From positions 140,866 to 204,865 of the forward strand of contig MDYQ01000081.1 of NCBI GenBank assembly GCA_003024175.1: a stretch of DNA of 64,000 nt, given 5' to 3'. Origin of the DNA: Planoprotostelium fungivorum (Eukaryota; Evosea; Variosea; Cavosteliida; Cavosteliaceae). The notes beneath the pieces are model-generated. The model was given only the letters and a program-made list of their open reading frames with translations, did no database searches and was not told the DNA's origin. The translations under genes were made by a program, and so were the position numbers. Shown in pieces: positions 1-64,000 of this stretch. Positions within the stretch are counted from its first letter, which is position 1; every line of letters begins with the position of its first letter.

Positions 1-27
1 GTAACTCTTGTTTCTCTTTCTTCTCAG

Positions 28-1021
28 ACAAATCATCCTACGACAAGAACAAGAATTCTCTCATCATCTGTGATGCCCTCCGTCACTTCAACATCACGGC
101 ATCTCCCAATACTCGTAACGATATTCTTGTCAACGACAGAAAGGTAGGCACACAGATCACTTTTAGAGTCTAAATCTCTCAGATATCAGGGTCCGCCTAT
201 AGATTATCTGGAAAGAGATGCCTGCATCACGGAACTCTTCTGATCTCAACTCATCTGCACAATCTCCAAAAGTATCTCTACGTTGGAAATCCATACATCA
301 AGAGTGCAGGTGATCCTTCATCTCATCAACTCCCGAATCATGTGATGTCTGATGTGATCGATCAGGTGTGGCCAGTGTCAGAAGTCCAGTTCAGAATCTG
401 AGTCATTACGCCCCCATGTTAACGCATGACCTTCTCATGAATGCCATCACGAAGGAGTTCTTTCACCATTACGGCCACCGATGCGGAGTGATATGAGACG
501 TGTCCAATGATGTGATTCGAACATGGACAGGTGGAACTGTTAGACGAAGAAGAGATGAAGAAGATTCCGCAGTTGTCTGAGGCATACGAGGTGAAGCATG
601 TGTCATTGATCGAGACATGATGGACTCAACATGTCGAATAGAACCTGAGAAAATGGGGGTGGCGATTTGGAGAGACACCTTCTTTCGAACACAAGTTACA
701 ATACACTTTCCTCTGGGGCACTGTTGTGAGTTCTCACGTCCATCTTCTCATCCTCCGATCGTCTCGATCTCGTCTTCTCATCCACCATCTCAACTCATTT
801 GTCTTCAGTCCATCCATCTGCATTCAGAGGAGGGAAGGTTTAAGAAGGTGGAAGCATCGAGTGAGCCACCGGAGGTTTTAGAGGGTCTGTCCTCTCTCTT
901 GGAGGGAAAAGCTTACGATCGGCATGGACTGTCGGAGGCGATGGAGATGATGGAAGATCGAGGATCAACAGTGACACAGAGGAGGAGAGAAGTAGAGGAG
1001 TGGCTGGTTCGTGAAATGTGA
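28..1021 (+). CDS. Lipoyltransferase / lipoate-protein ligase A-like, 5' partial
   Basis: A five-exon reading frame can be assembled as 28-143, 183-309, 366-487, 642-725 and 809-1021, with GT-AG introns and matching phases. It runs in from the left edge, so the N-terminus is missing. It contains the family's NDIL-V-N-RKISGSAYR stretch, a HHGTLL segment, a VASVRSPVQNL segment and a WGWRFGETPSF segment near the C-terminal domain, all typical of LIPT1/LplA proteins. These enzymes attach lipoate to E2 and H proteins of mitochondrial dehydrogenases. The last exon encodes a charged accessory tail ending WLVREM. I am confident of the family. Ligase versus transferase cannot be told, and the exact exon 3/4 junction is my inference. 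Confidence 0.75.
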
Positions 1022-1239
1022 AGACGTATCGGAATATATTTAGAGGCGTGTGCCCGTCTTCGTTTCCTGTGATGTGGATCATGGAATCACATGATTGTAT
1101 TCAAAGGACCAGACCTTGTTATAGTGTGAGTGTATGATGTAAAGACCTCTTTGATATTCACTTTTGTGGATCACCTACATGATGCATTCATTACAAGACA
1201 AATAAAGAGATATGAAATAGGATGACTTCATGATCTCCA

Positions 1240-1615
1240 TTATTTATCAGAAGAGATGACGGATGTAACAGCTGATCCGGCCCCAGTGATGGCCTTAATG
1301 ATTGCCCAGTTTCTGATCGTCAAAGCGGAAACATCGTACAGGGCGTATCCTGATCACGTTCAGGTCGAAATTTGCCATGATGTTCAAGTAATCGACTTCA
1401 TTTCGTTCCAACTTACCGAAACTGACTCCAAAGGATCCGGCGGCTCCATAAAAGAAGGGCTTGACGATGTAATCTCTGACTGATCCCAGAAATCTCTTCC
1501 AGGCGGTTGGCTCCGCGACGATTCGAGTATTAGTCGTCTCTTCTATTTCTTCAACTTCTTCGTCGTCATATTCTGTCTCCTCTTCTACTCGTCTGACCCT
1601 TCGCTTGCCAGTCAT
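1240..1615 (-). CDS. Small acidic protein with a C-terminal hydrophobic region, unknown
   Basis: Two exons on the minus strand (1417-1615 and 1240-1349; 67-nt intron starting GTAAG) give a protein of about 102 residues. It starts MTGKRRVRRVEEETEYDDEEVEEIEE, a basic patch followed by an acidic stretch. A Gly/Phe-rich hydrophobic part follows (PFFYGAAGSFGVSFGYALYDV), then a second hydrophobic stretch with IIKAITGAG. The layout would fit a small tail-anchored or outer-membrane protein, but I do not recognise a family. It is head to head with the RING gene starting at 1723, so the 108-bp spacer is probably a shared promoter. Confidence 0.6.
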
Positions 1616-1722
1616 TTTCGTAATCTGATGTGCCCTTGTTCGAAAATGAGAGAAAATAATTCTACAACGCCTCGATTTGGGCATTACGAACAAGGTCGTC
1701 ACACACAAAACATCGTATCGAG

Positions 1723-2990
1723 ATGAGCACATACTGGTGCCATCAATGCCGAAAGACGATAACACCCATCAGTAATAATGGAATGAATACGTGCCCGGAG
1801 TGCCAAGGCGATTTCATTGAGATGATCGAAGATGAGAGAGCCTCCAACCCGACCGATCACCCATCTCAATTTATCATGGCTTCTGAGCCTTCCAACGTCC
1901 CACAGAGTGGTCAGATGCCACGACCAATGTTCTTCCCATTCCCTGGCCCTCAAAGACAACAACCGGTCGAAGGACAACCTCAAGTCCAACAGATCAATTT
2001 CTCACCGTTCCCATTTCTCATGCCTCCCAATGTACAACAAGGAGGAGGTCAACCATCAGCTGGAGGTGTCGAGGGTGTTCAAGTTGTTAATTTAGACACG
2101 TGAGTCAACCGGACTTTGTGCGACACTCTCGTTGTCCTTCATCAATATCACATCATTTTCATCCACCAACACACACAAGAGAGACCTTATTTTTCGAGAT
2201 ATATAATCCTCACTCTAATGACTATCCTCTTACACGATGCAGGATGTTGAATCAGCTCTTTGGAGCTCCACCACCATCAGCTAATGGACAGGGTGGTGGC
2301 CCAAACAATGGAGCCGATCCCCTCCAAAGCTTTCTGCAGAGAGCACTTGGCATCCACGGTAACATCGGCGACTACGCTTTTGGGCCACAATTTGAGCACC
2401 TGATGAACAACTACTTCAACAGCGCAGGGTGAGCCCCTACATTTCTATTTTCGATTTCAAGAGAATGCGATAGAAGATAGAAAATCATCATCGACAATTA
2501 CATAAAAGAAAATAGAGATGAAAAATAGATTGTCCGAAAGAAAATAGAAAGACAGCAATAGAAGAGATGGAAATAGTAAAAAGACGAAGAAAAGATTGCA
2601 CATAAACTGAATGCAAATTAGAGGAAACGGTAATCCACCAGCGTCAGAGAAAGAGATCAACAGCCTCCCCACGGAAACCATTGTACAGCACCACATCGGT
2701 GAGTCTATCTACAACGAGCCAAACCTGACTCGACCAGATACTGCCACGGACTGCAGCATCTGCAAAGAAGAATACACGCTGGGTGAGAACGTGATCAAAC
2801 TACCTTGCAATCACCTCTATCACAAAGACTGCATCGTTCAATGGCTCAAGATGGTGAGTCACCCATCATCCTTCTCATTTCCATCATGATGCTGATCGAT
2901 CGACAGCACAATCAGTGTCCAGTCTGTCGCCACGAACTGCCGACGGACGATGCTCAATACGAAGAGAAGAGAAAGAGTCAGAATCAATAA
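1723..2990 (+). CDS. RING-H2 E3 ubiquitin ligase, RNF126/RNF115-like
   Basis: Four exons: 1723-2099, 2243-2428, 2622-2853 and 2907-2990, with consistent phases. The N-terminus is a zinc ribbon (YWCHQCRK ... NTCPECQGDFIE) of the kind seen at the start of RNF126/RNF115/BCA2. A low-complexity Pro/Gln/Gly linker follows. The C-terminus is a RING-H2 finger: CSIC, then CNHLYHKDC, then CPVC, with the last CxxC supplied by exon 4. A charged tail ends KRKSQNQ. Proteins of this type bind ubiquitin through the ribbon and ubiquitinate cytosolic clients with E2 enzymes. The RING ligands are complete, so the enzyme is probably active. Confidence 0.85.
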
Positions 2991-3119
2991 AGAGACTTGA
3001 TGTCGAACGTGTACTGTTCTTGGTCTTCGTGCTGAATGTCAAAGACATGAAAAGAGGATGAATGACATGGATCGATGATGATGGAGAGAGACGTATAAAG
3101 AAATGTTTCCTATTTATTG

Positions 3120-3866
3120 TTACAGAAGGAGGCCGAGGAGGAAGAGTCCAGCGAAGAGGAACATGGACACGACGTGCTGAGATGCATCTCCCTGGTTGTT
3201 GTTGTTGTTTGCGTTGGGGTTCGAGCCGGCAGTGTAACCAGAGGGACAAGAGTTGGCCCTGCGATAGTTAACATGAGATCATGATCTTCCCATTTTGAAG
3301 ACTCACGCGCAGACTCCGGTAGTATTCTTATTGCACCAGACGCAATTAGAGACGCTCCAGCACGACGCTGACGTTAGAAAGGAAGGACAAGGTTGTGTGC
3401 AGACACTCTCTGGCTGAAACTGAGTGAGGGGACAGCTAGAAGGTGTCATAGTTCCATTGTTGCAATCGTATGAAGAGCATTGAGAGGTTGAAAAGCAGTA
3501 ACCGCAGTGAGGTAGATTGGTACAATCCGAACAGCTGGCCGAGTTCGCCTGACAATTATTGCATGATTCTTTCGTGGTATGCTGATGCGATCGATCAGGA
3601 GAAGAAAGGTACATGAATCGTCTCACAAATTTGGCGGGGGTTCCATCCAATTGAGGAAGACTCGTACAAGGAGTCGGGTCTGAGCTGCTGTTGCAATATG
3701 ATTGAGCACCATTGGGTGCCTCACAGTAGTAACATCCGATCTTGAGGCATGTCCAGCAGTCTCCCTTATCCACGGCGGCACATGATTTGGGAAGAGGCTT
3801 GGTGGAGCACACCTGAGATAAACCTAGAGCCAATACGGAGAGGAAGATGAGGACGGTGCTTCTCAT
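3120..3866 (-). CDS. Secreted Cys-rich surface protein with PSI-like modules
   Basis: Two exons on the minus strand (3307-3866 and 3120-3258) encode about 232 residues. It begins with a clear signal peptide (MRSTVLIFLSVLALGLS). The body is rich in cysteine, with repeated C-x2-C and C-x3-C units such as CWTCLKIGCYYC and CSDCTNLPHCGYC, resembling PSI (plexin-semaphorin-integrin) folds. A short Asn-rich linker follows, then a C-terminal hydrophobic segment (MFLFAGLFLLGLLL) with nothing after it, as in GPI-anchored proteins. I infer a GPI-linked cell-surface protein. Ligand and role are unknown. Confidence 0.75.
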
Positions 3867-3882
3867 CGTGTTGATGCGGAAA

Positions 3883-4215
3883 TGATGCTCTCGGAAAAAG
3901 TCAAATGTGTACCGCGAACAAATTTTGGAGAGGAAAATGTCATCCTACTACAACACTATCCCCGAAATTGTCTATCGATCAAGCCGTACAACGACCGTTT
4001 CTCTCCAAAATCTGCCGACCCCTCTACACAGCCGGAGATACTCCGTGTAATCCGAGTGGGCACTTTTGGCTTGTAATTTGCATACAGGGGGCTCGGCAAC
4101 TATCGGAGAAAAACGGTCAACATGATCATATTGACACTAGACGTAGGTCCGCATTATCATCAATAATTTCGCCTGAAGTAAAATACATTTGTGAAAGCGG
4201 CGCGCTCTACAACAA
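3883..4215. other. Intergenic, no gene seen
   Basis: About 330 bp between the divergent start of the Cys-rich surface gene and tRNA-Ser. Short open frames exist in it, but none has coding character or splice structure that I can support. Confidence 0.5.
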
Positions 4216-4297
4216 GACACCTTGGCCGAGTTGGTTATGGCGGTAGACTAGAAATCTACTTCCTTCGGGAGCACAGGTTCGAGTCCTGTAGGTGTCG
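4216..4297 (+). tRNA. tRNA-Ser(AGA), nuclear copy 1
   Basis: An 82-nt class II tRNA with the anticodon loop CTAGAAA, so anticodon AGA, a seven-base-pair acceptor stem (GACACCT/AGGTGTC), a long variable arm and discriminator G. It is followed directly by a T-run, the usual Pol III terminator. Identical genes lie at 6239-6320 and 12761-12842. Confidence 0.95.
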
Positions 4298-4452
4298 GTT
4301 TTGCTGATTTTAAGTCATCTCTATGACGTCTCCTCTTCTCGTCTCTCCCGCATCACCTCACACGATCGCTCATTCATCGGTGTCCCTGTCTCCTCACACG
4401 AAATGAACATTTCATCACGATTGATTCTAATTTATTACATTCATCCCTATGT

Positions 4453-5750
4453 TCAGAAGAGGAGGGCGAGCACAGCGATCATGAGGCAAGATGCGGCCAA
4501 GGCGGTGGCTGAGCTGGGGTTGGCACCGAGCTGAGGGTCCCAGTAGATCTGCTGGGGCTTCTTGGCATCAAAGTTGAAGACGAGAAGACGGCCGAGACCT
4601 CCTTGCTGTTCCGTCGATCAGCATCATAATCGTTTCCATCACATTAGACTCACAGTCTTGGCATTCCAGCCGAGGCTGACACCGGCGAAGCGGAAGGTAC
4701 CAGATGTCTGGATGTTGAGGATGTTGGAGGTGACGGAAGTGGATCCCTTTGAATTGTCAGAGTTGAGAACATCGGCATGATTGGCCCAGGTGAGTCCAGC
4801 TCCTGCGTTGGTGTCTCCGGTGGCTTGGATTTTGCCGGCACCGCTGATGGTGATGTTGCCGTTCGCAATGTTTCCAGATCTGATGATGTCAGATGGTAAT
4901 GTCTCTGTGATTCGATCTCACAAAGAGGCGCTGGCCTGCTTGACGGAGAAGAGGGCGATGAGTGCCACCTTGGTGTTGGCGTCGGCGTTGTTGGGGTACT
5001 TGGGAGTCAACCACACGTCAATCTTGACGGTGTCTTCCTTGACGTTGGATCCTTGGTTTGAGAGGGGCTTGCCAGAGACAGTGTATCTCATTCCAAACTC
5101 GTTATCGGCGGAGGCAGAAGCGGCGATGCTGACCTGTAGACGTGACTCAGACACGATGTAGAGATGGAACGTCGTTACCCCACTGGCACTAGTGGAGGGA
5201 GTGATGGATGTGGACAGTCCGATGGTGTTGAGAGGAACGACGCTGGTCTCTTCTCCTTGGTCGTAGACGTTGTTACCATTGTTGTCTACGTAGGTGATGT
5301 AAGCGAGAGCGCTGAAAGAGTTGTACACGGCGGTGGCATTGGCGTTGATACCGTTGTTACCTACCCATCATCAGATTTACGCTTCTGCAGTTTGATGATG
5401 GTCTCACCGACGGAGAGCTGAGAGGTGGAGTAGCCCCAGTTGACGAAGGGAAAGGTCTTGAGGAATCCAAGAAGACCGTTTCCGTTGGACTCGAGGGTCA
5501 TGGTGTCAACCTTGGCGTTGGAATTTCCAGAGGAAGAAGAAGTCTCAACGTTGACACCGATGAACGAGGTACCAAAGTCGTTGGATCTTTGAGTCCACGT
5601 TCTCACGTTGTTGGCTGAGTCGCTGACGTACTTGACTGCCTTGGACAGAGCGTCGGTCGAGACGATCACAGATGCAGACGCGCTGACGTCAGCTGCTGCC
5701 GCTGAGAAGAGGAGGACGCAGAGGACCAGAGAGAAGAGAGCTCTTGCCAT
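4453..5750 (-). CDS. Secreted repeat protein with calcium-loop-like motif (paralogue of 10846-12491)
   Basis: Four exons on the minus strand (5408-5750, 4922-5360, 4654-4879, 4453-4605) keep frame across all junctions and give 386 residues. It has a signal peptide (MARALFSLVLCVLLFSAAAA) and a D-x-N-G-N-x-x-x-x-x-E stretch (VDNNGNNVYDQGEE) like an EF-hand or dockerin calcium loop. A beta-rich region follows (YTVSGKPLSNQG, VKEDTVKIDVW), and the C-terminus is hydrophobic and ends LIAVLALLF style, as in GPI-linked proteins. The gene at 10846-12491 has the same order of motifs and shares intron positions, so the two are duplicates. No known family is recognised. A surface or matrix role is an inference from signal peptide plus C-terminal anchor. 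Confidence 0.75.
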
Positions 5751-5759
5751 GATGGTACT

Positions 5760-6238
5760 TGCTCGTGTGCCGAAGCCGAAGATAATGCCAGAGACCTCTG
5801 ATAAATAGAACGAAGACCGCGGACCACGCGGGCGCGACGTCTATCCCCTGTTGAAGGGGGCAGGGGCAGCCCTATCTCACAGATACTCGAATTTCTTCAC
5901 GATTCGGCTGGGCGAGTGACACGAACTGGATGACCGCCCTTCAGAGACGAGCTTCCAGAGTGACAGGGCGGCTCTCTTTGTGCCGAAGTCACAGGCATCA
6001 CTTCTCGGCGTGAGAGTCTCGATGCGCATTTTTGTGCTTTGACTCGGCCGTCTGGCGCACGATATGGAGGATAGGAGGTGACAGTGGAATATAAAATGGA
6101 CACTGACGCCCGAGGTGGAACGCGGGTGTTCCTTCTATAGGAGATATCGCGTCAGAGGCTCTCTAAGATGAGATGTTCGGATATAAGGTGTGTGAACTCA
6201 AGAGTAAAAGCGTAAATCCGACGTCGGGTTGCAAAAAC
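5760..6238. other. Intergenic, no gene seen
   Basis: About 480 bp upstream of the secreted-protein gene. Near 5845-5870 a short GC hairpin (CCCCTG/CAGGGG) is visible. Otherwise I see no gene. Confidence 0.4.
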
Positions 6239-6320
6239 CGACACCTACAGGACTCGAACCTGTGCTCCCGAAGGAAGTAGATTTCTAGTCTACCGCCATA
6301 ACCAACTCGGCCAAGGTGTC
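6239..6320 (-). tRNA. tRNA-Ser(AGA), nuclear copy 2
   Basis: Exact reverse complement of the 82-nt tRNA at 4216-4297, with the same AGA anticodon and long variable arm. On its own strand it is followed by a run of T, a Pol III terminator. Confidence 0.95.
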
Positions 6321-6614
6321 TTGTTGTGCATCGCACCAGGTGATGTCGTAATATATATGATCGCCACTAGTTCGAAGTCTCTTGAGAAGTAGAAGAGGTC
6401 TGATAAGAAGTGTATGGATTGCTCTGCAATTACTGGTGTATCAATGCACTGGACGATGTTACGATATTACCCAGGTGACAGTCACTAACACAAGCAGATT
6501 CATTTGTCTCGGGCTGGTCACGTGATACTTCGGACCTCCCCGAAACTCGGCAGCGTTATCAGCTAGAGCTGCATCATTTATAAGACAAACCTTACCTCAC
6601 ACCTTCGATTCAAC

Positions 6615-7067
6615 ATGGGCGCTAAAGTTTTCAAGGTGCACCTCATTTGCTTCATCATGCAATGCTGACGTCAGTACAGGCTAACGGATTCTTCCTCGCA
6701 GCTGAGGAGGGAGAGCTCGTGGGTTCCACTGAGAAGAGCCACAAGACTTCTTTCCACATCGATCAGCATGACGGAGGAAAGAAGGTCTCTCTCAAGACTC
6801 ACAATGGACACTACGTCGCCGTCAACAACCAGCGCCAGATTTACATCTCTCACACGCACGAAATAGATGAAGCCAAGTTCTTCCTGGGTGAGTCACAACA
6901 GATGACCATGCATGCTGGAGTTCTGATGGATCGTAGAACAACACCCTGGAGAGAAGGTCGCTTTGGCTGCACACCATGGAGGATACCTTGGCATCGATCA
7001 CGAGGGAAGAGTTGGCATCTCTCACAATTTGGGCCAGTCTGAGCTCTTCGAGGAGCACAAGGCTTAA
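6615..7067 (+). CDS. Hisactophilin-like actin-binding beta-trefoil protein
   Basis: Three exons (6615-6635, 6680-6887, 6937-7067) give exactly 119 residues, close to the 118 of Dictyostelium hisactophilin. The first exon encodes only MGAKVFK. Gly2 directly after Met matches the N-myristoylation site of that family (MGNxAFK). The body shows the trefoil repeat: HIDQHDGGKKVSLKTHNGHYVAV, then EQHPGEKVALAAHHGGYLGID, with many His residues. Hisactophilins bind F-actin at the membrane in a pH-dependent way through surface histidines. Fewer His are present here than in Dictyostelium, so pH sensing may be weaker; that is inference. Confidence 0.85.
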
Positions 7068-7266
7068 CATGTAGAATACAACATCTTGTATTCTGTCTCT
7101 CTTCATCACGTGATCGCGACGGTGATTCATTTTGAGATGTGATTCAAGTAGTCTATCTATCTTTTATCTATCTCTACTATGGTCATCTGCATCGATGACG
7201 AGCGGTTCTATCACGGAGCGTGAACTCGTGTCTATCTTCTGTGCCTCCCTCTATACTATCTACACA

Positions 7267-9842
7267 TCATCTGATCGCGACACGCGGAGCTCTTCGGACC
7301 AGACAAGCCAATATCTCCTTCACTCTTCCGCTCTGATAAAAGTGGCTGTTGGAATAATTACAGTAGCTGTTCCAGAGTCCAGACAGAGAGGTTGAGTAGT
7401 CCGGCGGCGGCTGCATCTGTCCTCCATCTGCGATGAGCACGATGACGTCATCGACGAGATCGATTCGAGAGAGTTGGTCGATGGACATGGAGTGGCAGAC
7501 TTCTCTCGTGATGGGGTCCAATCGTCTGACGTGTGTCGGTGTGACCTAAGAGGATGAGTCGCTGCGTGTCGGTGTCGTTGTCACCTGCAAGATTCTCTCT
7601 TGCTGTTTCCAGTACCAATTCGTTCTCTTCACGAGGAATTCTTCAACATCCTCTTCATCCTGATCCAATGTCAGTCGTCACGCGAGAGCGTCAGGCACCT
7701 GATCGACCTGCTGCCTCGTTGTAGAATAACCCAGGTAGGTAGAGACTGTGGTCAGAGTGGAAGAGAGTGAGCTCATCTTGGACGTCACCACTTCTGCCGC
7801 CTTTCCCACCAGTTCTCCATACGCGGTATTCTGTGACGTCATCAGGGTCGCATTCGAATGAAACTCACCTGGAAGCCAGAGTACATGTCCACAATGGTCT
7901 CGAAATGGACCGCGGAGGATTCACCGTCGCAGAACAAATCGTCACCGCACAAGTCCATCATTTCCTGCTGGCTCAGTTGTAGATCGACGGTTTTGGGACC
8001 TCCCCCCTATGGCGTTGAGAGACATCATCACGATGCGATCTCACCCCAAATTTCTCCTTGTCGACAAAACGGTCGTCGACAGCCATGAAAAGCCAGGCCA
8101 CGTAGTTTTCCCGCCCGATGAATTCCCCACGGGTGGGTCTGCTCGCGAGGCCGGGGAAACAGTTGGAGTCCGTGAGGAATTGGTCCATGTGCTCTAAGAG
8201 GTAAGAAGAGCAGAAGCGGTTGATGTATCTTGCCCCCTTCCTGTGTGCTAATTCGAAGATGTCTTTCATCTCTTTGAATTTGCCGCCGTCGTGGTGGCGA
8301 GAGACCGTCTCAGTTAAACTCTTGACGAGTTTCTTCTGGCTTTCGCGTTGTAGATCGCGCATTTCGTATTTGATGGAAGCACGCCACAGCTCTAAGAGGT
8401 GGGAGACGGAGGAGATGTTGATCTCGTTGCTATACATCCTGTGGAGTGTGAATAAAATACAATCAATCGTCTTCTCTCGTCGGGGAAAAAGTGAGATGGA
8501 TTTTAAATGATTTTAAAGTTTCTCACCATTCGATGAGACTGTAAAAGACTCTGAATTCGACTTGGTTGATCTTCACCTTCTTCACTTTCGTCTGGTGTTC
8601 CTACTATCATGAACATCCGAACGAAATTCCATCTCACCTTGTCTGCTTCGTCCCTCTTCTTCTGCAACAAGAGGTGATATAGACTCTCCGATCTCCTCTG
8701 GATGACCTCCGAGTGAGCCCATAGAGTCTTGCTTCCGATGATGAACATGACATCACTCGATGTCTCGTCGTTAAACATCTTGCGGTCTAGGAATTGACTA
8801 CCGTAGCCAGACGCTCCCAGCTGTGCGTTGTACATGGTCGAAGCGGCCAGTGGAGGTAAGTCAAACTCCTGAGAGGGAGGCAGGTGGGCTCCTTTGGTCA
8901 CGAGATACGTCACGAGGAATGAACTGTGCCTCCTCTCCACAGAGAGTGACAGAGGAGTTCGACCGTAGGCATCGGTGGAGTTCAGCTGCATCTCATTTTC
9001 AATCGTCCATCTTCTTCGATGAAGAGACTCACAACATCTTGGGTGTGGATTCTTCGGAGGGGGTTAAGATGACCCAGGTAGCCGCCGAGATTGACCGCGA
9101 ATCGAGTGAGCGTGATTGCGGTTCTGATCTTTCCATTGAAGCATGCGATGTGGAGAGGCGTGTAGCCCATGGTCGACTCTTGCATCGTGAGGAGAGACTC
9201 CAAGCGAGTCGAGGGATAGAAGTAAGATGCAGAGTACGTGCGAATGTATTCGAATGAAGATAGGGAGAGGCTGGAAGAAGATGAGGAGGAAATTGAGCGA
9301 GATGAATCGTCTCACTCGTCTTCGGCATCGGATAGAGATGGATTGTAATCTTCCAAGATCGATTCGGATGGGTTGTGTGATGCTCCGTTTTCGTCTGAGA
9401 TGAATGAGTGACTCGTAACTCTTCGAGTGTTGAGATGGTGGATGATGTCTATTCACCTTGTTTGAGGAGGTAGTTGATGCTCAATATGGCCTCCCAGTTG
9501 TCTGATTGAGCTAATATGTGAAGGAAAGTCTCTCCCTTCTTGTTGGCTGCATCGAGAGGTGCACCTTTTTGGATGAGAAACTGCAAGGCATCGGCACTCG
9601 AGTTTACAGCGGCATGGTGAAGTAGCGACCAACCGTCTACGTCTTTACGATATAGAACATCGGGCTGAGCATCGTGTCAAAAGATGGATCGCTATCGATT
9701 GAGAGGATGCAATATCATTCTTCACCTGACTATTACACATTTCACGAAGGTCGTGAACGTTTCCTCTCGCGGCTGCTTCGAAGAAAAACTCTGTGGCTGC
9801 ATCCAGCCGTGAGCTCATCATTTTGGCAGAGAAGAAGAGCAC
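7267..9842 (-). CDS. Ankyrin-repeat / BTB-BACK domain protein, multi-exon
   Basis: A multi-exon gene on the minus strand. The N-terminal exons encode ankyrin repeats (GNVHDLREM; DGWSLLHHAAVNSSADAL; GETFLHILAQSDNWEAI; GYTPLHIACFNGK; DAYGRTPLSLSVERRHSSF). Next comes a BTB domain (SSDVMFIIGSKTLWAHSEVIQRRSE ... LLLQKK), then a BACK-like helical region (NISSVSHLLELWRASIKYEM ... ARYINRFCSSYLLEHMDQFL). Exons at about 7267-7985 add a C-terminal part with a tryptophan-rich stretch (RTNWYWKQQERILQVTPTHVRRLDP) that resembles a PH-like strand pattern. I chained it to the same gene because splice phases fit; it could be a separate gene. BTB proteins of this kind commonly serve as Cullin-3 adaptors. Individual exon ends are approximate. 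Start may be 9842 or the MMSS methionine about 20 bases in. Confidence 0.65.
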
Positions 9843-10109
9843 AGCTCAGACGTTGTGTGATGACAGAAGAGAGGGGTGTAAACTGGACGTCTTTGTGATG
9901 TTTGTGATGTGAGATTCAATGAATCGGTTGGCCAAACTTTTAAGAGGAAATTTCGGAAAACAAGAGACCCAGCTCCCATTGAATGGACCACGGTCTTCCG
10001 CTCTATGTGTCCGCTGAAGAGGGTGGCGGACAAGAAGAGCGAGCATGTACACAGAAAGGGGTGAGGGGGGTGTGCATGTGGGGGACTAAATATTTGTGAC
10101 AGGGTCACT
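9843..10109. other. Intergenic, probable promoter region
   Basis: About 270 bp between the divergent ankyrin-BTB gene and the next + strand gene. No further gene is seen. Confidence 0.35.
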
Positions 10110-10681
10110 CATCGTCGCACGTATCGTGGACATCAGCTTCAGAAACTTCGAAGAAAGTTCGTCGAAATTGTGTGTCACGTTACTGCAGGAGGTACTCAGA
10201 CCCATCTTGATCTGGTCAGGTGAGGATAAATGGCGAGTTGTAGATGAATGATGGTAAGGGGTCGTAATCTGCAGAGCGTCTCTTCTCTCTCACTCACAAT
10301 ATCCCCTCCCCCCGCAGGTGATCTCATCCATCTACAACCTACCACTGACCCATTCAGACACGAGACATCACCTGACAGAGATTCCATCAAAACGCTTCAA
10401 CGACCAAGATGAAGCCGTGAGGATCTCGGCCGTCCATTTGTTAGCCCCTCTGGACACCCACAGCCCCCACGGTGAATCTACAACTGTGTGGATCGCTGGT
10501 AATGCGCTTGGACGATACCCGTGGCAGTGTGCAGAAGGCCGTTACCACGTCTTGAGCGAGGTGCGTTGTAGATGGATGATTCTTCTGGGATTTTGACGGA
10601 GCGTTGTAGATGATGGCGGAGGGAAGAGTGAGGGAGGCAGTCAGGAGTGATCTGGAAGATGCGATGAAAAGTCAACGGTAG
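10110..10681 (+). CDS. Probable HEAT-repeat protein, short or partial model
   Basis: Coding-like exons on the + strand are suggested by a stretch ending IWSG near 10200. A HEAT-like helix pair follows (NDQDEAVRISAVHLLAPL) with ALGRYPWQCAEGRYHVLSE, and after an intron near 10562-10608 the ending is EGRVREAVRSDLEDAMKSQR before a TAG at 10679-10681. The D-x-E-x-VR-x-x-A pattern is characteristic of HEAT repeats. I could not fix the start codon or the first splice site with confidence, and the whole model is tentative. Confidence 0.35.
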
Positions 10682-10845
10682 AGCCTCCTTCAACGGAAAT
10701 CTCGGTCGTTACGTAGAGCCACTGTTGAAGAAGACACAAGAGAAATAAAAAGGAAGAGACGAAGAGATGATCTGTGCTGATGATGATGATGTTGATAGAG
10801 AATGTCTCTGACGTTCTCGTCTACTTTTATATCACAGCCAAGTCT

Positions 10846-12491
10846 TCAGAAGCTGGCGAGGACAGTCATCACCACGAAAGAGAGGACCGTGACCAAGGGG
10901 GCAACCAACTGAGAGGAAGTACCCGAGTGAGGAGAACCACCCAACTGAGAAGAAATATCCAACTGAGGAGAACCACCAAATTGGGTGTGCCAGTAGATGG
11001 AGGCAGGTTTGTCACCCTGGAAGTTGAAGACGAGCTCGCGGACGTTGGCGTAGCTGGGGGACGGAGAAGCAAATGCAGCCACGTTGGCGCTGCTGCTGAC
11101 GCCAGAGCTAGAGTTCATAGAGGCAGAGCCGGCCCACGAGAGACCTCCACTCTGGCCGTTGTTGCTGAAGGTGATACCGGCGTTACCGTTGAAGGAGGCT
11201 CTACCGCTGTTGACAGCGCCGTTGCTGAAGATGATGTCAGAAACGGTGACGTGATGAGAGATCTCACAAGCTGGATGAGGTCTGGAGGACTCCAAGGGAG
11301 GCAATGAGAGCCACACGGGTGTTAGAAGAAGCGTAATCGGGATAGACGGGGTTGATCTGGATGTCTATCATGGTGGTATCGTCCTTGACAGTGACTCCTT
11401 GATTGATGTAGGGCTTGTTGGCCACAGTGTAACGGAAGTTCAGGGTTCCAGATAGTTGAGCATTTACTTGCACCTGGAAGATGAGTTAGATTAAGATGTG
11501 AGCGTCATCCATCTCACAAAACCTCCAATGACAAATGTACCCTCAGAGTCGGTGGCATGATAGAGAGAAGAGGTCTGGGTCGGTGACTGCAACTCCTCCC
11601 CCTTATCATAGACATTGTTTCTGTTCTGGTCAATGTAGTAGACAACGGCCGTAGGGTTGAAAGCAGCGGCGATGCGAGAAAACAGGAAATTAGTGGCTGG
11701 TAGATCGTCACTCGTGACATCAAGATGGTGAGATGGAATGACTCACCCGAATCCCTGTTACCATTGACGTCGAACACCCCCCAGATGATTCCATTGGGGG
11801 AAGATTGGAAGCAAACATCGTTGAGAGGGGTCGATCCAGACTCGAGCACTGCGGTGCCGTAGGAAGTGATGGTATTTCCTTCTTTGACATGAGAAGGGGA
11901 TCTAACATCGTTGGCTGATGGAGTCTGGAATGAGAGAAGCTGAAACAAGCTATCCACGGCAAACTCCGTCCCCTGTTGAGCATTGTAAGTCTGTCCCTGA
12001 GCCAGACAGACTCCTCTGGAGAAAAATTCACTAGTTTTTGCGGCGCTGCAAAAACTAGTGGTGCATCCAGTGCCGTATGTGATAAATGCGTGTGCGACGC
12101 CACCACAAGTGGAGCTTAAATAGTATTCGGTGATCTGATCGTTGGGTCCAGGAGGCGGGAAGATCCACGGTCCAAAGTATGCCTTGTAGTAGGTAGATCC
12201 ACCAGGCGGATCACGGGTGCATGTGTCGAGCTCGTAGGTCCTGGTGTAGCTGGCATTTCCCTCACAGGACCCGCTATTGGAAAACACTTTGTAGGTGGCA
12301 GTGAAATCCGCTGTGATACCGTCGAAGAGAGTCTGAAGAGAGTTCTGTCCGCTGCCTTGGCATCCGGTGGGATAACTTGTAGTCTGGATTGGGTTCGTGC
12401 AGCTGCTGGTGGAGTAGGTGGTGACTACGAGAACGGCTGCCCGAGAGGAGGCCAGAAGAGAGAGGAGCGCGATGACGACGAAGGACTGCAT
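10846..12491 (-). CDS. Secreted repeat protein with calcium-loop-like motifs (paralogue of 4453-5750)
   Basis: Four exons on the minus strand (11747-12491, 11523-11696, 11268-11466, 10846-11224) stay in frame and encode 498 residues. It starts with a signal peptide (MQSFVVIALLSLLASSRA) and a Cys-containing N-terminal domain not found in the shorter paralogue. Two acidic loops follow (DVNGNRDSGES and DQNRNNVYDKGEE). The shared block follows (FRYTVANKPYINQG ... VKDDTTMIDI ... NTRVALIASLG ... LSWAGSASM), and a C-terminal hydrophobic tail ends FVVMTVLASF. An upstream in-frame Met exists at 12524; the start at 12491 leaves a better signal peptide. I infer a GPI-linked surface protein; the family is unrecognised. 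Confidence 0.72.
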
Positions 12492-12534
12492 TGCTGAATT
12501 TTTTGTGGCCACAATGATTTCCAACTGAGGCGGC

Positions 12535-12592
12535 TGTCAGCAGGGAGGCTCTTTACCACGTAGAGGGGTGGTGAAGAGCCTCCCTGCTGACA
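12535..12592. repeat. 25-bp near-perfect inverted repeat (hairpin)
   Basis: Left arm 12535-12559 and right arm 12568-12592 are complementary over 25 positions, with a single T:G pair and an 8-base loop. It lies 44 bp upstream of the ATG at 12491 of the minus-strand gene, so in RNA it would sit in the 5' leader or promoter. Confidence 0.85.
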
Positions 12593-12760
12593 CTTTGGCG
12601 GGGACTTTTTGCCGAACTGACAGGGAATCACAGCCGCAAGGCCAAGAGCACGCTCAAGATGCCGGCTCTTAAATCAGAATAAGAACGCGGAATCTGCTTG
12701 ACTCCCTTAGGTCGCTGGGCTGCAGTGTAACGTTGGGTCATCCCTAAAATCAGCAAAAAC

Positions 12761-12842
12761 CGACACCTACAGGACTCGAACCTGTGCTCCCGAAGGAAGT
12801 AGATTTCTAGTCTACCGCCATAACCAACTCGGCCAAGGTGTC
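12761..12842 (-). tRNA. tRNA-Ser(AGA), nuclear copy 3
   Basis: Identical 82-nt copy of the tRNA-Ser at 4216-4297, on the minus strand. Its 3' flank (GTTTTTGCTGATTTTA) resembles that of copy 1, so the duplicated unit extended past the gene. The NUMT begins about 40 bp from its 5' end. Confidence 0.95.
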
Positions 12843-12884
12843 TAGCGCTATTCGATTATTCATATAAAACTATAGCGAATCTCA

Positions 12885-13143
12885 AACAAGGGATAACTTG
12901 GATGCTTTTACTCCCGTGATGGAGGGAATTATTGACCTTCACACGTATATTATGTTTTACCTAGTTGGTATTGTTGTGTTTGTGTTTGTGGCGGTAGGCC
13001 TTACTCTTCAGGAATTTTACTACAACACCCCGTACCGGGGCCGCCCCAAACGAATGGCGGTAGCCCGGGTAGTTCATTCTACCTGGTTGGAACTTGTTTG
13101 GACGTTAACCCCGTTGTTGGTACTTGTGTCAATTGCGGTTCCA
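12885..13143 (+). pseudogene. NUMT: nuclear fragment of mitochondrial cox2 (5' part)
   Basis: This stretch reads DAFTPVMEGIIDLHTYIMFYLVGIV and on to VSIAV, the first part of cytochrome oxidase subunit 2. It then leaves the gene abruptly at 13143 into unrelated AT-richer sequence. Compared with the mitochondrial copies at 14204 onward it has about seven substitutions in roughly 220 bp, including two that change the residue (E to K, A to V). It is embedded in nuclear-type sequence next to a nuclear tRNA. These facts point to an old nuclear insertion, not functional mtDNA. It also retains a few codons upstream of the MEGIID methionine that are absent from the mitochondrial contigs. Confidence 0.75.
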
Positions 13144-13581
13144 GAATCAGACCGAACTTGCGACGTCAGTTTCCGGAAATGACATGGGTAGAATTTATTT
13201 AATGGTGGTCCATTTATTGTTTATTGATTATCCATCCTATGCATGTCGCGTTTTTCATCGCATTGAGCAAACATGGCATGAAATGAATATAATTTAATAC
13301 AAAGCAGCTCATCGTGTCTTTAGATAACAACAGTTCTATGGTACAGGAGGAACGAGAGATTCTATATTCCGCTAGAGAGCCTGGTCTCCAAGGACGACTG
13401 TATCATGGGGGTGAAGGAGAAACACGCTCCATAATGCTCTCACCTCAAGACAATAATATACACCCCCAATAGGGCTTCTAGTGGCGAGTGGAGGAATTGT
13501 GATGCGTGTGTAAGACGTGATGTGTGCGTGCCAAAAAAGTCACAAACAGTTCAAGGAAAATTACTCCAGCACGCATCACTC
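13144..13581. other. Nuclear-type non-coding sequence ending at an assembly gap
   Basis: About 440 bp, lower in G+C than the mtDNA, with no supported gene. It stops at the N at 13582, where mitochondrial sequence begins. Confidence 0.5.
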
Positions 13582-14203
13582 NGGTAGGCCTTACTCTTCA
13601 GGAATTTTACTATAACACCCCGTACCGGGGCCGTCCCGAACGAATGGCGGCAGCCCGGGTAGTTCATTCTACCTGGTTGGAACTTGTTTGGACGTTAACC
13701 CCATTGTTGGTACTTGTGTCGATTGCGGTTCCATCTTTTGCGTTGCTATACTCAATGGAAGAAAAATTTGACGTTGCTCTTACCCTTAAGGTGGTGGGCC
13801 ACCAGTGGTACTGGGAGTATCAATATGCGTTTACTGACGCGGTACACGGCGATGTATACTTTGGGTTTGACTCGTATATGATTCCGGAGGGGGACTTACC
13901 AACTGGGGGTTACGTCTACTTGAAACCGACACAACCGTAGTACTTCCGGTGTACCACCGGCTTCGGGTGTTGACTACCTCGAACGATGTAATTCACTCGT
14001 GGGCGCTACCCGCGGCGGGAGTAAAAATGGATGCTATCCCCGGTCGGTTAAACCAGGTTAACCTTTATTTTAATCGACCTGGTCTTTTTTACGGTCAGTG
14101 TTCTGAGTTGTGCGGAGTAAACCACGGGTTTATGCCGATCGCGGTAAAAGCGTTAGAAGTGTCGCGGTTTCGAGAGTGGGCCCACAATGTTTAAGGCTGC
14201 CGN

Positions 14204-14890
14204 ATGGAGGGAATTATTGACCTCCACACGTATATTATGTTTTACCTAGTTGGTATTGTTGTGTTTGTGTTTGTGGCGGTAGGCCTTACTCTTCAGGAAT
14301 TTTACTATAACACCCCGTACCGGGGCCGTCCCGAACGAATGGCGGCAGCCCGGGTAGTTCATTCTACCTGGTTGGAACTTGTTTGGACGTTAACCCCATT
14401 GTTGGTACTTGTGTCGATTGCGGTTCCATCTTTTGCGTTGCTATACTCAATGGAAGAAAAATTTGACGTTGCTCTTACCCTTAAGGTGGTGGGCCACCAG
14501 TGGTACTGGGAGTATCAATATGCGTTTACTGACGCGGTACACGGCGATGTATACTTTGGGTTTGACTCGTATATGATTCCGGAGGGGGACTTACCAACTG
14601 GGGGGTTACGTCTACTTGAACCCGACACAACCGTAGTACTTCCGGTGTACCACCGGCTTCGGGTGTTGACTACCTCGAACGATGTAATTCACTCGTGGGC
14701 GCTACCCGCGGCGGGAGTAAAAATGGATGCTATCCCCGGTCGGTTAAACCAGGTTAACCTTTATTTTAATCGACCTGGTCTTTTTTACGGTCAGTGTTCT
14801 GAGTTGTGCGGAGTAAACCACGGGTTTATGCCGATCGCGGTAAAAGCGTTAGAAGTGTCGCGGTTTCGAGAGTGGGCCCACAATGTTTAA
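14204..14890 (+). CDS. cox2: Cytochrome c oxidase subunit 2 (mitochondrial)
   Basis: Encodes the CuA subunit that receives electrons from cytochrome c in the inner membrane. 228 residues are visible: two membrane helices (IMFYLVGIVVFVFVAVGL and WLELVWTLTPLLVLVSIAV), the aromatic HQWYWEYQY segment, and the CuA site CSELCGVNHGFMPI with all ligands. The contig starts exactly at MEGIID, so the usual 20 or so residues before it are cut off; part of them survives in the NUMT at 12901. The stop overlaps the nad4L start by 8 nt. Partial repeats at 13583-14194 (with a one-G deletion near 13903 that breaks the frame) and 15238-15623 are contig overlaps. Confidence 0.97.
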   Translation: MEGIIDLHTYIMFYLVGIVVFVFVAVGLTLQEFYYNTPYRGRPERMAAARVVHSTWLELVWTLTPLLVLVSIAVPSFALLYSMEEKFDVALTLKVVGHQWYWEYQYAFTDAVHGDVYFGFDSYMIPEGDLPTGGLRLLEPDTTVVLPVYHRLRVLTTSNDVIHSWALPAAGVKMDAIPGRLNQVNLYFNRPGLFYGQCSELCGVNHGFMPIAVKALEVSRFREWAHNV

Positions 14891-15173
14891 GGCTGCCGCC
14901 GCGGGGGTGTTTACTGTTGGGTTATGGGGTTTTTTGGTAAATCCGTATACCTTGTTAACAAATTTTGTTGCGTTAGAATACATGTTTTTAGGAGTGGCCC
15001 TTCTGGGGGGGGCCACCGCGCTGGGGGTAGACGACCTAGAAGGTCAGGTGTACTTGTTGGTGGTGTTGGGGGTGGCGGCGGCGGAGTCCGCCCTGGGCCT
15101 AGCCTTGTTGGTGCAGTTCTATCGACTTCGGGGTGAAGTTCAAACCCTGTCGTACCCCCTAGTTAAAGCGTGA
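14883..15173 (+). CDS. nad4L: NADH dehydrogenase subunit 4L (mitochondrial)
   Basis: A 96-residue subunit of the proton-pumping arm of complex I. It has three hydrophobic helices and the diagnostic [19 protein letters not shown] segment near the C-terminus. The ATG lies inside the end of cox2, and the TGA overlaps the GTG that starts nad5, which suggests one transcript. Repeats at 15616-15906 and 16312-16602 are contig overlaps. They read AAAAVVF where this copy reads AAAAGVF, a T-to-G difference inside a G-rich run that is probably an error here. Confidence 0.93.
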   Translation: MFKAAAAGVFTVGLWGFLVNPYTLLTNFVALEYMFLGVALLGGATALGVDDLEGQVYLLVVLGVAAAESALGLALLVQFYRLRGEVQTLSYPLVKA

Positions 15174-15902
15174 TTACCCTACTAGTGTTTTTACCGGTGT
15201 TGGCTCTTGGGCTAAGTTTTGCCCGAGTGGAACCTCNACTGGGAGTATCAATATGCGTTTACTGACGCGGTACACGGCGATGTATACTTTGGGTTTGACT
15301 CGTATATGATTCCGGAGGGGGACTTACCAACTGGGGGGTTACGTCTACTTGAAACCGACACAACCGTAGTACTTCCGGTGTACCACCGGCTTCGGGTGTT
15401 GACTACCTCGAACGATGTAATTCACTCGTGGGCGCTACCCGCGGCGGGAGTAAAAATGGATGCTATCCCCGGTCGGTTAAACCAGGTTAACCTTTATTTT
15501 AATCGACCTGGTCTTTTTTACGGTCAGTGTTCTGAGTTGTGCGGAGTAAACCACGGGTTTATGCCGATCGCGGTAAAAGCGTTAGAAGTGTCGCGGTTTC
15601 GAGAGTGGGCCCACAATGTTTAAGGCTGCCGCCGCGGTGGTGTTTACTGTTGGGTTATGGGGGTTTTTGGTAAATCCGTATACCTTGTTAACAAATTTTG
15701 TTGCGTTAGAATACATGTTTTTAGGAGTGGCCCTTCTGGGGGGGGCCACCGCGCTGGGGGTAGACGACCTAGAAGGTCAGGTGTACTTGTTGGTGGTGTT
15801 GGGGGTGGCGGCGGCGGAGTCCGCCCTGGGCCTAGCCTTGTTGGTGCAGTTCTATCGACTTCGGGGTGAAGTTCAAACCCTGTCGTACCCCCTAGTTAAA
15901 GC

Positions 15903-18900
15903 GTGATTACCCTACTAGTGTTTTTACCGGTGTTGGCTCTTGGGCTAAGGTTTGCCCGAGTGGAACCTCGTTATCTTTTTGGTGGGTCCATGGGGGTGGC
16001 CGTTGGGGTGGCCGGCCTAAACCTTTACGAGGTAGTTTTGTGTGGCGGGGTAAAACAGGTAACCCTCGCCAGTCAATTTCTAGTGTACCCCACCGGGTTG
16101 GGTTGGGAATCAGTTACCTTGGGGGTGTACATGGACGCCACCACCGCGCACATGGTGTTTATTGTTTTTGTAATTTCATTTCTTGTTCACCTGTATTCAA
16201 CTGTGTACATGGGGGGCGACCCACGATTGTATCTTTTTTTGGGTTATCTTNGGTTTATGCCGATCGCGGTAAAAGCGTTAGAAGTGTCGCGGTTTCGAGA
16301 GTGGGCCCACAATGTTTAAGGCTGCCGCCGCGGTGGTGTTTACTGTTGGGTTATGGGGTTTTTTGGTAAATCCGTATACCTTGTTAACAAATTTTGTTGC
16401 GTTAGAATACATGTTTTTAGGAGTGGCCCTTCTGGGGGGGGCCACCGCGCTGGGGGTAGACGACCTAGAAGGTCAGGTGTACTTGTTGGTGGTGTTGGGG
16501 GTGGCGGCGGCGGAGTCCGCCCTGGGCCTAGCCTTGTTGGTGCAGTTCTATCGACTTCGGGGTGAAGTTCAAACCCTGTCGTACCCCCTAGTTAAAGCGT
16601 GATTACCCTACTAGTGTTTTTACCGGTGTTGGCTCTTGGGCTAAGTTTTGCCCGAGTGGAACCTCGTTATCTTTTTGGTGGGTCCATGGGGTGGCCGTTG
16701 GGGTGGCCGGCCTAAACCTTTACGAGGTAGTTTTGTGTGGCGGGGTAAAACAGGTAACCCTCGCCAGTCAATTTCTAGTGTACCCCACCGGGTTGGGTTG
16801 GGAATCAGTTACCTTGGGGGTGTACATGGACGCCACCACCGCGCACATGGTGTTTATTGTTTTTGTAATTTCATTTCTTGTTCACCTGTATTCAACTGTG
16901 TACATGGGGGCGACCCACGATTGTATCTTTTTTTGGGTTATCTTACCCTTTTTACTTTTTTCATGGTTGTTCTACTTGTTTCACCAAATTACATTCAACT
17001 TTTTATGGGGTGGGAAGGTGTTGGCCTAACAAGTTACCTACTTGTTAACTTTTGGCATACCCGGGCCGCCGCAAATAAGTCAGCCCTTAAAGCGTTGCTT
17101 GTAAATCGGGTGGGCGATTTTTTCCTTTTGTACTTTCTGTTTGTAGCAATTCACTATGGAGGGGGAATTTACTTTCCCGAAGGGGAAGCCCTACGCCATC
17201 CAGCAATGGGAATTTTTCTTGTGGGGGCCGCCGCGGCAAAATCGGCTCAACTTGGTCTTCATACGTGGTTACCCGACGCCATGGAGGGACCTACCCCGGT
17301 GTCCGCCCTTATTCATGCGGCCACCATGGTAACGGCAGGGGTGTTNGCTAAGTTTTGCCCGAGTGGAACCTCGTTATCTTTTTGGTGGGTCCATGGGGGT
17401 GGCCGTTGGGGTGGCCGGCCTAAACCTTTACGAGGTAGTTTTGTGTGGCGGGGTAAAACAGGTAACCCTCGCCAGTCAATTTCTAGTGTACCCCACCGGG
17501 TTGGGTTGGGAATCAGTTACCTTGGGGGTGTACATGGACGCCACCACCGCGCACATGGTGTTTATTGTTTTTGTAATTTCATTTCTTGTTCACCTGTATT
17601 CAACTGTGTACATGGGGGGCGACCCACGATTGTATCTTTTTTGGGTTATCTTACCCTTTTTACTTTTTTCATGGTTGTTCTACTTGTTTCACCAAATTAC
17701 ATTCAACTTTTTATGGGGTGGGAAGGTGTTGGCCTAACAAGTTACCTACTTGTTAACTTTTGGCATACCCGGGCCGCCGCAAATAAGTCAGCCCTTAAAG
17801 CGTTGCTTGTAAATCGGGTGGGCGATTTTTTCCTTTTGTACTTTCTGTTTGTAGCAATTCACTATGGAGGGGGAATTTACTTTCCCGAAGGGGAAGCCCT
17901 ACGCCATCCAGCAATGGGAATTTTTCTTGTGGGGCCGCCGCGGCAAAATCGGCTCAACTTGGTCTTCATACGTGGTTACCCGACGCCATGGAGGGACCTA
18001 CCCCGGTGTCCGCCCTTATTCATGCGGCCACCATGGTAACGGCAGGGGTGTTTCTACTTCTTCGTTCGGGGCCGTACCTTGGTGAAGTACGAGAAATTCT
18101 TCTTTTTTTGGGTGCGACCACCGCGGTGTTTGCTGGATCGGTCGCTCTGTTTCAGTACGATCTTAAACGAATTATCGCGTATTCCACGTGTGCTCAACTT
18201 GGGTACATGGTGACCGCGGTGGGGGGGGGTCACCCCGATCTTGGGTTGTACCACTTAGTAAATCACGCCTATTTTAAAGCGTTACTTTTTTTGTTGGCGG
18301 GACTAGTAATTCATGCCCTAGCCGACGAACAAGACACCCGCCGAATGGGTGGGTTGATTAACGTGTTACCTGTTACCTATACCCTGTTTGGGGTGGGTTC
18401 TCTTGCGTTGGGCGGGTTTCCTTTTTTGTCGGGTTACTACTCCAAAGAAAACATTCTGGAGGTTCTCTACGCTACCGGCCAGTGGTACGGGTACACCGCG
18501 TGTGTTGCCGCTGCGTATTTTACGGTGTACTACTCGGTTCGTGTTGTAATTCTTGTTTTTTTGGGCCGTCCCCGTGGACCGAAGCCGGTGTACCTGGCCG
18601 CGGCCGAAGCGGATCCACTATCTTTGGGGGTGGTCACCACCTTGGGGGCCGCCGCGGTACTTCACGGGTGGATGGCTCGTGACGTTTNAGGGAATTTTTC
18701 TTGTGGGGGCCGCCGCGGCAAAATCGGCTCAACTTGGTCTTCATACGTGGTTACCCGACGCCATGGAGGGACCTACCCCGGTGTCCGCCCTTATTCATGC
18801 GGCCACCATGGTAACGGCAGGGGTGTTTCTACTTCTTCGTTCGGGGCCGTACCTTGGTGAAGTACGAGAAATTCTTCTTTTTTTGGGTGCGACCACCGCG

Positions 18901-19926
18901 GGGTTTGCTGGATCGGTCGCTCTGTTTCAGTACGATCTTAAACGAATTATCGCGTATTCCACGTGTGCTCAACTTGGGTACATGGTGACCGCGGTGGGGG
19001 TGGGTCACCCCGATCTTGGGTTGTACCACTTAGTAAATCACGCCTATTTTAAAGCGTTACTTTTTTTGTTGGCGGGACTAGTAATTCATGCCCTAGCCGA
19101 CGAACAAGACACCCGCCGAATGGGTGGGTTGATTAACGTGTTACCTGTTACCTATACCCTGTTTGGGGGGGGTTCTCTTGCGTTGGGCGGGTTTCCTTTT
19201 TTGTCGGGTTACTACTCCAAAGAAAACATTCTGGAGGTTCTCTACGCTACCGGCCAGTGGTACGGGTACACCGCGTGTGTTGCCGCTGCGTATTTTACGG
19301 TGTACTACTCGGTTCGTGTTGTAATTCTTGTTTTTTTGGGCCGCCCCCGTGGACCGAAGCCGGTGTACCTGGCCGCGGCCGAAGCGGATCCACTATCTTT
19401 GGGGGTGGTCACCACCTTGGGGGCCGCCGCGGTACTTCACGGGTGGATGGCTCGTGACGTTTTTGTTGGGTGGGGAACCACCCGGGGGTGGTCCACCCCC
19501 GGGGTGGAAGCTGAGTTTGCCGTTCCCCTGGGGGTAAAACTTTTCCCCTTGGCCGTGGCGGTGGCGGCCACCTTGGGGGTGACCCTAGTGGAACGGTATG
19601 GGTTACCCCGGGTGGTGGGAATTCACTATTTTTTTGCCAAACGTTGGTGGTGGGACTTTCTAGACGGGTCCCTTGCTCGACGGTCCCTAACCCAGGGGTA
19701 CTACCTTTATGTTGACCTTGAACGAGGTCTACTTGAGTGGGTAGGTCCACGTGGAGTTCGCTGGGGGGTGGCCCGGGTGTACGAGGTAACCCGAAATCGG
19801 GGGTGGTTTCCTCTTTTTTTTGTTCTCCTACCCGCCGGGGTGGCTCTTGCTGTTGCTACCGCGGGGGTTCCCGGTGGGATTACCGTGTTACTAGTTTCGT
19901 GGTGGGGGTGGACTCGTCGGGGATGA
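15903..19926 (+). CDS. nad5: NADH dehydrogenase subunit 5 (mitochondrial), split over contig joins
   Basis: Core antiporter-like subunit of complex I. The reading frame starts at a GTG overlapping the nad4L stop (copies at 15170, 15903 and 16599) and ends with TGA at 19924-19926. Pieces are 15903-16250, 16599-17345, 17347-18687 and 18689-19926; merging overlaps gives about 615 residues, normal for Nad5. Recognisable parts are the [17 protein letters not shown] motif, [45 protein letters not shown] and the C-terminal [14 protein letters not shown]. The 16599 copy has one-base deletions near 16688 and 16908 that break the frame; other copies restore it. The stop overlaps the next ORF as ATGA. 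Confidence 0.93.
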
Positions 19927-20642
19927 TCGTTCGGGTACGTCGTGACGGTTTATTTACGTGGCGGCGATGGGCCACCGCGTGGGTTAACGGTGGAATTCCG
20001 GCGGTCCCCACCCGGGGGGTTCACCCCCTTACTCACGCGGGGGTAGCTTACCGAGCCGCAGGAGATGAGCCTACCTACCAGGGAGGCCCGGGCCATCTAT
20101 ATAACCGATTTTATTACCTGCGAACTCCCCCTACTCGAAACCTAGTCCGTACCGATGGGGTTCCCCCGGTGGGGGACACTATTCCTGTTTGGGTTNACCA
20201 CCCGGGGGTGGTCCACCCCCGGGGTGGAAGCTGAGTTTGCCGTTCCCCTGGGGGTAAAACTTTTACCCTTGGCCGTGGCGGTGGCGGCCACCTTGGGGGT
20301 GACCCTAGTGGAACGGTATGGGTTACCCCGGGTGGTGGGAATTCACTATTTTTTTGCCAAACGTTGGTGGTGGGACTTTCTAGACGGGTCCCTTGCTCGA
20401 CGGTCCCTAACCCAGGGGTACTACCTTTATGTTGACCTTGAACGAGGTCTACTTGAGTGGGTAGGTCCACGTGGAGTTCGCTGGGGGGTGGCCCGGGTGT
20501 ACGAGGTAACCCGAAATCGGGGGTGGTTTCCTCTTTTTTTTGTTCTACTACCCGCCGGGGTGGCGCTTGCTGTTGCTACCGCGGGGGTTCCCGGTGGGAT
20601 TACCGTGTTACTAGTTTCGTGGTGGGGGTGGACTCGTCGGGG

Positions 20643-23185
20643 ATGATCGTTCGGGTACGTCGTGACGGTTTATTTACGTGGCGGCGATGGGCCACCGCGT
20701 GGGTTAACGGTGGAATTCCGGCGGTCCCCACCCGGGGGGTTCACCCCCTTACTCACGCGGGGGTAGCTTACCGAGCCGCAGGAGATGAGCCTACCTACCA
20801 GGGAGGCCCGGGCCATCTATATAACCGATTTTATTACCTGCGAACTCCCCCTACTCGAAACCTAGTCCGTACCGATGGGGTTCCCCCGGTGGGGGACACT
20901 ATTCCTGTTTGGGTTTCCCCACCGGGGGGGCGCCGTCACCGGCTTGGGTGGTGGTTAACTTGGGGAGCGGGGTGGCCCGACCTAGTAGCAACTAGGTCTC
21001 TTTTTGACCGGTGGTGGTACCGACCGGTGGCCCCCCCCGTGGTGGAGGATCCAAACAAAGTACTTGATCGACGAGCGGATTGGTACCACCGTGACTGGTG
21101 GGACTGGCGTCGCTGGCGGTTGTGGTCTAGCTTGCCTCGAGGGTATTATGGACGGTGGTGGTCAGCGGGTGAGTACGCCCCTGGATGGGACTACGCTCAT
21201 CGACGGTGGCAGTGGCTTCACACCCGGGGGTCACCCCGGTGGGTCGCTCCGGGGTGGTCCACCCCGGGGTGGACCACCTGTCCCGGGTGGATCGAGCTCT
21301 TCACCGACGAGCCCGTCGAGTTCAAACTGAGCGGTACGGTGCATATCGAGCTGCCCGACACCGTCGGTATCTTTTTGAACGAATCCCTCGGCGAACCCGG
21401 CGGTGGCGCCCCCGCCGGGGTTGGCGTCGCTGGTGTCGGTTTCGTCGAACTCGGCTGGAACGCTACCAGGCGGAACCTACCTCCCTGGAGTATTACTCCC
21501 GGGTTACCCGTGGTCTATTCCAACGGTGGACTTATCGAGGTACCCTTCTTGAACGGGTAAGCACGGCCCGTCCGGAAGGGTCCTACCTTGGGGAGATGTA
21601 CACCTGGGTTCGAACCTTATTAGCTCCTCGGGTGGGGTCACCCCTTGAGTATAACCTTTTTAAAGCGGGGTGGGGATATCTTCGGTTTCGTGATCGAAAA
21701 GGTTATAAAGCTCGACGCTGGCGTTTAGGAGATCACCCCCGATTTCGGGTTCCCTTTCGCGAGGCGGCAACCCACCGGTGGGGCTGGTTTAACCGGGGAG
21801 GTCTCCAAGGCGAGCGTGCCGCCGCCGCCGCCGAGGTAAAAACTTCCCCGTTGTACAACGGGGAAACACCCCCGTTGGTGGGAGGTCCCTACGCGGCGGT
21901 TTACTGGTCGCTTCAACCTTGGGGGCGAGGCTCGCGTTGGCGAACTCGACCTACTGATCGAGCTCGCTATGTGTGGATTCAAACGGTGAAGAGCGGGTAC
22001 GCCCAGGAGCATGACGCAACCGGATGGTCGACCGCGTGTACCGGCCCGACCGGGGTGAATTACTCCTTGTTGGGGGAGGTTGAGTTTCCGGTGGTGGCCC
22101 CCCCCGACGAGTATGTTCGACCCTGGCGGCCGGACCCACCCGAGGTAGTTATCCCCCATCCGGGGGCTCCGCTTCGGTGTCGTTTAGTTCGGTGGGTTTC
22201 CCCGGTGTGGCGGGTGTACTGGGTGTTTGCAACTTTGTGGTCTACCTTATTCACTATGGTTACCTGGATGGTAGGGCGAGTTCTTCTGTGGGGGGGTGCC
22301 ACTCCGGTGTTACTGGTGTGGTACACTCTTCAGGAGGGGTGGTCCACCCTGCGGGGGTGGGCCGCCCGGGCGGGGTGGGCGTCCCCCGGGTTTCAAACTC
22401 TACGTTGGACCTACACCGCGTGGGTGCTAGCGTACAACGTGGAAGACGAAACAACCGACCTGATGGTTAACCACCCCGACGAGGAAGCGGACGACAACTA
22501 CGCGGACGACGATGATGACCCCGCGGGTGAGCAGATGACACCCGAAGCCGCGGGGGCTGCCGGCCTACTCCGGGAGGACCCCAACGTTCCGTGGGAGTGG
22601 TGGTGGTACAAAGATTTTGACGAGTTCTACGAGGAGGGTCTTGAGATGGCAATGGAGATTTTAACCGAAGACCTTCCCCACGGGGCTCGCCTTGTATGGG
22701 GGCCGTGGGGTGATTTTTGGTTTCGTCTTCCATTGTGGGGGGTTCTTGACGGGGTTGCTGCCCTTGCTGTTGCGGCCAAACTAGATTATCAACGGTGGTG
22801 GTGGCGGGTTCTTTCCCGGGGGAACACCCCGGGTCGGGTAGTCGGCCGGTGGTGGAAGGTTCCGGTTGTACTAGGGGTAAACACCCTTCACATGGGGATG
22901 GCCCTACTGGTGGGGGCCACCGCCGCCGGGGTGTTAGATCCATCTACCCTTCGGGTGTGGGTGGTTTATTCGTGTGGGTTACCCTGGCATGAAGAATACT
23001 ACTGGGGATGGGGGGTGGGTTGGCTTTTAACCTCGATGGCCGTTCTAGGTCCCCGGGGGTGGCGTCGCTATCTAGAGGGGTTAGGCTGGGGAAACCTTGT
23101 TTACCTACTAGTGGGGGGTCCTCTCTCGTGTACCCTGAAGACTATTATCCTCACCGGGCCGCCACCGTGGTTCGTTCTGGATTGA
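20643..23185 (+). CDS. Large mitochondrial ORF of unknown function (Trp/Arg-rich, membrane)
   Basis: Begins with an ATG overlapping the nad5 stop (ATGA). The first frame runs from 20643 to about 21290. The same Trp/Arg/Tyr-rich style then continues in another frame to the TGA at 23183-23185, so a single-base indel near 21230-21300 is likely. Joined, it would be about 847 residues. The second half has several probable membrane spans (such as YWVFATLWSTLFTMVTWMVG and VPVVLGVNTLHMGMALLVGA) and an acidic patch (DDNYADDDDDPAGEQ). I recognise no family. Its place between nad5 and nad4 suggests co-expression with complex I genes. A partial repeat of its start lies at 19924-20195. Confidence 0.55.
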
Positions 23186-23202
23186 ACAACCGAACCCTTG
23201 GT

Positions 23203-23382
23203 ATGTACTTTAAGGTGGCGTACGTTCCGGAGGAGGCCGACCGTCCCGGAACCGGAGTGTTACCGTACGCCCGGGTTGACTCGGCCCGGGTGGTTCCCGC
23301 CGCGGTGGTGGGATACAATCAAACACCTTGGGAGCTTGACGCCGATGACGGGGGTACCGATTTCAAACGGTTCCCCACCTAG
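23203..23382 (+). CDS. Small mitochondrial ORF, uncertain
   Basis: An ATG-started 59-residue frame (MYFKVAYVPEEADRPGTG ...) follows the large ORF by 17 bp. Another frame (23198-23611) is also open across it. In this G+C-rich DNA open frames arise by chance, so coding status is uncertain. The rest, up to nad4 at 23621, holds no gene I can support. Confidence 0.25.
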   Translation: MYFKVAYVPEEADRPGTGVLPYARVDSARVVPAAVVGYNQTPWELDADDGGTDFKRFPT

Positions 23383-23620
23383 TCGACCGGGAGGAGGAGG
23401 AAACTCCGGAGTACCCCGTTTTATTGGGGGGCGTTGGGCGCAGGACATGGCCCTGCGCCATCCGAGCCGCCGACGAAACAATTTTTACGATGTGGACTAC
23501 GTGACGGATTTAGGGTCCCCCAGTTATACTTGGCCGACCTACTATATGAACGCACGTAATCGAACCACCCAACACGAAGCAAACACCAGCGAAACAACTA
23601 CGTATGAGTAACCTTTTTGG

Positions 23621-26600
23621 ATGGGATACCAAAATGGAACGGTTAACTTTTTGGGAGAACTGGTTTTCCCCCTTGGGGAACAACTTGGGTACCCGCTATC
23701 GGCGGGGGTATGGTTTTTGGTTTTACCACGTGGGATGGGTCTACCTGGGGTGGCCGTTGCCGCGTGGGCGGGGGTGTGGTGGATCCCCACGGGGGTGGTT
23801 TACTTTCCGGTGGGGGCCGCCCTAGTGTATGTTGGTATTTTTACTCCTGCCGTACTTGGGGGATGGACTCCTCGTTCCGCTCCTGGGGTGGTAGCCCTGT
23901 GGTTAACCTTGGTTACCACCCTACTAGTGGGGACCGCCGGAGTCACCCAGGTGGTATGGTCCACCACGGGGGTGGGTTCCGGCTGGGTTCTAGACGAGGT
24001 TTCTACCCCGTTTGTACTTTTAACGGTGGGGTTAGCCCCCGTGGTGGTGCTAGCGTCATTGGACGGAGTTCGAGGTAACCAACACTGGTACTATGGGTTG
24101 CTACTTGTGCTACTGGGGTTACTTGTTCCGGTTTTTTGTGTTACTCATTTTCTGGTGTTTTACGTTTTGTTTGAGGTACTAGGATTTCCAATGTTTTTAC
24201 TAGTTGGGGTGTACGGTCCCCGTACCCAGCGGGTAGACGCGGCGTATAAGTTTTTTATCTACACGTTTGTTGGGTCCGCCGCGGTGTTGCCCGTGTTGGT
24301 GTACTTGTACACCCGGGTGGGTACCACCGAGGTATCCCATCTAGTTCGATACCAGTTTACCGACTTAGAACAAACNGTAACCTTTTTGGATGGGATACCA
24401 AAATGGAACGGTTAACTTTTTGGGAGAACTGGTTTTCCCCCTTGGGGAACAACTTGGGTACCCGCTATCGGCGGGGGTATGGTTTTTGGTTTTACCACGT
24501 GGGATGGGTCTACCTGGGGGTGGCCGTTGCCGCGTGGGCGGGGGTGTGGTGGATCCCCACGGGGGTGGTTTACTTTCCGGTGGGGGCCGCCCTAGTGTAT
24601 GTTGGTATTTTTACTCCTGCCGTACTTGGGGGATGGACTCCTCGTTCCGCTCCTGGGGTGGTAGCCCTGTGGTTAACCTTGGTTACCACCCTACTAGTGG
24701 GGACCGCCGGAGTCACCCAGGTGGTATGGTCCACCACGGTGGTGGGTTCCGGCTGGGTTCTAGACGAGGTTTCTACCCCGGTTGTACTTTTAACGGTGGG
24801 GTTAGCCCCCGTGGTGGTGCTAGCGTCATTGGACGGAGTTCGAGGTAACCAACACTGGTACTATGGGTTGCTACTTGTGCTACTGGGGTTACTTGTTCCG
24901 GTTTTTTGTGTTACTCATTTTCTGGTGTTTTACGTTTTGTTTGAGGTACTAGGATTTCCAATGTTTTTACTAGTTGGGGTGTACGGTCCCCGTACCCAGC
25001 GGGTAGACGCGGCGTATAAGTTTTTTATCTACGCGTTTGTTGGGTCCGCCGCGGTGTTGCCCGTGTTGGTGTACTTGTACACCCGGGTGGGTACCACCGA
25101 GGTATCCCATCTAGTTCGATACCAGTTTACCGACTTAGAACAAACCCTGTTTTTTGGGCTAGGGGCGTTACCCTTTGCGGTTAAGATTCCGGTGATGCCG
25201 GTTCACCTGTGGCTTCCTGAAGCCCATGTTGAAGCGCCAACTCCGGTGTCCATGGTGTTAGCGGCGTTACTACTTAAAACCGGTGGGTACGCGTTTGTTC
25301 GATTTTTAGTTCCGGTCTGGCCGTGGGGGGCTTACGTGTGGGGTCCGGCCGCCACCACGGTGGGGGTGTTGTCCGTTTTGTGGGGGTCCGTTTACGCTCT
25401 ANCCGCTCCTGGGGTGGTAGCCCTGTGGTTAACCTTGGTTACCACCCTACTAGTGGGGACCGCCGGAGTCACCCAGGTGGTATGGTCCACCACGGTGGTG
25501 GGTTCCGGCTGGGTTCTAGACGAGGTTTCTACCCCGTTTGTACTTTTAACGGTGGGGTTAGCCCCCGTGGTGGTGCTAGCGTCATTGGACGGAGTTCGAG
25601 GTAACCAACACTGGTACTATGGGTTGCTACTTGTGCTACTGGGGTTACTTGTTCCGGTTTTTTGTGTTACTCATTTTCTGGTGTTTTACGTTTTGTTTGA
25701 GGTACTAGGATTTCCAATGTTTTTACTAGTTGGGGTGTACGGTCCCCGTACCCAGCGGGTAGACGCGGCGGATAAGTTTTTTATCTACACGTTTGTTGGG
25801 TCCGCCGCGGTGTTGCCCGTGTTGGTGTACTTGTACACCCGGGTGGGTACCACCGAGGTATCCCATCTAGTTCGATACCAGTTTACCGACTTAGAACAAA
25901 CCCTGTTTTTTGGGCTAGGGGCGTTACCCTTTGCGGTTAAGATTCCGGTGATGCCGGTTCACCTGTGGCTTCCTGAAGCCCATGTTGAAGCGCCAACTCC
26001 GGTGTCCATGGTGTTAGCGGCGTTACTACTTAAAACCGGTGGGTACGCGGTTGTTCGATTTTTAGTTCCGGTCTGGCCGTGGGGGGCTTACGTGTGGGGT
26101 CCGGCCGCCACCACGGTGGGGGTGTTGTCCGTTTTGTGGGGGTCCGTTTACGCTCTAGTCCAGGTGGACACCAAACGTATGATTGCGTACGCCTCGGTGG
26201 CGCACATGAGCCTTGTTTTTGTGGGGCTGCTATCCGGCCCGGCCGCCACCGCGGGTGGGGTGTACCTTATGTTGGCGCATGGTTGGATTTCCGCGGGGTT
26301 GTTCGCCGGGATTGGGGTGTTGTACGATCGTTACCACACCCGAACCATTCGGTATCTTGGGGGGTTAGCCGGGGTGATGCCCGTTTTTGGGGTTTTATTT
26401 TTTGTTTGTACCTTGGGTAATTTTAGTTTTCCCTTTACCGCGGGGTTTACCGGTGAATTTCTTTTGTTGTCGGGAATTGCCCAGTACAACCTGGGAGTTG
26501 CCCTAGCGGGGGGGTCCACTGTGTTGTTAAGTTTGGCCTATTCGGTTTGGTTGTATAACCGAGTTTTTTACGGGGTGGTGAACCCCACCGTGGTGGTCCA

Positions 26601-27595
26601 TCAGGANTACCCAGCGGGTAGACGCGGCGTATAAGTTTTTTATCTACACGTTTGTTGGGTCCGCCGCGGTGTTGCCCGTGTTGGTGTACTTGTACACCCG
26701 GGTGGGTACCACCGAGGTATCCCATCTAGTTCGATACCAGTTTACCGACTTAGAACAAACCCTGTTTTTTGGGCTAGGGGCGTTACCCTTTGCGGTTAAG
26801 ATTCCGGTGATGCCGGTTCACCTGTGGCTTCCTGAAGCCCATGTTGAAGCGCCAACTCCGGTGTCCATGGTGTTAGCGGCGTTACTACTTAAAACCGGTG
26901 GGTACGCGTTTGTTCGATTTTTAGTTCCGGTCTGGCCGTGGGGGGCTTACGTGTGGGGTCCGGCCGCCACCACGGGGGGGGTGTTGTCCGTTTTGTGGGG
27001 GTCCGTTTACGCTCTAGTCCAGGTGGACACCAAACGTATGATTGCGTACGCCTCGGTGGCGCACATGAGCCTTGTTTTTGTGGGGCTGCTATCCGGACCG
27101 GCCGCCACCGCGGGTGGGGTGTACCTTATGTTGGCGCATGGTTGGATTTCCGCGGGGTTGTTCGCCGGGATTGGGGTGTTGTACGATCGTTACCACACCC
27201 GAACCATTCGGGATCTTGGGGGGTTAGCCGGGGTGATGCCCGTTTTTGGGGTTTTATTTTTTGTTTGTACCTTGGGTAATTTTAGTTTTCCCTTTACCGC
27301 GGGGTTTACCGGTGAATTTCTTTTGTTGTCGGGAATTGCCCAGTACAACCTGGGAGTTGCCCTGGCGGGGGGGTCCACTGTGTTGTTAAGTTTGGCCTAT
27401 TCGGTTTGGTTGTATAACCGAGTTTTTTACGGGGTGGTGAACCCCACCGTGGTGGTCCATCAGGACTTAACTTCAATTGAGCTAGCGGTACTAGGTTGGT
27501 GTACCGTAGGGGTAATTCTACTTGGGTGGACCGGAGGGTATTGGGGGGTATACGCAAACTATGATGAGGTGGTCTACACCACCTTGGGGGGATGA
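23621..27595 (+). CDS. nad4: NADH dehydrogenase subunit 4 (mitochondrial), split over contig joins
   Basis: Antiporter-like subunit of complex I. ATG at 23621; pieces 23621-24375, 24377-25401, 25403-26606 and 26608-27595 overlap by 745-858 bp, and merging gives about 530 residues. Diagnostic segments are HFLVFYVLFEVLGFPMFLLVGVYG, RVDAAYKFFIYTFVGS, KIPVMPVHLWLPEAHVEAPTPVSM, DTKRMIAYASVAHMSL and the FTAGFTGEFLLLSG region near the end. The stop codon overlaps the nad2 start as ATGA. Differences among copies (A-to-G, T-to-G) are error-like. Confidence 0.95.
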
Positions 27596-30353
27596 TTGAG
27601 TTGTCTCTTTTGGGTGGGTTATTAGCCGGGTTGTTTGGGGCCGCCCTGTGGGGGGGTCCTGGGGTGTGGCCGTTATGGGGGGTCACCCTAGTGGTGTGGG
27701 CCACCGTGGTGGTTCCCACCGGGAACTGGGGAACCACCGTGGGGGTGGACCCCCCCACGGTGTACTGGGGGGCCCCCCACGGGGGGACTACCCTGGCCGA
27801 TTTTACTTTTTTGTTAGTAGTTGCCACCGCCGGGGTGGCCGGGGTAGTTCTCCAGGGGCGTCCCCACGGGGTAGAACAACTACTTCTTGGTGGGATCGCG
27901 GTGGGGGCGGGCTGGGCCACCCTCCACACGGACCATCTTGTAGTGTTGTATCTTAACCTCGAGTTGCAAGCGCTTGCGTTGTACACCCTTGTTGGGTATC
28001 ACCGTCACCACACCCCCGCCATGGACGCGGCTCTTCGATACCTACTGGCGGGGCCGTTAGTTTCTGGGTTTACCCTGTACGGATTTGTTGGGGTGTACCT
28101 CCACACCGGTGGGTTTACCCTTGGGGAGGGAACCCCACCGGAAAGTCCTTGGATTACCGCGATGGTTCTGTTTAAGTTAGGAGCTTTTCCATTTTGGTTT
28201 TGGACACCTCCGGTGTATGACCCCCTTGACTGGGGAACTCTTGCCCTAGTGGTAGGCCCGGCAAAGGTTAACCTTTGGTGGCTGGCCACGGTGGGGTTAG
28301 CTCCGGTAGTGGGGACCACTACGGTAGCCGTCGCCGCGGTGGGCTCGGTGGTGGTTGGCGCGGTTGGAGGATACTTTCAGGTGACTGCGGCGGGAGTTCT
28401 AGCGTATTCCGGGGTGATCAACNCCCACCGGGAACTGGGGAACCACCGTGGGGGTGGACACCCCCACGGTGTACTGGGGGGCCCCCCACGGGGGGACTAC
28501 CCTGGCCGATTTTACTTTTTTGTTAGTAGTTGCCACCGCCGGGGTGGCCGGGGTAGTTCTCCAGGGGCGTCCCCACGGGGTAGAACAACTACTTCTTGGT
28601 GGGATCGCGGTGGGGGCGGGCTGGGCCACCCTCCACACGGACCATCTTGTAGTGTTGTATCTTAACCTCGAGTTGCAAGCGCTTGCGTTGTACACCCTTG
28701 TTGGGTATCACCGTCACCACACCCCCGCCATGGACGCGGCTCTTCGATACCTACTGGCGGGGTCGTTAGTTTCTGGGTTTACCCTGTACGGGTTTGTTGG
28801 GGTGTACCTCCACACCGGTGGGTTTACCCTTGGGGAGGGAACCCCACCGGAAAGTCCTTGGATTACCGCGATGGTTCTGTTTAAGTTAGGAGCTTTTCCA
28901 TTTTGGTTTTGGACACCTCCGGTGTATGACCCCCTTGACTGGGGAACTCTTGCCCTAGTGGTAGGCCCGGCAAAGGTTAACCTTTGGTGGCTGGCCACGG
29001 TGGGGTTAGCTCCGGTAGTGGGGACCACTACGGTAGCCGTCGCCGCGGTGGGCTCGGTGGTGGTTGGCGCGGTTGGAGGATACTTTCAGGTGACTGCGGC
29101 GGGAGTTCTAGNGGGGCCGCCCTGTGGGGGGGTCCTGGGGTGTGGCCGTTATGGGGGGTCACCCTAGTGGTGTGGGCCACCGTGGTGGTTCCCACCGGGA
29201 ACTGGGGAACCACCGTGGGGGTGGACACCCCCACGGTGTACTGGGGGGCCCCCCACGGGGGGACTACCCTGGCCGATTTTACTTTTTTGTTAGTAGTTGC
29301 CACCGCCGGGGTGGCCGGGGTAGTTCTCCAGGGGCGTCCCCACGGGGTAGAACAACTACTTCTTGGTGGGATCGCGGTGGGGGCGGGCTGGGCCACCCTC
29401 CACACGGACCATCTTGTAGTGTTGTATCTTAACCTCGAGTTGCAAGCGCTTGCGTTGTACACCCTTGTTGGGTATCACCGTCACCACACCCCCGCCATGG
29501 ACGCGGCTCTTCGATACCTACTGGCGGGGACGTTAGTTTCTGGGTTTACCCTGTACGGATTTGTTGGGGTGTACCTCCACACCGGTGGGTTTACCCTTGG
29601 GGAGGGAACCCCACCGGAAAGTCCTTGGATTACCGCGATGGTTCTGTTTAAGTTAGGAGCTTTTCCATTTTGGTTTTGGACACCTCCGGTGTATGACCCC
29701 CTTGACTGGGGAACTCTTGCCCTAGTGGTAGGCCCGGCAAAGGTTAACCTTTGGTGGCTGGCCACGGTGGGGTTAGCTCCGGTAGTGGGGACCACTACGG
29801 TAGCCGTCGCCGCGGTGGGCTCGGTGGGGGTTGGCGCGGTTGGAGGATACTTTCAGGTGACTGCGGCGGGAGTTCTAGCGTATTCCGGGGTGATCAACGC
29901 GGGGTATCTTTTAGTTTTAACTTGGGCGGGCACCCCCTGGGGGTTGCGTACTACTTGGGGGTGTACCTGGTAGGAACCGCCCTTGTGGTGGCGGTTGCCT
30001 CCCCTATGGTGGCGACCGGGGTGGCCCACCTGTCGGGGTGGGTCGCTCTTGGAGCGGCCACCCCACTACTTTTGTACTACGGGGTACTTAACCTGGGTGG
30101 GCTTCCGGTGTGGCCCGGATTTTTTGGTAAAATCTGGCTTGTTACCTGGGGGGTTACCCTGGGGTGGGGTCTAGTAGTTGTAGTAGTAGCGGCTTCTATC
30201 TTACCGGCGGTATACTACGTGGGGCTAGCGGTGGCCGCCCTCTTTGAGGGGGGCCGACCCGGCCGACCTGGGCGGTGGTCTCCCCTGACGGGGGTGGCTC
30301 TTACCCTTGGGGGGACCGCTCTTGTTGCTAGTGTAACCGTTTTTGTAACGTAG
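27592..30353 (+). CDS. nad2: NADH dehydrogenase subunit 2 (mitochondrial), split and with one frameshift
   Basis: ATG at 27592 overlaps the nad4 stop. Pieces are 27592-28422, 28424-29111 (contained) and 29113-30353; merged length is about 430 residues. Nad2-type segments are YLLAGPLVSGFTLYGFVGVY, LFKLGAFPFWFWTPPVYD and AYSGVINAGYLL, then YYGVLNLGGLPVWPGFFGKIWLV. The last block lies in a different frame from the rest: a one-base change is needed in the CACCCCCTGGGGG run near 29932-29945, present only once in the window, so probably a sequencing error. The TAG stop (30351-30353) falls inside the following tRNA. Confidence 0.9.
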
Positions 30354-30418
30354 CTCAATGGCTCCAAGAGCATCGGCTTGCTACGCCGGTGGCACAGGTT
30401 CAATTCCTGTCGTTTTGG
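30344..30418 (+). tRNA. trnS: Mitochondrial tRNA-Ser(GCU)-like, candidate for 5' editing
   Basis: A cloverleaf of 75 nt with a good D stem (GCTC/GAGC), an anticodon loop TTGCTAC (anticodon GCT) and T arm ACAGG/CCTGT. The acceptor 5' strand TGTAACG pairs with CGTTTTG at positions 4-7 only; positions 1-3 are U:G, G:U and U:U. The variable loop has only four bases, odd for a serine tRNA. It overlaps the nad2 stop. A contig-overlap copy lies at 31013-31087. Confidence 0.75.
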
Positions 30419-30419
30419 A

Positions 30420-32195
30420 ATGAACTCAACCGAATTAACACGTTTTATCACCGGGTGGCGCGGGTATCTTCTAGGTCAGCGACACCAATGGTACCCACAT
30501 CAACGAGTGGGGGGAACCCGTACGGGTTGGCTTGTTGCCGCTCCGGTGCACCAGGTGCACCAGTTTAAACGGGTGGCACATCTTTTGGGAGGGTTATTTG
30601 TTGGTGGGGCAACCTTGTGGTTGTACGGAGTGGCTCAGATCAACATGGGAGAACGACCTCGTCGGGAGTCTGACTACCAAGACCATCCTAACGAGTTTTG
30701 TTGGGGACGATCTTGGGCGTTGTGGTGGTCCGGCCAATTAAGTAACTCGGTCTATATTCGTTGGCGTCGATCCCGAACAGATCGAGCGGCTGTACGACTA
30801 GGTCGACCCTACCCGTATCGTCGGGTGGTCCGCCGCCGGCGAAGTCNTGTAGTAGTAGCGGCTTCTATCTTACCGGCGGTATACTACGTGGGGCTAGCGG
30901 TGGCCGCCCTCTTTGAGGGGGGCCGACCCGGCCGACCTGGGCGGTGGTCTCCCCTGACGGGGGTGGCTCTTACCCTTGGGGGGACCGCTCTTGTTGCTAG
31001 TGTAACCGTTTTTGTAACGTAGCTCAATGGCTCCAAGAGCATCGGCTTGCTACGCCGGTGGCACAGGTTCAATTCCTGTCGTTTTGGAATGAACTCAACC
31101 GAATTAACACGTTTTATCACCGGGTGGCGCGGGTATCTTCTAGGTCAGCGACACCAATGGTACCCACATCAACGAGTGGGGGAACCCGTACGGGTTGGCT
31201 TGTTGCCGCTCCGGTGCACCAGGTGCACCAGTTTAAACGGGTGGCACATCTTTTGGGAGGGTTATTTGTTGGTGGGGCAACCTTGTGGTTGTACGGAGTG
31301 GCTCAGATCAACATGGGAGAACGACCTCGTCGGGAGTCTGACTACCAAGACCATCCTAACGAGTTTTGTTGGGGACGATCTTGGGCGTTGTGGTGGTCCG
31401 GCCAATTAAGTAACTCGGTCTATATTCGTTGGCGTCGATCCCGAACAGATCGAGCGGCTGTACGACTAGGTCGACCCTACCCGTATCGTCGGGTGGTCCG
31501 CCGCCGGCGAAGTCGACGGCGACCTCGCCTAACTCGACGGTGGGCTCGCCTTCGCCGGGGGGGGCGATTACCTCGTGGGTGTTACCGGGCGCCCCCCGTG
31601 GTTCAAGCGTTGACCCGATGGTGGCGTCAACGTGTGCGTCAACCCGGGTGGGACCACCCTGTTGAATCAACCCCGTTGTACCGACGTCGTTGGGGAGGTT
31701 TCCCGGTGGTGGGCCCAGCTGGGCTAACACCCGGGTGGGTTCGAATTTGGACCACCCGGGTGGTCCAACGCCATCGTCGACGTCGTGGGTGGACCCCCCC
31801 TGGTGGGGTTCGCCGGTGGGGTACCCCGGTGGGGTGGACTCGACCGACTTATCGTCCGCGTCGGCCGGCTCGTCGCCACCGTCGGCGAACATCTCGAACT
31901 ACTCGGTGGTTGTCACGGTTTCAACAATGGCCTAGCTTTTTTCCCGGGGTGGTAGCCACTACCGCGACTGGGGTAACTTCTGTTTTGATGGAGGAAGCTC
32001 ACGCGGTGGGATTGCCCACGGTGTTGTGGGCCACCGGGGTGGCCCCCGGACTAACTCCGTGGGCGGTGGCATGGCCGGCCACCCGGTTAGACGGGCTAGC
32101 TCGGTGGTTAACCCTCGTTTGGGGGTGGTTTCGAGGAGCTGCCCTAGTGGGGGCTGCCGTTCGCCGCCTAAGCGTGGGTCTTTCTCACCGGAGTA
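30420..32195 (+). CDS. rps2: Mitochondrial ribosomal protein S2, with Arg-rich insertion
   Basis: The N-terminal part (from ATG 30420; copy at 31089) contains [32 protein letters not shown] and [16 protein letters not shown], matching the S2 pattern of HQ-x-WNP, LFVG and RW-GG-LTN. The C-terminal part contains [34 protein letters not shown], the S2 region ending in the PIPGNDD-like turn. Between them lies a long Arg/Trp-rich insertion of about 150 residues. The copy after 30848 has a one-G deletion near 31180 relative to 30510, so the N-terminal frame is intact only in the first copy. The end is unclear: the frame has no stop before atp9, while a TAG in another frame sits at the tRNA-Leu boundary (32194-32196). 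Confidence 0.75.
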
Positions 32196-32277
32196 GTGCG
32201 CCTGGCGAAATGGTAGACGCGATGGACTTAAAATCCATTCAGACTTACTGGTGTCGGTTCAAGTCCGACGGCGACGA
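32196..32277 (+). tRNA. trnL: Mitochondrial tRNA-Leu(UAA), candidate for 5' editing
   Basis: An 82-nt class II tRNA with anticodon loop CTTAAAA. Acceptor strands GTGCGCC and GGCGACG pair at positions 4-7; positions 1, 2 and 3 are G:G, U:C and G:A mismatches. T arm GTCGG/CCGAC is perfect. Confidence 0.9.
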
Positions 32278-32338
32278 ATCCGGACGGTCCGGGGAAGTCC
32301 CTGGCCGGCACGGTCACGACGTACACACACACGAGTAT

Positions 32339-32560
32339 ATGGCAGAATTAGGAAAATTAGTTGGAGCAGGACTGGCCACCATCGGCCTTGTTGGAGCAGG
32401 AGCAGGGGTAGGTATTGTTTTTGGATCTTTGATTTTGGCAACTTCACGAAATCCGTCTCTTCGGGCAGAACTATTTCGCTTGGCTATTCTAGGGTTTGCC
32501 CTTACCGAAGCGGTTGGACTACTTGCGTTGATGATGGCGTTTTTGATTCTATTCCGGTAG
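32339..32560 (+). CDS. atp9: ATP synthase F0 subunit c (mitochondrial)
   Basis: 73 residues forming the two-helix hairpin of the rotor ring. The [14 protein letters not shown] stretch is the Gly-rich first helix, [12 protein letters not shown] is the polar loop, and [16 protein letters not shown] carries the proton-binding Glu. ATG at 32339, TAG at 32558-32560. The cob GTG follows with no spacer. G+C is lower here than in the neighbouring ribosomal-protein genes. Confidence 0.97.
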
Positions 32561-33703
32561 GTGCGTATTAAAAACGGATTTTTAACTCGGGCGTTGTACT
32601 ACGCCGGAGTAAACCATACCACTCCGGCAAACCTAACCTACGCGTGGAACTTCGGCTCTCTTGCGGTGTTGTGTTTGGTGTTTCAAATTGTAACAGGGGT
32701 TTCCCTTGCAATGCATTATCCCCCTGATGTGGACCTAGCGTTTGCCTCGGTTGAACACATTATGCGGGACGTTCCAGGAGGGTGGCTTGTTCGTTACATG
32801 CACTCTAACGGGGCGTCAATGTTTGTTATTATTGTGTACGCCCATATCGGACGTGGATTGTACTACACCTCGTACGTGTGGCCTCGACAAGGGGCTTGGG
32901 CGTTAGGAGTAATTTTATTCTTACTAATGATTGTTACCGCCTTTTTGGGGTACGTTCTACCGTGGGGTCAGATGTCTTTTTGGGGGGCAACCGTAATTAC
33001 TAACTTAGTGGGAGCGGTTCCCGTGTTGGGGGGTGATATTTTAATTTGGTTGTGGGGTGGTTTTTCCCTAGGTAACGCCGCCCTAACTAGATTTTTTGCT
33101 CTTCATTTTGCGTTACCCTTTGTTATTGCTGGGGTGGCTGCCGTTCACATTGGTTTAGTTCAACATTTTAGTTCAAATAATCCGTTAGGGGTTCCCTTTA
33201 TGGTGGACTCTATTCCGTTTACTCCGTACTACTTGGTAAAAGATGTGTGGGGGTTTGTTTTGTTTGGATTTTTCTATGGCTTCTTTGTTTTTTTTGCCCC
33301 TAACTTGTTAGGTCACCCGGACAACTACATTTTAGCTAACCCGATGGTGACTCCAGCACATATTGTGCCGGGGTGGTATTTTTTACCCTTTTACGCTATT
33401 CTACGAGCGGTTCCCGACAAGTTTGGGGGTGTACTTGCGATGGCGGGGGGAATCCTAGTTCTTTTGGCGTTGCCTTACCTTTCGGTGGCAGATCTTCGAA
33501 GCATGCAGTTTCGTCCTTTGTCTCGGGTGGTATTCTGGCTGTGGGTTGGAAACTTTTTATTTCTAGGACTTATTGGTGGACTTCCAGCGAAGGCGGTTCT
33601 TGCGCCAACCCTTATTGTTGCGGGGTTGGTGTATTTCGGGTATCTACTAGTAGTTCAGCCTGGACTAGACCGTTTAGAAAACTTTCTAGGTCGTCATCGT
33701 TAA
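32561..33703 (+). CDS. cob: Cytochrome b (mitochondrial)
   Basis: 380 residues of the complex III catalytic subunit. The GTG start abuts the atp9 stop. Heme-ligand histidines lie in SLAMHYPP, NGASMFVIIVYAHIGR, FFALHFALPF and AAVHIGLVQHF. The Qo-site motif reads PGWY in this copy but PEWY, the canonical form, in the overlapping contig (34043-34550). The G here is therefore an edge error. C-terminal helices end FLGRHR. tRNA-Ala follows 18 bp downstream. Confidence 0.97.
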   Translation: MRIKNGFLTRALYYAGVNHTTPANLTYAWNFGSLAVLCLVFQIVTGVSLAMHYPPDVDLAFASVEHIMRDVPGGWLVRYMHSNGASMFVIIVYAHIGRGLYYTSYVWPRQGAWALGVILFLLMIVTAFLGYVLPWGQMSFWGATVITNLVGAVPVLGGDILIWLWGGFSLGNAALTRFFALHFALPFVIAGVAAVHIGLVQHFSSNNPLGVPFMVDSIPFTPYYLVKDVWGFVLFGFFYGFFVFFAPNLLGHPDNYILANPMVTPAHIVPGWYFLPFYAILRAVPDKFGGVLAMAGGILVLLALPYLSVADLRSMQFRPLSRVVFWLWVGNFLFLGLIGGLPAKAVLAPTLIVAGLVYFGYLLVVQPGLDRLENFLGRHR

Positions 33704-33721
33704 TCACGGTGTACATGTATG

Positions 33722-33793
33722 GGGGGTGTAGTTTACCTGGTAAAACGGTTGATTTGCAGTCAGTAGAAACGAGTTCAAGTCTCGTCACCTCCA
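33722..33793 (+). tRNA. trnA: Mitochondrial tRNA-Ala(UGC)
   Basis: 72 nt, anticodon loop TTTGCAG. The acceptor GGGGGTG/CACCTCC pairs throughout, with G3:U70, the universal alanine identity pair. This one needs no 5' editing. The copy at 34569-34640 is a contig overlap. Confidence 0.92.
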
Positions 33794-34680
33794 GGGTTGT
33801 TTAGGTTACTACTTGGTTTGGGTTTACCCACACATGAAAAATAAATTTAGCAAACTTTTCGAAAAAGAAGTAACTCAGCTTTTTGAAGGTTGGGAAAAAG
33901 CCGATGTTGGACGAGTAGTTTCCGTGGGAGACGGAATTGTTCGAGTAGCCGGTGTAGCTGGAGTTCGCTCGGGGGAGCTACTTCACATTGACACCCGAAC
34001 CGGGGTGGTAAGTGCGATGGCTCTTAACCTTGAAAAAGATTNCTTTATGGTGGACTCTATTCCGTTTACTCCGTACTACTTGGTAAAAGATGTGTGGGGG
34101 TTTGTTTTGTTTGGATTTTTCTATGGCTTCTTTGTTTTTTTTGCCCCTAACTTGTTAGGTCACCCGGACAACTACATTTTAGCTAACCCGATGGTGACTC
34201 CAGCACATATTGTGCCGGAGTGGTATTTTTTACCCTTTTACGCTATTCTACGAGCGGTTCCCGACAAGTTTGGGGGTGTACTTGCGATGGCGGGGGGAAT
34301 CCTAGTTCTTTTGGCGTTGCCTTACCTTTCGGTGGCAGATCTTCGAAGCATGCAGTTTCGTCCTTTGTCTCGGGTGGTATTCTGGCTGTGGGTTGGAAAC
34401 TTTTTATTTCTAGGACTTATTGGTGGACTTCCAGCGAAGGCGGTTCTTGCGCCAACCCTTATTGTTGCGGTGTTGGTGTATTTCGGGTATCTACTAGTAG
34501 TTCAGCCTGGACTAGACCGTTTAGAAAACTTTCTAGGTCGTCATCGTTAATCACGGTGTACATGTATGGGGGGTGTAGTTTACCTGGTAAAACGGTTGAT
34601 TTGCAGTCAGTAGAAACGAGTTCAAGTCTCGTCACCTCCAGGGTTGTTTAGGTTACTACTTGGTTTGGGTTTACCCACAC

Positions 34681-36186
34681 ATGAAAAATAAATTTAGCAA
34701 ACTTTTCGAAAAAGAAGTAACTCAGCTTTTTGAAGGTTGGGAAAAAGCCGATGTTGGACGAGTAGTTTCCGTGGGGGACGGAATTGTTCGAGTAGCCGGT
34801 GTAGCTGGAGTTCGCTCGGGGGAGCTACTTCACATTGACACCCGAACCGGGGTGGTAAGTGCGATGGCTCTTAACCTTGAAAAAGATTCAGTTGGAGCGG
34901 TAGTGTTGGGAAAAGACGCAGAAATTGCTCAAGATGACCCGGTTCGTCGATCAGGAGCTCTACTTTCCGTTCCGGTGGGACCCGCCCTTGCGGGTCGGGT
35001 AATTGATCCACTTGGACGCCCTCTTGATGGGGCCGGCCCGATTCAGTCGGCCGCCACCGCCCCGGTAGAGACTAAGGCGCCCGGTATTCTTCAGCGAAAA
35101 TCAGTGCACCAACCTTGTCAAACCGGAATCAAAGCTATTGACAGTTTGACTCCGATTGGTAAGGGTCAGCGTGAACTAATTATTGGGGATCGCCAAACCG
35201 GAAAAACCGCTCTTGCGGTGGACACTATCATTAACCAACGGGGTGATCACGACGCTGGACATACATCAGCGTTGTGGTGTGTGTACGTTTCGGTAGGACA
35301 AAAACGTTCTACCCTAGTTCAAATTGTTGAGGCCCTACGTGGGGCGCGTGCCCTTGAGTATACCACCGTGGTGGCCGCCACCGCGTCGGAGGCGGCCTCA
35401 CTCTTGTATTTGGCGCCTTATGCGGGGGCGGCGGTAGCAGAGTGGTACCGAGATAACGGGCGCCACGCGGTAATCGTGTACGATGATCTTTCTAAGCAGG
35501 CGGTTGCCTACCGGGAGATGTCTCTACTTCTACGACGGCCACCTGGCCGGGAAGCTTACCCCGGGGACGTGTTTTATCTTCACTCTCGGTTGTTGGAAAG
35601 AGCAGCTAAATTGTCCGACGCGTTAGGAGCTGGGTCGCTTACTGCGTTACCCGTGGTAGAAACCCAAGCCGGGGACGTTTCCGCTTACATTCCAACCAAC
35701 GTAATCTCGATTACTGACGGTCAGGTTTTTCTTGAAACCGAGATCTTCTACCGAGGAATTCGCCCTGCAATTAACCCGGGTCTTTCAGTTAGCCGGGTGG
35801 GATCTGCCGCCCAGGTAAAATCGATGAAACGGGTTTCAGGATCATTGAAGCTAGATCTAGCCCAATATCGTGAGATTGCGGCGTTCAGCCAGTTTGGATC
35901 GGACCTTGATGAGTCAACTACCCGGCTACTAAACCGAGGGGTGCGCTTGACCGAGATGTTAAAGCAACCTCAGTATCAGCCGCTGCCTGTAGCCGATCAA
36001 ATGGTAACCATTTTTGCTGGAACTAATGGATATTTTGACGGATATCCAGTGGCCGAGGTAGGCGGGGTAGAACGTTACCTACGAGAGGTAACTGGCCGAC
36101 CTTTCTGGCGGGGGCTGCTAACCCAGATGGGGGCCGCCGACGTGGACACCACCCTAATGCGAGTGGTGTGTGATACCCTTCTGTAA
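34681..36186 (+). CDS. atp1: ATP synthase F1 subunit alpha (mitochondrial)
   Basis: 501 residues. ATG at 34681 (MKNKFSKLF) is preferred over an upstream in-frame GTG at 34660. It carries the Walker A loop [14 protein letters not shown], the [13 protein letters not shown] region, [11 protein letters not shown], and the alpha-signature region [19 protein letters not shown]. Length and all motifs match the mitochondrial family. The protein is part of the F1 catalytic hexamer, binding nucleotide at non-catalytic sites. A 208-bp partial copy (33834-34041) is the end of the preceding contig. It is mtDNA-encoded in jakobids, plants and some amoebozoans. Confidence 0.97.
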
Positions 36187-36207
36187 AGCGTGAGGTTTTT
36201 TTCTTCT

Positions 36208-36278
36208 AGTAAAGTAGTTCAAAGGTAGAACAACGGTCTCCAAAACCGTCGATAGGGGTTCAACTCCCCTCTTTGGTG
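36208..36278 (+). tRNA. trnW: Mitochondrial tRNA-Trp(CCA), candidate for 5' editing
   Basis: 71 nt, anticodon loop CTCCAAA. Acceptor AGTAAAG/CTTTGGT pairs at 4-7 and position 1; position 2 is G:G and position 3 is U:G. CCA as the only Trp anticodon fits TGA being used as a stop in this mtDNA. Confidence 0.9.
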
Positions 36279-36332
36279 TGCAGTTCGCACGGTGAGTCCC
36301 CAACGAATTTGTTTTTTAAAATAACCTATTTA

Positions 36333-36707
36333 ATGCCTTCTAGAAAACCTCGACCAAAACGTATCGATCCGACATTTCTTCCTCGACGGTGGCTTTCTTG
36401 GATTGTTCTTGAGCTTGCTATCGCAGCTGTGGCTTTGGAATTTCCTGTTAACGAAGTGCGCTTACTAGCGGCAGCACTCTTTTTGAGTTGGTTTCTAGTT
36501 AGCTCGATTTACATGTTTGCTACTCTTCACGAGATCGACCGAAGAACTTGGAACCAACGTGTTACATGGGTTACTTGTTGGACGTGGGTTAACCTGTTTG
36601 TTTTAGTGTGTTTGCAATATCCGTACGACGATAACTTTCGCCCAACGTGGGGGGGCGCCTACAAAATCTGGATCTGGATTGTAGTACATCTTGGTCCATG
36701 GGCTTAA
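36333..36707 (+). CDS. Small mitochondrial membrane protein, unknown
   Basis: 124 residues from ATG 36333. A basic N-terminus (MPSRKPRPKRID) is followed by hydrophobic helices (IVLELAIAAVALEF, LLAAALFLSWFLVSSIYMF and VTCWTWVNLFVLVCL). Codon use resembles the neighbouring genes, and the TAA overlaps the rpl11 start by 10 nt, so it is likely real. I recognise no family; a small respiratory-complex subunit such as Sdh3/4 is possible but no diagnostic His motif is seen. Confidence 0.6.
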   Translation: MPSRKPRPKRIDPTFLPRRWLSWIVLELAIAAVALEFPVNEVRLLAAALFLSWFLVSSIYMFATLHEIDRRTWNQRVTWVTCWTWVNLFVLVCLQYPYDDNFRPTWGGAYKIWIWIVVHLGPWA

Positions 36708-37057
36708 CCCGGTTAACCGCCCCCGCTGGTGAAGCCCGTCCGGGAGCGCCACTTACTCCAATCCTAGGTCAACAACAAATTAAACCGGCCGACTTTATTG
36801 CAGAGTTTCACCGACTGTCGGTGGGGTATACCCCTGGAGTACCTCTTGGATGTCGAATTTATAAAACTGGAGCCAACAAGTTCACCCTTCGGGTGGCCCC
36901 CCCCACTTGGACTACTCTTTTTACTTCGGCTGCAACCGGCCGAGTTGTAACCCGAGAGGATGTTTACCATCTTGCTCACTACCGGGCGATGGCCACCCCC
37001 ACGGGGGTGGCCACCTTACTTGGAACTCTAAAGTCACTCGGATTTCGTCTCAACTAA
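36698..37057 (+). CDS. rpl11: Mitochondrial ribosomal protein L11
   Basis: 119 residues from ATG 36698. Contains LTAPAGEARPGAPLTPILGQQQIKPADFIAEF, the L11 N-terminal domain signature (PAG-A-P-PPVGPALGQ-G-NI-EF), followed by FTLRVAPPTWTTLF, matching the FTF-TPP segment, and REDVYHLAHYRAM, the end of the RNA-binding domain. L11 forms the GTPase-associated stalk base with 23S-type rRNA. Confidence 0.88.
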   Translation: MGLTRLTAPAGEARPGAPLTPILGQQQIKPADFIAEFHRLSVGYTPGVPLGCRIYKTGANKFTLRVAPPTWTTLFTSAATGRVVTREDVYHLAHYRAMATPTGVATLLGTLKSLGFRLN

Positions 37058-37332
37058 CTCAAGCGGGCGGTTGGTCTAGATGGTCCACCCTGGTAGTTCC
37101 GGTTCGTATTCAACCGGGGACCACTCTTCGAGAAAACTTTTTCCACGGCCACTCCAGAACAACCGGCTTGTGTTCACCTAAATTTGGTTGGGGAACTAGT
37201 TTAACTCGGGTGGGTTCTGCTCTGTGGGTGGCCACCCCCACGGGGTGGGATGTTCTTCGCCCGGCGGGGTGGTTTACCCCGGCGGGGTGGCTATGGCGGT
37301 TGGCCCAAACCTTAAGCTATGCCCACCCTTAA
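37058..37332 (+). CDS. Possible mitochondrial ORF between rpl11 and rps12, unknown
   Basis: An open frame ending with TAA at 37330-37332 and overlapping the rps12 start by 14 nt. It reads VPVRIQPGTTLRENFFHG in the middle and repeats of TPTGW/TPAGW near the end. No clear start codon and no recognised family. It could be a ribosomal protein too diverged to name, or chance openness in G+C-rich DNA. Confidence 0.3.
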
Positions 37333-37846
37333 TCAGGTGCTCCGCCAGGGTCGACGACGCCCTCGCCGGTACAACCGAAGTCCCAAGATGGAGGGTTGTC
37401 CCCAAAAAACAGGAATCTGTCTTAAAGTTGGTACTACTAAACCTAAAAAACCAAACTCTGCCGTTCGTAAAATTGCAAAGGTTCGTCTTCCCACTGGGCA
37501 TAACGTTCGAGCGGTAATCCCGGGAGCTGGTTTTGACCTTATGGAACATAACACCGTACTAGTTCGGGCTGGACGAGTACGTGACATTCCAGGAGTTCAC
37601 TATCGGTTGGTTCGAAATAAATACGATCTAGGTCCACCCCACGGGTTTCAACGTCAACAGCGTCGGTCTAAATTTGGGGTAGTGAACTGGGTTTACCTTA
37701 TCAGAACCCCAACGGGTGAGCCTCTTCAAGTTGTTTCTTCTCTTCGGTCACGCCGTCAGATGGCTCAGGCTGAATGGGGGTTACCCCAAACGTGGGAACG
37801 AGGAAAATTTAAGCTTAACCCCCGTGCAATCCCGGAACCTAAGTAA
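37319..37846 (+). CDS. rps12: Mitochondrial ribosomal protein S12
   Basis: 175 residues from ATG 37319. The core is canonical: MPTLNQVLRQGR, CPQKTGICLKVGTTKPKKPNSAVRK, the KVRLPTG segment and GHNVRAVIPG with VLVRAGRVRDIPGVHYRLVRNKYD. It carries a C-terminal extension of about 50 residues beyond the usual 125. S12 sits in the decoding centre. Confidence 0.97.
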   Translation: MPTLNQVLRQGRRRPRRYNRSPKMEGCPQKTGICLKVGTTKPKKPNSAVRKIAKVRLPTGHNVRAVIPGAGFDLMEHNTVLVRAGRVRDIPGVHYRLVRNKYDLGPPHGFQRQQRRSKFGVVNWVYLIRTPTGEPLQVVSSLRSRRQMAQAEWGLPQTWERGKFKLNPRAIPEPK

Positions 37847-37850
37847 CCCG

Positions 37851-40800
37851 GTGTTTCCTCCTTCACCGGTGTGGTCTACCGGAGTGTTTTTGGGACGACC
37901 TATCCCTCGTGGCGGTCCTCGTTTAATGCCGGCCTACCCGGCCGGACCCACCCGGGTGGTTCTAGCTCGACCTCGGCGTCACCACCGTCGGCTCGTGGTT
38001 GATCTTCCTCCGCCGGACGCGGGGGTGGAACACCCTCGGCGGTTGCCTAACACCTTGTTGGTATGGACCACTATGGTGGCAGCTCATCGGGGTGGTCGAA
38101 CAGGGGCCGGCTTTCTTCGAGGGTTCACCCCGGTGGACACCACTCAGCGAGGGTGGATCTCCACCGGGGTGCCCTGTTGGTTTCGAGGCCGTCACCCTCG
38201 GTGGACTCCCACCCGGGTAGGCCGAGTAACCACCCGGGTGGGTCGACTTACCCCGTGGGTGGGGGTGACCCACCCGGCGCGAAAAACCTATTTAGCAACA
38301 CGTTGGCGTCGGCGTCGAGTTTGGACGGTACCGGGTTGGCCTACCCCGGGGGTTCGCCGACGACGGGGGGCCCCCCGTCGTCGGCAAACCCCCGGGGGGT
38401 ATCGCCGAGTTCGTGGTTGGGGCTTTAACTTAGAAACCTACTGGATCCCTCGTGAAACATGGGTGCCCGACCCCGCTCGAGATTTTGAAATCACTAAAGT
38501 TCACACCCGCCGCTGGCGGATGGGGGTTACCTTTCCAGACTGTGAATTTACTTATCTTCGAACGCCTGGTGGTCGGCGGGGAGTCCCCCCCCGTCGCTGG
38601 CGAGGAGCCCCTACCGTTCCGGATGGAGGTCCCATCCCTCGGGGGTGGTACTCCTACCTTCGGCCAACCCGTCGTTACCTTCGATGGAGTCGACAACGTT
38701 CCAAATGGAGAGGAACCACCCTGCCGGGCGGTCCCACCCGGGTGGTATGGTCCGCCGGGGTTCCCCCGTTGGTTAGTTCTCCTGGGTGGCGCCGAATTTG
38801 TAAGGGGTTTACCCCAACCGCGAACCCTGTTCGTCGCCGACCCCGGTGGTGGTGGCGCCGAGGAATTTCTTGTGTGTGGGATCGCCACGGGGTTCGAGCC
38901 ACCACCGGGGTACCCCGGGGGTGGCGAGGTACCGCCCGGCACCGGGCGGTACCTCGCCGTTGGGTTCACCGGTGGAACACCACGGTGGGGGCCGCCCTCC
39001 AAGTAGGGGTGGGACTCACCCGGGTGGGAGTAGCATTTCCTACTGTGTGGACTTCCTTAAAGGGGAGTTCTCGCTCGACCCGTCGAGTTACTCGTACTCA
39101 GTTACCAACCCATTTGGAATGGACCCGAAAAACAACTCATTACCAAGGCGAGGAGCCCCTACCGTTCCGGATGGAGGTCCCATCCCTCGGGGGTGGTACT
39201 CCTACCTTCGGCCAACCCGTCGTTACCTTCGATGGAGTCGACAACGTTCCAAATGGAGAGGAACCACCCTGCCGGGCGGTCCCACCCGGGTGGTATGGTC
39301 CGCCGGGGTTCCCCCGTTGGTTAGTTCTCCTGGGTGGCGCCGAATTTGTAAGGGGTTTACCCCAACCGCGACCCCTGTTCGTCGCCGACCCCGGTGGTGG
39401 TGGCGCCGAGGAATTTCTTGTGTGTGGGATCGCCACGGGGTTCGAGCCACCACCGGGGTACCCCGGTGGTGGCGAGGTACCGCCCGGCACCGGGCGGTAC
39501 CTCGCCGTTGGGTTCACCGGTGGAACACCACGGTGGGGGCCGCCCTCCAAGTAGGGGTGGGACTCACCCGGGTGGGAGTAGCATTTCCTACTGTGTGGAC
39601 TTCCTTAAAGGGGAGTTCTCGCTCGACCCGTCGAGTTACTCGTACTCAGTTACCAACCCATTTGGAATGGACCCGAAAAACAACTCATTACCAAGGCGAG
39701 GAACACCCCGACTGGGGGGGACCACCCGGGTGGTCCCACCCGGGTGGTCCCACCCACCATCGACGACCGGCCCGGGTTGCCCCCCAGTGGGGGGGCGCTC
39801 CCACACGGTGGCTTCGTCATAAGTCAGGTCAAAATCATCTTCGCCAGGGAATTCTACTTCGAGTGGCCCGTACCGTTCGATCTGGGTTTGAATATCAAAG
39901 AGCTAACGTTCGACGGTGGTACCGACCGGAAGATCGACCTCTCCGGGGGGGGGCTCTTAACCAGTACCGCCTTCGTGAGGAGATGTTATCCCAGTTGACA
40001 ACGGCTATTCGTGGGTTGCCCGGCCACCCGTGGGGAATCACCCGATGGGGTCGCTACCGTGGTCGTATTCAAGACACGGTGGAAGCCTACCAGGAGAAGT
40101 GGGTTCCTGTTCGGCCGGCTCGGCCGGCCCGACCTCCCCAGCCGGGTTCCTGGGAATGGTGGCGTCGCCTTGCCTATTCGGATCACCCCCGTCCTCGGGG
40201 GGCTCCCCAACGCCGTCGTCCGTGGATTCCATGGGAGATTTATCGTAAGGTGATGAACCCGCCTCGAGGGTGGAAAGTTTACGCCGCGGCAGCCCTATAC
40301 NCGCCCGGCACCGGGCGGTACCTCGCCGTTGGGTTCACCGGTGGAACACCACGGTGGGGGCCGCCCTCCAAGTAGGGGTGGGACTCACCCGGGTGGGAGT
40401 AGCATTTCCTACTGTGTGGACTTCCTTAAAGGGGAGTTCTCGCTCGACCCGTCGAGTTACTCGTACTCAGTTACCAACCCATTTGGAATGGACCCGAAAA
40501 ACAACTCATTACCAAGGCGAGGAACACCCCGACTGGGTGGGACCACCCGGGTGGTCCCACCCGGGTGGTCCCACCCACCATCGACGACCGGCCCGGGTTG
40601 CCCCCCAGTGGGGGGGCGCTCCCACACGGTGGCTTCGTCATAAGTCAGGTCAAAATCATCTTCGCCAGGGAATTCTACTTCGAGTGGCCCGTACCGTTCG
40701 ATCTGGGTTTGAATATCAAAGAGCTAACGTTCGACGGTGGTACCGACCGGAAGATCGACCTCTCCGGGGGGGGGCTCTTAACCAGTACCGTCTTCGTGAG

Positions 40801-41766
40801 GGGATGTTATCCCAGTTGACAACGGCTATTCGTGGGTTGCCCGGCCACCCGTGGGGAATCACCCGATGGGGTCGCTACCGTGGTCGTATTCAAGACACGG
40901 TGGAAGCCTACCAGGAGAAGTGGGTTCCTGTTCGGCCGGCTCGGCCGGCCCGACCTCCCCAGCCGGGTTCCTGGGAATGGTGGCGTCGCCTTGCCTATTC
41001 GGATCACCCCCGTCCTCGGGGGGCTCCCCAACGCCGTCGTCCGTGGATTCCATGGGAGATTTATCGTAAGGTGATGAACCCGCCTCGAGGGTGGAAAGTT
41101 TACGCCGCGGCAGCCCTATCCCGGTGGCGTCATCTTCGAGGAACCCCATCGGCTAATCCTCGGCGGCCCCGCCGGTTTTGGGTTCCAAAACCTCATTACA
41201 AGTGGCGACGAAAGATTCGTCCTCGCCGTCGGTACCTTGCAATTCGCGGGGAATACCCGTTGGGTCGTCGTCGGCGACCCAACGCAACGTACAACCCGAT
41301 TCACGGGTTTACCGTTCGTTTTCGACGAATGCCCACCCCGTACCGACGGCGCCGGCTTCGTCTGCGCCGGATGTACGGGGTGTACTACAAGCTTCGTTGT
41401 CGGCACCACTGGCCTGCCACCACGGTGAAACAGTTTCTTTTTCGGCGTGGGCGCGGACCCCGTCGTCGCCGCCCCCGCCGGGGGCGTCGACGACTTCGGG
41501 CAACCGAGTATGAGGTACGCCAGTTAGGTCGCCCCGTGAAGGCCAATACCACCGAAATCAGCCTACCCACCTCGCCGGTGCATGGGGAGTTCGTTTGTGG
41601 GGGCTTTTTATTCGGGCCGGCCGAAAAACCCGAGTGGAAACCCTTTGTCATCGGCTTCGACGAAAAGGGTTTCACCCTTGGACGTTGTACCTGGGGGGGT
41701 GGTCCCACCTTGGAACTAGAAACCACCGCCGAGGAGGTGCCACCCTTAAGGTCCCCACTATGGTAA
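37851..41766 (+). CDS. Very Arg-rich mitochondrial ORF(s), possible expanded ribosomal protein
   Basis: One frame beginning with a GTG 4 bp after the rps12 stop stays open, through a tandem duplication and a contig join, to TAA at 41764-41766. The product is extremely rich in Arg, Trp, Pro and Gly. Its position between rps12 and rpl2 is where rps7 is expected, but I see no S7 motif. A segment near 41330-41450 (RRMPTPYRRRRLRLRRMYGVYYKLR ... TTVKQFLF) is faintly S4-like. Stop codons are rare by chance at this base composition, so the frame may overstate the coding part. The region contains many CACCCGGGTG palindromes. Confidence 0.35.
38597..39696 (+). repeat. Tandem direct repeat, about 549 bp, without an N
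   Basis: The block beginning GCGAGGAGCCCCTACC near 38598 recurs near 39147 and continues in parallel for about 549 bp. The copies differ slightly, for instance CCCCGGGGGTGG versus CCCCGGTGGTGG and CGAACCC versus CGACCCC. The second copy then runs into new sequence where the first re-enters the repeat. A third partial copy follows the N at 40301 and is a contig overlap. The tandem pair may be real or a misassembly. Confidence 0.75.
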
Positions 41767-41939
41767 CTCCTAACAAGGCGGCTGCAACCGTTCGGCGGTG
41801 GCTCACCCGGGTGATCAACACCCGGGGAGAGCGAACTTGGACCGCTCGGGTGACTACCGTGTTGGATGACCCCACCGGGGTGGTAAAACTGCGTGACACC
41901 CACAACGGGGGTGCCCTCTTCAATGTTGCTCTTCTCTAG
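41760..41939 (+). CDS. Small mitochondrial ORF before rpl2, unknown
   Basis: A 59-residue frame starting ATG at 41760, inside the end of the Arg-rich ORF, and ending TAG at 41937-41939: MVTPNKAAATVRRWLTRVI ... GVVKLRDTHNGGALFNVALL. Composition is less biased than its surroundings, which supports coding. No family is recognised. Confidence 0.35.
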   Translation: MVTPNKAAATVRRWLTRVINTRGERTWTARVTTVLDDPTGVVKLRDTHNGGALFNVALL

Positions 41940-42581
41940 GGTGGTGGCCACTCGGGTGGTTCGCGGAGCCGGCCGGGCCCGCACGGGGCACACCTCCGTG
42001 TGGGGCGAACCGCGGTTACTCGACCCACCGGGTTAACCCCACCCCGCCGGTGGTGGGGAACTCACCGGGTGTGGTCAACTCACCCGGACACCCTAACAGT
42101 GGGACCCGGTGGTCTTTTATCTCGGGTCACCCCGGTGGCCGGGGTGACCCCCGGAGGGTATATCACCACCGGGGTGACCCCGACCCCCCCCGCCCCCGGT
42201 ACTGCAACTCTACTTCGGTGGATCCCTGTTGGAACACGGGTGTCCCAGTTGGGCTGGGTTGCCCGAGCTCGGGGAACTTCCGTGTTAGTTCTTCGTCATC
42301 GGGAGGGTCTTACCGAGTGTCGTTTTCCCTCGAAAATTTCCCGATGGATCTCTTCGGAGTGGTTTACCACCGTTGGTGTTCGTACCGGGTTGTCTCACAA
42401 GTGGGGGGTGGCCACCCCCGCGGGGGACGCCGTGTGGGCGGGACAACGCCCCCGGGTTCGAGGAACCGCGATGAACCCGGTTGACCACCCCCATGGGGGT
42501 GGTCAAGGAAAAACCGCGGGTGGCCGTCCCGGGGTGACCCCGTGGGGTCGACTAACGAAGGGGTACCGTACCGTTCGGTGA
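41940..42581 (+). CDS. rpl2: Mitochondrial ribosomal protein L2, N-terminus uncertain
   Basis: The C-terminal half is unmistakable: [27 protein letters not shown], with the PVDHPHGGG motif that includes the peptidyl-transferase-proximal His, then [12 protein letters not shown]. The middle (LLRWIPVGTRVSQLGW) fits the L2 IP-GT-V-N-E region. The N-terminal part may use a different frame starting near 41926 (VVRGAGRARTGHTSVWGEPR resembles GGRN-GRIT-RH), implying an indel near 42000. The second copy, 42828-43377, lacks one G in the HPHGGG codons and is frameshifted. The stop overlaps the rps19 start as GTGA. Confidence 0.88.
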   Translation, partial: GGGHSGGSRSRPGPHGAHLRVGRTAVTRPTGLTPPRRWWGTHRVWSTHPDTLTVGPGGLLSRVTPVAGVTPGGYITTGVTPTPPAPGTATLLRWIPVGTRVSQLGWVARARGTSVLVLRHREGLTECRFPSKISRWISSEWFTTVGVRTGLSHKWGVATPAGDAVWAGQRPRVRGTAMNPVDHPHGGGQGKTAGGRPGVTPWGRLTKGYRTVR

Positions 42582-42820
42582 GGTCCACCTGGAAGGGTAC
42601 CCCTCTGGGATGGGACCACCCGGTGGGTCACCCTCGGATGACCCCGTGGAGTCACACCGTCGGGGTGGGAATTGCCTTGTACAACGGTCGTCGCTGGAGA
42701 ACCACCCGGGTTCGCCCCGCGTTTGTGGGGTGGTCCTACAGTTACCATCTGTGGTCTGGTCCGGGTGGTCGTCCTATTCGGGCTAAGTTTGTGGTAAAAA
42801 AGAAAAAAACCCGAAAATAA
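42578..42820 (+). CDS. rps19: Mitochondrial ribosomal protein S19
   Basis: 80 residues from a GTG that overlaps the rpl2 stop. It reads RSTWKG, then TPWSHTVGVGIALYNGRRW and FVGWSYSYHLWSGPGG, matching S19's W-R-S-I-P-VG-HNGK and VGHKLGEF. It ends in a Lys-rich tail (VKKKKTRK). The copy at 43374-43616 is a contig overlap; they differ by F/V (TTT versus GTT). Confidence 0.88.
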   Translation: MRSTWKGTPLGWDHPVGHPRMTPWSHTVGVGIALYNGRRWRTTRVRPAFVGWSYSYHLWSGPGGRPIRAKFVVKKKKTRK

Positions 42821-43621
42821 AGTATCNGGTTAACCCCACCCCGCCGGTGGTGGGGAACTCACCGGGTGTGGTCAACTCACCCGGACACCCTAACAGTGGG
42901 ACCCGGTGGTCTTTTATCTCGGGTCACCCCGGTGGCCGGGGTGACCCCCGGAGGGTATATCACCACCGGGGTGACCCCGACCCCCCCCGCCCCGGGTACT
43001 GCAACTCTACTTCGGTGGATCCCTGTTGGAACACGGGTGTCCCAGTTGGGCTGGGTTGCCCGAGCTCGGGGAACTTCCGTGTTAGTTCTTCGTCATCGGG
43101 AGGGTCTTACCGAGTGTCGTTTTCCCTCGAAAATTTCCCGATGGATCTCTTCGGAGTGGTTTACCACCGTTGGTGTTCGTACCGGGTTGTCTCACAAGTG
43201 GGGGGTGGCCACCACCGCGGGGGACGCCGTGTGGGCGGGACAACGCCCCCGGGTTCGAGGAACCGCGATGAACCCGGTTGACCACCCCCATGGGGTGGTC
43301 AAGGAAAAACCGCGGGTGGCCGTCCCGGGGTGACCCCGTGGGGTCGACTAACGAAGGGGTACCGTACCGTTCGGTGAGGTCCACCTGGAAGGGTACCCCT
43401 CTGGGATGGGACCACCCGGTGGGTCACCCTCGGATGACCCCGTGGAGTCACACCGTCGGGGTGGGAATTGCCTTGTACAACGGTCGTCGCTGGAGAACCA
43501 CCCGGGTTCGCCCCGCGGTTGTGGGGTGGTCCTACAGTTACCATCTGTGGTCTGGTCCGGGTGGTCGTCCTATTCGGGCTAAGTTTGTGGTAAAAAAGAA
43601 AAAAACCCGAAAATAAAGTAT

Positions 43622-44428
43622 CCTGCTCTTTCCTACGGGGTAACTCATCGATACCCTCGGGGGTGGCCGGTGTTGGGTCGGTCTGGGTTAGTTCATGACT
43701 ATCCTCGATTTTTTCGGGTGGCTCACCACCTTGTTGGTGGAGTTCGCCGGGTCCTATCTCATCCTCGGTGGTGGCGCTCCCACAAGGTGTACTCACACAC
43801 CACGGCGGTGTGGTCGGCCGGGTGGACTGTAAACGTGTACGTAGTAGGTCGTCCTCGTCGGCGGCGCCCCCGCCGGGTGACCCCCCCGGGGCGGCGGCGA
43901 CCCTGGCGGACTACCCCGGGGGGCCACCCACGGTGGTGGCGGCGACCCCTTGGTAAGGCCCCCCGGGGGGAAGAACTTCCTGGATTGTGGCACCGTTTAG
44001 TACGGGTGGTCCGCCGTCGGCGGGGTTACCTTCTAGCGGCGGGGGCAGCTACCTGGGCAGCAGAAGCAACCACCCGGGTGGGTCACCCGGTTCGTTGGCG
44101 ATGGTGTCGGCTACGAAATTCGTACCAGGGTGGAGTTTTAACTCTTTTGGCGGCGGTTCGCTATAGCCTTCGAGGACGGGGTTACCGAGGTATGGCCGGG
44201 GTAGTTCGTCCGTTGTTACGGGCTACCCGGCGGGCACCCCATGCGGTGGGTGCGTCCATTCGGTGTGCAGGCCGATTTGGCCGAAAACAACGAGCCGAAT
44301 ATAAGGTTTACGGTTGGGGACGTTTAACCCGGTCTGGGGTGGGCGCCCCGGTTGAGCAGAGCCGGTTAACCCTTCCCCTTAAGTTTGGGGTAGTCGCGGT
44401 GACCCTAACGGGTAGTTTTGCTGGGTAA
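43622..44428 (+). CDS. rps3: Mitochondrial ribosomal protein S3
   Basis: The frame opens right after rps19; a GTG at 43670 is one possible start, but the matching N-terminal sequence (YGVTHRYPRGWPVL) extends upstream without a clear start codon. The C-terminal third shows the S3 pattern: GMAGVVRPLLRATRRAPHAVGASIRCAGRFGRKQRAEYKVYGWGRL ... LKFGVVAVTLTGSF, matching G-x-x-x-x-x-GRL and GVKVWI. The centre has a Pro/Arg-rich insertion. S3 lines the mRNA entry channel. Confidence 0.75.
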   Translation, partial: PALSYGVTHRYPRGWPVLGRSGLVHDYPRFFRVAHHLVGGVRRVLSHPRWWRSHKVYSHTTAVWSAGWTVNVYVVGRPRRRRPRRVTPPGRRRPWRTTPGGHPRWWRRPLGKAPRGEELPGLWHRLVRVVRRRRGYLLAAGAATWAAEATTRVGHPVRWRWCRLRNSYQGGVLTLLAAVRYSLRGRGYRGMAGVVRPLLRATRRAPHAVGASIRCAGRFGRKQRAEYKVYGWGRLTRSGVGAPVEQSRLTLPLKFGVVAVTLTGSFAG

Positions 44429-44834
44429 CTCTCACGGAACGTTTCGTCCCCGGGGTGGATCAGCAACCCGTCCTCGATGGGTTACCCTGGGAGAAGCTCT
44501 CCCCCACGGGGGGGGGCACACCGGGTGGGCGTTGGTAGCGGTGGGAGCCACTCGGGTGACCACCCCCGCTCGGGCGGCGTTTGTAAAACTAGCTCGTCGC
44601 CTAACCCGAAAGGTAGCTCGTTTAACGGTGGTGGCCGGCCCCGGCCGGCCGTGGTCAACCAAACCGGGGGGAACCCGAATGGGAAAAGGAAAAGGTAAAC
44701 CTACCGGTCGGGTGGCGTGGCTTCCCCGGGGGGCAGCCCTAGTCGAGGTGGTTGCTCATCCCACCGCGGCGGCCCGCCTCCGGCCGCTCACCCGGCGTGA
44801 TGGACGATGGCGGTTAATTTCCACCTGGTGGTAG
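44418..44834 (+). CDS. rpl16: Mitochondrial ribosomal protein L16
   Basis: 138 residues from a TTG overlapping the rps3 end. Contains ALVAVGATRVTTPARAAFVKLARRLTRK and the L16 signature STKPGGTRMGKGKGKP, followed by RGAALVEVV. Partial copy 45357-45613 is a contig overlap. rpl14 starts inside its last 28 bases. Confidence 0.88.
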   Translation: MLGNSHGTFRPRGGSATRPRWVTLGEALPHGGGHTGWALVAVGATRVTTPARAAFVKLARRLTRKVARLTVVAGPGRPWSTKPGGTRMGKGKGKPTGRVAWLPRGAALVEVVAHPTAAARLRPLTRRDGRWRLISTWW

Positions 44835-45585
44835 CGGCTCCACGTCGGTCAGCTTGGGTCACCCGTGACAACGCGGGGTACTTGCCGCACGAAGTGTTCA
44901 TTTTGTTCGAGTGGCCGGCTCGTTTGGCCATCTACTAGTAAGTTTAACTCGGGTGACCCCACGTTTTCGACGGGGCGACCTTTTAGGGGTGGTGACAATT
45001 GGTGATCGTTCCGGTACCGTTCGTCGGGGTGGAATTCGTTCGGCCCTAGGGTACAACGGGGTGATCCCAACTAAAAGGACGGTTCCCCCGTGGGGACCCG
45101 GGTGTACGGTCCCACCCTGTTGGAGGCTCGCCACCACGGGTACCTTCGGCTAGCGATGTTGTCGCGCGGGGTCGTTTGAACCGAGGAGTTCACTGGATTC
45201 TACAGTGGGACCCCCCCGCGGGGGCGGCTTGGGCGGTTACCCCCCGGGTGGGGGCCGCTCCCACCCGGGTGACTCTTCACTTTGGTCGACCTCACCCCGC
45301 GGCCCTAGCCAAAGGGGCCGCCTTACTAGCGGGGTGGACCCGTACCCCACCCACCNCGTTTGTAAAACTAGCTCGTCGCCTAACCCGAAAGGTAGCTCGT
45401 TTAACGGTGGTGGCCGGCCCCGGCCGGCCGTGGTCAACCAAACCGGTGGGAACCCGAATGGGAAAAGGAAAAGGTAAACCTACCGGTCGGGTGGCGTGGC
45501 TTCCCCGGGGGGCAGCCCTAGTCGAGGTGGTTGCTCATCCCACCGCGGCGGCCCGCCTCCGGCCGCTCACCCGGCGTGATGGACG

Positions 45586-45960
45586 ATGGCGGTTAATTTC
45601 CACCTGGTGGTAGCGGCTCCACGTCGGTCAGCTTGGGTCACCCGTGACAACGCGGGGGTACTTGCCGCACGAAGTGTTCATTTTGTTCGAGTGGCCGGCT
45701 CGTTTGGCCATCTACTAGTAAGTTTAACTCGGGTGACCCCACGTTTTCGACGGGGCGACCTTTTAGGGGTGGTGACAATTGGTGATCGTTCCGGTACCGT
45801 TCGTCGGGGGGGAATTCGTTCGGCCCTAGGGTACAACGGGGTGATCCCAACTAAAAAGGACGGTTCCCCCGTGGGGACCCGGGTGTACGGTCCCACCCTG
45901 TTGGAGGCTCGCCACCACGGGTACCTTCGGCTAGCGATGTTGTCGCGCGGGGTCGTTTGA
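45586..45960 (+). CDS. rpl14: Mitochondrial ribosomal protein L14
   Basis: 124 residues from ATG 45586. It shows WVTRDNAGVLAARSV (L14 V-DNSGA), FRRGDLLGVVTIGDRSGTVRRG, the GYNGVIPTKKDGSPVGTRVYGPTLLEARHHG block and the SLA-like LRLAMLSRGVV end. The first contig copy (about 44810-45177) has a G deletion near 44877 and an A deletion near 45075 that break the frame; this copy is intact. Confidence 0.9.
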   Translation: MAVNFHLVVAAPRRSAWVTRDNAGVLAARSVHFVRVAGSFGHLLVSLTRVTPRFRRGDLLGVVTIGDRSGTVRRGGIRSALGYNGVIPTKKDGSPVGTRVYGPTLLEARHHGYLRLAMLSRGVV

Positions 45961-46364
45961 ACCGAGGAGTTCACTGGATTCTACAGTGGGACCCCCCCGC
46001 GGGGGCGGCTTGGGCGGTTACCCCCCGGGTGGGGGCCGCTCCCACCCGGGTGACTCTTCACTTTGGTCGACCTCACCCCGCGGCCCTAGCCAAAGGGGCC
46101 GCCTTACTAGCGGGGTGGACCCGTACCCCACCCACCGCGTGGGCCACCCGTCGGTGGGTCACGGTAGGAACGACCGCCACCNGGGCCGAAAACATGTACC
46201 TTCAAGGGTCCGGTTGGGTGGGGACCACCCGGGGAGTTCGCTATTTAGTTCCCCGGGGCTGGGACATCACCCGGTGGGCCCACCCGGTGCGGGGGTCCGC
46301 TCGGGCAATCGGATGGAGCTGGTTAACCGTGGAGGACCATCTTAACCGGCCGCACTACGTGTAG
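45957..46364 (+). CDS. rpl5: Mitochondrial ribosomal protein L5-like
   Basis: 135 residues from a TTG overlapping the rpl14 stop, reading through the N at 46182 in frame, to TAG at 46362-46364. TRVTLHFGRPHPAALAKGAALLAGWTRTPP is like the L5 start (I-x-L-N-x-G then A-LL-ITGQ-P). The rest is diverged and shorter than usual. The call rests largely on its canonical place between rpl14 and rps14. A C-terminal copy is at 46888-47054. Confidence 0.55.
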   Translation: MNRGVHWILQWDPPAGAAWAVTPRVGAAPTRVTLHFGRPHPAALAKGAALLAGWTRTPPTAWATRRWVTVGTTATXAENMYLQGSGWVGTTRGVRYLVPRGWDITRWAHPVRGSARAIGWSWLTVEDHLNRPHYV

Positions 46365-47016
46365 TCCACCCCGGGGTGTTCCCCACCTGGGGGGGGTCAC
46401 CGGCCCTGCCCGGTGGGCCCGACCGGGGGTACCCGGCGGGCACCGCCGGTGTTGGATCACCGGGCGGGGCCGGTCGGTAACTCGAACCACCGGGTTAAAC
46501 CGAATGGGTTTTCGTCGGGCTGCCCTAGCAGGTTGGTGTTGGGGGGTCACCCAGCCTCGTGGTAAGCGGTCGCCGCCCGGTGGGGTTATCCCCGGTGGGG
46601 TCTAGAGTGGTTCGTTTGGCTGGGGTTGGATTTAAAGGTTTTCACCAGGGGGGTACCCTAGTAATGGGGTTGGGCTACTCCCACTACGTGGCAACCGCCA
46701 CGGTGGGGGTAGTTCGAGCCCGAACCGCCGGGGTGGTGGCCCCCACCGGGGTGGCAGCCCGGGTGGTTCATCTTCGTCGGCCGGACCCGTACAAAGGACG
46801 TGGTTTATACCTGGATGGTCAAAAACCAACTACCAAAGCGGGTAAGCGGCGCTAGTTTGTGGTGGCGCCCCACCCGGGGTGGGCGTNACCTTCAAGGGTC
46901 CGGTTGGGTGGGGACCACCCGGGGAGTTCGCTATTTAGTTCCCCGGGGCTGGGACATCACCCGGTGGGCCCACCCGGTGCGGGGGTCCGCTCGGGCAATC
47001 GGATGGAGCTGGTTAA

Positions 47017-47256
47017 CCGTGGAGGACCATCTTAACCGGCCGCACTACGTGTAGTCCACCCCGGGGTGTTCCCCACCTGGGGGGGGTCACCGGCCCTGCC
47101 CGGTGGGCCCGACCGGGGGTACCCGGCGGGCACCGCCGGTGTTGGATCACCGGGCGGGGCCGGTCGGTAACTCGAACCACCGGGTTAAACCGAATGGGTT
47201 TTCGTCGGGCTGCCCTAGCAGGTTGGTGTTGGGGGGTCACCCCAGCCTCGTGGTAA
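47017..47256 (+). CDS. rps14: Mitochondrial ribosomal protein S14
   Basis: The frame opens after a TAA at 47014-47016 and ends TAA at 47254-47256. The C-terminus is typical: RRCWITGRGRSVTRTTG, then LNRMGFRRAALAGW and VTPASW at the stop, matching RC-x-TGR, LSR-x-x-FRELA and GV-KASW. The earlier contig copy lacks one C near 46550 and loses the SW ending. No conventional start codon is seen, so the 5' limit is approximate. The next gene, rpl6, overlaps by a few bases. Confidence 0.8.
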   Translation, partial: PWRTILTGRTTCSPPRGVPHLGGVTGPARWARPGVPGGHRRCWITGRGRSVTRTTGLNRMGFRRAALAGWCWGVTPASW

Positions 47257-47546
47257 GCGGTCGCCGCCCGGTGGGGTTATCCCCGGGGGGGTCTAGAGTG
47301 GTTCGTTTGGCTGGGGTTGGATTTAAAGGTTTTCACCAGGGGGGTACCCTAGTAATGGGGTTGGGCTACTCCCACTACGTGGCAACCGCCACGGTGGGGG
47401 TAGTTCGAGCCCGAACCGCCGGGGTGGTGGCCCCCACCGGGGTGGCAGCCCGGGTGGTTCATCTTCGTCGGCCGGACCCGTACAAAGGACGTGGTTTATA
47501 CCTGGATGGTCAAAAACCAACTACCAAAGCGGGTAAGCGGCGCTAG
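47250..47546 (+). CDS. rpl6: Mitochondrial ribosomal protein L6 (short form)
   Basis: 98 residues from GTG 47250, overlapping the rps14 stop. RLAGVGFKGFHQGGTLVMGLGYSH matches L6 GVGY-A-G-L-LSLGYSHPV, and RRPDPYKGRGLYLDGQKPTTKAGKRR matches the PPEPYKGKG-KY-E-V-KAGK end. Only the C-terminal of the two L6 domains is evident. Contig-overlap copy: 46559-46855. Confidence 0.85.
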   Translation: MVSGRRPVGLSPGGSRVVRLAGVGFKGFHQGGTLVMGLGYSHYVATATVGVVRARTAGVVAPTGVAARVVHLRRPDPYKGRGLYLDGQKPTTKAGKRR

Positions 47547-47547
47547 G

Positions 47548-48245
47548 TTGTGGTGGCGCCCCACCCGGGGTGGGCGTTCTTGGTTTTGGCTTCGTCGATA
47601 CCGTTTTGTTCGACCTACTCGGGCGGGCTTTCTCTTTCCGTGGGGGGGCACCCCACGGTTGTATCGCCGGCGCAACACCGCCACCGGGTGGTGGCGCCGG
47701 CGCCGCACCGCGTCGATTGGACGGTGGCGCCGGTTGTACCGAGTTCGAATTCGGCCGGGCTGGCCGCGACGGTGGCGTCCCCGCCGGGTTCGACCCCGGC
47801 GGTGGCGGCGGCGACCCCGGCGGTGGGGCGGAACCCGACAGGGCTGGCGATGGCGGGTGACCCCCACCGGGTACACCCGAGTGGTGACCCCGGCGGTGGA
47901 AGCCACTCGGGTGGTTCTTCACCGGGGGCACAACAACTTTTGGGGGTACGCCACCGCGGGGGGGGTGACCCTGGCGGCGGTGACCGCAGGCCAGTTTGAA
48001 ACCGGTTCTAAACGAGGTCGCCACCACGCTGCGGTGGAGGTAGCCCGCCGGGTGGGTGCCGCCACGGTGGGAGCCACCCGAGTGGTTCTTCAACTACGCG
48101 GGTTAACTCATCCTCGCCGGCGGGAGGAACTACTTCGAGAAGTTGCCACTGCGGGTGGGTGGACCCCCGGGTGGGGGTCACCCTACTAGTTCGGGCGGAC
48201 CGTCCGCACAATGGTCTTCGTCCGCGTAAGGCCCGTCGGGGATGA
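47548..48245 (+). CDS. rps11: Mitochondrial ribosomal protein S11, Arg-rich N-terminus, frameshift near the end
   Basis: Begins with a TTG one base after the rpl6 stop. A 100-plus residue Arg/Trp-rich leader precedes the S11 core: GHNNFWGYATAGGVTLAAVTAGQFETGSKRGRHHAAVEVARRV, then TRVVLQLRG and the REELLREVATAGG helix. The frame stops at 48189, but the conserved S11 tail continues in another frame as RADRPHNGLRPRKARRG to the TGA at 48243-48245 (S11 normally ends PHNGCRPPKRR). A one-base error or programmed shift in the G-run near 48155-48176 is needed. rps13 was not found. Confidence 0.82.
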
Positions 48246-49938
48246 CCCGGGTGTTACTTGTTCTACGGGTGGGGTTGTGGTGGTTGGGGGTGGCCACCCT
48301 GGGGGGGATGGCTTGGGTTTGGCTTTCCCGGGGGGAGATCGTTGTTGTTGACCACCCTGCAGGGTGGGCCCCTCCCACCACGGGGGTGGTCTTGCTTTGG
48401 GTGGCTGCCACCGCGGTGGGGTGGCCCTAGTGGAGGCCCTTCGTCGCGGTCCCCACGGGGTGGTCACCTGGTGGACCCGGGGGGTTGCCTGGACCACCGC
48501 GGTGGTAGCAACCGCGGGGGTCACCACCGCGGTGGGGGTGGTTAGTGGTCGGATGGTTCTTCGGGTGGGGGCCTGGCAGGTGACCGGAGTGGACTATCTA
48601 CGATGGTGTGCCGAGGAGGTAGCCCAACTTGGTGGGGATCCCACCCGGGTGACCCCGTGGGACCTACTAAACCGGGAACCTACCATCCTGGCGGAGGCCA
48701 CCCGACCGGTGCCGCCGGTGCCGCCCCAAGCACCCCCACCCACCGTGTGGGACTGGATGGTGGCCCACCCGGTACTAACTGTCACCGCGGTGGTCACCAT
48801 CGTGGTGGTGACCACCGCGGTGTGGTGGTGGTGGCCCCGGGGCGGCGGGGGTGGGGGCGGCGGGTCACGAGAGCAGCTGCCGCTCACCCCACCCCCTACC
48901 CTTAACCCCTTGGTGAACCAAGCTTCTACCCAACACATTGTAACACTTGCCGATGTGGTAGAGTCCCTAAATTATGAGTATCTTGACAGCGACCAAAAAA
49001 GACTACTTAAAACACTGACACAAACGTCGACTACCCCCACCCTTAACGTTCCGTTTTCTCCTAGGGCAACACTAGCTCATCTCACTACTTATCAAAGCAG
49101 ATTTGCTGGGGCTTCTGTGTTGTTAAAATCGTTATCCGAGAATAACCCACCCCCGGAGAAAGTACACGAGCACGCCCTAATTGTAAACTTTGTAACCGCG
49201 TATCACAGACACCACTGCCGGGCGGAAAAAAGTGTTTGTGAAACTGTTGCTAACCTAGAGGAAACCTCTTCGGAGGTTCGAACTCTACTAACAGGTTACC
49301 TTAACCGAAAGGAAGACCCTGTACGCTGGGCTATTGCAACTGAGCAGGTATTACCCTTCTTGGCGAGTTGTCCCCACCGAATGGCGGTAACTCTTGCACA
49401 GTTTGTTCCTCCGGAGTATGGAGTTTCTCTTATGCGGGAATTGGCCGTTGCTGATGATCCTGACGCCCCTCGTAACGACGTGTTAGAACGTACCCACGCT
49501 ACTGTTACATCTGCGGAGTATAGGAGTCTTTCCCATGAGCTGTGTCTTCTACGTGTGTGTAAAGACGTACAATTTCGAGAAAAATTAAAATTTGACGTAC
49601 TTACCGCATTACGCCAAAGACCTGGAACTGAAAACTGTGGGATTGCGTGGGGTAACCTTTGGATTAATCACCAACTCGAAAAACCTGTACTATGTTCTAG
49701 TTTAAATAAACTTATTGACAATGGTCGAAAAGTTAGCGGAACCGTTGAAAGTAATCAATTACGTCTTCGAGAAGAACAAAGAGAAGCCCGTATTTTTTAT
49801 GGTTTGGCAACAGGCGATGTTGAAGACAAAAAACAGAACATGCTACAACACCTAAACGCTGTTCTAGGTGATGAAGCGGGTGAGGAGGTGGAAACATTAT
49901 TTTCTACTACGTTTATTAGAGACATCTTTATGGAGTAG
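48246..49938 (+). CDS. Large mitochondrial ORF of unknown function, membrane N-terminus and soluble C-terminus
   Basis: A 524-residue frame (48364-49938) is preceded by an overlapping hydrophobic frame starting near 48246 (LVLRVGLWWLGVATLGGMAW), so an indel near 48420 may divide one gene. Up to about residue 180 the product is G+C-coded, with hydrophobic spans (VLTVTAVVTIVVVTTAVWWWW) and a Gly run. After that, base composition drops and the product becomes a normal-looking helical protein of about 340 residues (LADVVESLNYEYLDSDQKRLLKTL ... FYGLATGDVEDKKQNMLQHL ... FIRDIFME). No family recognised. Ends TAG at 49936-49938. Confidence 0.6.
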
Positions 49939-50027
49939 ACACGAGATTTAGACAACTTTAAAAAAAAGATTACCCGCGGGATAAAACTGTCTTTTTGAAG
50001 CTACCACGCTAAACTAAAAGGTTTTTT

Positions 50028-50133
50028 GGGACCCCACTCCTAGCAAACAACCATATTGTCTGTACGGGCCCGCTCGGGTTGGTTTGTTTTTTAACAGGTT
50101 TCTAACAAACACCATTGTTAAGCGTGGGGTCAC
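50028..50133 (+). ncRNA. Candidate structured mitochondrial RNA (three-way junction, perhaps 5S-like)
   Basis: In the non-coding gap before the tRNA cluster, GACCCCAC (50030-50037) pairs with GTGGGGTC (50124-50131). Inside, CAAACAACC (50044-50052) pairs with GGTTGGTTTG (50077-50086) with one bulge, and TTAACA (50091-50096) pairs with TGTTAA (50116-50121). Two arms closed by one stem over about 105 nt is the layout of 5S rRNA, but the conserved 5S loop bases are not evident. It could also be a processing element. Confidence 0.3.
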
Positions 50134-50143
50134 CACCACCGTA

Positions 50144-50214
50144 GTAGACGTAGTGTAATGGTAACACTTACGCTTTGGGAGCGTACAATGCAAGTTCAAT
50201 CCTTGCCGTCCCGA
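50144..50214 (+). tRNA. trnP: Mitochondrial tRNA-Pro(UGG), candidate for 5' editing
   Basis: 71 nt, anticodon loop TTTGGGA. Acceptor GTAGACG/CGTCCCG pairs at 4-7; positions 1-3 are G:G, U:C and A:C mismatches. D arm GTGT/ACAC and T arm GCAAG/CTTGC are sound. Confidence 0.9.
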
Positions 50215-50217
50215 AGG

Positions 50218-50289
50218 GCGGGGGTGGAGTAACTGGTAACTCAACAGACTCATGATCTGCAGATGCAAGTTCAATCCTTGCCCCCCGCG
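50218..50289 (+). tRNA. trnM: Mitochondrial tRNA with CAU anticodon (Met, or Ile with modified C)
   Basis: 72 nt, anticodon loop CTCATGA. Acceptor GCGGGGG/CCCCCGC is fully paired. It does not show the three G:C pairs of initiator anticodon stems, so elongator Met or tRNA-Ile(CAU) is possible. Its last two bases overlap trnK. Confidence 0.85.
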
Positions 50290-50359
50290 TGGTATAGCTT
50301 AGTGGTTAAAGCACCAGCCTTTTAAGCTGTGGACTCGGGTTCGATTCCCGGTACCCGTA
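50288..50359 (+). tRNA. trnK: Mitochondrial tRNA-Lys(UUU), candidate for 5' editing
   Basis: 72 nt, anticodon loop CTTTTAA. Acceptor CGTGGTA/TACCCGT pairs at 4-7; positions 1-3 are C:U, G:G and U:C. Two of those three bases belong to the end of the upstream tRNA. Confidence 0.92.
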
Positions 50360-50423
50360 TTGCGTAGTGGTAACGCACCAGTTTGCAAAACTGTCCACCC
50401 GGGTTCGATTCCCGGTACGGTCT
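50353..50423 (+). tRNA. trnC: Mitochondrial tRNA-Cys(GCA), candidate for 5' editing
   Basis: 71 nt, anticodon loop TTGCAAA. Acceptor ACCCGTA/TACGGTC pairs at 3-7; positions 1 and 2 are A:C and C:U. Its entire 5' acceptor strand coincides with the 3' end of trnK, a 7-base overlap. Confidence 0.9.
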
Positions 50424-50424
50424 A

Positions 50425-50506
50425 GGTCGTCTGGCGAAATGGTAGCCGCGAATGACTCAAAATCATTTGTGTTGTACACGTACAAGTTCAACTCTTGTGA
50501 CGACCA
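50425..50506 (+). tRNA. trnL: Mitochondrial tRNA-Leu(CAA)
   Basis: 82-nt class II tRNA, anticodon loop CTCAAAA, acceptor GGTCGTC/GACGACC fully paired. Confidence 0.92.
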
Positions 50507-50508
50507 CC

Positions 50509-50581
50509 ACCACGGTAGCTTAATCGGTTAGAGTTTCGCGCTTCGAACGCGGCGGTGCAAGTTCAAGTCTTGCCCGTGGTA
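50509..50581 (+). tRNA. trnR: Mitochondrial tRNA-Arg(UCG)
   Basis: 73 nt, anticodon loop CTTCGAA, acceptor ACCACGG/CCGTGGT fully paired, T arm GCAAG/CTTGC. Confidence 0.9.
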
Positions 50582-50654
50582 GCGGGTATAGTTCAGTTGG
50601 TCAAAACACTAGTTTGTGGCACTAGAGCCGTAAGTTCAAATCTTGCTACCCGCC
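50582..50654 (+). tRNA. trnH: Mitochondrial tRNA-His(GUG)
   Basis: 73 nt, anticodon loop TTGTGGC, acceptor GCGGGTA/TACCCGC fully paired, discriminator C. The base before position 1 is A, so the G-1 identity nucleotide is not encoded. Confidence 0.9.
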
Positions 50655-50726
50655 TAAGGTATCGCCAAGTGGTAAGGCGCCAGGCTTTGAACCTGGCACA
50701 CGCAGGTTCGATCCCTGCTACCTTAA
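50655..50726 (+). tRNA. trnQ: Mitochondrial tRNA-Gln(UUG)
   Basis: 72 nt, anticodon loop CTTTGAA, acceptor TAAGGTA/TACCTTA fully paired. It abuts trnH and trnE with no spacer. Confidence 0.92.
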
Positions 50727-50800
50727 ACCCTCTTCGTCTAACCCGGTTAGGACGCCGCCCTTTCACGGCGGAAACACGGGTTCAACCCCCGTAGAGAACA
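50727..50800 (+). tRNA. trnE: Mitochondrial tRNA-Glu(UUC), candidate for 5' editing
   Basis: 74 nt, anticodon loop CTTTCAC. Acceptor ACCCTCT/AGAGAAC pairs at 4-7; positions 1-3 are A:C, C:A and C:A. Confidence 0.92.
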
Positions 50801-50811
50801 ACCCCGCGCGG

Positions 50812-52289
50812 TGGGGCCATCCTTCGAGTTTGACTCTGGCTCCGAGTGAACGCGTACGCAAAGCTTTAACACATGCAAGTTGAACGTAGGAACACCTAAG
50901 TAGCACACCGGTGAGTACACGGTTCAGACTACCTCTTTGGGCGGGCTGGGTCCCCCACCACTCCGGTGGGTAATCCCAGTGACCAAGGTTAACCCCCGCC
51001 AAAGAGCTGACTCCCAAGATTAGGTAGTTGGTCCGGGTAACAGCCGACCAAGCCGAAGATCTTTAGTGGCCCTGAGAGGAGACCCCACCACAGGGGGACT
51101 GAAACAACGCCCCAACTTAACCAAAGGCAGCAGTGGGGAATCTTGAACAACTACCGTGGGGTAGGTTCAGCTTTGTCGTGTGGGTGACCACACGGTGTGA
51201 CTCTCCCTACCGGACCGGCCCAACGTGGCCGGCGCTCGGCCGAGGATCCCACCGTGGGGGCCGGCTACGGTTGTCCCACCCACCGGGGACCCCCGCGGTG
51301 CCATCACCGCTGGGATAGCCTCCCCGGAAAAGTCCCGGCTAAATTCGTGCCAGCAGCCGCGGTAACACGGAAGGGGCAAGCGTTACTCGTACGGACTGGG
51401 TGTAAAGCGTTTGTAGGTGAACCCCCGACGGGGGGGTACCGGGTGAGAACCCCGCCGTGCCCCCCGCACCGGGTGGGGTCACCACCAAGTTCAACGTACT
51501 CTTGATGGAGGGGTGGAATCCACAGAGATCAATGGGGACGTTCCAACGCGAAAGCATTGTAGCTGGGGTGTACCGCCACTGAAAAACGAAAGCGTGGGGA
51601 GCCAACCGGATTAGATACCCGGGTAGTCCACGCCGTCAACGATGGGTACCACCGGTTGCCACCGGAACGCTAACGCGGGAGTACCCCACCTGAGTAGTAC
51701 GGCGGCAACGCTGAAATTCAAAGAGATTGACGGAGGCCAACAAAAGTGGTGGAACATGTGGTTTAATCCGATACAACGCGTAACACCTTACCACGGGTCG
51801 ATATCACCCTGGACCCCGCCGGTGTGGACGGTCCCGCCAGGAGAGCCGGAGTTGCATGGCTGTCGTCAGTTCGTGCCGTAAGGTGTTTGGTTTAGTCCTT
51901 TCAACGACCGCAATCCGCCCGGGGTGTTATCCATCCCGGTCCCACTGAGGTTTGGTGATCGCGCCGCGGCTGGGGCCGAGCTCCTACGCCGGGGTCACCA
52001 CTCAAACGGAATCACCCGGAAGACGTCAAGTCGTCATGGCCCTTATCCCGTGGGCAACACACGTGTTACAACGTGGGGGCCACCCCGCTGGAACGGCGCA
52101 AGCCCGACCCAAACGGTAACCCCTCACCTAGTTCTCACGGGGGTCTGCAAACGACCCCCCTACGTTGGAATCGCTAGTAATCGAGGATCAGCACGCCTTG
52201 GTGAAGGTTTTCGGGCCTAGCACACACCGCCCGTCACACCATGGAAGTTAAACGCACCCTAACGGGCAGGGCTACCCTGGTAAGTTGGA
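50812..52289 (+). rRNA. rns: Mitochondrial small-subunit rRNA, 3' end missing
   Basis: Begins near GAGTTTGACTCTGGCTC at 50825. The 530 loop GTGCCAGCAGC is at 51347, the 790 loop GATTAGATACCCGGGTAG at about 51609, the 900 region (TTCAAAGAGATTGACGG) at about 51717, and the decoding-site segment ACACACCGCCCGTCACACC at about 52222. The sequence follows helix 44 until about 52289 and then turns into nuclear-type DNA. The GTCGTAACAAGG segment and helix 45 are absent, so the gene is cut at the chimeric junction. Confidence 0.93.
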
Positions 52290-52693
52290 AATATACTTTG
52301 TTCCATCGATACCCCGTTGCCTTCTCACCACCGATAATTCTGCAGACAGAACGGTCCGCATCACGGTCGTATTCTGATCCCTGGCGCACCAGAAGCTTAG
52401 GCTAGAAGTCGCCCCGGCGGACACCATTCTCCTACACAAGACAGAACTGCTGAAAATTATCCCACAGTGTCAATAGAATGGCCAATTTTCAGTCGAATCT
52501 CCACATCGTTCTGCGATATGTGTGAAGACCTTCGGCTCAAAACGTTGATTTTGAGGAGAAGCCGCACGAAGGCAGCTTCTGAACGAATATTTCGAGCTCG
52601 ATGTGAAGTTTCCCTCACTTTCCGGTTCTTCATGATGTTGTAACTTACTTCGATCATAATCACGAAGACGCACTACGCAAACCCATTACCATC
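52290..52693. other. Nuclear-type intergenic sequence after the mtDNA junction
   Basis: About 400 bp of balanced base composition between the broken rRNA and the GH17 gene. No gene seen; the proximal part should hold the promoter of the gene at 52694. Confidence 0.45.
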
Positions 52694-54360
52694 ATGAACG
52701 TCTTTAGAATCACTCTCAGCCTCCTTCTTGTCATCGCGAGCCTCTCCGTGTTGTCCGAAGCAGCCAGACTCAAGGGCATCAACTACGGCATCTACCTCCC
52801 CAGCGGAAAATGCTCACAATACTCTGATGTCCTTCAAGACATCAAACTCATCTCAACCTTCTCGGACGTTGTTAAGATCTACAACCTCATCGAATGTGAC
52901 GGAGCTCATAATGTCATGAGGGCAGCAGCCACCACCGGCATCAAAGTCATGTTGGGACTTCAGGTGATCTCATCTCAATCCCGCCTTACCGTCTCATGTG
53001 TCCCAGGCAGGACCACCGGATCGCTTCGAAGCAGAGAAGGAAGAACTCGTTGAGATCGTTCAGAATTACGGCTGGGGCCACATCTTCGCCATCACTGTCG
53101 GTTCTGAAGACATCTACCGCTACGGCGTCAACAAGACGACCGGTCTGAATTCCACCGTCATCGTCCAAGCCGTGAAAGAAGTTAAGAAGATCCGAACTGA
53201 TCTGGGTGGAAACAAGATCCCCGTCACTCACGTAGACATCTTAACGCCCCCAGAGCTCCTCGCCGTCGTCGACGTAGTCATGTGAGCACCATCTTACGTC
53301 TAAATATCTTCCTCATGAAATTTGTAGGATCAATGTCTTTCCATTCTGGGTGGGAGATTCCATCGAAGCGGCGACAAATCGTTTCGCTGCAGACATCGAT
53401 TGGGTTCAACGACAGGCACCGAACAAGGAGATCTGGCTAGGAGAGATCGGCTGGCCCTCTGGAGGCTACAACTTAGAGGACGCCGTGCCGAGCGTGGCGA
53501 ATGCAAAGACTTATTTCGAAAAGTCTGTCTGCTGGTGCAACCAGAATGACGTTCAATACTTTTACTTCGAGGCATTCGACGGTGAATAATCGAATGTTTC
53601 ATTTGTTTTTTCATCTTCTCATGCCATCGCAGAGCCGAACAAAGCTCATGATGCTGCCGGAGAAGTAGAGACGACGTTCGGAATCATCTCTGGCGATCAC
53701 AAGACATTCAAATACGGCAACCCGCTCGCTCTCTCGTGTGATGGAGCCTCCACCATCAAGTCTCATTACACCGGATCCACCGCTTCATCGACCTACCAAC
53801 CTCCAGGGACTATCGCCTCGAACGACTGCCACACCATGTTCCAGAGTTTAGACTGCAAAACTTCTTCAGAGGACCCCGCACAGTTCAACATGACGATCTT
53901 GAACAGCATCAGAAGAAACTTGTGCTCTCTCGATTCACAAGCGTGCCAAGTCATCACCAACGGTGCTTATTCCTACTGCAACGCCGCTCAGAAGACAAGT
54001 TACCTGATGAATTCTTATTACTCTGTCCATTGGAACACTCCCGGCGCGTGCCAATTTGAAGGCTACGGAGTCGCGAAGCCATCGACTTTCACCACCAGCT
54101 CTACGTCTTCAACGGTCTCCACCACATCTTCATCAACATCATCGACGTCATCGACGTCATTGGTGTCCTCCATGAGTATGACCTCTTCATCTCCTTCGAC
54201 CAGCTCATCGTCGTCCATCTCTTCGGCGGTGGAGGTTACACTCAGTATTTCTTCATCTGAAACGACACAAAACCAGCCCCAAGACACCATAGACAGAGGA
54301 CAGACTGGCTCGGCGGCCACTCTGACTATCGGTCTCGCTGTCGTTGCTCTGTTCTTGTGA
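52694..54360 (+). CDS. GH17 beta-1,3-glucanase with X8/CBM43-like domain and GPI signal
   Basis: Four exons (52694-52963, 53007-53281, 53328-53581, 53633-54360) give 508 residues in frame. It has a signal peptide (MNVFRITLSLLLVIASLSVLSEA), then a GH17-type barrel starting LKGINYGIY. The catalytic nucleophile region is WLGEIGWPSGG. A Cys-rich domain follows (NLCSLDSQACQVITNGAYSYCNAA ... SYYSVHWNTPGACQF), the pattern of X8/CBM43 modules that bind beta-1,3-glucan. A long Ser/Thr-rich stalk and a hydrophobic C-terminus (LTIGLAVVALFL) suggest a GPI anchor. Likely acts on beta-glucans of the cyst or spore wall, or of fungal prey; which is unknown. Confidence 0.82.
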
Positions 54361-54575
54361 GATAAAAAAGTCGATCTCATTTATTTGTTTTTATTTTTGT
54401 CCGACGTTCTTTTTGTGAGACTTGCTTTACCTGCAAGTCTCTTTGTGATGCATTTCACTCTGTACGATCATCATCACAAGAAGCGATCGGTTCACAGCAA
54501 AATACTTTGGTGCCAAATATTAATACCGCATGCCACAACGAACAAGAAAATTTTCTGCCCGGTCAATACACCACC

Positions 54576-56681
54576 ATGCTGTGGACGATCGTGGGTGTCG
54601 TCTCTCTCGTGGGATTATTCCTTCAAGTTTCTCGTATCTATAACAGATACAAGTCCCTATCTCGCACCATTCCAATATTTCTGGTGAACAGATTGTCAAT
54701 TGATTCGAGACAACTGATGATTCGCAGGAACCCATAGTACCTTATAGTCTTCTCTATCAACTCAACCTACTGCCGAGAGGTTACACCAAGTTTGGAGATC
54801 CTGATTTCGTCTGGAGGAACAAATTTGAGCCCTACAGGGAGACTGGCAGCCTGGTCTTTGGAATTCAAACCCCCACCCATTCTGGAGTACGAACCATTTC
54901 TACTGACATAATAATCCCATTGAAACAGATTTCTTGGCGGATCCGGAGGCCATTGCGGAGGTGACCGCTCGTCGTGACGATTTCCCTAAACCACTGGAAC
55001 AATATGCTATCGTGGACATCTATGGACGATCTGTCGTCACAACTGAAGGAGATGATTGGAAGTTACACAGGAAGATCGTATCACCTCCCTTTTCCGAGAA
55101 GAACAACCGACTCGTGTGGATCGAAACGATCAAACAGGCAGATATGATGATGGATGATTGGGATTGTCAAGCCAAGGGAAAAGGTATTTCAGAAAAAATG
55201 AAACGAATAACGATGACACCAACAGATGGAACCGAAGTCCAAGTTTTGGCGGATACGATGAAGCTGGCTTTGCACATCATTACCGCCGCCGCTTTTGGAA
55301 TCCCATTCAAGTGGACCGATTCTTCTGCACCCTGGCCCAGTGAGTCTCTTCATCACCTGATGACATCATCTCACCTCCCATCAGATCATCAGTTGTCCTT
55401 CTACCAATCTCTTGTCACCCTCTTAGACAGACTGTTCTCCATTCTATTGATCCCAAACTTCATCTTTCAGCTCCCTATCGATTCCATCAGAAAGAGTAAG
55501 AATGCGTACGATGAGTTTGGACAATATCTCACGGACATCATCACGAGAGAGAAAGAAAAGTCATCTGAAGAGAGAGGTGATCATCTGTCGTCATCATGAC
55601 GATGATCATTTCATGTGACATGTTTCCCACTTCAAGAAGCAATATCGTGTCTCTCCATCACATTGAATTCACCTCTGAATATCTGTCACTCTTCTCTCAC
55701 GTGAAGATAAAATGTGGCTGATTGTAGACAGACGAAGGAAAAGAGAATCTCATGGCTGCTCTCGTTCGCATGGCTGAAGGAAACTTGACGGACAGAGAGA
55801 TCACAGGCAACGCCTTCCTCTTTCTCATCGCTGGTCACGAGACAACAGCACACACTCTAATGTACACCTTCTACCTCCTCTCCATGCACCCACAAGTACA
55901 AGAAAAGATGAAAGAGGAGGTGAAATTTCGGCGAGATTTTCAAGAAAATTGACGGAAAGGTCAGGCTGATCGAGTGTACGGAGATAGAGAGCCACGGTAC
56001 GAAGACTTCAACAGTCTCGTGTACACGAATGCGGTGGCGTATGAGGTGTTGAGGTTGTTCCCGCCAGTCGTCGAGATCCCAAAATATTGTCCCCGAGAGC
56101 AGGTGTGACTCGTTGTAGAATCGAAGACGGTAGGTTGTAGAAATGTGACTCATCGTAGACGCTGTGTGGGGGGAAGTATACCGTTCCTGCCAACACGTAC
56201 GTGACCCTGAATGTTGCGGGAGCGCACTACAACACGAACGTGTGGGGACCAGACGCTGCAGAGTTCAATCCGTCACGTTTCGACCCCAGAGAAAACGTAA
56301 ATTTTATCTTCTTCCATTCTCTGTGTGACATCAATTCGTTTCATTGATGATGTGTAGGGAGAGAAAAAAGTGAGAGGGTCCTTCATTCCTTTCAGTGAGG
56401 GTGCAAGGAGTTGTCTGGGAAAGAAGGTGATGAGATGGGACGGTCACCAACATCATCGTGATGGACGTGATCGCATCAACTTGATCTGATGGGATCAGTT
56501 TGCCAACGTGGAAATGGTTGCCGCTCTTTCCAGTGTGCTGAGGAAATACACCATTCATCTCCCTGATGGATACGATGAGGCTAGGATGAAGAGAGAACTC
56601 TCGGAGTCTCACTCTGTCCTCACACTTCAACCAAAGAAGCCAATATCCGTCATTGTCAAGAAGAGGAACTCAACGAAATAG
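54576..56681 (+). CDS. Cytochrome P450 monooxygenase, multi-exon
   Basis: Starts MLWTIVGVVSLVGLFL, a membrane anchor, and ends NSTK at TAG 56679-56681. The first intron is 54684-54727; later exon ends are approximate. All P450 landmarks are present: the WKLHRKIVSPPFS C-helix segment, the I-helix AGHETTAHTL with the oxygen-binding Thr, the K-helix EVLR, the PSRF segment and the heme loop FIPFSEGARSCLGKK with the Cys ligand. It would be a microsomal enzyme needing a reductase partner. Substrate cannot be predicted. Confidence 0.85.
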
Positions 56682-56929
56682 AATGTGACTGCAACGCACG
56701 AATATCATGCCACAAGATGGAAGAGGCAATTAAATTGAGAGATCCATAGAGCCCACAAATTTATCCAAAGACATATCCTGAGAAAGGTGCGGTATCTCGT
56801 TGCTTTCCTATCCTATGTCACCTCTTTCTCTGTTGTACACTCACCAGCCATCTGATCATGTCCATGCTTCCTGCCTCTCCTGCTCCCTGATACCTATCAC
56901 CTTCAGTGATACTACACTCCACGTTCATC
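56682..56929. repeat. 3' flank of F-box gene, part of a long inverted repeat
   Basis: About 190 bp from 56740 to 56929 match, in reverse orientation, the 3' flank of the F-box gene at 63764-63955. The duplication therefore extends beyond the coding region. No other gene. Confidence 0.75.
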
Positions 56930-57595
56930 TCACATCAAATTACCTAACCAAGGATCGATCAACTCTTGTTGCTTGAGCATCGTGATCGCCTCTTTCTGTC
57001 CACTCCAGGCCAACTCATAGGCTATAAATCTCTGATATCTCACCGTGAAGAAATTGTCGATTGAAGGTAGATCCTCTACAGGCATCTGAAATATCCATCG
57101 AACTATATCGAGAGGTCTCTCTTTCTCTAACAGTGGCGTACAGTCGAACAAAGTTCGATTCTCGCCAGTCAGATGGCCCCTCTTGAGACAGGCTGTGATG
57201 ATCCTCTTGCTTCCCCATGGCAATATATCCGACCAGTCCCACCATGAAAGACCGGGTTGGAATCTCGTGAGGTTTCGATGTCGAGCAGAGAGATGTGTGT
57301 CATCCCATCCCAACAGATCCACCAGCTCGACCTGATTTGTTCGTGCTGCTGCCAACACTTCGAGTTCCGTAGGTTCTCTGACGTTCGACAGCCACCACTC
57401 AGCAATCTCCATATTGTGTACTGGCAGCTGTTTTCTGTGACGCCACCAGTAGGTGGGATAGAGCAGCCGAGAGTGGATGAGATGGCAAACAGCATCTCGG
57501 AGAGTTGTGGAAGTGAAACAAGGAGCACAGAGGTCGGCAAGAGGCAAGAAGGAGAATATGTCAATCCACAGATCGTCAGGCAGGTGTTGTTGCAT
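56930..57595 (-). CDS. F-box protein, inverted paralogue A
   Basis: A single-exon gene of 221 residues. The N-terminus LPDDLWIDIFSFLPLADLCAPCFTSTTLRDAV is an F-box-like helix set. The rest (HNMEIAEWWLSNVREPTELEVLAAARTNQVELVDLLGWDD ... KRIITACLKRGHL ... PLDIVRWIF) looks like degenerate ankyrin-type helices and ends LIDPWLGNLM. F-box proteins recruit substrates to SCF ubiquitin ligases. It is highly similar to 63095-63763. Confidence 0.75.
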   Translation of the reverse strand: MQQHLPDDLWIDIFSFLPLADLCAPCFTSTTLRDAVCHLIHSRLLYPTYWWRHRKQLPVHNMEIAEWWLSNVREPTELEVLAAARTNQVELVDLLGWDDTHLSARHRNLTRFQPGLSWWDWSDILPWGSKRIITACLKRGHLTGENRTLFDCTPLLEKERPLDIVRWIFQMPVEDLPSIDNFFTVRYQRFIAYELAWSGQKEAITMLKQQELIDPWLGNLM

Positions 57596-57718
57596 GATGC
57601 GCGAGTGATGGATTGTGTGAATTGTAGAAACAGAACTCCATGAATGTTAGGAGAATTAGTTGCTGCGTTGTAATGTTCGGAATAGGGGTGGAAAAGAAAA
57701 TTTCGCATTCTTATCCCG

Positions 57719-60700
57719 ATGCAAAGGCCGCCACCATTGCGGCTGCTCTCCATCTGTCTATTCTTGTTTACGATCCTTCTGTGTTCTGTCAGCGTGAGAT
57801 GTCTATCTCCTCTTCTGCATCAACTGAACAGACGGTCAGGGAGATGATGGTCAATCGCAGAATCGAACCAAAGTTTATGTGGTAGGAGACTTTCATGCTC
57901 AACTGGGAAAAAATAAGAGCGTCAGTGCATTGTCTGTCTATCAAGATCGAACGTTAACTCCATTCATCGACGAAGTTCCCGAATCCATTGGAGACGTCTC
58001 TCACATTCACGCTACAGACAGGTACATCTATGTTGCAGGTGATTGTCACAATCAATTTCACTTCATTCTCTTATACAATCGACAGGAAAATACCGAGAGG
58101 TCAGGGGAAGTAAAGCCAATTCTGTCGTTCGTTACGATACGTATGATGATACATGGACATCTCTTTGCGGTGGAGTATTTGGTGAGGTCCTGAGCATCGA
58201 CGCGCTGGGAGCGGAAGTCTTTGTGGCAGGAAAATTTGACAGTGCAGTCAACTGCGATGGAAAGGTGAGATCGAGGTCTTTCATGTAGAATATTCATCTG
58301 TCTTTGCACATATATAAGAGAATACGTTCAAAAACATCCCAAAATCTATCGATTGAACGAAATCAACAAAATTGAGAACGTATGATGATCAAATTTTTAC
58401 ATTCATTGGTGCTTCATCATATCATCCATCACATGACTCCTGTTGATCTCTGCAGGTCGTTAATTCTTATGGAATCGCACGATTCAACACGAAAACACAA
58501 CAGTGGAGGAGTAAGATCGGAGAGTTAGCTCCCGCTGGTCGATCTTACTCTTCCATCGCGGTGGCTACAGACGGATCCAACGGTGCGATCATTTGGGCAG
58601 CCGGCACTGCCATCGATGGAACTACTGGTAAAACGAACCCCTTCGTCGCAATGTGAGTCTAGTGCACGTCTGATAGATATCTTATTACGAATCACGTGAT
58701 CTACGATCTTGATGATGATCGTTGATGTTCACCGTGATCGTGATGAGCATGACTTCTTCTCCACTTCAAAATATTTCGTCTACACATTCGAATCGTGCAC
58801 TTGTGACTCAACAGATGGATAGGTGGAACGATACACTCGGTGCTTGGAGAGAGATGGAACACGCAATCGAGAAATCCGCCACAGTATATCGTGTCATCGA
58901 CATCGATCCGTACACCCAACAGGTGAACTGATGGATTCCATTCATTTCATTCATCACATCGATCGATGATCACATCATCACATCGATCGATGATCACATC
59001 ATCACATCGATCGATGATCACATCAAAATGTGACTCACATCGATCAGGTCTTTCTTGGTGGCATCTGGAAATCAGTGATGGGTGAATCCGTCCGATCCGT
59101 TCATGGTCTGGCCGTCTACAGAGAAATGGACGGTCAATCTTCTTTTGTCGACGTCGCCGGTCTACCCCTCTTATTTCGAAGTGAGAATCATCACGTGATG
59201 ACAGATGGATAGATTCAGACTCACTTGATCAAGATGACAATGGAATCTATGACATCGATTTCATGCAAGTGAACGGCTCCAATTGGGTGATCATGGGTGG
59301 TAAATTCAAACATCAATATTCCGACATCATGAACCTGGCCATATACGATTACAATGAGATCTTCAGTCCTATGACAGTGAGGGTGTAATTTTGAAGAAAT
59401 TCTGAAGTGATTAGGTATATCAGACGTCCCTCTCTTGCATCGATGTCAACTTGGCCATCATTCGAGACATCAATGTGAGCATCATACACTGATAGATATC
59501 CACTGATAGATATCCACACGATCGATTGATATAAACAGGTCTTCTCGTCTGTTATCTACTTCTCCGGACGATTTGACACCGTCACCGTGATGAACAACGG
59601 TACTTCCACCAACATGACCACAAACAGTTTCGCGAGGTGAAATATAATGATCATTTTACGTGTTATCATTTCACCCATCCCACTCATTTCGCTCAATATC
59701 GAAACAGCTACGATGTCGTCAGTCATCAATTTTCTGATTTAGATTCTTCTTCTCTGCCTCGCAACGCTCTAGTCCACGCATCCGCCGTTGTTGAAAGAGG
59801 AGACATCATCGCCGTGGCATCATCTCAGGTAAATATTCCACCGTCCTCTGTACAAGGCTATCTCAGTGACTCTGGCAGAGTGTAGATGGAGTCATCAGCT
59901 ACGGGAGCGGTATGACTTGTCTCGTGAGATCGACAAAGTTGAACTCTTGGAAATTTCTCTTCGATCAGATATCCGATTCTTTCTTGGACTACGGTAGACT
60001 AACCTCCATGGATTCTGAAGGAGGTCCGTACGTCGGATGAACTTTCTTCCGGATTCATCCGTTTACCCGGACCGTTCACTGAATCTTCACAGACGACATC
60101 TACGTAGGAGGACAATTCGAAGTCGTGGGAGACAATCATTACAACAACGTTGCTCAGTGGAACGGCACCGCTTGGCTTCACCTCGGTGGTGGCATCAGCA
60201 ACGGTAAAGTCTACACCGTAAAGGTCTACCGCAATTACCTCTACGTCGGTGGTTTCTTCAATTCGAGCTTGGATGGAGGTAAAACGTTAAACTCCATCGC
60301 CCGGTACAATTTAAACGAGAGCCGCTGGGAGACGATGCAGTCTGGCGTGGATGGAGTGTGCGGCAGCAACAACACTGTCTATACAATCGAAGCAAAAGGA
60401 GACTACGTGTACGTGGGAGGTAGCTTTCGATCGGTATCGGGTGAGTGATCTACATCGGTGAGAGCTGAAAGACTCAAGGAATCAAATCACCCAATTTGAT
60501 CGTGTGGTCGATCGAGGAGGAAGAGTGGAAATCAGTCTACAACGAGCCAAGTTATATCTACGGGGAAGTGTATGCTCTATCCTTGCAAGATTGGACGTTG
60601 TTCATCGGTGAGAGGAAATCGGAGGAAATTTTACTGATTCGATGTTTAGGTGGCCGATTCACGTTCAATACTTCAAGACTTAATCACGATCACTTCGTCT

Positions 60701-62837
60701 CGTACGACATCAATTCCACCGAATTTTCACAGAGGTGATGGGATTTAGGGTTCAATTTGTATTTAACCGGCCAATCAGATCCTATCGTTTCACTTCGAGA
60801 GATCCGACGAAAACGGCTGTCTTCACGCTCCTCTCGTTCAACGATTCACTCTTGGTGGGCGGCATTTTTGACCAAGTCGATGAAGTGACGGTGAACAACA
60901 TTGTTAATCTCACGAACGGATTGAGAGACCCACAATCGTTAGATCAAGGTGAGCCATTCGATGTCAATCGTGATTTGAGGCTCTTTCATCGATGTACATC
61001 GTCGATTGACGTTCGATCAGGTGTCGTCGCTTCTGATTTCCAGCCTGCGGTGTATGACATTGGATATCATCCCAACAATAACGTCCTCGTTGTGGTGGGA
61101 GCTTTCTCTACCGCGGGAAGTGTTAAAAGCACGAACGTGGTTGAATTCAGCATCAGCGATCAGACTTGGTTTCCTCTATCATCCTCTGTCACGCAATGGT
61201 GATTCGATCCATCTATTATATTTGATTTTGTTCTATTATTTGATTTCTCTGTATCTTCATTGATTTTGGAATTCTGATTCCACCCAATTGAAACGAAAAC
61301 AGGGTGGGGCAGGTCAGAGCGGTGCACGTGGCTCAGCCCTCGACTGTTCTAATCGCCGATCACGATGGTGAGAATTCAAACCCATTTCACCTTCTTGAAG
61401 AGAGAAGAGAATCGCAGACATTTTCCTCTTTCCGTCTGAATCGAACGCCAGATTCTGCATTCAAATTTTATTTGACCATGTTCATCTTGTTGGGCAGCAG
61501 CATCATAGTTATCGCAGTCTTGGGTTATCTCATCTATCGCTATCGCCGAAACAGAAATCCCTACATGGAGATCCCCAACTACGATACTTCTCAAGATAAT
61601 TCGATGGTCTACAACCGACCACCCACGAGAGAGAGAGGTGATCATCCATTCATTCTACCTACATCTTCTCGTTCGATATTTCATTGTTCCTTTCAACTTG
61701 ACATTTCGAATGCTATGTAGTGATTCACTCTTTATCAGTGAGAGAAACAGAAGCGAGTGTGGTGAAGATCGAAGCGAGTGACATTCAATTGGGAGAGACC
61801 ATCGCATCTGGAACAGCTGGAGACGTGATGAAAGGACAATACAAGGGAAGAGAGATTGCCGTAAAGAAGATGGCCTTCAAACCTTCACAAGTGATTCGTA
61901 GTCATCAGACGATTCCATCTTCTCATCCTTGAACAGGTGACACATCGATTCAGGGAGGAATATTACAACGAGATCAGACTGATGAGGTGAGGAGAAATGT
62001 CTTGCAAAGCTTTGAAACGAAATTCAAATTTTAAAATGACGGTCGCGCGATGTTCGAACAGTCTGACGATGACACAGTGCAATGGATCATCCGAACATCT
62101 TACGTTTCTTGGGTGCCTCTATATCCAGCAACGGAGATGTCATGCTCCTCTCCGAATTCATGGACTTTGGTTCCATCCGTGACCTGATGCAGAAAGAAGA
62201 GAAGATCAGTTTCAATCTAAAGTGCAGATTGGCATCAGACGCTGCCAGGGGCGTCTCTTACCTCCACAACTGCAAGCCACCCATCTTACACAGAGATCTG
62301 AAGAGCAGCAATCTACTGGTGAGTTTGATGTCATCACGTGACGTCACGTGACCTCATCGACAGGTCGACCGCAGATGGAGGTGTAAGGTGGCCGATTTCG
62401 GTGTGTCCAGGATCAGGCCCGTCACTGCCTCCAACTGCATGACAAAAATCGGCACACCGAGCCACATGGCCCCCGAGGTATTAAACCCTAAATCCGTCTC
62501 GTCTCCCCCTGACAAACTGTACGACAGGTCATACTGCAGAATCGATGGTCGGAGAAGTCGGATGCCTTCAGTTTCGGTATTTTTCTCATCGAATTGTACA
62601 ACGAGCGGCCGGCGTACGATGGTGTAGAAGAGACCATGGAAGAGGTACATCGATATCGAAAGGAGACGAGTTGACTTGAATTAGATCACACATGGTGTCG
62701 CACACAGAGGATTGAGACCCGTTTTGGCTGAAGATTGTCCGACTTCGCTCGCGGTGCTGATCAAAGATTGTCTTCACAACGATCCACCCAAGAGGCCTTC
62801 GTTTCTGGAGATCAAGCAGAGACTAAAGAGAATATAA
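57719..62837 (+). CDS. Receptor kinase: Rax2-like beta-propeller ectodomain, one membrane span, TKL kinase
   Basis: A many-exon gene. Exon 1 (57719-57793) encodes a signal peptide (MQRPPPLRLLSICLFLFTILL). The ectodomain has repeated blades of the type VYVVGDFHAQLG, VFVAGKFDS, VFLGGIWKS, IYVGGQFEVVGDNHYNNVAQWNG and LYVGGFFNSSLDGGKTLNSIARYN, as in Rax2-type cortical-polarity propellers. A single helix (LTMFILLGSSIIVIAVLGYLIYRY) follows near 61470-61540. The kinase has a Gly loop (GETIASGTAGDV), Lys in IAVKKM, HRDLKSSN, DFG and GTPSHMAPEV, with a Trp/Leu-type C-lobe ending LKRI at 62835-62837. Catalytic residues look intact. Introns are short; exact joins were not all resolved. Confidence 0.75.
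58952..59023 (+). repeat. 24-bp tandem repeat, three copies
   Basis: Three perfect head-to-tail copies of a 24-bp unit (starting CATCACATCGATCGATG) inside an intron of the receptor kinase gene. Confidence 0.9.
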
Positions 62838-63094
62838 AGAGATGCAGATGATGGAGAAGTCTCGATCGATCAGAACAGTCGGACGAGAACGAAGCTTCTA
62901 AAGATGTTTACCATGGTAATTGGTTTGCGTGGTCTGTGATGCGATGTTTCGTGTCGTTGTGATTATGATCAACTTAGTTACACATCAGATGAACGGGAAA
63001 CTTTTCACTCACCTTAAAACCCAATCCCTCATCACATCTTCTATTTTATTTTCTCCTCGAGGGAATTCCGTTACTACAATTCACACAATTCATC
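62838..63094. other. Intergenic, between kinase and F-box paralogue B
   Basis: About 260 bp, no gene seen. The last 35 bp (from about 63060) are already similar, inverted, to the 5' flank of F-box gene A, so the repeat begins here. Confidence 0.45.
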
Positions 63095-63763
63095 ATGCAA
63101 CAACACCTGCCTGACGATCTGTGGGTCGAAGTTTTCTCCTTCTTACCTTTTGCCGACCTCTGTGCTCCTTGTTTCACTTCCACAACTCTCCGAGATGCTG
63201 TTTGCCATCTCATCCACTCTCGGCTGCCCTATTCCAACTACTGGTGGCGTCACAACAAACAGCTGCCAGTGCACAATATGGAGATCGCAGAGTGGTGGCT
63301 ATCCAACGTCAGAGAGCCAACGAAACTCGAAGTCTTGGCTGCAGCACGAACAGATCAGGTCGAGCTGGTCGATCTTTTCGGCTGGGATGACACACATCTC
63401 TCTGCTCGACATAGAAACCTCGTGAGACCCCAACTTGAATATCCAGCGTGGAACTGGGCGGATATATTGAGAGCAGCCGCGGCCCAAGGAAGCCAGAGGA
63501 TCATCACAGCGTGTTACAAGAGGGGCTATCTGAGTAGCCAGAGCCAATCTTCGTTCCAATTTTTGGCGGGAGAGAGGCCTCTCGATATAGTTCGATGGAT
63601 ATTTGATATGCCCGTGGAGGGTCTGCCCTTGCTTGAAATCCCCTTCGCGCCTGTGGTGAAGGATATGGTTTACTTTGACTTGGGGTCGTACGGGCAGAAG
63701 GATGCAATCATGATGCTCAAGCAACGAGGAATCATCGATCCCTGGTTAGGTAATTTGATGTGA
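63095..63763 (+). CDS. F-box protein, inverted paralogue B
   Basis: Single exon, 222 residues, with an N-terminal F-box (LPDDLWVEVFSFLPFADLCAPCF). Most of the first 120 residues are identical to the gene at 56930-57595. The middle has diverged (AAAAQGSQRIITACYKRGYL), and the end is again the same (DPWLGNLM). The 3' flank to about 63955 is also shared. Both copies are intact, so both are probably functional, with changes concentrated in the presumed substrate-binding half. Confidence 0.75.
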   Translation: MQQHLPDDLWVEVFSFLPFADLCAPCFTSTTLRDAVCHLIHSRLPYSNYWWRHNKQLPVHNMEIAEWWLSNVREPTKLEVLAAARTDQVELVDLFGWDDTHLSARHRNLVRPQLEYPAWNWADILRAAAAQGSQRIITACYKRGYLSSQSQSSFQFLAGERPLDIVRWIFDMPVEGLPLLEIPFAPVVKDMVYFDLGSYGQKDAIMMLKQRGIIDPWLGNLM

Positions 63764-64000
63764 GATGAACGTGGAGTGTAGTATCACTGAAAGCGATAGG
63801 TATCAGGGAGCAGGAGAGGCAGGAAGCATGGACATGATCAGATGGCTGGTGAGTGTACAACAGAGAAAGAGGTGATATAGGACAGGAGGACAACGAGATA
63901 CCGCACCTTCCTCAAGGTATGTCTTTGGATAAATTCGTGGGCTCTATGGATACATTTCGATGGGGCTTAGAGGTGTAATGGAGAGACTGATGTGAATGAT

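Follow-up and report, generated by a model that had tools for sequence, protein, structure and literature searches.

Seven of the 13 distinct tRNA genes that we recognized in a mitochondrial segment of the Planoprotostelium fungivorum assembly carry mismatches in the acceptor stem, all of them within its first three base pairs. To judge from their sequences, these seven tRNAs are very probably repaired by 5' tRNA editing, as a first-pass annotation of the same DNA had proposed; that interpretation drew support from the published limit on edited positions, from Thg1 and Thg1-like genes in the nuclear genome, and from the inadequacy of C-to-U editing as an alternative. Editing of this kind is already known. 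The feature beyond the annotation that is worth following is a 7-nt overlap between the genes for tRNA-Lys and tRNA-Cys, both of them predicted substrates, and this overlap matters more than the editing itself.

Acceptor-stem mismatches in mitochondrial tRNA genes

The window, which is the whole 64,000-nucleotide stretch of DNA analyzed here, covers positions 140866 to 204865 of a contig of 204,865 bases (C11) in an assembly of 36.9 Mb and 471 contigs. The mitochondrial tRNA cloverleaves, all on the + strand, were segmented by hand with guidance from ARAGORN and Rfam, and a pair was called mismatched when it was neither Watson-Crick nor G-U. Positions 1, 2, and 3 are all mismatched in trnP(UGG) (50144 to 50214; GUA against CCG at 70 to 72), trnK(UUU) (50288 to 50359; CGU), trnE(UUC) (50727 to 50800; ACC), and trnL(UAA) (32196 to 32277; GUG). 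In trnC(GCA) (50353 to 50423; U73), positions 1 and 2 are affected. The mismatch is at position 3 only in trnS(GCU) (30344 to 30418; duplicate at 31013 to 31087), where positions 1 and 2 are of the G-U type, and at position 2 only in trnW(CCA) (36208 to 36278), where position 3 is of that type. This segmentation bore out what the first-pass annotation had said of trnP, trnK, trnE, and trnC, and also its placement of trnL(UAA), trnS, and trnW within the same limit. Acceptor stems are fully paired in trnM(CAU) (50218 to 50289), trnL(CAA) (50425 to 50506), trnR(UCG) (50509 to 50581), trnH(GUG) (50582 to 50654), and trnQ(UUG) (50655 to 50726), as had also been claimed; trnA(UGC) (33722 to 33793; duplicate at 34569 to 34640), which had been put in the same group, is paired but with a G3-U70 wobble.

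Altogether, 16 of 39 pairs are mismatched at positions 1 to 3, versus 0 of 52 at positions 4 to 7 (Fisher p = 1.4e-7). Under a gene-wise model that scatters the mismatches of each gene among its seven acceptor pairs, the probability of finding every one at positions 1 to 3 is 1.7e-8. T stems contain no mismatches, and anticodon stems contain none at positions 28 to 31 in the 13 genes. The earlier claim that mismatches are absent from every other part of the stems thus holds for acceptor positions 4 to 7 but fails at two other pairs: 27:43 is mismatched in Met (A.C), Lys (C.U), and Cys (C.U), and 13:22 is mismatched in Leu(UAA), Leu(CAA), His, and Gln. The 27:43 mismatches, which would stay unmended in three tRNAs, count against the editing interpretation, although the error in the earlier claim is not fatal to it.

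Two control sets were scored for their acceptor pairs, with 27:43 and 13:22 left out. Nuclear tRNAs from the same assembly (n = 11; 10 chosen across score classes from 63 matches, plus the tRNA-Ser of the window) gave the opposite pattern, with 0 of 33 pairs mismatched at positions 1 to 3 and 3 of 44 at positions 4 to 7. Among 78 distinct alphaproteobacterial tRNAs (1 further tRNA was skipped), mismatches were rare throughout, at 2, 0, 1, 1, 1, 0, and 1 for positions 1 to 7, a count biased toward pairing because gene starts were set for best pairing.

A permissive Rfam scan (E up to 5) of positions 13000 to 52330 revealed no tRNA beyond the known ones, with trnC masked there by trnK, and all RNA families other than tRNA and small-subunit rRNA fell below their cut-offs in that scan. 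ARAGORN additionally called a tRNA-Val at 31688 and tRNA-Gly genes at 46381 and 47071; these are absent from the Rfam matches, appear to be fortuitous folds of GC-rich DNA, and were left out of the counts.

Confinement of mismatches to acceptor pairs 1 to 3 is described as the mark of 5' tRNA editing (PMC4284800, section 2.2.1), a process in which Thg1-like proteins restore positions 1 to 3 by 3'-to-5' addition once the encoded nucleotides have been taken off (PMC4284800, section 2.2.1; PMC6471195, section 3.4). By this mechanism, the mismatched nucleotides at positions 1 to 3 would be removed from the 5' end of the tRNA, and a Thg1-like protein would re-add these positions in the 3'-to-5' direction with positions 70 to 72 as the template. 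The mature nucleotides predicted for positions 1 to 3 are CGG in tRNA-Pro, ACG in tRNA-Lys, GAC in tRNA-Cys, CGU in tRNA-Leu(UAA), GUU in tRNA-Glu, CAA in tRNA-Ser, and ACC or ACU in tRNA-Trp.

Overlapping tRNA genes

Two overlaps within the tRNA cluster were absent from the first-pass annotation. Positions 72 and 73 of trnM (the latter G73) are also positions 1 and 2 of trnK, a 2-nt overlap, and positions 67 to 73 of trnK are also positions 1 to 7 of trnC, a 7-nt overlap at 50353 to 50359 on the + strand (ACCCGTA). The latter is known from one assembled copy. Scored alone, trnC reaches 49.3 bits and is therefore not an artifact of trnK. Base by base, 50353 and 50354 are paired in Lys only, 50355 is paired in both tRNAs, 50356 to 50358 are paired in Cys only, and 50359 is paired in Cys and is also the Lys discriminator, A73. 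Pairing is thus kept at Lys 67 to 69 and Cys 4 to 7 and lost only at Cys 1 and 2, which are editable, and at Lys 70 to 72, which are templating; in other words, the shared bases pair where editing cannot rewrite them and fail where they are editable or merely serve as template. The seven nucleotides are accounted for as three free 5' positions of Cys, the templating positions 70 to 72 of Lys, and one discriminator that suits both. With positions 1 to 3 freed from encoding, trnK could shift its start into trnM, and trnC could likewise shift into trnK.

One transcript cannot give both tRNA-Lys and tRNA-Cys whole. The simplest route would be alternative cuts of separate transcripts, followed by 5' editing of each tRNA. 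If the cut fell after Lys 73, Cys would begin at position 8 and need seven added nucleotides, a route that the pairing kept at Cys 4 to 7 argues against. In a further variant of 5' editing, the transcript is cut once, immediately 3' of Cys 3; Cys 1 to 3 would then be rebuilt 3' to 5', and Lys would end at position 69 and have positions 70 to 73 rebuilt 5' to 3'. In its favor, the junction 50355/50356 appears to be the only site that would spare, in one transcript, every base paired at a non-editable position. We nevertheless regard a single cut as rather unlikely, given that 5' and 3' editing are described as not having been identified together in one organism (PMC4284800) and that alternative processing of separate transcripts suffices equally. 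If the single-cut route were true, both kinds of editing would operate within one organelle.

On balance, we tentatively suggest, as a proposal whose chances lie a little short of even, that 5' editing permits the Lys/Cys overlap: the shared bases would serve either Lys 67 to 69 or Cys 4 to 7, both genes would need 3'-to-5' resynthesis of positions 1 to 3, and the two products would arise either from alternative cuts or from a single cleavage at the Cys 3/4 junction, with Cys then repaired at its 5' end and Lys at its 3' end. The overlap can discriminate between these pathways because the predicted mature tRNA-Lys ends and tRNA-Cys intermediates differ. Alternative cuts with 5' editing predict a Lys 3' end of ...UACCCGUA-CCA, and 3' repair predicts ...UACC followed by a non-encoded ACG. 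Whether 5' editing processes overlapping tRNAs is left undecided in section 5.2 of PMC4284800, where a one-nucleotide overlap in Dictyostelium discoideum is put forward as a chance to learn whether 5' editing handles overlaps; the Lys/Cys locus is thus a test case for that question. A search of titles and abstracts, weighted toward open-access papers, found no report that links 5' editing to a tRNA overlap of 7 nt and none on the mitochondrial tRNAs of this genome.

Thg1-family genes and tRNA-His

The first-pass annotation had proposed searching the nuclear genome for Thg1-like proteins, and that search identified three Thg1-family loci, representing at least one Thg1 gene (on contig C181) and at least two Thg1-like genes (on C119 and C451). 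All three proteins score above the Pfam cut-off for Thg1. The C181 protein is a canonical Thg1, with an HINNLYN stretch, both Thg1 Pfam domains, and 3otb as its best PDB match (E 7.2e-78). The C119 and C451 proteins match the N-terminal domain only, and their best match is the Thg1-like protein 4kgk (E 4.6e-32 and 1.6e-19, respectively), which we take to be bacterial. Both keep the RLDG and SDE motifs, presumably the catalytic motifs of the family.

Mitochondrial presequences are rich in arginine and poor in acidic residues. The spliced model of the C451 protein begins MIGRCHSICNRQTLYRTDRLHGNVSLRR, which is arginine-rich and acid-poor, with 6 basic and 2 acidic residues among the first 35; the corresponding stretch of the C119 protein has 4 basic and 7 acidic residues, with an acidic stretch at its start. 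From the composition of this one N-terminus, whose splice sites and start were themselves inferred from the DNA and for which an unspliced start is possible, we infer that the C451 protein may be the mitochondrial editing enzyme. Counting against the editing interpretation, Thg1-like proteins are also present where no 5' tRNA editing is known.

A templated 3'-to-5' enzyme would also be consistent with the features of tRNA-His. The base at position -1 of trnH is the discriminator of trnR (A73), so that no G-1 is encoded, and C73 is kept without it, which is not proof of such an enzyme. In D. discoideum, G-1 is added opposite C73 by TLP2, and tRNA-His of Acanthamoeba is without G-1, according to the account in PMC6471195.

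Mitochondrial segment and quality of the assembly

The mitochondrial segment occupies positions 12919 to 52308 (+) of the window, with nuclear-looking DNA on both sides, in which ARAGORN found three tRNA-Ser(AGA) genes, and with a nuclear-type stretch at about 13144 to 13581 inside it. By Pfam (10 of 20 submitted frames above a cut-off), it carries cox2, nad4L, three frames of the nad2/4/5 family, cob, atp1, rps12, rpl2, and rpl14. The mitochondrial small-subunit rRNA gene (50818 to 52308, +) ends at the junction with nuclear DNA. Mitochondrial DNA from 13000 to 52308 is GC-rich (up to 65% per 4-kb window). A 524-aa open frame just upstream of the tRNA cluster (48364 to 49938) is without a Pfam match, as are most of the long frames with repeat-like residues in the ribosomal-protein region. 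Perfect palindromes (arm 7, loop of at most 5) number 76 between 13583 and 52308, about four times the Markov-shuffle mean of 17.1, a count inflated by unmerged duplicate stretches. Many are GC-rich, of the CCACCCGGGTGG type, and these short palindromes are reminiscent of mobile palindromic elements.

The segment contains 19 single-N joins between 13582 and 46887. At 17 of these (all except 13582 and 46182), the flanking sequence is repeated across the N with 99.0 to 99.9% identity; these joins are contig ends that were abutted and left unmerged, a scaffolding artifact that duplicates parts of cox2, the nad genes, cob, trnS, trnA, and ribosomal protein genes. Because trnS and trnA are present twice owing to these unmerged overlaps, each was entered once in all counts. 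The left end of the contig with the tRNA cluster shares 690 nt with the neighboring mitochondrial contig at 99.57% identity, and the cluster itself is present in a single copy in the assembly.

The segment begins on the left with a 225-nt piece of cox2 (12919 to 13143) that is 96.9% identical to cox2 at 14204, and we take this piece to be an older nuclear copy. Other mitochondrial pieces in nuclear surroundings are one of 79% identity on contig C37 (10159 to 10325) and an rRNA-cox1 piece on contig C425, which is joined to nuclear-looking DNA. At the right edge, the contig with the tRNA cluster runs on into nuclear DNA, and the 348-nt 3' part of the rRNA gene (51961 to 52308) has 16 differences from the C425 copy (95.4% identity). 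At 6 of these differences, a bacterial 16S rRNA has the C425 base and not that of the window, and the reverse is true at 1. Given these differences and the junction, the last contig may be mitochondrial DNA joined to a nuclear copy, or itself a nuclear copy. At 7 of the 16 differences, the window has C and C425 has T, with the C425 base backed by both bacterial 16S sequences at three; such differences could be changes in a nuclear copy, GC-driven changes in mitochondrial DNA, or C-to-U editing sites. The nad1 and cox3 families had no match anywhere in the assembly, which indicates that much mitochondrial DNA is absent from it, and cox1 is found only as fragments, on C425.

Alternative explanations

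Comparison with alphaproteobacterial tRNAs, a guide to which strand of a mismatched stem would be replaced, gave a mixed answer. Pro 70 to 73 equal those of all four alphaproteobacterial tRNA-Pro sequences, and Pro 1 to 3 differ; more weakly, Ser T70 and Cys C72 have the bacterial state at mismatched pairs, and their 5' partners differ. Trp G2 and Leu(UAA) G1, both on the 5' side, point in the opposite direction, having the bacterial state where their 3' partners do not. The comparison favors neither strand for Glu and Lys, and Cys U71 fits neither. A 5' base that looks conserved, as in Trp and Leu(UAA), would suit 3' editing, the removal of positions 70 to 73 and their resynthesis with the 5' strand as template. 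This process is at work in animal mitochondria whose tRNA genes overlap, and overlapping tRNAs elsewhere are resolved in this manner (PMC4284800). We consider 3' editing improbable here. Lys 67 to 69 still pair with 4 to 6 inside the overlap, which would be needless if the whole overlap were regenerated, and the trnM acceptor is intact, with 72 paired to 1, though its 3' end falls inside trnK. Discriminators agree with the bacterial controls for Pro, Cys, Glu, Ser, Trp, Leu, His, and Ala, whereas Met G73 and Gln A73 are unlike the commonest bacterial bases. The presence of Thg1-like genes likewise weighs against 3' editing.

The nuclear scaffold, the N joins, the old cox2 fragment, and the divergent rRNA end invite the explanation that the mismatches arose through assembly errors or through the decay of mitochondrial sequence copied into the nucleus. 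Random change, however, would not spare acceptor positions 4 to 7, the T stems, and positions 29 to 31 in 13 of 13 genes; furthermore, cob and atp1 both retain intact frames, and trnS and trnA are identical between both copies of their overlaps, so that this origin has very little probability. Similarly hard to credit is that the mismatches persist and the tRNAs function unedited: this mitochondrion apparently tolerates mismatches at 27:43 and 13:22, but the terminal three pairs would all be open in four tRNAs, and the sharp boundary between positions 3 and 4 would lack a cause. C-to-U or other base-substitution editing has the faintest prospects. It would suffice for trnE taken alone, all three of whose mismatches are among the 5 of 16 that C-to-U changes would mend; the other 11, including every G.G, U.U, G.A, U.C, and C.U pair, could not be mended in this way, and C-to-U editing is thus not the explanation.

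Relation to known editing systems

Among sequences available for following conservation, no close mitochondrial relative was recognized: cob matched 64 loci in viral contigs, which were examined by tRNA count, atp1 matched 0 there, and the best 80 of 585 cob loci in genome contigs were titled bacteria, nearly all of them alphaproteobacteria. Comparison of uL4, cox2, cob, and atp1 with PDB sequences gave no phylogenetic placement. If correct, 5' editing in this organism adds one mitochondrion to the known patchy list and brings predicted substrates and candidate enzymes together in one genome.

The closest parallels are found in other systems with 5' editing. Mitochondria of Acanthamoeba castellanii show the same limit to the first three pairs, in 12 of 15 tRNAs compared with 7 of 13 here, and Thg1-like genes are reported there as they were found here (PMC4284800, section 2.2.1); the pattern described here is known from DNA alone. 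No tRNA overlap is described for A. castellanii in that section, whereas overlaps of 2 and 7 nt occur here. D. discoideum, with Thg1, TLP2, TLP3, and TLP4, combines a canonical Thg1 with Thg1-like proteins as in the present genome, having three Thg1-like genes (PMC6471195, section 3.4) versus the at least two known here from genes alone. Its mitochondrial tRNA-His has C73, as here (PMC6471195), and its tRNA overlap is 1 nt (PMC4284800, section 5.2). The same three-position limit applies to 5' editing in Physarum, Polysphondylium, and chytrid fungi (PMC4284800, section 2.2.1), which differ from the present case in lineage and in overlap. In animal mitochondria with 3' editing, same-strand tRNA neighbors share bases, as they do here, through overlaps of one to six nucleotides, and the upstream 3' end is rebuilt (PMC4284800); here, in contrast, it is the downstream 5' ends that are mismatched, and upstream positions 67 to 69 are still paired.
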